A DNA stretch of 30,607 bases, taken from positions 1-30,607 of the IMG/VR virus record IMGVR_UViG_3300006875_000093; one strand, given 5' to 3'. The translations under genes were made by a program, and so were the position numbers. Under the pieces are notes generated by a model. That model had not been told where the DNA came from. It ran no database searches and saw nothing but the letters and a program-made list of their open reading frames with translations. The stretch's first letter is position 1. Each line of letters starts with the position of its first letter. Of this stretch, positions 1-30,607 are shown one piece after another. The stretch is from a virus.

Positions 1-21
1 CACCTTACTTCAGTTAATACC

Positions 22-66
22 TTTCTCCCGTTTTAGTTTGACTAAATAGACGATAAACGGGAGAAA
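22..66 (+). promoter_or_regulatory. 12-bp perfect hairpin enclosing a late promoter-like motif and covering an RBS
   Basis: The left arm TTTCTCCCGTTT (22-33) is the exact reverse complement of AAACGGGAGAAA (55-66), leaving a 21-nt loop (34-54). The right arm contains GGGAG (59-63), the Shine-Dalgarno for the ATG at 69. The loop contains ACTAAATA (41-48). RNA entering from upstream would fold and hide the ribosome binding site. RNA starting from the loop motif would begin near position 54 and lack the left arm. There is no T-run after the stem, so it does not look like an intrinsic terminator. The fold is seen in the sequence; its role is inferred. Confidence 0.65.
41..48 (+). promoter_or_regulatory. 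T4-type late promoter-like motif (ACTAAATA)
   Basis: This is a one-box match to the T4 late promoter family (consensus TATAAATA at about -10), which is read by the gp55 sigma factor with the gp45 clamp. The expected start is about 6 nt downstream, near 54, giving a roughly 15-nt leader with GGGAG before the ATG at 69. It lies just before a long run of co-directional structural genes, as expected for a late operon. Such short AT-rich motifs also arise by chance. Confidence 0.5.
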
Positions 67-68
67 CC

Positions 69-401
69 ATGGCAGATTTTGTTGAACTCACATTAGAAAA
101 AGGCGCTACGTTTAGTAGTCAAATCACAGTTAAAGATGACCAGGGCATCGAACAAGATTTAACTGGATACACAGCACGTTCGCAGATGCGTAAATCGTAC
201 TATGCGAATTCAAAATACGATTTTACTGTTACTGTTACTGCACCATCAATTGGTTTAATTACCATGGCGATGACTGCTGCAAATACTTCTAACATATCTC
301 CTGGTCGTTATGTGTATGACGTTGAAATAGAAAATAACTCTGGTGATGTTACAAGAATATTTGAAGGGATCGTAACCGTTCTACCGAATGTTACCAGATA
401 A
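69..401 (+). CDS. Small beta-sandwich virion structural protein
   Basis: This 110-residue protein has alternating hydrophobic and polar strands throughout and no signal peptide or membrane segment. It opens with an ELTLEKGATF-type strand and closes with GRYVYDVEI, a GDVTRIFEG strand and a VTVLPN ending. That pattern (an input value, an LTGYTARSQMRK strand, then a YDVEI strand) is familiar from small beta-sandwich proteins coded beside tail-fibre genes in phages, which are usually annotated only as structural. A Shine-Dalgarno GGGAG lies 5 nt before the ATG. It is the first gene after the late-promoter-like motif and abuts the next gene with no gap. A role in attaching or decorating fibres is inferred from position only. 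Confidence 0.8.
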   Translation: MADFVELTLEKGATFSSQITVKDDQGIEQDLTGYTARSQMRKSYYANSKYDFTVTVTAPSIGLITMAMTAANTSNISPGRYVYDVEIENNSGDVTRIFEGIVTVLPNVTR

Positions 402-605
402 ATGGCAAATTATACAGTACAGATAAAACCGAATAAAACTGCGGTTACTTCGGTTCAAATTGCAAAAACTCCATCCATATATCTTTCACAGATTGCAGAC
501 GTTGATGCTGCTGACCCAGATAATGGAGAAGTTCTAGTGTATGATTCTTTAACACAGAAATACACTATCAAAGCATTACCAGTCCTTAGAGGAGGAACAT
601 TCTAA
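402..605 (+). CDS. Short fibre-associated protein
   Basis: This 67-residue protein starts on the base after the previous stop codon, with no visible Shine-Dalgarno, so it is probably translated by coupling. Its second half (IADVDAADPDNGEVLVYDS, then a QKYTIKAL strand) is a motif common in T4-like fibre proteins. It resembles residues about 27-62 of the 1701-residue fibre at 3463, which has LHLSDAEPN followed by a GWVLVYDTST strand. The gene may be a free-standing copy of that N-terminal fibre module. The last base of its stop is the first base of the next ATG. Function is unknown beyond a likely structural role. Confidence 0.7.
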   Translation: MANYTVQIKPNKTAVTSVQIAKTPSIYLSQIADVDAADPDNGEVLVYDSLTQKYTIKALPVLRGGTF

Positions 606-3130
606 TGGCACTCGGTAATACAGTTATACAAATAAAATATTCTACAGCCAATGGTAGACCAGCATCTTTAAATGTTGGCGAACTTGCTTACTCGTTCGTA
701 TCAAACACATTCTTCATTGGTACATCGTCAAATACTACTCTCAATATTGGCGGACATACAGTCACGACAGCAGTTGAGAATAGAACTTCTTTACCTTTAC
801 CGAATACTTTAGTTGAACGTGACCAGTATGGTAATTTTACTGCGAACGCAATTAACGCACCTGTATATGGTAATGCAAATACTGCTACACAGTTTCAAAC
901 AAAAAGATATATTAACATCTCTGGTGATGTAGGGAATACAAGTAATCTATATGATGGTACTGCAAATGCAGACATCGTTTTAAAACTTGATGATTCTGGT
1001 ATTGCTGCTGGAACGTATGGTGGTAATCGCACAATACCAATTATTAAGTATTATGCAAATGGTATAGCATACTTTGCTGGAAACGTAGCCGTAGATACAA
1101 TATTATCGTTTACAGGTGACTATGGTACAGGAAGTTTAGAGACTCGTACTGAAACCCTTACGTTTGGTGGTGGTGATGGTATTGGTACACATGCACATGA
1201 TTCAAATAATACTGTAGATATTTTTGTTGATGAAACAGTTGTTAAGACTGATAGAACAGATCAAACAATTCAAGGTAATATTATTATTACCGGTAACTTG
1301 AATGTTCAAGGCAATACGTTATACACTCAAACTGAAACAGTATTAATTGAAGATAATATTATCACTCTTAATGCTGCGATTGGTCAGACATCACTTCCAA
1401 TTAGAGATGCTGGTATTGAAATTGATCGTGGTCTATTACCAAATTCTCAGATCATCTGGAATGAAACAGTTGATCGTTGGACATTTACACATGATGGAAA
1501 TCTGTACTGGAACATTGGTTCTGTACAAAATGCGTTCGTAACATTTACTGCAAATGGTACACCAGTAACTCCACAGAGTAATAATGACACTCTAACCATC
1601 AGTGGTTTTGGTGGAGTATTAGTTACTGGTAACGATAGTTCAAATACTATTACTATCGGTTTAACAGAACTTGCACAAGGTAACTCAGGTTCACAAATAT
1701 TTGTTTCTCCAAACGGTGACGATTCATATGATGGATATGCAATCACACGTCCTAAGAGAACAGTTCGTGCTGCTGTAAATGCTGCACGACCAGGAATGAA
1801 AGTATTCATTGCTGCTGGAACATATGATGAGATTACACCAATCATAGTGCCACAAAGAGTTGATGTTCGTGGTGACGGTGAGCGTTCAACAATTATTAGA
1901 CCTATCGATCCAACAAAAGATATATTCTGGTTGAATAATAATTGTTTGATTACCAACATGGGATTTGAGAATTATACAGCATCGGCATGTGCATTTCCAG
2001 ACCATCAAATCGTGAGTTATACTGCACAAACAGGTAATACGAATAGTATAACTTTAGCTTTTGGTGAAGAATCTTTAATGAATTACTACACCGAAATGAC
2101 AATTAGTATTATTGGTGGAACTGGCGCAGGTCAAACAAGAACAATAACAAGTTACAACGGAACAACAAAAGTTGCTATGGTTGATAGTGTTTGGAGTAAT
2201 GTTCCAGACAATACTTCCGTATATAAAATTTTTATTCAGAAAAGAACATCTCCTGCAGCGAATACTGCACGATGGACTACATTCATTACTGCATCACCAT
2301 ACGTTTATGTTTGTTCATCAAGAACAACGACTGGTACTGGATTAAAAGTAGATGGTGCTCGTGCAACCGGTAATAAGAGTATGGTATCTGCACAATTTAC
2401 TCAAGTTAATACTGGAGGAATCGGATTCCACGTATTGAATGATGGTTATGCACAGTTAGTTTCTATGTTCGGTATTTTCTGCGATACAGCATTCTTAGCA
2501 GAGAGTGGTGGTACTGCATCGATGGGTAACTGTAACGTCAATTTTGGTAATCGTGGATTGATGGCAAATGGTCGTGGTGCATTAATTATGACTGCAACAT
2601 TAAGTGTTGCTGGAAATATTAACGACTTTACACTCAATCTAAATAACATATCAGTTAATACCGATCCTTACATGAGTGTTACTGCAAACGTACCTTATGT
2701 TGGATTAGTTGGATATGTTGATGGTGATACATCAGATACTTATTATTATGTGACATCATCAGAACTTCCAGTTGCTGGAAGCACTATAACAAGTCTGAAG
2801 AATTCTTTGGATAATGTATTTACTACTGGAACAACAATTAGATTTTATCAACAAAGTCAACTTCGTGCATCAGGACAGACGTTTGAATTTGTTGGAGCAG
2901 GAACAACATTAACAACTGCATTACCGAGAAATGGCGGAGTACCAAATAGTGAAGCACAGATTGTAAGAGCAAATGGTGGTGCGGTATTCTGCACTTCAAC
3001 AAATGAAAACGGAGATTTTCAAGTGTCTGATTTAATTATCGAACAAACTACAGGTACTATTTCTGGTAGAACATTCAGTAAAAGTTTATATGCAGAATTG
3101 ACTCCGTTTATTCTAGCATTGGAAGGCTAA
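605..3130 (+). CDS. Tail fibre/spike protein with right-handed beta-helix domain
   Basis: This 841-residue virion protein has a strong RBS (GAGGAGG, 589-595). Residues about 1-230 are a beta-rich fibre N-terminus with LNVGELAYS and GTYGG motifs. Residues about 228-312 are a module (QGNIIITGNLNVQGN, EDNIITLNAAIGQ, AGIEIDRG, a WNETVDRW strand) that recurs in the genes at 14749 and 20853. From residue about 385, VSPNGDDSYDGYAITRPKRT followed by an AGTYDEITP and VDVRGDGE pattern matches the start of pectate-lyase-like right-handed beta-helices. The helix probably fills most of the rest of the chain. It ends ...TPFILALEG, like the ends of the genes before the two related ~110-residue genes at 19235 and 22326. 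A glycan-binding or glycan-cleaving role is possible, but no catalytic residues can be assigned. Confidence 0.8.
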   Translation: MALGNTVIQIKYSTANGRPASLNVGELAYSFVSNTFFIGTSSNTTLNIGGHTVTTAVENRTSLPLPNTLVERDQYGNFTANAINAPVYGNANTATQFQTKRYINISGDVGNTSNLYDGTANADIVLKLDDSGIAAGTYGGNRTIPIIKYYANGIAYFAGNVAVDTILSFTGDYGTGSLETRTETLTFGGGDGIGTHAHDSNNTVDIFVDETVVKTDRTDQTIQGNIIITGNLNVQGNTLYTQTETVLIEDNIITLNAAIGQTSLPIRDAGIEIDRGLLPNSQIIWNETVDRWTFTHDGNLYWNIGSVQNAFVTFTANGTPVTPQSNNDTLTISGFGGVLVTGNDSSNTITIGLTELAQGNSGSQIFVSPNGDDSYDGYAITRPKRTVRAAVNAARPGMKVFIAAGTYDEITPIIVPQRVDVRGDGERSTIIRPIDPTKDIFWLNNNCLITNMGFENYTASACAFPDHQIVSYTAQTGNTNSITLAFGEESLMNYYTEMTISIIGGTGAGQTRTITSYNGTTKVAMVDSVWSNVPDNTSVYKIFIQKRTSPAANTARWTTFITASPYVYVCSSRTTTGTGLKVDGARATGNKSMVSAQFTQVNTGGIGFHVLNDGYAQLVSMFGIFCDTAFLAESGGTASMGNCNVNFGNRGLMANGRGALIMTATLSVAGNINDFTLNLNNISVNTDPYMSVTANVPYVGLVGYVDGDTSDTYYYVTSSELPVAGSTITSLKNSLDNVFTTGTTIRFYQQSQLRASGQTFEFVGAGTTLTTALPRNGGVPNSEAQIVRANGGAVFCTSTNENGDFQVSDLIIEQTTGTISGRTFSKSLYAELTPFILALEG

Positions 3131-3131
3131 A

Positions 3132-3470
3132 ATGGCAAGTAATATCCCACTAAATTCGTTTAAAACTGTAATAACAAACATAACAAATTCTGCTAATACT
3201 GTATATACGGCTCCTCCTGGAGTTACTACTGTAGTTCTATTAGCACAAGTTTCTAATATTGACACTTCAACAGTTACCGTAACAGCAGCACATCGTCGTG
3301 GTGCGAACAATACTCGTTTGATTGCAAACGTAAAGATTCCTATTCAGGATGCTGGTAGCTTGTTGACTGGTAAACTTGTTTTAGAATCTGGAGATGGTTT
3401 CTCTATCCAAGCAGATAGAATAAATGCTGCTGAATTAACATTGTCAATACTAGAAACTGCTAATGCGTAA
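3132..3470 (+). CDS. ~110-residue beta-rich structural protein, copy 1 of 3
   Basis: This 112-residue protein has an RBS GGAAGG at 3121-3126, inside the end of the preceding fibre gene. It shares a pattern with the 110-residue proteins at 19235 and 22326: VYT-P near residue 22, a V-N strand about 20 residues later, a central strand with I/D, L-L-GD near residue 85 and a hydrophobic C-terminal strand. The three copies are well diverged. All three directly follow a fibre gene ending in a PFxL or NILML-type tail and directly precede another fibre or adhesin gene. The protein is probably a single beta-sandwich virion component, perhaps a connector between fibre parts. The function is inferred from context only. 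Confidence 0.75.
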   Translation: MASNIPLNSFKTVITNITNSANTVYTAPPGVTTVVLLAQVSNIDTSTVTVTAAHRRGANNTRLIANVKIPIQDAGSLLTGKLVLESGDGFSIQADRINAAELTLSILETANA

Positions 3471-6400
3471 TAAACAGATACTATTAAGTGGTAGAGCAGT
3501 AACAACAAATGCCGCAAGTGTACCGGCAGATCGTTACTCATTTCTACATCTTAGTGATGCAGAACCTAACCTAGGTACAGCAAGTGCCAACGGTTGGGTA
3601 TTAGTCTATGATACTTCAACACCAGGGAATCGTCTTTGGTCTAAGAATCTTATCACGGCATATGACCATGCTAACTCTGCATACGGTTCGCAAAACACTA
3701 CAGGTGTTTATGCTAACGCTGCGTTCCTACAAGCAAACTCTGCATACGGTTCACAAAACGTAACTGGTACATATGCGAACAATGCATACTTGCACGCTAA
3801 CTCTGCATATGGTTCACAGAATACAACAGGTACGTATGCTAATGCTGCGTTTCTAAAAGCTAACTCTGCGTATGCAAGTCAGAACACAACAGGTACGTAT
3901 GCTAATGCTGCATATGCACAAGCAAACTCAGCCTCTTTATATGCTAACGGTGCATTTGTTCAAGCGAATGCTGCATATGGTTCACAGAATACAACTGGCA
4001 CATATGCTAATTCCGCTTTCGTAAAAGCCAATAGTGCGTATGCGTCACAAAATGTAACAGGCACTTATGCGAACAATGCATACGATCAAGCGAATTCAGC
4101 AGCAGCTTATGCTAATTCTGCTTTCTTAAAAGCAAATTCCGCATATGATTCACAAAACACAACAGGTGTTTATGCAAACTCTGCTTTCTTAAAAGCAAAC
4201 GCTGCGTATGATTCACAAAACACAACAGGTGTCTATGCTAACGCTGCATATGCACAAGCAAATTCTGCATCGTTATATGCGAATGGTGCTTTTGTACAAG
4301 CTAATGCTGCGTATGATTCACAAAATACAACGGGTGTCTACGCAAACTCAGCATTTCTAAAAGCGAATAGTGCATACGCACAAGCAAACTCTGCAAGTCT
4401 CTATGCAAACGGTGCATTTGTTCAGGCTAACTCTGCGTATGATTCACAAAATACAACGGGTGTCTACGCAAACTCAGCATTCCTAAAAGCAAATTCTGCG
4501 TATGCACAAGCAAACTCTGCATCGTTATATGCGAATGGTGCTTTCATTGAAGCAAACTCGGCATACGATTCTCAAAACACTACAGGTGTTTATGCTAATG
4601 CTGCATACGCACAAGCAAATTCTGCAAGTCTCTATGCAAACGGTGCTTTCATTGAAGCAAATTCTGCATATGAAAGTCAAAACACAACTGGTGTCTATGC
4701 TAACGCTGCATATGCACAAGCGAACTCTGCGTCCTTGTATGCCAACGGTGCGTTTATTCAAGCGAATGCTGCATACGGTTCACAGAACACAACTGGTGTC
4801 TATGCTAACGCTGCGTATGCACAAGCGAATTCAGCATCCTTGTATGCAAATGGTGCTTTCGTTCAGGCAAATGCTGCATTTATAAAAGCAAACTCTGCAT
4901 ACGAATCACAGAATACAACTGGCGAATATGCCAACGCAGCATTCTTAAAAGCAAATTCTGCATATGCAAGTCAGAATGTAACTGGAACTTATGCGAACAA
5001 TGCTTATGTACGTGCAAACAATTCACTTAATGCAAATACTGGTGGTTTAATTACTGGTAATGTTACTATTCAAGGTAACTTGTCTATTACTGGTAACATA
5101 TATGCACTCGGAAATACTTTCTTTGTAGATGCTGGAACACTTGTTGCAAGTGATACGTTATTAGTTTTAGGTATAAACAACTACACTACTGACATTTTAG
5201 ATATTGGTTTTGCAGGTCACTATAACAATGGAACTAATGCACATACTGGTCTAATACGTGATGCTGGAACAAAAGAATGGCATCTGTTCAAAGAATACAC
5301 ACCAGACATTGCTGCAAATAATAACATTAATGTTGATGATCCATCGTTTGTAATTGACACACTTAATGCAAATCTACATTCTGAATATGTTCGAGTTCGT
5401 GGTGTTGAGATTGGATACTATGCAAACGCATCATTCCTACAAGCAAATACTGCGTATGCATCACAAAACGTAACAGGTACTTATGCAAACAACGCATACG
5501 ATCAAGCAAACTCTGCTGCATTGTATGCTAACTCTGCGTTTGTAGAAGCAAACTCTGCATACGCAAGTCAAAATACAACTGGCGTTTATGCTAATGCTGC
5601 GTATGCACAAGCGAACTCTGCATCTCTGTATGCGAATGGTGCATTTGTTCAAGCGAATGCTGCATTTATTAAGGCAAACGCTGCATACGCAAGTCAGAAT
5701 GTAACAGGAACATATGCGAACAATGCATACCTACATGCAAACTCCGGTTTCATTCATGCTAATGCTGCATTTGAAACGATAAACAATTTTTCAGTAGTTG
5801 CTAATACTACTAATACAACTGTAATTGCAGTCAACGATCATGCAAACGCAGCATTCCTAAAAGCAAACGCTGCATACGCAAGTCAAAACACAACTGGTGT
5901 TTATGCTAACGCTGCATACGATCAAGCAAACTCTGCTGCGATATATGCCAACGGTGCTTTCATTGCTGCAAATACGGCAGACAGTAAAGCGGTTAGTGCA
6001 GGACTTTATGCGAACGGCGCATTTGTTCAAGCCAATGCTGCATATGACCAAGCAAACTCTGCTGCCTTATATGCGAATGGTGCTTTTGTACAATCTAATG
6101 CTGCGTTCCTAAAAGCGAACTCTGCGTATGCAAGTCAGAACGTAACTGGTGTATATGCAAATAGTTCATATTCACAAGCAAATTCTGCTGCACTTTATGC
6201 TAACGGTGCGTTCATACAAGCGAATGCTGCATATGAAGTTGCAAATTCTGCTGCACAGTCTCCATATGCAAACGCAGCATTCTTAAAAGCAAACGCTGCA
6301 TATGCACAAGCAAACTCTGCAAGTCTTTACGCCAATGGTGCTTTTGTACAATCTAACGCTGCATACGATCAAGCAAACTCTGCTGCGATATATGCTAACG

Positions 6401-8568
6401 GTGCGTTCATACAAGCCAACGCTGTATTTGATGTCGCAAACTCGGCAGCACTTTATGCTAACGGTGCATTTGTACAATCAAATGCTGCATACAGTTCACA
6501 GAATACTACTGGCGTTTATGCAAATGCTGCTTATAGTCAGGCAAACTCTGCTGCGTTGTATGCGAATGGTTCGTTCGTACAATCAAACGCTGCATTTGAT
6601 GTTGCGAATTCTGCTGCCTTATATGCCAACGGTTCTTTCGTACAAGCAAATGCTGCGTATGGTTCACAAAATGTAACAGGTACATATGCCAATGCTGCGT
6701 TTGCTCATGCGAATGCTGCATTTAATGTTGCAAACAATTCTATTGACACGTATGTTCGTGCTCATGCAAATGCATCATACAATACTGCAAACGCAGCATT
6801 TGCTAAGGCAAACGCAGCAGTATTCACTATTACTGCAAACTCGTATGAGATTTATACGAACACATCAACTGGAAACATACAAATCGGTCTTGCAAATGTA
6901 AACGCAAGTATCGGTACGTTTGGTGGTGCTACTGCAATTCCAGTTATTAATGTTGATGGTTACGGTCGTGTACAGTCAGTTTCTAACACCACGATTTCTG
7001 TTCCTCCTGGGACATATATTTTCCCGAACACCGATCAACTTACAACAAATTCAAATTTCGGTAACGTAAGAATTGGATTGGCTAATGTTAATTTTAACAT
7101 TGGTACATATGGTGGTTCATCCGTTATTCCAACAATTACAACCGACGGTTATGGTCGTGTTATTAGTATCGCTAACACAACTGTTAGTATACCATCAGGG
7201 ACGAATATTGTCAATAGCAGTTTCATTACTGCCAACTCTCCAACTGGTAATGTTGCATTATCTTTGGCAACTTCGGGTGTAACTTCAGGAACATATGGTG
7301 GATCAACTGTTCTTCCTGTATTTACCGTAGATGAGTATGGTCGTGTAACAAGTGCATCTAATACTGCGGCAACCGTTGCGTTGGCTGCATTGGGTACGAT
7401 TATTAGAAATTCGTATACCGCAACTGCTGCACAAACCGCATTTAATACTACAACATCATTCATAGAAGGATATGCTGATGTTTATGTAAACGGAATTAAG
7501 TTAAGTCCTGCTGATTATACAGCTAATCCAGCTGGAAGCATTAACATATTAAATCCGACACTACTAGATGGTGACGTAGTTGATATTCAAACTGCAACGA
7601 CATATGTTGTCGATGCAAATACAAGATATGAAAAAGTTACATTTACTGCGACAGCAGGACAAACATCATTCGCTACAGTCTATACTCCAGGTAATGTAAA
7701 CGTATATCTAAACGGTTTACGTTTAAAAGAAACTAATGACTTTGTTGCACTTGATGGGACATCTGTAACATTAACAGTTGCATGTGAAGTAAGTGATATA
7801 GTTGAGGTTGAAAAAATAGGTACATTGTATACCTACCTCGATAACTTATATCTCGCAACAAGATACGCAACAACAGCAGTATCAAATGGTCAGACTACAT
7901 TTACTGTAACTGGTGGATACAAGATTGGTTTTGTTGATGTATACTTAAACGGTATTAAACTAAACATTCCAGCTGACGTACTTGCAAGTGATGGTTCAAC
8001 TATCGTAATGCAATCAGCAATTGTTGAAACTGGTGACATCATTGAAGTTATTGGTATTGGTCCAGAGTTCACTCCTGCTAATGCAGTATCAATACGTGGT
8101 GGTACAATTTATGGTTCGTTGAATGTTTGGAACAATGTATCAGTTAATAACGCAATCACAACTAACACATTATTTGTAACTTCAAATGTGGTAGCAAATG
8201 CAGTCAATGTTGCAACCGTTTACTTCAACGACGGTACGCAAATGATTACTGCTGCGTCTGGTTCAGGCACAGGAATAACTTGGAAGATAATTAGTGCAAA
8301 CACTACTGCAAATACGACAGAAGGTTTCCTTGTAGATACAACTACTGCAAATGTTTATATTACTTTAAATTCATCTCCTAGTCTTGGAAATACTGCTCGC
8401 ATTGTAGACATGGCAGGAAACTTTGCGATAAATAACTGTATCATCAAAGGAAATGGCAACAAGGTTATGGGAAGTACAAGTGATCTAGTCATTTCATCAA
8501 ATAACGCTGGCATCGGTCTAGTGTACAGTAATGCAACTTACGGTTGGAGAATAATTGAGAACCCATAA
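3463..8568 (+). CDS. Giant tail fibre shaft protein with heptad arrays
   Basis: At 1701 residues this is the longest protein here. The start overlaps the previous gene by 8 bp. In order: an N-terminal fibre module (1-66); a heptad array (70-524) of 65 uninterrupted seven-residue units such as ANSAYGS, QNTTGVY and ANGAFVQ; a beta insert (527-651); a second array (654-1122); three GTYGG...DxYGRVxS repeats (about 1130-1300); three QTTF-type modules with a VDVYLNGIKL core (about 1310-1535); and a C-terminal module of about 100 residues ending in YGWRIIENP. That last module resembles a common terminal domain of T4-like fibres. The arrays suggest a long trimeric shaft, either coiled coil or an unusual Ala/Asn-rich fold. 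The protein is probably the main shaft of a long or side fibre. Receptor binding would be at the C-terminal end or in a partner protein. Confidence 0.8.
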   Translation: MRNKQILLSGRAVTTNAASVPADRYSFLHLSDAEPNLGTASANGWVLVYDTSTPGNRLWSKNLITAYDHANSAYGSQNTTGVYANAAFLQANSAYGSQNVTGTYANNAYLHANSAYGSQNTTGTYANAAFLKANSAYASQNTTGTYANAAYAQANSASLYANGAFVQANAAYGSQNTTGTYANSAFVKANSAYASQNVTGTYANNAYDQANSAAAYANSAFLKANSAYDSQNTTGVYANSAFLKANAAYDSQNTTGVYANAAYAQANSASLYANGAFVQANAAYDSQNTTGVYANSAFLKANSAYAQANSASLYANGAFVQANSAYDSQNTTGVYANSAFLKANSAYAQANSASLYANGAFIEANSAYDSQNTTGVYANAAYAQANSASLYANGAFIEANSAYESQNTTGVYANAAYAQANSASLYANGAFIQANAAYGSQNTTGVYANAAYAQANSASLYANGAFVQANAAFIKANSAYESQNTTGEYANAAFLKANSAYASQNVTGTYANNAYVRANNSLNANTGGLITGNVTIQGNLSITGNIYALGNTFFVDAGTLVASDTLLVLGINNYTTDILDIGFAGHYNNGTNAHTGLIRDAGTKEWHLFKEYTPDIAANNNINVDDPSFVIDTLNANLHSEYVRVRGVEIGYYANASFLQANTAYASQNVTGTYANNAYDQANSAALYANSAFVEANSAYASQNTTGVYANAAYAQANSASLYANGAFVQANAAFIKANAAYASQNVTGTYANNAYLHANSGFIHANAAFETINNFSVVANTTNTTVIAVNDHANAAFLKANAAYASQNTTGVYANAAYDQANSAAIYANGAFIAANTADSKAVSAGLYANGAFVQANAAYDQANSAALYANGAFVQSNAAFLKANSAYASQNVTGVYANSSYSQANSAALYANGAFIQANAAYEVANSAAQSPYANAAFLKANAAYAQANSASLYANGAFVQSNAAYDQANSAAIYANGAFIQANAVFDVANSAALYANGAFVQSNAAYSSQNTTGVYANAAYSQANSAALYANGSFVQSNAAFDVANSAALYANGSFVQANAAYGSQNVTGTYANAAFAHANAAFNVANNSIDTYVRAHANASYNTANAAFAKANAAVFTITANSYEIYTNTSTGNIQIGLANVNASIGTFGGATAIPVINVDGYGRVQSVSNTTISVPPGTYIFPNTDQLTTNSNFGNVRIGLANVNFNIGTYGGSSVIPTITTDGYGRVISIANTTVSIPSGTNIVNSSFITANSPTGNVALSLATSGVTSGTYGGSTVLPVFTVDEYGRVTSASNTAATVALAALGTIIRNSYTATAAQTAFNTTTSFIEGYADVYVNGIKLSPADYTANPAGSINILNPTLLDGDVVDIQTATTYVVDANTRYEKVTFTATAGQTSFATVYTPGNVNVYLNGLRLKETNDFVALDGTSVTLTVACEVSDIVEVEKIGTLYTYLDNLYLATRYATTAVSNGQTTFTVTGGYKIGFVDVYLNGIKLNIPADVLASDGSTIVMQSAIVETGDIIEVIGIGPEFTPANAVSIRGGTIYGSLNVWNNVSVNNAITTNTLFVTSNVVANAVNVATVYFNDGTQMITAASGSGTGITWKIISANTTANTTEGFLVDTTTANVYITLNSSPSLGNTARIVDMAGNFAINNCIIKGNGNKVMGSTSDLVISSNNAGIGLVYSNATYGWRIIENP
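3670..5034 (+). repeat. 21-bp (7-residue) coding repeat array 1, 65 units
   Basis: Units begin with codons for Ala/Gln-Asn. The first unit starts at 3670 and the 65th at 5014, a distance of exactly 64 x 21 bp, so no unit is longer or shorter. The third residue is usually Ser, Ala, Gly or Thr, the fourth usually Ala or Thr, the fifth often Tyr, Phe or Ala. Synonymous codons vary widely between units, so the protein repeat is stricter than the DNA repeat. Confidence 0.9.
4307..4481 (+). repeat. Recent 126-bp (six-unit) duplication in the heptad array
   Basis: The 49 bases at 4307-4355 recur exactly at 4433-4481, 126 bp downstream, which is six 21-bp units. Identity this long stands out because most neighbouring units differ at synonymous positions. 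This suggests a recent in-frame expansion of the shaft by unequal recombination or slippage. Confidence 0.7.
5422..6828 (+). repeat. 21-bp (7-residue) coding repeat array 2, 66 units with two offsets
   Basis: Forty heptads run from 5422 to 6261. A two-residue Pro-Tyr insert (6262-6267) is followed by 23 more heptads (6268-6750), a five-residue unit YVRAH (6751-6765) and three heptads. The +2 and -2 offsets cancel, so the array is 1407 bp, exactly 67 x 21. A non-repeat stretch around 5779-5841 (INNFSVV, ANTTNTT, VIAVNDH) also keeps the seven-residue register. Confidence 0.85.
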
Positions 8569-11500
8569 TGGCTGATTTAAGAGACTATACAAAAAATAAT
8601 CAAATATTTGCTGGAACAGATGGTATCAGATTACCATCAGGTAACAGCGCACAAAGAGTTGCATCAGCAAATGTTGCGGGTACTATGCGTTACAATACCG
8701 ACATTGCTGGTATGGAATTATACACTCCAACTGGATGGCTTCCTATTGCAGCACCTCCAAGTATAGCTACAGTATCTCCTTCAACATATAGTGGTGCATC
8801 TGGAACAGAATTTACTATTAATGGATCGAATTTTACTTCCGATGCACAAGTTTATTTTGTAACATCTAACGGTACAGCAATTTTAGCTTCAACTGTAACT
8901 TATTATAGTTCAGTACAAGTTCGTGCAACAACACCTCGTGCAATTAAAGTTGAAGAAGAACCAATTAGTGTTCGTGTTGTTCAGCAATCTGGTACTGTAA
9001 CAAAACTAGATTGTATTGATGCAGGTGGTGTACCAAACTGGATTACTACGGCAGGAACACTTGGAAGTATCTTTGGTGCAAATACAGTTAATGTATATGT
9101 GTCTGCGACAGATCCAGAAGGTACTGCAATAACATATCAAATATCATCAGGTTCATTACCAGGTGGTTTAAACTTCTCTACAGCAAACGGATTGATTCAA
9201 GGTGTTGCAAATTCAGTCTTAGCAAACACAACGTACAACTTTACAATTAAAGCAAACGATACAGTAAACAATAATACTGATAGAACATTCAGTTATACTG
9301 TATTGAATCGAGCTCCAGTAATTAATACTGCGGCAGGAAGTCTAGGAACAATCTATTCTGGAAATGCAGCTTCGGCATCAATCTCTGCTTACGATCCAGA
9401 CGGTGGAAGTTTAACATATACTGTTTCTTCTGGAACATTACCAGTTAATAGTTCGTTAGGAAGTGCAAACGGTGTCATTACTGGAACACCTGTTGTTGTA
9501 ACTACGAATACAACATATAGTTTCACTATCACAAGTACCGATCAAGGTAGTTTAACTGCATCAAATAATTACACTTATACTGTATTAAATCGTCCACCAT
9601 TATGGAATACGAATCCAACATTAACATCATATAGTGCAGAAACATTCACACCGATTACTGTTAATGCATATGATCCTGATGGTGGAAGTATAACTTATTC
9701 ATTGTCATCTGGATCTGTTCCAAGTGGTTTATCGTTTGTTACTGCTAATGCGACTATTACTGGAACACCTGCTGAAGTTACAGATAATACAACAAGTACA
9801 TTTGCTGTTACTGCTACTGACCCTGGAGCAGATGCTAACGTAAGAACATTTAGTTTAACAATTACTCCAATTATTGATGCACAGTTTTCTAACACAATGT
9901 TATTAATACATGGTAGTGCGAATACTGTAATTAAAGATGAATCATCAAATAGTTTACCATTAATTGTTGTTGCTGATGCACGAGGAAGTAATTTTAGTCC
10001 ATTTAATACTTCTTGGGGTAATTACTTTGATGGATCTAGTTATATAACTGCACCTAATAATACTGCATTACAATTAAGCACAAGCGTTAGTTGGTGTTTA
10101 GAAGCTTGGATATATCCAACTTCACTTTCCAATACTGATAACGGATTGATGGCTAAACGTATAACCGGAAGTGTAGAATGGCAATTCGCAATAAAAGGTA
10201 CTGGTGTAGCTACCTATAATAGTCAGCTTTACATATACAACGGTACTACCACTTATTATAGTGGAACAACTATACCTGGATTAAATGTTTGGACGCATGT
10301 TGCTGCAACATGGGATGGCACAACATTACGATTTTTTATAAACGGTGTTTTGTGTTCTACTACAACTACTTCTTTTTCTTTGCCAGCTTCAAGCACTAAT
10401 ACCGTAGGTATTGGAGCAAACGGTAATACGGAAGGATTTACTGGTTACATTAGTAATGCTCGTATTGTTAAAGGAAGTGCTGTATACACTTCATCCTTTA
10501 CACCAAGTACAACACCTTTAACAGCAATAACAAACACATCATTACTTACATGTCAAAATAATACATTTAAAGATAATAGTACAGCAAATTCTGGAACAGG
10601 ATTTGGTATTACTCAAAGTGGATCACCACAAGTAGTAGGTTTTAGTCCATTTACAGAAACAGATACATCAACAGGTTCAATCTTTTTTGATGGAACTGGT
10701 GATTATATAAGTGGTCTACCGAGTAATATATTAGACTTTACTTCAAGTGAAGAATTTTCTATCGAATTCTTTGCTTACTTTAATAGTGTACCAAGTAGTT
10801 TTGGTATGTTGGGACTTAATGCTGGTATTCAACAGGGTTATGCTATTGTTTATGGAACTGCTTCTGGATACCTATTGTCTGGTAAAACAGATGAAGTTGG
10901 TTCAGGATCTTTATTGTCAACTGGTTCAGGAGGAACTTTATATCCATACAGATGGTATCACATTTGTTTTGCAAGACGTTCTGGTGTAATGTCAATTTAT
11001 TTGGATGGTATACGTCTTGCAACTAGAAGTAGTGACACAACAACATATGCTAGTGGAGCAGCTACAATTGGTTATGCGGGACAAGCATCTGCAACTGCAA
11101 TGACTGGTTATATGAGTAACATAAGAATTCTAACCGGTTCAAGTGCATACGATACTTCACAAACAACACTTACTGTTCCAACGGCACCGGTATCAAATGT
11201 TGCAAATACAAGATTATTAACTTTTCAGAATCGTCAACCACATAACAATCATGGAATAATTGATAATTCACGCAATAAATTAATGATTACAAGGAATGGT
11301 AATGTATCACAAGGTACATTTACACCATTTAGTGCTGACCCTGGAAAGTGGAGTGTTTTCTTTAATGGAAGTAGTGGAGTAAGATTTGCAGACAACGCTG
11401 CATTTCAATTTGGAACAAGTGCATTTACGGTAGAAGGTTGGTTTAATGTTTCTACAATGCCATCAAATGATGCATCTATTATTTCAAAATGGGTAGTTGC

Positions 11501-13238
11501 AAATGATGGTAACAGTTCTTGGATGGTAGATTTTCAATCAAGTAATCTAAGTGCAGCAATTTCAATTGGTGGTACTGTAACTAGAATTTCAGGAGCGGGT
11601 GGGGTTCCTTTGGGTGTTTGGAACCACTTCGCTTTAGTTCGTTCAGGATCACCTGGGACGTTATCATTGTTTATGAATGGTGCAAGAATTGCTACAGGAA
11701 CACCAACAGGTTCTTTAGTTGATGATTCAAATCCAGTTGGATTAGGTGTTCGTGGTGGTACTGATGGTCAATATTTAACTGGTTCATTATCAAATATTCG
11801 TGTAATTAATGGTACTGCACTTTATGATCCAACATTAACAACATATACTGTTCCAACATCCACATTAGGAGTTGTAACAAATACCAAATTATTGACATGT
11901 CAAAACAATCAATTTATTGATAATTCGACTGCAAACTCAAGTGCAGGATTTACTGCAACTGCTTTAAGTACACCATTTGTAAGACCGTTTTCTCCGTTTG
12001 CTCCAAACACGGTTTATACTACTGCAAATACCGGAGGTGGAGTATACTTTGATGGTACAGGAGATTATTTACTAACACCATCAGTATCGAATCTTGCGTT
12101 TAGAACTGGTCCATTTACCATGGAAGCTTGGCATTATGGTACAACAACAAGTGGTGGTGGTCAGTTAGTAAGTTCAAGAACTGGATCAATTAATGATGCA
12201 TCCACAATATCATTTTATATAACTGGTGGTAATTATTCATTCTACGGTAATGGTAATCACGTTTCAGCTGCTTATGTTACAGGACAATGGAATCACGTAG
12301 TCTATACAAGAGATGCATCCAGCACTTTGAGATTATTCATTAATGGAAAACTAGCAGCGTATGAAGCTTCATATACTCCGGATATTACTAAAACACAAGT
12401 TGGAATTGGATCATTACAAAGTGGTGGTGAGATAATACCTGCTTGTTGGGCTAGTGATGTTCGCCTAATAACTGGATCGATTCCTACGTCATATCAAACA
12501 TCTAGCACTACAGTTGGTACTCAAGTGTTTACCCCACCTACTGCACCATTAACAGTAACATCTCAAGGTGCTTTGGCAAATGCAGTTACCATGTTGTTAA
12601 ACTTTACTGATGCTGCAATCATAGATTCAAGTGCAAAAAATATATTTGAAACTTCTGGTGATGCAAAATCAAATAACACTATAAGTAAGTTTAATGGTGG
12701 TTCAGCTTATCTTGACGGTAATGCAGATTATTTAATTTTACCGGCAACGGCAGCATCTCCTCTTGGAACTGTTAATTTTACTTGGGAATGTTGGATTTAT
12801 AGAAATGCAGTAACAGATTCAACTTATGCAGATGGATTATGTTGTTCATCTGCTGGTATTACTGGTTTTGGTGCTGGTATTGATCCTAGTGGGTATATTG
12901 GATATGCTATATCAGCAACATCTGGTTCATGGGATATTAGATTAGGTGTTGACCCAGGAAACCCTAAAGGTTCTATTGCAGTTCCATTAAGAACATGGAC
13001 ACACGTTGCATTGGTAAGAAATGGTAGTACGTTTACTGGTTATGTTAATGGACAAGTAGATCAAACATTTACTAGTGCATCTGCAATAAGTAATTTAGGA
13101 AACTCGTATTATATTGGTCGTTGGCATGATGCAAATACACGTTACTTTAATGGACATATACAAGAGTTCCGTATAACAAGATCGGCACGTTATACAACAA
13201 CATTTACACCACCGACTAGATCATTCCCTAATAGATAA
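8568..13238 (+). CDS. Multidomain adhesin: TIG + three PIG-like + five LamG-like domains
   Basis: This 1556-residue protein has its ATG overlapping the previous stop by one base. Residues 1-60 carry the junction motif (IRLPSGNSAQR, MRYNTDIAGMELY, a GWLPI strand). Residues about 63-145 are a TIG/IPT-type Ig fold (VSPSTYSG, FTINGSNFTSDAQV). Residues about 155-436 are three PIG/cadherin-like repeats, each with DP(E/D)G followed by YxxSSGxLPxGL and an ITGTP-like turn. From 437 on there are five concanavalin/LamG-like domains, starting near 437, 658, 880, 1105 and 1338. Each has YFDG-like, EAW/EGW/ECW (F in the second) and W-H-V...FINGxL signatures. LamG-like folds commonly bind glycans. This is probably a distal, surface-binding fibre. 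The same TIG+PIG start is found in the gene at 17172. Confidence 0.82.
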   Translation: MADLRDYTKNNQIFAGTDGIRLPSGNSAQRVASANVAGTMRYNTDIAGMELYTPTGWLPIAAPPSIATVSPSTYSGASGTEFTINGSNFTSDAQVYFVTSNGTAILASTVTYYSSVQVRATTPRAIKVEEEPISVRVVQQSGTVTKLDCIDAGGVPNWITTAGTLGSIFGANTVNVYVSATDPEGTAITYQISSGSLPGGLNFSTANGLIQGVANSVLANTTYNFTIKANDTVNNNTDRTFSYTVLNRAPVINTAAGSLGTIYSGNAASASISAYDPDGGSLTYTVSSGTLPVNSSLGSANGVITGTPVVVTTNTTYSFTITSTDQGSLTASNNYTYTVLNRPPLWNTNPTLTSYSAETFTPITVNAYDPDGGSITYSLSSGSVPSGLSFVTANATITGTPAEVTDNTTSTFAVTATDPGADANVRTFSLTITPIIDAQFSNTMLLIHGSANTVIKDESSNSLPLIVVADARGSNFSPFNTSWGNYFDGSSYITAPNNTALQLSTSVSWCLEAWIYPTSLSNTDNGLMAKRITGSVEWQFAIKGTGVATYNSQLYIYNGTTTYYSGTTIPGLNVWTHVAATWDGTTLRFFINGVLCSTTTTSFSLPASSTNTVGIGANGNTEGFTGYISNARIVKGSAVYTSSFTPSTTPLTAITNTSLLTCQNNTFKDNSTANSGTGFGITQSGSPQVVGFSPFTETDTSTGSIFFDGTGDYISGLPSNILDFTSSEEFSIEFFAYFNSVPSSFGMLGLNAGIQQGYAIVYGTASGYLLSGKTDEVGSGSLLSTGSGGTLYPYRWYHICFARRSGVMSIYLDGIRLATRSSDTTTYASGAATIGYAGQASATAMTGYMSNIRILTGSSAYDTSQTTLTVPTAPVSNVANTRLLTFQNRQPHNNHGIIDNSRNKLMITRNGNVSQGTFTPFSADPGKWSVFFNGSSGVRFADNAAFQFGTSAFTVEGWFNVSTMPSNDASIISKWVVANDGNSSWMVDFQSSNLSAAISIGGTVTRISGAGGVPLGVWNHFALVRSGSPGTLSLFMNGARIATGTPTGSLVDDSNPVGLGVRGGTDGQYLTGSLSNIRVINGTALYDPTLTTYTVPTSTLGVVTNTKLLTCQNNQFIDNSTANSSAGFTATALSTPFVRPFSPFAPNTVYTTANTGGGVYFDGTGDYLLTPSVSNLAFRTGPFTMEAWHYGTTTSGGGQLVSSRTGSINDASTISFYITGGNYSFYGNGNHVSAAYVTGQWNHVVYTRDASSTLRLFINGKLAAYEASYTPDITKTQVGIGSLQSGGEIIPACWASDVRLITGSIPTSYQTSSTTVGTQVFTPPTAPLTVTSQGALANAVTMLLNFTDAAIIDSSAKNIFETSGDAKSNNTISKFNGGSAYLDGNADYLILPATAASPLGTVNFTWECWIYRNAVTDSTYADGLCCSSAGITGFGAGIDPSGYIGYAISATSGSWDIRLGVDPGNPKGSIAVPLRTWTHVALVRNGSTFTGYVNGQVDQTFTSASAISNLGNSYYIGRWHDANTRYFNGHIQEFRITRSARYTTTFTPPTRSFPNR

Positions 13239-13241
13239 GAC

Positions 13242-14729
13242 ATGGCAACTACAAAATCATCTAATACGGTATTAAATATTAAGCAAGTACCTGCAGCATT
13301 TGTTCAGGCTAATGCTGCATACTCATCTGCAAACAATGTAGCACCTCAGATTGAACCAGCATTTGGTAAAGCTAATTCTGCTGGACTTTATGCTAATGCA
13401 TCTTTCTTACAAGCAAACGCAGCATTTGCTTCTGCCAACAATGTTGCACCTCAGATACAACCTGCATTTAGTACGGCAAACTCTGCTGCACTTTACGCTA
13501 ACGCATCTTTTTTACAAGCAAATGCAGCATTCAATAGTGCAAACAACGTAGCACCTCAAATACAACCTGCATTTAGTACGGCAAACTCTGCTGCGCTGTA
13601 TGCAAACGGTGCGTTTAGTACATCAAACTCTGCGGCACTTTATGCTAACGCTGCTTTCATTGTTGCAAATGCACCATCCCATGTTGCAAACTCAGCAGCA
13701 CTTTATGCTAATGGTGCGTTTGCAAAAGCTAATTCAGGTGTTCAGTATGATGCAAATAATACATCTACTGGATTTTTAACATTACCTATTGGTACACTTG
13801 CACAACGTCCAGCAAGTCCTGCTAAAGGATCAATGCGTTTCAACAGTAGTAATAATGTAGTAGAAGTTTATATGCCTTCTGCTGGTTGGGTTGTTGTTGC
13901 ACAGGACACATTTATTTTAGAATATGTTGTGGTTGCAGGTGGTGGTGGCGGTGGTCAATGGGCAATGGGTGGCGGAGGAGGCGGTGGTGGTGTTGCTTAT
14001 TCTAGTTCATTAAACACCCCAATAGGAGTCACGTATACTGTAACCGTTGGTGGTGGCGGAGGTGTTGGTAACCAATCTCCTAATGGACCTAATTCAACTC
14101 CTGGATCAAATTCATCAATTGTTGCTGCAGCAACAGGAACAAATATTGTTGCACTTGGTGGTGGTAACGGTGGGGGTGCGAATCAAAGTGCTGGACAACC
14201 TGGAGGTTCGGGTGGTGGTTCAAATGGCGGTGGAGTTGGAACTGGATTAGTAGGTCAAGGATATCCTGGAGGACTCCATAGTGGTAGTGGTGCTTGGGGT
14301 GGTGGAGGAGGTGGTGGTGGAGCTGCTGGAAGTGCTGCTACCGTTGGTGGTGGTCCAGGTGGTATTGGTATATTATATGCTGCATTTAGTTCATTTAGTC
14401 CTACTGGATATTGGTCAGGTGGTGGAGGTGGAGGAACGCATAGTACAGGAACTACATCTACAGGAGGAACTGGCGGTGGTGGTGCAGGCGGAGCATATGA
14501 TGTAAATGCACAAGCACCTTCTGGAGGAACGAATACAGGTGGTGGCGGTGGTGGTGCAGGTGGTAAAACCGGAGTATATGGAGTTTCTGGTGGTGCAGGT
14601 GGTTCTGGTATAGTAGTTATTCGTTACTCAGGAACAACACAAAGAGCTACTGGCGGAACGATTACCACTTCTGCTGGATATACGTATCATTTATTTACAG
14701 GTTCAGGAACATTCAATTTTACTGGTTAA
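13242..14729 (+). CDS. Glycine-rich tail fibre adhesin 1
   Basis: This 495-residue protein has heptad-type segments at residues about 18-165 (ANNVAPQ, IQPAFST, ANSAALY and ANASFLQ units). A junction at about 173-222 follows (FLTLPIGTLAQRPASP, SMRFNSSNNVVEVY, a GWVVV strand). A glycine-rich domain fills about 225-465 and opens with EYVVVAGGGGGG. Glycine blocks are separated by short variable segments, and the domain closes with GSGIVVIRY. The final 30 residues (GGTITTSAGYTYHLFTGSGT) are a strand pair that in some sister genes sits before the glycine-rich domain. The domain resembles phage glycine-rich adhesins such as the T2/S16-type gp38, built of polyglycine II helices with exposed receptor-binding loops. 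Receptor recognition is therefore the likely role. Confidence 0.8.
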   Translation: MATTKSSNTVLNIKQVPAAFVQANAAYSSANNVAPQIEPAFGKANSAGLYANASFLQANAAFASANNVAPQIQPAFSTANSAALYANASFLQANAAFNSANNVAPQIQPAFSTANSAALYANGAFSTSNSAALYANAAFIVANAPSHVANSAALYANGAFAKANSGVQYDANNTSTGFLTLPIGTLAQRPASPAKGSMRFNSSNNVVEVYMPSAGWVVVAQDTFILEYVVVAGGGGGGQWAMGGGGGGGGVAYSSSLNTPIGVTYTVTVGGGGGVGNQSPNGPNSTPGSNSSIVAAATGTNIVALGGGNGGGANQSAGQPGGSGGGSNGGGVGTGLVGQGYPGGLHSGSGAWGGGGGGGGAAGSAATVGGGPGGIGILYAAFSSFSPTGYWSGGGGGGTHSTGTTSTGGTGGGGAGGAYDVNAQAPSGGTNTGGGGGGAGGKTGVYGVSGGAGGSGIVVIRYSGTTQRATGGTITTSAGYTYHLFTGSGTFNFTG

Positions 14730-14735
14730 CACTAA

Positions 14736-14743
14736 CATAAATA
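14736..14743 (+). promoter_or_regulatory. Late promoter-like motif (CATAAATA) 5 nt before an ATG
   Basis: This matches seven of eight bases of the T4 late -10 consensus. With the usual spacing, transcription would start at about the A of the ATG at 14749, giving an mRNA with essentially no leader. No Shine-Dalgarno is visible here, which agrees with that reading, but AT-rich gene junctions often contain TAAATA by chance. Confidence 0.4.
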
Positions 14744-14748
14744 ACTAA

Positions 14749-17172
14749 ATGGCTACATCAGGAAATACCGTACATAAAATACAGAAGTTTTCGTATACCG
14801 ATGCGAACAACACAACTGTTTATAACTCTGACGTAAAAGTTCAGGGAAATCTTACAGTCGTTGGCGCATCCGTATACGCACAAACTGAAACACTCTTAGT
14901 TAAAGACAATATTATTACGCTCAATGCAGCGATTAATCAGTCTGGAACACCCCTATTCAATGCAGGTATTGAAGTTGATCGTGGTAACCAACCAAACGTA
15001 TCATTCATATGGAATGAATCTACACAGGCATGGCAATTCACTAATAACGGAACAACTTACGAATCTTTAGGTGGTGGTTCATCTGGTATCTATGCTAATG
15101 GTGCATTTTTACAAGCGAACGGTGCATATGCTCATGCTAACGCAGCATTTTTATCTGCAAACAACGTAGCACCTCAAGTACAACCTGCATTTGATAAAGC
15201 TAATGCTGCATTTGCACTTGCAAACTCATCAAGTGCATGGGGTACACGACAAGCATTTGTTGCGACTGCTGGACAAACAACATTCTCTCCAGGGTCTGGT
15301 TATCTTCCAGGGTATATCGATGTATACTACAACGGATTAAAATTATACGGTGCAGAAGATTATACTGCAACCGACGGGGTTAATGTAACTCTTACAAATC
15401 CTGCGACATTAAATTCTATTATTGAGATCGTTGGATTTGGTGCAAACGTACCTGCTGCGAATGTGTACGTTTTAAATTCAATGACAAGTTTATTGAATCG
15501 TCAAACATTCTATGCGAATAGTGGACAAACAACATTTACAGTAACAGGTGGATATCGTGTAGGGTACGTTGATGTATACTACAACGGTATTAAAGTTAAT
15601 ATCCCTGAGGATGTAACGGCAGGAAATGGTACGACAATTAATTTTGTTAATATATCTCCAACAGTAAATTCTATTATTGAAGTTGTTGGATTGACTCCTA
15701 ATGTTGCACTTGCAAATGCAATACCAATTACTGGTGGTACAATCTCTGGTGGATTGAACATCGCAGGTAACTTAATACCAACATCAGACAATACTTATTA
15801 CTTAGGTTCTGCAACTAATCGTTGGAGAAGTTTATATGTTGGTGCAAACTCTATTGACATCGATGGTTTAGTTCTAAGCAATTCTGGTGGTACTCTTGCG
15901 ATTAGTACACCTAGTGGATCGCCATCAACATTCATCGATACATTTGCACGAGGACAAGCTAATGCCGCATTTAATTCTGCAAACAACGTAGCACCACAAA
16001 TAGAACCGGCATTTGGTAAAGCAAACTCTGCGGGATTATATGCTAACGCAGCATTCCTTGCTGCAAATACTGCTAATGCTGCAATTGCAAACATTAATGT
16101 ATATGGTGCAAACACAACAGCAACTGGATTCTTCTCATTACCTGCAGGTAATACTGCACAACGTCCAACTTCTCCATCACCAGGAGCTCTAAGATTCAAT
16201 ACAGCAAACGCTGCTTTAGAATTATATTACAATGGATGGAGTACCGTATACTATGCTGGATCACTCTTAGCAGAAGGTGGAACAATTGTAACTTCTGGTA
16301 ATTATAAGTTACATATTTTTACTGGTTCAGGTTCTTTCACAGTAACTTCAGTACCCTCATCTGGAGCATATGTTGACTGGTTAGTAGTTGCCGGTGGGGG
16401 TGGAGGCGGTGGTCGTCATGGAGGAGGCGGTGGAGGTGGAGGTGTAGTCTACGTTTCTCAATCTACTATATTGACGACTGGAACATATACTGTTACTGTT
16501 GGTGCCGGTGGTGTTGGAGCTTTAACAGATGTAGTTGGTGGTAATGGAGCCAATTCTTCTTTTGGCGCATACGGTACTGGTGTTGGTGGAGGAGGAGGTG
16601 GAACTTATGTTGGAAATGATACTAGAATAGCTGGACAACCTGGAGGTTCAGGTGGTGGTGCTGGACATGGACCAACATCAGGTGGTTCAAAAACTCAAGG
16701 TACTTCACCATATGGAACAACGTATGGAAACGCTGGTGGTAACAATCCTGGTAATGCTCAAGAAGGTGGCGGTGGGGGTGGTGCTGGTGGTGTAGGTTTT
16801 GATGGGCAATCACAAACAATTGGTGGAGCCGGTGGACCAGGAATATCACTTCCAATTTACAATGATTACTATTGGGCAGGTGGTGGTGGTGGTGCAGGAT
16901 GGGAACAACCTGCCGGTGTTGGTGGTATTGGTGGCGGAGGTGGTGGTGGTGCAGGTTCTGTTCCATCTACTACGTATGCTGGTGGCGGATCTGCATTGAA
17001 TACTGGTTCTCCTGGAGTTGGTGGCGGTAGTGGTGAAGTTAGTGGTGGGGCAGGCGGAACAAATACAGGTGGAGGCGGAGGAGGTTCTGGACAATATGGA
17101 TATGCGTCATATAATGGACATGGTGGTAATGGTGGTTCTGGAATTGTTATTATCAGATATAGGTATCAATAA
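14749..17172 (+). CDS. Glycine-rich tail fibre adhesin 2 (long form)
   Basis: This 807-residue protein lacks a clear RBS. Residues about 25-115 carry the QGNLTVVG, KDNIITLNAAI, AGIEVDRG and WNESTQAW module shared with the genes at 605 and 20853. Then come heptads, and two QTTF modules (about 165-320) with VDVYYNGxK cores. Next is GGTISGGLNIAGN with YYLGSATNRWRSLYV (about 328-370), a pattern known from fibre tips and joints. More heptads precede the junction motif FFSLPAGNTAQRPTSP (about 463). KLHIFTGSGSFTV (about 520) directly precedes the glycine-rich domain (VVAGGGGGGG, about 548-807), which ends in GSGIVIIRYRYQ. This is the most complete module set in the locus: trunk, joints and receptor-binding tip in one chain. 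Confidence 0.8.
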   Translation: MATSGNTVHKIQKFSYTDANNTTVYNSDVKVQGNLTVVGASVYAQTETLLVKDNIITLNAAINQSGTPLFNAGIEVDRGNQPNVSFIWNESTQAWQFTNNGTTYESLGGGSSGIYANGAFLQANGAYAHANAAFLSANNVAPQVQPAFDKANAAFALANSSSAWGTRQAFVATAGQTTFSPGSGYLPGYIDVYYNGLKLYGAEDYTATDGVNVTLTNPATLNSIIEIVGFGANVPAANVYVLNSMTSLLNRQTFYANSGQTTFTVTGGYRVGYVDVYYNGIKVNIPEDVTAGNGTTINFVNISPTVNSIIEVVGLTPNVALANAIPITGGTISGGLNIAGNLIPTSDNTYYLGSATNRWRSLYVGANSIDIDGLVLSNSGGTLAISTPSGSPSTFIDTFARGQANAAFNSANNVAPQIEPAFGKANSAGLYANAAFLAANTANAAIANINVYGANTTATGFFSLPAGNTAQRPTSPSPGALRFNTANAALELYYNGWSTVYYAGSLLAEGGTIVTSGNYKLHIFTGSGSFTVTSVPSSGAYVDWLVVAGGGGGGGRHGGGGGGGGVVYVSQSTILTTGTYTVTVGAGGVGALTDVVGGNGANSSFGAYGTGVGGGGGGTYVGNDTRIAGQPGGSGGGAGHGPTSGGSKTQGTSPYGTTYGNAGGNNPGNAQEGGGGGGAGGVGFDGQSQTIGGAGGPGISLPIYNDYYWAGGGGGAGWEQPAGVGGIGGGGGGGAGSVPSTTYAGGGSALNTGSPGVGGGSGEVSGGAGGTNTGGGGGGSGQYGYASYNGHGGNGGSGIVIIRYRYQ

Positions 17173-18836
17173 TGTCAAAGTCATACGATAACGCAAAAGA
17201 ATTAGAGTACATAAACTATATTCCTGGTAATAATAGTTTAAACTTTACTGCTACAGTAATAGGTAACGGTGCTCCTATTGTTGATGCAACCGCTGGCGTG
17301 TATGCTAACGGTGCTTTCTTACAAGCTAATTCTGCATACAACGCTGCTAATAGTGTTAATGTTTATGGCGCTAATACTGCCGTTAATTCTTTCTTTGCAA
17401 TTCCACAAGGAACGACAGCAGAACGTCCTGCGTCAGCACAGTTAGGTTCTTTAAGATACAATACGACAATAGGAGTTGCAGAAGTATATACATTATCTGG
17501 ATGGACTACAGTAACTGGTGCTGTACCAACAATTGTTAATGTTACTCCTGCCAGTTATGGTGGTAATACTGGTGCATTGTTTACAGTATATGGAACAGGA
17601 TTTCAACAAGATGCATCGGTAAGATTTGTTACTGCAAATGGAACTGAGTATACTGCTGCAACTGTTTCTTATGGTAATACTACAACATTGCAAGTGACAA
17701 CACCAAGAGCATTTACTGTTGCAGAAGGACCATTAGATGTTAGAGTTATTCAAGCAAATGGTACTGCTTCTGTAACAAAGTTTGATACAATTCAAACAGG
17801 AACTAATCCAACATGGAATACTGCATCTGGAACTCTTGCAACAATTTATGATAATGCAACTGGAACACATGCAACTATAAATGCATATGATCCCGAAACA
17901 AGTATAACATACACGATAGATTCTGGTTCAATTCCAGCAGGAACTACCTTAAACTCATCGACTGGAGCAATTAGTGGTGATCCAACTGATGTTGAGTCTC
18001 AAACAACAAGTACATTCACAGCAGCTGCAACTGATGCTGGTGGAAATCAAATAACAAGATCATTTAGTATTATTGTAAGACCTTATCTAGATGGTTCCAC
18101 AAGTGTAAAAGCAGCAGGTTCACCTGCTCAAATTGCATCAATAATGGGATCAGTACCAACTAACGGAGTTTATTGGTATAAAAATTCTGGTTATAATTCT
18201 GGAAATGCATTTCAAGTATACACAGATTGGACAATTAATAGTAATACAGGATATATGATTTTAACACAATCACAACTATCCGGTACATTAATAACAAACT
18301 TTACAGACGTTGGAACACTCTCTACTAGTGTTTCAGGAACTAGAGGACATAATAATACATTTAGAGAAGCAACAGCAACTATTTTAACTGGTTGGAGTGG
18401 GGATACTTCAAATAGATGTATAGTTGGTCAATATCGAACTTCTACGGGAACATCTTTATCAACAGCTTCATACCTTCAATGGATACAAATGGCTGTAACT
18501 CCATCAGTATTTAAAGCTATGTTTGATAATGTTCCTAGTGGTGGTGAATTCACAGGTTCAATATCTGCTAGGTCTGCGGGAGGAACAGGAAGTTTTTATT
18601 GGTCTAAAACTAATACTGAATATCCAAACCATTTACAGATGGGCAACGCTCTAACTGATAATGGTTGGAATGGATCAAATTATGTAGAAATAAGACAAGC
18701 TGGTGGAGATGCCAATCATTCATTCTTTGTTGCAGGTGATGGTGGTGGAAGTTATTATGCTGCTTCACTAAGTTATAATGGCGGGTCCGGTGAGAGAGTA
18801 GGATTTTTTGGATTTGCTCCAAACAATGTTATCTAA
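17172..18836 (+). CDS. Fibre with TIG, PIG-like and divergent fibrinogen-like C-terminus
   Basis: This 554-residue protein overlaps the previous stop by one base. Residues 1-50 are the shared N-terminal segment (NNSLNFTATVIGNGAPIVDA), nearly identical to that of the gene at 25251. One or two heptads lead to the junction FFAIPQGTTAERPASA (about 76). A TIG/IPT domain (about 117-205) and one PIG-like domain (about 205-310) resemble those in the 8568 gene. The C-terminal 240 residues start with an AQIASIM helix, then NGVYWYK and FQVYTDW before GYMIL. That spacing parallels DGFYWIN...QVYCDM...GGWML in the clear fibrinogen-like domain at 25251, but the usual Cys is missing. I read it as a diverged relative of that fold. 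It is probably a receptor-binding protein. Confidence 0.75.
   Translation: MSKSYDNAKELEYINYIPGNNSLNFTATVIGNGAPIVDATAGVYANGAFLQANSAYNAANSVNVYGANTAVNSFFAIPQGTTAERPASAQLGSLRYNTTIGVAEVYTLSGWTTVTGAVPTIVNVTPASYGGNTGALFTVYGTGFQQDASVRFVTANGTEYTAATVSYGNTTTLQVTTPRAFTVAEGPLDVRVIQANGTASVTKFDTIQTGTNPTWNTASGTLATIYDNATGTHATINAYDPETSITYTIDSGSIPAGTTLNSSTGAISGDPTDVESQTTSTFTAAATDAGGNQITRSFSIIVRPYLDGSTSVKAAGSPAQIASIMGSVPTNGVYWYKNSGYNSGNAFQVYTDWTINSNTGYMILTQSQLSGTLITNFTDVGTLSTSVSGTRGHNNTFREATATILTGWSGDTSNRCIVGQYRTSTGTSLSTASYLQWIQMAVTPSVFKAMFDNVPSGGEFTGSISARSAGGTGSFYWSKTNTEYPNHLQMGNALTDNGWNGSNYVEIRQAGGDANHSFFVAGDGGGSYYAASLSYNGGSGERVGFFGFAPNNVI
17210..17247 (+). repeat. DNA duplicated at the 5' ends of two fibre genes
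   Basis: These 38 bases are identical to 25289-25326, in equivalent positions of the fibre genes starting at 17172 and 25251. A second near-identical block follows (17265-17293 against 25344-25372). The first ~48 codons of both genes are otherwise almost the same, while the rest of the genes are unrelated. This suggests recent duplication or gene conversion of the N-terminal module with exchange of the tip. Confidence 0.8.
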
Positions 18837-18858
18837 ATCAAGATCATTTACATCATAA

Positions 18859-18866
18859 CATAAATA
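18859..18866 (+). promoter_or_regulatory. Late promoter-like motif (CATAAATA) 4 nt before an ATG
   Basis: This is the same octamer as at 14736, in the 34-bp gap before the gene at 18871. That gap is one of the widest in the window. With T4 late promoter geometry the start would fall at about the ATG itself. No Shine-Dalgarno is visible, and the gap otherwise contains only AT-rich sequence. Confidence 0.4.
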
Positions 18867-18870
18867 GAAC

Positions 18871-19233
18871 ATGCCAACAAAATCAGCAAATAACGCAATA
18901 GAATTAAACTACGTAAATTATATTGCTTCAAATAATACGATAAATTTTACCGCTACTCCAATTAGTGGAGGTGCTCCTATTGTGGATGCAACGGCGGGAA
19001 TATATGCGAATGGTGCTTTTGCACAAGCTAATGCTGCATTTAACTCAGCGAATAACGTAGCGCCACAAATAGAACCTGCATTTAGTAAAGCAAACTCTGC
19101 GGGATTATATGCAAATGCATCTTTCGTACAAGCAAATGCATCTTTCATACAAGCTAATGCTGCTTATAATACCGCAAATAATGCAGGTGGTGTTGCAGCG
19201 TTACCAAACATATTAATGTTATCAGGAATGTAA
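18871..19233 (+). CDS. Short fibre trunk (N-terminal module plus heptads only)
   Basis: This 120-residue protein contains the shared N-terminal segment (NAIELNYVNYIASNN, INFTATPISGGAPIVDA; about 5-46) and about nine heptads (ANGAFAQ, ANNVAPQ, IEPAFSK and others; to about 105). It ends in ALPNILMLSGM. It could be read as a fibre that lost its tip. However, the larger trunk at 20853 ends similarly (LSPFLLMGA) and is also followed at once by a ~110-residue gene, so it is more likely a complete minimal trunk whose tip is supplied by the next genes. Confidence 0.75.
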   Translation: MPTKSANNAIELNYVNYIASNNTINFTATPISGGAPIVDATAGIYANGAFAQANAAFNSANNVAPQIEPAFSKANSAGLYANASFVQANASFIQANAAYNTANNAGGVAALPNILMLSGM

Positions 19234-19234
19234 A

Positions 19235-19567
19235 ATGCCACAAGTATATAAAGTTTTAGGACAATCAAATCCAACAGCAAACACTAATACTGATGTTTAC
19301 ACAGTACCAGCATCAAATTCTGCTATAGTTTCCACTATTACTGTTTGTAATGCAAACATAAATGCAAACGTAAACTACTCTATTGCAATCAGACCGGCAG
19401 GTGCTGCAATTGCACAAAAACATTACATTACGGCAAATGCTGTTGTTGGTTTTTTAGATACGATTGTTTTAACATCAGGATTAACATTGGGTAATGGAGA
19501 TGTAGTTACGGTATTTACAACTGGTTCAACTGTTTCTTTTAATTTATTTGGATCCGAAATTTACTAA
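19235..19567 (+). CDS. ~110-residue beta-rich structural protein, copy 2 of 3
   Basis: This 110-residue protein opens with VYKVLGQSNPTANTNTDVYT and has a VPA turn, a VCNANINANVNYSIAIRPAG strand pair, ITANAVV, LTLGNGDVV and a final FNLFGSE. It is closely similar to the gene at 22326 (VYKILGQSNPNAN, FGSENY) and more distantly to 3132. It is probably a single beta-sandwich with no enzyme motif. Its position between a trunk ending in NILMLSGM and a glycine-rich adhesin suggests a connector or cap of the fibre. I recall similar short proteins from marine T4-like phages, annotated only as structural. Confidence 0.78.
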   Translation: MPQVYKVLGQSNPTANTNTDVYTVPASNSAIVSTITVCNANINANVNYSIAIRPAGAAIAQKHYITANAVVGFLDTIVLTSGLTLGNGDVVTVFTTGSTVSFNLFGSEIY

Positions 19568-19569
19568 AC

Positions 19570-20460
19570 ATGAGTGTTAGATCAACAATATCCGAAACGC
19601 CTAAAATACGTAATGTTAATCCACGAAGGGTATCCAATCCTCGTAATCCATGGGTTGCTCTATTACTAGAGTATCTTGTTATTGGTGGCGGTGGTGGCGG
19701 TGGTAGTTTTATTGGTGGCGGTGGTGGCGGTGGAGGTATGCGATATGGCACTTACCAATATCAAACTGGTGTAGCATATACCGTTACTGTTGGAGCAGGT
19801 GGAGGTGGAGATAGTTCTGGTTCCGCATCTGTTTTTTCAGACGTATCTTCCGCAGGTGGTGGACGAGGTGGTCGTGCTGACTCAGGTCCTCCAGGGCAAC
19901 CAGGAGGTTCGGGTGGTGGAGGTGCAGGACCAAACAATACAGGCGGTGGTGCCGGTAATACTCCAGCAGTAAGTCCGTCACAAGGTTTTAATGGTGGTAA
20001 TGGTGGAGGATCAGGTGGTGGTGGTCGTGCTGCAGGTGGTGGTGGCGGTGGTGCTGGTGCAGTAGGTGGAGACATTCAATCTGCACAACAAGGTGGTACT
20101 GGTGGTGCCGGTGCTACTTATGGAATTACTGGACCAACTGTTACTTACGCAGGCGGTGGTGGTGCAGGTGGAGACGGACAAGGAAACACAATGCCGGGTG
20201 GTTCAGGTGGTGGAGGAACTGGTAGAGGAAGTGGACCAGGAGATGCGGGAACTGCAAACTTAGGTGGAGGTGGTGGCGGTGGATTGAACGGTGGGGGAAC
20301 TGGTGGTTCTGGTGTGATTGTTTTAGTTTGGCCAGCAACTGGTTCTGGAACTACTGCTACTGTATCTGCTGGATTGACCGCAGTTGTTGATACTGCTACT
20401 AGAAACGGATACAAAATCTACAAGTTTACTGCTGGTACAGGAACAATTACATTTAGTTAA
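19570..20460 (+). CDS. Glycine-rich adhesin 3 (tip without trunk)
   Basis: This 296-residue protein has a short basic N-terminus (1-35, rich in Arg, Pro and Asn) leading straight into EYLVIGGGGGGG (about 34). The glycine-rich domain runs to about 255 (GQPGGSGGGG, NGGNGGGSGGGG, TYAGGGGAGG, GSGVIVLVW). The final strands (GYKIYKFTAGTGTITFS) correspond to the HTFTGSGTF element and are C-terminal here. It lacks the heptads and the LPxGTxAQRP junction, so it is probably a separately encoded receptor-binding tip that attaches to a trunk, in the manner of T2-type gp38. The stop overlaps an upstream in-frame ATG of the next gene (20460). Confidence 0.78.
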   Translation: MSVRSTISETPKIRNVNPRRVSNPRNPWVALLLEYLVIGGGGGGGSFIGGGGGGGGMRYGTYQYQTGVAYTVTVGAGGGGDSSGSASVFSDVSSAGGGRGGRADSGPPGQPGGSGGGGAGPNNTGGGAGNTPAVSPSQGFNGGNGGGSGGGGRAAGGGGGGAGAVGGDIQSAQQGGTGGAGATYGITGPTVTYAGGGGAGGDGQGNTMPGGSGGGGTGRGSGPGDAGTANLGGGGGGGLNGGGTGGSGVIVLVWPATGSGTTATVSAGLTAVVDTATRNGYKIYKFTAGTGTITFS

Positions 20461-20471
20461 TGGGAATCAAT

Positions 20472-20846
20472 ATGGCACACTACGCATTTTTAGACGGAAA
20501 CAATATAGTAACTCACGTTATAGTTGGAAAAGAAGAAGGTGAAGATGGTATCAATTGGGAAGAATACTATGGTGAGTTTCAAAAACAAAAGTGTAAAAGA
20601 ACTAGTTACAATACATATGCTGGCGAACATAAATTAGGTGGCACACCTTTTAGAAAAAACTATGCGACAATTGGTGGAATGTATGATGAGTTTAGAGATG
20701 CATTTATACCTGCAAGAGTTTTTAATTCTTGGACGTTAAATGAAACTACTTGTCAATGGGAACCACCCATACCATACCCAACAGGTGATGGTAATTATTA
20801 CACTTGGGATGAATCGATTTTAAACTGGAAACAACAGGAAACATAA
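20472..20846 (+). CDS. Conserved small protein, paralogue of the gene at 24868
   Basis: This 124-residue protein uses the second ATG, because the paralogue at 24868 begins with the matching MAHFAKL; an in-frame ATG at 20460 would add four residues. The pattern is MAHYAFLDGNNIVTHVIV at the N-terminus, then KRTSYNTYAGEH, PFRKNYATIGGMYDE, a SWTLNETTCQWEPPIPYP segment and YTWDESILNW. Such proteins recur beside fibre genes in marine T4-like phages with no known function. Each of the two copies here follows a glycine-rich adhesin. The Trp-rich, partly repetitive C-terminus (W-E-P-P, W-D-E, W) vaguely recalls tail fibre assembly chaperones, but this is a guess. Confidence 0.75.
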   Translation: MAHYAFLDGNNIVTHVIVGKEEGEDGINWEEYYGEFQKQKCKRTSYNTYAGEHKLGGTPFRKNYATIGGMYDEFRDAFIPARVFNSWTLNETTCQWEPPIPYPTGDGNYYTWDESILNWKQQET

Positions 20847-20852
20847 AAATAA

Positions 20853-22325
20853 ATGGTAGCCCCATCTAAAATAAGAAATAATGCTATTGAATTAAATAAG
20901 ATTCAATACATTGACGGAAACAATAGAATAAATTTCACAACTGATGTTTATTCTAATGGTTCTCCTATTGCAGATGCAACTGCTGGATCATACGCAAATT
21001 CAGCGTTTATTCAAGCTAATGCAGCATTCAATAGTGCAAATAATGTAGCACCACAAATTGAACCAGCATTCTTACATGCCAATGCTGCCTTTGCATCATC
21101 TAATACAAAGTTACCATCTTCGGGTGGTACTATTGATGGTAACTTAGCTATTACTGGAAACTTGATTGTTAGTGGTACTAGAGTTGAAGTTAATACTGGT
21201 ACTGTACTTTTAAGTGACAATATCCTTACAATTAATTCAGATTTACCAAATAATATAGTACCTACAGAAAATGCCGGTATTGAGATTAATCGTGGTTCAT
21301 CTTCTAATGTTGGAATTATTTGGAATGAGACCACTGATTCTTGGACATTCACAAATGATGGAACTAACTATGAAACTTTAGGTGGTGGTTCTGCTGGATC
21401 ATATGCTAACTCTGCATTTATCAAAGCTAATTCTGCATATGCAACTTTAAATACTGCATCTGCTTGGAGTGTAAGAGAATCATTCAAAGCAACAAATGGA
21501 CAAACAATATTTAATGTATCTAGTGGTTATCTTCCTGGTTACATAGATGTTTATTATAACGGATTAAAGTTATACAATACTGAAGATTATACTGCAACAG
21601 ACAGTTTAACTGTTACTTTAACATCATCAGCACAAGCAAATGATGTTATTGAAGTTGTTGGACTAAAAGCAAATGTTCCTATTACTGAACTCACTACATT
21701 AGCTTCTGCAATAACAGGAACGGTAACTCGTCAAACATTTTTTGCAACCGCAGGTCAAACAACATTTACAACGTCAACACCTTATCGTGCTGGTTACGTA
21801 GATGTTTTCTATAATGGTTTAAAACTTAATATTCCAAATGACGTTACTGCATCTGATGGTGCAAACGTCACAATTACTGGATTAACTCCTGGGTTAAATG
21901 ATGTTATTGAAGTTGTTGGTATAACTCCAAACATTTCTTTAGTCAATGCGATACCAATTACTGGTGGTTCTGTTTCAGGTGGATTGACACTTGCAGGAAA
22001 TCTATTACCTGCTGCAACTAACACATACTATCTTGGTTCAGAAACTTTACGATGGAAAAGTATATACGTTAGTGCGAACTCTATTGACATTGATGGAATC
22101 GTACTAAGTAATTCTGGCGGTACACTTGCTATATCGTCAAATACTGGAGTGCCTTCAACATTTATTGATACCTATGCAAGAGAACAAATCAATACACAAC
22201 CTGTTCTAAATAGAGGGCAGTATATACAAGCAAACAATACAATTAACTTTAATGTCGCTATTACAGCAAATGGACAAACTATTGCTGGTGGTGGATTAAG
22301 TCCGTTTCTACTCATGGGTGCATAA
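20853..22325 (+). CDS. Tail fibre trunk protein
   Basis: This 490-residue protein begins after CATAAAAATAAATG with no Shine-Dalgarno. Residues about 10-50 are the shared N-terminal segment (IELNKIQYIDGNNRINF, GSPIADATAG). A few heptads follow. Then comes GGTIDGNLAITGN with SDNILTIN, AGIEINRG and WNETTDSW (about 90-180). Two QTTF modules follow (about 208-355, YVDVFYNGLKLNIP). The fibre-joint motif YYLGSETLRWKSIYV comes next (about 390). A C-terminal stretch (QYIQANNTINFNVAI, about 452) echoes the N-terminal NTINF segment and ends LSPFLLMGA. It matches the gene at 14749 in module order but stops before the glycine-rich tip. The tip may be supplied by the gene at 22658. Confidence 0.8.
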   Translation: MVAPSKIRNNAIELNKIQYIDGNNRINFTTDVYSNGSPIADATAGSYANSAFIQANAAFNSANNVAPQIEPAFLHANAAFASSNTKLPSSGGTIDGNLAITGNLIVSGTRVEVNTGTVLLSDNILTINSDLPNNIVPTENAGIEINRGSSSNVGIIWNETTDSWTFTNDGTNYETLGGGSAGSYANSAFIKANSAYATLNTASAWSVRESFKATNGQTIFNVSSGYLPGYIDVYYNGLKLYNTEDYTATDSLTVTLTSSAQANDVIEVVGLKANVPITELTTLASAITGTVTRQTFFATAGQTTFTTSTPYRAGYVDVFYNGLKLNIPNDVTASDGANVTITGLTPGLNDVIEVVGITPNISLVNAIPITGGSVSGGLTLAGNLLPAATNTYYLGSETLRWKSIYVSANSIDIDGIVLSNSGGTLAISSNTGVPSTFIDTYAREQINTQPVLNRGQYIQANNTINFNVAITANGQTIAGGGLSPFLLMGA

Positions 22326-22658
22326 ATGCCAACCGTTTATAAAATTTTAGGTCAGTCAAATCCAAACGCAAATGTTTTAACGAATATTTACACAGTTCCA
22401 GCATTAAATACTGCGGTAATTTCTACAGTTAGTTTTTGTAATGCAAATCTAACGTCAAATGCTTTTGTAACAATGTACGCAGTACAGTCTGGTGAACAAC
22501 CAAGTTCAAATAATATGATTACGAACAGAGCAATTCTTCCAATGACAGATACGTTGATTTTTACAATAGGTATGACACTTGCTTCTAATGATCGTATTGT
22601 TGCAAATGTAACTACTGGTAATATTAGTTCATCAGTCTTTGGTTCGGAGAACTATTAA
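22326..22658 (+). CDS. ~110-residue beta-rich structural protein, copy 3 of 3
   Basis: This 110-residue protein starts on the base after the previous stop. VYKILGQSNPNANVLTNIYT, VISTVSFCNANL, MTLASNDRIV and VFGSENY align along the whole length with the gene at 19235. The central region is more variable than the ends. It follows a trunk gene and is followed, with a one-base overlap, by a glycine-rich adhesin, the same order as copy 2. It is probably a virion component of the same fibre. Confidence 0.78.
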   Translation: MPTVYKILGQSNPNANVLTNIYTVPALNTAVISTVSFCNANLTSNAFVTMYAVQSGEQPSSNNMITNRAILPMTDTLIFTIGMTLASNDRIVANVTTGNISSSVFGSENY

Positions 22659-23758
22659 TGACATTTGGATTGTTATCATATCTAGGTGGTAGAGTACCAA
22701 TTACTGGTTCTCTAAACATATCTGTTCCTTCAGCACCAGACACGACGAATAGTTTTATGACTATTACCACATCTGGTGCTACTGAAACCATTTCGGGTGA
22801 CTATAAGATTATTGCGTTTTATGGTTCAGGAACTATGAACGTGAGATCATTAGGTATAGATAGTGTCTCTGGTTCTACTGTAGAAATTATGATGGTTGCC
22901 GGTGGCGGAGGTGGTGGATTAGATATGGGTGGTGGTGGTGGAGGTGGTGGATACTATGCATGTACTTCATTCAAAGTCTTCCAAACAGAATATACAATTA
23001 CAGTAGGTTCAGGTGGTGCAGGTGCAGTTTGTGATAATGGAACAATGAATCAAGGTGATTCTCAATATTGTAATAGAGCAGCATCTAATGGAACATCATC
23101 TATAATCACTAGTCCATATGGAACAATGGAAGCTTTTGGCGGTGGTGGTGGTGCGTCAAGACATAGTGCAGAAACAAACAAAGCAGGATCAGGTGGTTCA
23201 GGTGGTGGTGCTTCTGGACAATATGGAAATCATGGTAGAGCTATAAGAGGAGACATGGGATATCCCGGTAGAACATCGGGTGGCATGTGGTATCCAGGAG
23301 GTGGCGGTGGTGCTGGATCAATAGGAATGCATGGTGCTGAAACTGCAACACCCGCTGGACCAGGAAATAACAATTCATATAATGCTGGTCATGGTGGTAA
23401 AGGAGTACAGAATTCTATTTTAGGTCCTGCATACTGGTGGTGTGGAGGTGGTGGTTCAGGAGGACATTCAGGTAACGGTGGTAATGGTGGAACTGGCGGT
23501 GGCGGTGGTGGTGGTCAAGCATATTACGTTCAAAATCAAGGTATGGGTGGAGCTTCTGGAATTAATGTTGGTTCGGCTGGACAACAAGCATCTCCAGTAG
23601 GATCAACAAGTACAGGTACAGGATATTCAGGTGGTAACGCTGGTCAATATACTGGAGGCGGAGGCGGTGGAGTTTCCCACAGAACAACAAATCAAACTGG
23701 CGGTACAACTGGTAATGGTGGTTCTGGTATTGTAGTCATCAAATACAAATTTCAATAA
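22658..23758 (+). CDS. Glycine-rich adhesin 4 (tandem paralogue of next gene)
   Basis: This 366-residue protein has an N-terminus of about 40 residues (FGLLSYLGGRVPITGSLNIS), then GDYKIIAFYGSGTMNV (about 48) and MMVAGGGGGG (about 80). The glycine-rich domain runs to the end (GGGASRHS, AGSGGSGGGASG, GYPG, AYWWCGGGG, YTGGGGGGVS, GSGIVVIKYKFQ). The order is strand pair, then glycine-rich core. It aligns along its length with the next gene, so the two probably arose by tandem duplication. They differ mainly in the segments between glycine blocks, as expected for receptor-contacting loops. It has no heptads, so it is probably a tip attached to the trunk coded at 20853. Confidence 0.8.
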   Translation: MTFGLLSYLGGRVPITGSLNISVPSAPDTTNSFMTITTSGATETISGDYKIIAFYGSGTMNVRSLGIDSVSGSTVEIMMVAGGGGGGLDMGGGGGGGGYYACTSFKVFQTEYTITVGSGGAGAVCDNGTMNQGDSQYCNRAASNGTSSIITSPYGTMEAFGGGGGASRHSAETNKAGSGGSGGGASGQYGNHGRAIRGDMGYPGRTSGGMWYPGGGGGAGSIGMHGAETATPAGPGNNNSYNAGHGGKGVQNSILGPAYWWCGGGGSGGHSGNGGNGGTGGGGGGGQAYYVQNQGMGGASGINVGSAGQQASPVGSTSTGTGYSGGNAGQYTGGGGGGVSHRTTNQTGGTTGNGGSGIVVIKYKFQ

Positions 23759-23772
23759 TTGGAGAAATACTA

Positions 23773-24852
23773 ATGTCGTTTGGTTTATTATCAGCATTTT
23801 CGGGAAGCATTCCAATTAGTGGAAATCTTTCTGTTACCGTAAGTCAAAATGTTGACATTACTGGAACATATCTAACTGCTACTGGTGGTTCTATTACCTA
23901 TTATGGTAATCAAAAGATTCATACATTCTTTGGTTCTGGTGCATTTCAAGTTCTTTCTGTAGGTTCCGATCCTAACGATGGATCACAAGTTCGTTACATG
24001 GTCATCGGCGGCGGTGGCGGTGGAGGACGTGACATGGGAGGTGGTGGCGGTGCTGGTGGATATCAAGCAGCTACTGGATTTCCTGTAAGTGTTCAAACAT
24101 ATACAGTTACCGTTGGTGCAGGTGGTGGAGGTGCGACTAACGTACCCGTAGGAACAGCTGCTTCGGACGGTTCTGTACAAGCAGGTGCTAATGGAAGCCC
24201 AAGTATATTCTCATCTGTAACATGCCCTGGTGGTGGCGGTGGTGCTTCAAGACATAATACAATATCAAATTACGCAGGATCAGGTGGTTCAGGTGGTGGT
24301 GCTTCTGGATTAAACGCAAATCGTGGTGTAGCATTTGGATCACAAGGATATCCTGGAGCTACAACAGGTGGACCATACTGGCCAGGTGGTGGTGGCGGTG
24401 CAGGAGGTAGAGGATACAATGGTGCTGAAACTAACACAAGCACTAGAGCACCTGGAGATGGTTCAAATCAAAATGCTCCTAATGGTGGTATTGGTGTAAG
24501 TAATGATATTCTTGGCGCAATCTATTGGTGGGCAGGTGGTGGTGGTGGCGGTGGTCACTCCAGTTATGGTGGTAACGGCGGTTCCGGTGGTGGAGGTGGA
24601 GGTGGACCAGCACACTTTAATAACAATTATGGACGTGCAGGTGGATTGTCATTCACATTAGCAAGTCCAGGAATTGAAGGTTGGCCATACTCAACAGATA
24701 GTTCTAGTAATGCATATTGTTCCGGTGGTAGAGGAGCTCAATTTAGTGGTGCTGGAGGAGGTGGTGCAGCACACACTCATTCTGTAACAGGTGGTGATGG
24801 TGGTCCAGGAGGATCAGGAATTGTGGTTATCAGATATAGATATAAAACTTAA
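23773..24852 (+). CDS. Glycine-rich adhesin 5 (tandem paralogue of previous gene)
   Basis: This 359-residue protein has a good RBS (GGAGAA, 23761-23766). The layout is the same as the previous gene: FGLLSAFSGSIPISGNLSV, NQKIHTFFGSGAFQV, then MVIGGGGGGG and the glycine-rich domain (GGGASRHN, AGSGGSGGGASG, GYPGATTGG, IYWWAGGGG, GSGIVVIRYRYKT). Unlike its partner, it is preceded by its own Shine-Dalgarno rather than an overlapping stop, so its expression may not depend on upstream translation. Two closely related tips in tandem could compete for one trunk or form a mixed fibre. This is inference. Confidence 0.8.
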   Translation: MSFGLLSAFSGSIPISGNLSVTVSQNVDITGTYLTATGGSITYYGNQKIHTFFGSGAFQVLSVGSDPNDGSQVRYMVIGGGGGGGRDMGGGGGAGGYQAATGFPVSVQTYTVTVGAGGGGATNVPVGTAASDGSVQAGANGSPSIFSSVTCPGGGGGASRHNTISNYAGSGGSGGGASGLNANRGVAFGSQGYPGATTGGPYWPGGGGGAGGRGYNGAETNTSTRAPGDGSNQNAPNGGIGVSNDILGAIYWWAGGGGGGGHSSYGGNGGSGGGGGGGPAHFNNNYGRAGGLSFTLASPGIEGWPYSTDSSSNAYCSGGRGAQFSGAGGGGAAHTHSVTGGDGGPGGSGIVVIRYRYKT

Positions 24853-24867
24853 TAGGAGAAAATTAGA

Positions 24868-25248
24868 ATGGCACATTTTGCAAAACTTGGGATTGACAAT
24901 GTAGTATTAGAAGTATTGGTTGTCAACAATGTAGATTGCATGACTCCGCAAGGAGAAGAAAAAGAAGAAATTGGTATCGAGTTTCTTAAAAAATTAACAG
25001 GACATGAGTCTTGGAAACAAACATCTTATAACGGTAATTTCCGTAAGAGATATGCAGGTCATGGTTACACTTATAATAGTGAACTAGACGCATTTGTTCC
25101 ACCAAAACCATATCCTTCTTGGACGTTGGATAATGAAACTGCTGGATGGAATCCACCAACACCTATGCCAACAAGGGAAGGTAAAATACAAACTTGGAAT
25201 GAATCTACATTATCTTGGGACGAATCAGATTACACACCACCAGTATAA
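24868..25248 (+). CDS. Conserved small protein, paralogue of the gene at 20472
   Basis: This 126-residue protein has the clearest RBS of the second half (AGGAG, 24854-24858). MAHFAKLGIDNVVLEVLVV, then SWKQTSYNGNFRKRYAGHGY, a TYNSELDAFVPPKPYPSWTL segment, WNPPTPMPT and a final WNESTLSWDE. The same landmarks occur in the same order in the paralogue. It is a conserved hypothetical of marine T4-like phages in my recollection. The function is unknown. Placement directly after a glycine-rich adhesin, in both copies, points to fibre assembly or attachment as a possibility. It overlaps no neighbour. Confidence 0.75.
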   Translation: MAHFAKLGIDNVVLEVLVVNNVDCMTPQGEEKEEIGIEFLKKLTGHESWKQTSYNGNFRKRYAGHGYTYNSELDAFVPPKPYPSWTLDNETAGWNPPTPMPTREGKIQTWNESTLSWDESDYTPPV

Positions 25249-25250
25249 AA

Positions 25251-26369
25251 ATGTCAAAAGCCTACGATAACGCAAAAGAATTAAATTTCATAAACTATAT
25301 TCCTGGTAATAATAGTTTAAACTTTAGTGCCACAGTAATTGGTAACGGTGCTCCTATTGTTGATGCAACCGCAGGAGTGTATGCTAATGGTGCTTTTGCA
25401 CAAGCAAACGCTGCGTTTAGTAGTGCAAATAATGTAGCTCCACAAATACAACCTGCGTTTAGTACAGCAAACTCTGCTGCATTATATGCTAACGGTGCTT
25501 TTATAAAAGCAAACTCTGCTGCATTGTATGACGCAAATACAACATCAACTGGATATTTTGCATTACCTACTGGAAGTATAGCTCAAAGGCCGTCAAATGT
25601 TGCTAATGGAGCAATGAGACTGAACACTCAAACGGGAATTTTAGAAATTGGATATCTTGGTTCATGGGCTAATACTGTATCTGTTGGTTTGGGTGCTTCT
25701 GCTGCAAGTGCTGCTTCTTCTGCGGCAGCAATTAAACTTGGAACAGGAACTAGTATTGATGGTTTTTATTGGATTAATTTACCAACAGTAGGACCAACAC
25801 AAGTCTATTGTGACATGAATACTAATGGTGGTGGGTGGATGTTAGCTGCAAAAGTTTATAATAATAGTACAAAATGGAATGGTTACGATTCTACTGATTG
25901 GACGACTATTGGTGTATTTAATGAAACTGAAAGTCCTGGGTATGCTGGGCATATAAAAACTCACGTTTATAACTATTTTCCAGCAACTGTTGGACAAAGA
26001 TTGTGTTATAACTTATTAACAAATAATTTATATGAAACTTGGACTGCTTATACTATGTATGGATTAATGAATGCTTCAACACTAAATTCTGTAAATAATA
26101 GAGCTGCTTGGATTGCATGGGGAGTGGCTGCTGGAGTTAATTATAGTTTTGGTTCACAACCTAACTGTAATCAAGCAGGAACAAATAAAAACTATAGTTA
26201 CGGTGCAAGAATCGGATTATCTATGAATAATGAAGGTGATTGTTCTTCTAATGATAGTTTTATTGGATTTGGTAGTAAAGGTCAGATATATGGAATAGGT
26301 TCATCAGATTGGAATAGTAATAGTTATTTAAATAGTGGTTATCAGATTGGATGGATTTGGGTAAAATGA
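25251..26369 (+). CDS. Tail fibre with fibrinogen-like C-terminal lectin domain
   Basis: This 372-residue protein uses the ATG at 25251, because its first residues (MSKAYDNAKELNFINYIPGN) match the gene at 17172. A longer in-frame start at 25215 would overlap the preceding gene. The shared N-terminal segment (1-48) and about six heptads (to about 95) come first. Then the junction YFALPTGSIAQRPSNV (about 101) and a GYLGSW strand. From about 155 the domain reads DGFYWINLPTVGPTQVYCDM, then TNGGGWML, the opening signature of fibrinogen-related/intelectin-type domains. The chain ends GWIWVK. Such domains bind sugars or acetyl groups in animal lectins. In a phage fibre tip this suggests glycan recognition. 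The C-terminal DNA looks more AT-rich than the 5' end. Confidence 0.82.
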   Translation: MSKAYDNAKELNFINYIPGNNSLNFSATVIGNGAPIVDATAGVYANGAFAQANAAFSSANNVAPQIQPAFSTANSAALYANGAFIKANSAALYDANTTSTGYFALPTGSIAQRPSNVANGAMRLNTQTGILEIGYLGSWANTVSVGLGASAASAASSAAAIKLGTGTSIDGFYWINLPTVGPTQVYCDMNTNGGGWMLAAKVYNNSTKWNGYDSTDWTTIGVFNETESPGYAGHIKTHVYNYFPATVGQRLCYNLLTNNLYETWTAYTMYGLMNASTLNSVNNRAAWIAWGVAAGVNYSFGSQPNCNQAGTNKNYSYGARIGLSMNNEGDCSSNDSFIGFGSKGQIYGIGSSDWNSNSYLNSGYQIGWIWVK

Positions 26370-26665
26370 CAAGACAAACTAACGGAATAACACTTGAAGA
26401 AGAACAATATTATTTGCATTTAGAACAAAGAGTTCTTGATGGAATAATAAATCCATTAATGATACGTGAATATCAGGAAGGTATTTCTACAGACGTTCCT
26501 ATATCTGATCCTGTTGCAATGAAAATTAGATATAGAACATGTAAATTATGTCCAATGTTTGATAATGATTTAAAGAATTGTGAAAAATCTGTTCCTATTA
26601 GATTTATGCCATTAAGAGTTCAAGTTCAATCAGAAACATGTCCTATGAATAAATGGGAAGAATAA
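26366..26665 (+). CDS. Small four-cysteine (probably zinc-binding) protein
   Basis: This 99-residue protein starts at the ATG that overlaps the previous stop (ATGA); an upstream in-frame ATG at 26351 lies inside the fibre gene. The N-terminal half is helical and charged (LEEEQYYLHLEQRVLDG, IREYQEGI). The second half has Cys59-x2-Cys62-x9-Cys72-x19-Cys92 (RYRTCKLCPMF, NCEKS, ETCPMNKW), a layout suited to one zinc ion. It is the only protein in this fibre locus that does not look like a virion beta-structure. The DNA is strongly AT-rich (26401-26460 is about 23% GC by count). The role is unknown. It could be an assembly factor for the fibrinogen-like fibre or an unrelated insertion. Confidence 0.75.
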   Translation: MTRQTNGITLEEEQYYLHLEQRVLDGIINPLMIREYQEGISTDVPISDPVAMKIRYRTCKLCPMFDNDLKNCEKSVPIRFMPLRVQVQSETCPMNKWEE

Positions 26666-27928
26666 ATGTCAAAAGCAGCTAATAACGCAACCGAATTAGA
26701 TTTAATAAACTATATTCCATCGAATAATAGTATAAACTTTACTGCCACAGTCATTGGTAATGGTTCTCCTATTGCAGATGCAACTGCTGGACAGTATGCA
26801 AACTCAGCATTTTTACAAGCTAATGCTGCATTTAGTTCTGCAAACAATGTAGCACCGCAAATACAACCTGCGTTCAGTACAGCAAACTCTGCTGCACTTT
26901 ATGCTAATGGTGCGTTTGTAAGAGCAAATTTATCTGCACAATATGGTTCAAACACAACTTCAAATAGTTACTTTTCAATACCTATAGGAACAACTGCACA
27001 ACGTCCTGCATCAGCAGCCAATGGTTCTATCAGATACAACACCACATTAAACAGAATGGAAGCATATATGCCATCAGCTGGATGGTTAAGTATTGTTTCA
27101 GATTCTTATACAGTTAGTTATATACTTGTTGCTGGCGGAGGATGTGGTGGAGTCTGGCATGCAGGTGGTGGTGGTGGTGGCGGTGTTATTACAGGAACAT
27201 CAGGTGCGTTAATCCCAGGTAGCGATTCTATCACTTTTACAATCGGCGGTGGTGGATCTACAACAGACACAACGACAAGAGGAACTAACGGCACAAATAC
27301 AACAGCCATAATAAGTGGAACAAGTTATATTGCTCAGGGTGGTGGTGCAGGTGGTAACTATGATACTCAAGTTCCATTAGCTGGTGGATCAGGTGGTGGT
27401 GGTAACGGTGCAGCTGCACCATTTGGTATTGGACAAAGTGGTGTACCAGGTCAAGGATATCCTGGAGGAAATGGTGTTAATGGTCACGCTGGTGGAGGTG
27501 GAGGTGGTGCTGGAGGTGCTGGTGAAGCTGCTCCATCGTCAACTATAGCAGGTGACGGTGGTTCTGGATATACTTGGATAAATGGACAGACATATGGCGG
27601 TGGTGGAGGTGGAGGAAGTTGGCCAGGAACAAATCTTTCTGACGCTGGTACTGGCGGTACTGGTGGTGGCGGTAGAGGAAGTTATAACTCTAATGGTGAT
27701 GTTACTGTTTATGGTCCAAGAACTGGAACTGTTAATACAGGTGGTGGAGGAGGTGGTAGTGGAGCACAAGGTGGTGCAGGTGGAAATAGAGCCGCATATG
27801 TTACTGGTGGTTCAGGAGTTGCGATTGTTGCTTACTTAGGATCGCAAAGAGGTACTGGTGGAACAGTAACATCATCAGGTGGTTATACTTATCATACGTT
27901 TACTGGTTCAGGAACATACACAGCATAA
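26666..27928 (+). CDS. Glycine-rich tail fibre adhesin 6
   Basis: This 420-residue protein starts on the base after the previous stop. The shared N-terminal segment (NATELDLINYIPSNNSINF, GSPIADATAG) is followed by heptads (to about 93), and the junction YFSIPIGTTAQRPASAANGS with EAYMPSAGW (about 101-145). A glycine-rich domain follows (ILVAGGGCGG, about 153, to about 388), with GGSGGGGNGA, GQGYPGGNG and TVNTGGGGGGSG blocks and GSGVAIVAY. The final segment is GGTVTSSGGYTYHTFTGSGT. The strand pair is C-terminal, as in the gene at 13242. It is the last fibre gene before gp13, the place T4 uses for fibritin (wac), but nothing in it resembles fibritin. A receptor-binding fibre is the best reading. 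Confidence 0.8.
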   Translation: MSKAANNATELDLINYIPSNNSINFTATVIGNGSPIADATAGQYANSAFLQANAAFSSANNVAPQIQPAFSTANSAALYANGAFVRANLSAQYGSNTTSNSYFSIPIGTTAQRPASAANGSIRYNTTLNRMEAYMPSAGWLSIVSDSYTVSYILVAGGGCGGVWHAGGGGGGGVITGTSGALIPGSDSITFTIGGGGSTTDTTTRGTNGTNTTAIISGTSYIAQGGGAGGNYDTQVPLAGGSGGGGNGAAAPFGIGQSGVPGQGYPGGNGVNGHAGGGGGGAGGAGEAAPSSTIAGDGGSGYTWINGQTYGGGGGGGSWPGTNLSDAGTGGTGGGGRGSYNSNGDVTVYGPRTGTVNTGGGGGGSGAQGGAGGNRAAYVTGGSGVAIVAYLGSQRGTGGTVTSSGGYTYHTFTGSGTYTA

Positions 27929-27931
27929 ATA
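27924..27931 (+). promoter_or_regulatory. Late promoter-like motif (CATAAATA) 7 nt before gp13
   Basis: This is the same octamer as at 14736 and 18859, here including the stop codon of the preceding gene. The expected start is about 27937, two bases before the gp13 ATG. It could give the neck genes their own late transcript. The overlap with a TAA stop means it may be coincidental. Confidence 0.4.
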
Positions 27932-27938
27932 GACGACT

Positions 27939-28892
27939 ATGGCACATCCAAAAACAAGAACACAATTTAAAGAATATTGCCTTCGTCAGTTAGGGTTTCC
28001 TGTTATCGACATCAACGTAGATGACGATCAGGTAGAAGATCGTATCGATGAAGCACTAGAGTATTGGAATGATTACCACTTTGATGGTACTGAAAAATCA
28101 TACTTCAAACATCGAATACAACAAGCAGACATTGATCGTGGATGGATTTACTGTCCAGATTCAGTTATATTTGTAACTGGTGTTCTACCGTTTGATGAAT
28201 CTAATTCGTCAATCAATATGTTTGACTTACGTTACCAACTACGTTTACATGATCTCTATGATTTCACATCGGTATCGTATGTGTCATATGAAATCACAAT
28301 GCAACACCTTCGTACATTGAATCTATTATTCTCTGGTACACCACAGTTCAGATTCAATCGTCATCACAATAAACTATACTTAGATATTGACTGGACAAGA
28401 GATTTAGATGTTGGTCAGTATGTTGTTATGGAATGTTACCGTAGAGTTGAACCAGAAGTTATTACATTGACTGGTACTGTAACTGGTAACACAACCTCAA
28501 ATACAATCATTGGTACAAGCACAAAGTTTGACCAAGAGGTAATGGAAAAAGATTTTATTAACATTGGTGATGAATCAAGACAAGTAATGAAAATTATTTC
28601 TCCTACTGAATTGATTACTACTGGTCCACATGGTTCTAATACATCTGGAATGACTGTTACTATTGAAGGTAACTCAGATGTTTGGAATGATCGTTTTCTA
28701 AAAGAATATGCTACCGCATTGATTAAACGTCAATGGGGTAACAACCTTAAAAAGTTTGGTGGAATTCAAATGCCAGGTGGTGTTACACTAAATGGTAAAG
28801 AAATTTATGATGAAGCAATACAAGAAATTAAAGACATGCAGGAACAGATGCACTCACTCAATATCCTCCCTGGCGATATGTTCATAGGATAA
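27939..28892 (+). CDS. 13: Neck protein gp13 (T4-like head-tail connector)
   Basis: This 317-residue protein is close to the 309 of T4 gp13. Landmarks are TRTQFKEYCLRQLGFPVIDI, a DDQVEDRIDEALEYWNDYHFDG helix, FRFNRHHNKLYLDIDW, DRFLKEYATALIKRQWGNNL and MPGGVTLNGKEI. These match the gp13 of T4-like phages as I know it. gp13 seals the filled head and, with gp14, forms the neck to which the tail attaches. Residues about 175-245 (TLTGTVTGNTTSNTIIGTST and following, to MTVTIEG) look like an inserted small beta domain, since the flanks (ECYRRVEPE and DVWNDRFLKEY) are adjacent in the relatives I recall. The gene order 13-14-15 supports the call. Confidence 0.92.
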   Translation: MAHPKTRTQFKEYCLRQLGFPVIDINVDDDQVEDRIDEALEYWNDYHFDGTEKSYFKHRIQQADIDRGWIYCPDSVIFVTGVLPFDESNSSINMFDLRYQLRLHDLYDFTSVSYVSYEITMQHLRTLNLLFSGTPQFRFNRHHNKLYLDIDWTRDLDVGQYVVMECYRRVEPEVITLTGTVTGNTTSNTIIGTSTKFDQEVMEKDFINIGDESRQVMKIISPTELITTGPHGSNTSGMTVTIEGNSDVWNDRFLKEYATALIKRQWGNNLKKFGGIQMPGGVTLNGKEIYDEAIQEIKDMQEQMHSLNILPGDMFIG

Positions 28893-28898
28893 TGATGA

Positions 28899-29810
28899 AT
28901 GTCAACAAACTTCTACTTCAATAATTTTCCCAAAGATCACATAACTCAAGAGCAGTTGCTCATTGAGGATCTAGTCATAGAGGCTATGCAAATCTATGGC
29001 ATGGACGTCTTTTATCTTCCAAGAACCAGTCGAGATAAAGTAGATACAATCTACGGTGAGGACACATTAAAACAATATATTAATGCATACCCGATTGAAA
29101 TGTATCTTGAGAATGTTACAGGTATGGATGGTGAACAAGATTTTATGTCCAAGTTTGGTCTTGAGATTCGTGATGAATTATCTTTACTTGTTTCTCGCCG
29201 TAGATTTAAATACTCAACAGGTGCATCTAATCTAATTAGACCACGTGAAGGTGATCTAGTTTATATTCCACTAATGCAGAATTTCTTTGAGATTACATTC
29301 GTGGAACATGAAAACGATCAGGCAATGTTCTATACGTTAGGACGTGGACGTGGTGGTAATGTTTATGTGTATGCATTAAAACTTAAACAGTTCGTATTCT
29401 CAGATGAGATTATAGAAACTGGAGTTACAGAAGTTGATGAACAAGTGTTTGATTTGTATAGAAGAACACATATTCCATATGCTGAAACTGGTAACAATAT
29501 TAGATACAGATTAACTGAAATTGTTTATCAAGGTCCTGATCTTGCAAACGCAACTGCACAAGGTATAGTTCATTCTGTTAATACTACAGGTAATAACTAT
29601 TTGGAACTTGTTCGTGTTCAAGGAAACTTTGCAAACGGAACTATTATAATTGGTGAAACAAGTAATGCACGTTATCAAATGATTGGAACTATAGACGACA
29701 TGACACCATTTGATACACAAACAGAAGATTTGATTGATAACAATGCTATTGAGTTTGAATCAGATGATATCATTGATTTTACTGAAGTTAATCCATTTGG
29801 TGAACCATAA
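28899..29810 (+). CDS. 14: Neck protein gp14 (T4-like)
   Basis: This 303-residue protein is longer than the 256 of T4 gp14. The start at 28899 is the first ATG in frame (earlier ATGs at 28892 and 28895 are in other frames), with AGGA at 28886-28889. Landmarks are EDLVIEAMQIYGMDVFYLPR, then an IYGED turn, MSKFGLEIRDELSLLVSRRR, LIRPREGDLVYIPL and EITFVEHE. It forms the neck with gp13. Residues about 207-267 (an NATAQGIVHSVNTTGNNYLE segment, NFANGTIIIGETS, MIGTIDD) look like an inserted strand-rich domain, which may account for most of the extra length. It precedes gp15 with a one-base overlap. Confidence 0.92.
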   Translation: MSTNFYFNNFPKDHITQEQLLIEDLVIEAMQIYGMDVFYLPRTSRDKVDTIYGEDTLKQYINAYPIEMYLENVTGMDGEQDFMSKFGLEIRDELSLLVSRRRFKYSTGASNLIRPREGDLVYIPLMQNFFEITFVEHENDQAMFYTLGRGRGGNVYVYALKLKQFVFSDEIIETGVTEVDEQVFDLYRRTHIPYAETGNNIRYRLTEIVYQGPDLANATAQGIVHSVNTTGNNYLELVRVQGNFANGTIIIGETSNARYQMIGTIDDMTPFDTQTEDLIDNNAIEFESDDIIDFTEVNPFGEP

Positions 29811-30574
29811 TGTTAGGTAACGCACACTTTTATAATCGTACTATTCGCAAAATTGTTATTGCGATGGGTACAGTTTTAAACGACATTCAATTAGTAAGAT
29901 ATACTAAAGATGGTCTGACTGCAAAAGAAAAGTTTAAAGTACCTTTGTCATATGGTGCAAAAGAAAAATATATTGTCCGTATTAATTCAGATCCAACACT
30001 AACAAAATCAGTTAATGTTGTTGTACCACGTATTTCATTTGAACTTACTGGTATGAGTTACGATTCTTCTCGTAAACAACAAACAACATTAATGAATTGT
30101 TCTACTGATACTAATACATCTTCAAAGACACAATATCTTCCAGTACCTTATGATTTTACGTTTGATGCTGCAATTTATGTACGTAATACAGAAGATGGTA
30201 CACAAATACTAGAACAGATTCTACCTTTCTTTACACCAGACTTTACTGTAACTGCAAAATTAATACCTGACTTAAATCGTTCATACGATTTACCTATTAT
30301 TTTAAATTCAGTTTCAAATGAAGTAGATTATGAAGGTGACTTTATGACTACTCGTTTAATTATTTGGAACTTGTCATTTACAATAAAAGGTTACATATTC
30401 CCAGGAGTAAAAGATTCCAAGATTATTCGTGGTGCAAATACAAGTATTATTGACTCTGCAAATTCATCACAAGTTTATGTGAATATTAATACACAAACCG
30501 ATCCTGCAAACGCTGCTCCTGATGATGAGTTTGGATTTGCAGAAATTATAACTGAGGCTCCAGATGCATCATGA
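29810..30574 (+). CDS. 15: Proximal tail sheath stabiliser / tail terminator gp15 (T4-like)
   Basis: This 254-residue protein is a little shorter than the 272 of T4 gp15. The N-terminus (FYNRTIRKIVIAMGTVLNDI) is the family hallmark. RYTKDG, a KVPLSYGAKEKYIVRI segment, PRISFELTGMSYD and VPYDFTFDAAIYVRNTEDGT follow, all typical. gp15 caps the completed tail and sheath and binds the neck. The start overlaps the gp14 stop (TAATG). The C-terminal tail after residue about 215 is rich in Asn, Ser and Asp and probably flexible. The stop overlaps the next ATG (ATGA). Confidence 0.93.
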   Translation: MLGNAHFYNRTIRKIVIAMGTVLNDIQLVRYTKDGLTAKEKFKVPLSYGAKEKYIVRINSDPTLTKSVNVVVPRISFELTGMSYDSSRKQQTTLMNCSTDTNTSSKTQYLPVPYDFTFDAAIYVRNTEDGTQILEQILPFFTPDFTVTAKLIPDLNRSYDLPIILNSVSNEVDYEGDFMTTRLIIWNLSFTIKGYIFPGVKDSKIIRGANTSIIDSANSSQVYVNINTQTDPANAAPDDEFGFAEIITEAPDAS

Positions 30575-30607
30575 AAAAACTAGATCAAAACTTATCTGAT
30601 GTTTTTG
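30571..30607 (+). CDS. Start of a partial gene, probably gp16 small terminase
   Basis: The ATG at 30571 overlaps the gp15 stop in ATGA form, and the frame stays open to the window edge (12 codons, MKKLDQNLSDVF). In T4 and its relatives gene 16, the small terminase subunit that regulates DNA packaging, follows gene 15. The NLSDVF-type start is consistent with what I recall of marine T4-like gp16. Only position and a few residues support it. Confidence 0.55.
   Translation, partial: MKKLDQNLSDVF

Follow-up and report, generated by a model that had tools for sequence, protein, structure and literature searches.

Why should a T4-type late promoter lie in the loop of an RNA hairpin that would hide the ribosome binding site (RBS) of the next gene, at the head of a tail-fibre operon? 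This question is raised by the first 68 nucleotides of the window, i.e. the whole 30,607-nt stretch of viral DNA analysed here. An inverted-repeat search of the window revealed a perfect 12-bp stem formed by TTTCTCCCGTTT and AAACGGGAGAAA, enclosing a 21-nt loop (Table 1). The loop carries ACTAAATA, and the right arm includes GGGAG (59-63), the Shine-Dalgarno sequence of the ATG at position 69. An earlier note on this DNA had placed stem, loop motif, GGGAG and ATG exactly there. No other perfect inverted repeat of at least 12 bp and with a 3-40-nt loop occurs in the window, and shuffled windows contain a mean of 0.05 such repeats. When the 68-nt leader itself was shuffled, 3 of 20,000 sequences reached a 12-bp stem, which places the stem above chance. 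The isolated hairpin has a folding energy of -19.5 kcal/mol (z = -6.05), with 12 + 5 pairs predicted on either side of an internal loop. With its 21-nt loop and no T run past position 66, it is not an intrinsic terminator. A search with a strict stem pattern gave a match in the window's own contig only, and the matches to a looser pattern were mostly due to chance. One apparent relative (L002) was dropped because it turned out to be the window's own contig (0 differences).

Table 1. Features at the start of the window (positions are those of the window).
Feature	Position	Strand	Remark
TAA stop of the upstream gene (co-directional, 1273 aa, Gly-rich)	15..17	+	ORF 1860-5681 of L027
Left arm (anti-Shine-Dalgarno arm)	22..33	+	predicted late RNA lacks this arm
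T4-type late promoter motif ACTAAATA (-13 to -6)	41..48	+	
Predicted late transcription start	54..54	+	placed by T4 spacing
Right arm, with Shine-Dalgarno GGGAG (59-63)	55..66	+	
LtfC-like gene (110 aa) of the L-shaped tail fibre protein assembly family; first gene of the fibre operon	69..401	+	

The gene at 69 is related to phrog_1084 (E 7.5e-29) and phrog_3304 (E 4.8e-21), matches Pfam PF23926 (LtfC) below the cut-off, and has homologues in Kyanoviridae phages. It is followed by fibre genes and then by neck and sheath-stabiliser genes, with homologues of gp13, gp14 and gp15 at 27939-30574. The window belongs to a 39.3-kb contig (it starts at position 5665 of L027, with 0 differences), in which terminase and sheath genes come after these homologues. 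The T4-like virion homologues and the gene order are those of a Kyanoviridae-like, i.e. marine or freshwater T4-like, phage. The long fibre genes (window 3463-13238, and others) are rich in short repeats that are related to one another and built around GCNGCNTTTGC / AATGCTGCATTTGC; these repeats occur on both strands and also match distant parts of G001, a 169.8-kb relative. A 982-aa fragment of the Gly-rich upstream gene gave no match among PHROGs. Judged from gene content, this gene sits in a cluster of virion structural genes; in G001, baseplate and fibre genes with their own late promoters are located upstream of its counterpart. No credible intrinsic terminator was found between the Gly-rich gene and the promoter of the window. 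Since the upstream gene lies in a structural cluster and such a terminator was not found, any read-through RNA crossing the leader would most likely be late RNA.

From its sequence, ACTAAATA is a credible late promoter. It matches (A/G)CTAAATA, the late consensus of Aeromonas phage Aeh1 (PMC2988020). In G001, 15 of 29 ATAAATA and 8 of 19 CTAAATA motifs are followed by an ORF start within 80 nt, where about 5% would be expected, and the genes preceded by such motifs include structural genes. The 17-mer ACTAAATAGACGATAAA (41-57) is also found, identical, ahead of another gene of the same contig, which follows the large terminase and which by T4 gene order would encode the tail sheath. GTTTGACTAAATAG alone was too frequent among the IMG/VR matches listed to be informative. 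Late promoters of this phage group seem to have a consensus that continues beyond the TATA-like box on its downstream side (TAAATAGACGATAAA), and the extended block (window 41-57; L028 near 18707) is common to unrelated genes and to 54 IMG/VR stretches. If T4 spacing is assumed, RNA started near 54 would have a 15-nt leader. The exact position matters little, as any start from 36 to 58 keeps the RBS open, with a computed opening cost of 2.5-3.5 kcal/mol.

The energy required to open the start region (-15 to +3), or opening cost, was computed for the read-through RNA and for the late RNA, with shuffles of all sequence upstream of the late start as the control from which p was obtained. It amounts to 12.7 versus 2.6 kcal/mol for the window (p 0.007), and to 15.0 versus 2.6 kcal/mol (p 0.013) for L171, the single close independent relative. 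Among T4 genes, the positives e, 49, segB and I-TevII gave 13.2-17.3 versus 0.4-5.7 kcal/mol (p <= 0.02); soc, a known example, was missed by this test (7.6 versus 6.5 kcal/mol), and genes 9, 15 and 18 had a low opening cost. In G001, 2 of 17 late-promoter genes stand out in opening cost, the LtfC-like gene most strongly, and most of its late-promoter genes are without such a stem. A second predicted stem masking both RBS and AUG, with CATAAATA in its loop, is present in G001 (L018-L026) at 53883-53922, before a gp48-like tube-cap gene (53920; 11.7 versus 2.6 kcal/mol, p 0.007). This candidate was set aside, since the genes upstream are divergent and relatives gave no clear sign of compensatory changes. 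With such neighbours, read-through at that locus would be antisense RNA.

To follow the leader among relatives, protein and DNA searches were combined and yielded 76 distinct leaders of the LtfC-like gene among the matches listed (for IMG/VR, 80 of 366 relatives). The late promoter motif is present in 74 of them, and in 14 the start site is masked by sequence upstream of the predicted late start (p <= 0.017). Without the two leaders that were found by the stem pattern, 12 of 72 are masked where about 1 is expected. None of 11 tail-sheath leaders with the identical 17-nt promoter is masked, nor is any of three other leaders with the same 17-mer. The masked leaders, at whose loci the upstream gene is co-directional, use several unrelated stems (CTCCCG/CGGGAG, CTCCTG/CAGGAG, CTCCCAGTTTGA/TCAAATTGGGAG, AACTCCT/AGGAGTT), and CCCCTTAT/ATAAGGGG is a weaker candidate among the relatives. 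Several of the relatives' stems are only 9-10 bp long. In 13 alignable stems, whose composite arms were compared with the loci themselves, 5 of the 12 pairs have changed on both sides; the covariation score is higher than in any of 500 shuffles and breaks down once the partners are shifted relative to each other. The compensatory changes that the earlier note had proposed to look for in related genomes are indeed found, in recurrent stems altered on both sides of their pairs. When upstream halves were swapped among 15 leaders, masking dropped, and each leader's own half performed better (0 of 20,000 permutations). The stem rows used for covariation and the swap set were both picked for pairing; the unbiased evidence for recurrence is the 12 of 72 together with the sheath-leader control. 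On the protein tree the hairpin trait requires at least 7 changes, 5 of them forced by supported branches, and has thus been gained or lost several times. The exact stem of the window is shared with one independent close relative only, L171, in which one inner pair is lost and one outer pair gained. The unchanged left arm of L171 was rejected as a sign of conservation, in view of a four-fold divergence of about 10%. A scan of genome contigs gave one distant match.

The LtfC family shows two further peculiarities at its start sites. In 10 of the 76 distinct leaders ATC or ATT seems to be the start codon of the gene (L049:5401, L195:739, L197:1501, L275:289, L285:437, L292:1501, L298:1501, L305:1317, L308:269 and L311:300), preceded by a good Shine-Dalgarno sequence; an in-frame stop lies shortly upstream, with no standard start in the interval. 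ATG is the start in just 23 of 76. Initiation of translation may be a step at which genes of this family are generally held down. Moreover, L172-L182 and HTVC008M (L202) have another short hairpin right after TAAATA (CCACATTAA/TTAATGTGG; CCATAA/TTATGG), whose loop contains the Shine-Dalgarno sequence and whose stem contains the start codon (p 0.05-0.17, not significant alone).

An intrinsic terminator is located between the upstream stop and the promoter in 28 leaders, including L195-L197, L272-L278 and L280-L289, and many leaders have neither hairpin nor terminator. The difference between read-through and late opening cost has a median of 2.0 kcal/mol in the terminator leaders versus 6.1 kcal/mol (p 0.0015, uncorrected for kinship), and a tree-corrected test of terminator against hairpin had too few independent pairs. 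Mutual exclusion of the two devices is a tendency only, and both are apparently present in L317 and L328. The proteins encoded by L278 and L279 are identical, and so are their leaders after the promoter; L278 has a terminator and no stem, L279 a 14-bp stem and no terminator that we could see. Some relatives have kept the gene and lost the stem, which the earlier note regarded as speaking against its proposal, yet a terminator or a different stem is often present in these leaders. The terminators occupy the same slot as the hairpin, between upstream stop and late promoter, and like the hairpin they would keep upstream transcription from expressing the LtfC-like gene. Unlike the hairpin, they act on transcription, through a GC stem and U run upstream of the promoter, and leave the RBS uninvolved. 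Their presence at the same place in many relatives points to insulation from the upstream gene.

We consider it probable that the leader is a promoter-dependent translational insulator of the fibre operon against upstream read-through. RNA running on from the upstream structural gene would carry both arms and form the stable hairpin; the Shine-Dalgarno sequence would be hidden, and the LtfC-like gene poorly translated from such RNA. RNA begun at the promoter in the loop, near 54, would be without the left arm and its GGGAG would be free. The fibre operon's first gene would thus be translated essentially from its own late promoter only, and the hairpin would be the translational counterpart of the intrinsic terminator found in many relatives. 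This reading is built on the sequence features, computed energetics, recurrence, positive and negative controls and co-variation obtained here, from which we infer the transcription start, the existence of read-through RNA, its repression and the purpose of the arrangement.

The hairpin could alternatively be an early/late timing switch like that of T4 gene e, with early or middle RNA silenced until the late promoter fires. The architecture is the same as that of T4 e and I-TevI, where this role is established (PMC3014915, PMC2988022). However, the upstream genes encode baseplate and fibre proteins and have their own late promoters, the nearest neighbour being the Gly-rich gene of that structural cluster, and relatives have terminators at the same place; we hold this alternative to be rather unlikely. 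Of the earlier note's proposal, the masking logic stands, as in our models it matches the T4 positives quantitatively and recurs in relatives. Its suggestion that fibres are timed to the late phase by silencing of early RNA finds no support, since the read-through RNA would itself be late and terminators take this place in relatives. Insulation is the purpose most consistent with the neighbourhood, over early/late timing.

Translational coupling has a still smaller chance of being correct. A ribosome terminating at 15-17 would cover the start of the left arm and open the hairpin, making the output of the LtfC-like gene proportional to that of the upstream gene. The left arm indeed starts 5 nt past the upstream stop, within reach of a terminating ribosome, and in L183-L193 the upstream arm is inside the upstream coding region. 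However, the distance from stop to arm varies among hairpin leaders from about 4 to 36 nt, and is larger in some, and terminators as the alternative device would abolish coupling. It is very improbable that the hairpin in read-through RNA is instead a substrate for cleavage, for example by RNase III, that frees the RBS through a 5' end near 54. The predicted fold of 12 + 5 pairs around an internal loop would suit such an enzyme, and primer extension hardly distinguishes processed ends from late starts (PMC2988020), but the promoter motif of the loop is nearly universal in relatives, with or without a stem, and several of the stems have just 9-10 bp.

A DNA operator, in which inverted half-sites flanking the promoter bind a repressor, is scarcely plausible. 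The half-sites are about three helical turns apart, and I-TevI represses its own late promoter via an overlapping operator (PMC2988022); yet TTTCTCCCG has a single further occurrence in the examined contigs, in the terminase gene of the contig that contains the window, and the arms change among relatives with RNA complementarity kept. A search for a repeated half-site outside coding sequence gave none. A functionless chance repeat, which would suit an exact form common to the window and L171 only and the scarcity of such stems before late-promoter genes of G001, is equally hard to credit for a stem that recurs at the same gene with co-variation, with clean controls and the shuffling result given above.

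More broadly, T4-like phages may repeatedly and independently have evolved a promoter-in-loop RBS hairpin at one fibre-assembly gene, interchangeable with an intrinsic terminator, that would insulate the host-recognition operon from an upstream neighbour that is probably often exchanged. We put this forward tentatively, at slightly less than even chances. In the open-access literature we found no earlier report of a promoter-in-loop hairpin at a fibre gene. The leaders provide a natural series of gains, losses and exchanges between terminator and hairpin, including a phage pair with identical protein. A test for RBS masking around late promoters can reveal regulation that promoter or terminator prediction misses.

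Among known systems, a hairpin that covers AAGGA and the AUG, with TATAAATA in its loop, is found in the leader of the homologous gene in the Methylophilales phages Melnitz-1 and Melnitz-2. Its stem sequence is unrelated to that of the window and its statistic is weaker (p 0.10); the promoter passages of the Melnitz paper (PMC9004378) do not mention this hairpin. In the T4 e-type arrangement, the RBS is paired in a hairpin whose 5' strand or loop contains the late promoter, so that the long RNA is masked and the late RNA is open (PMC3014915, PMC2988022). This group includes e (lysozyme), soc, 49, I-TevI/II/III and segB, and of Aeh1 mobE. The window leader has the same computed energetics as e, 49, segB and I-TevII. 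In its long RNA the Shine-Dalgarno sequence is paired in a stable predicted helix, the 12-bp stem running through GGGAG, and RNA from the predicted start would lose the 5' strand of this helix. By analogy, the masking mechanism would be the T4 one. Unlike in T4, where the long RNAs are early or middle, the genes upstream in the window belong to a structural cluster and appear to be late, the gene concerned serves fibre assembly, and many relatives have a terminator instead of the device. The classical T4 circuit, known for a handful of genes, would thus be extended to aquatic phages, mostly uncultivated, and there to the first gene of a tail-fibre operon, with a different purpose, namely to keep one late operon independent of its late neighbour.
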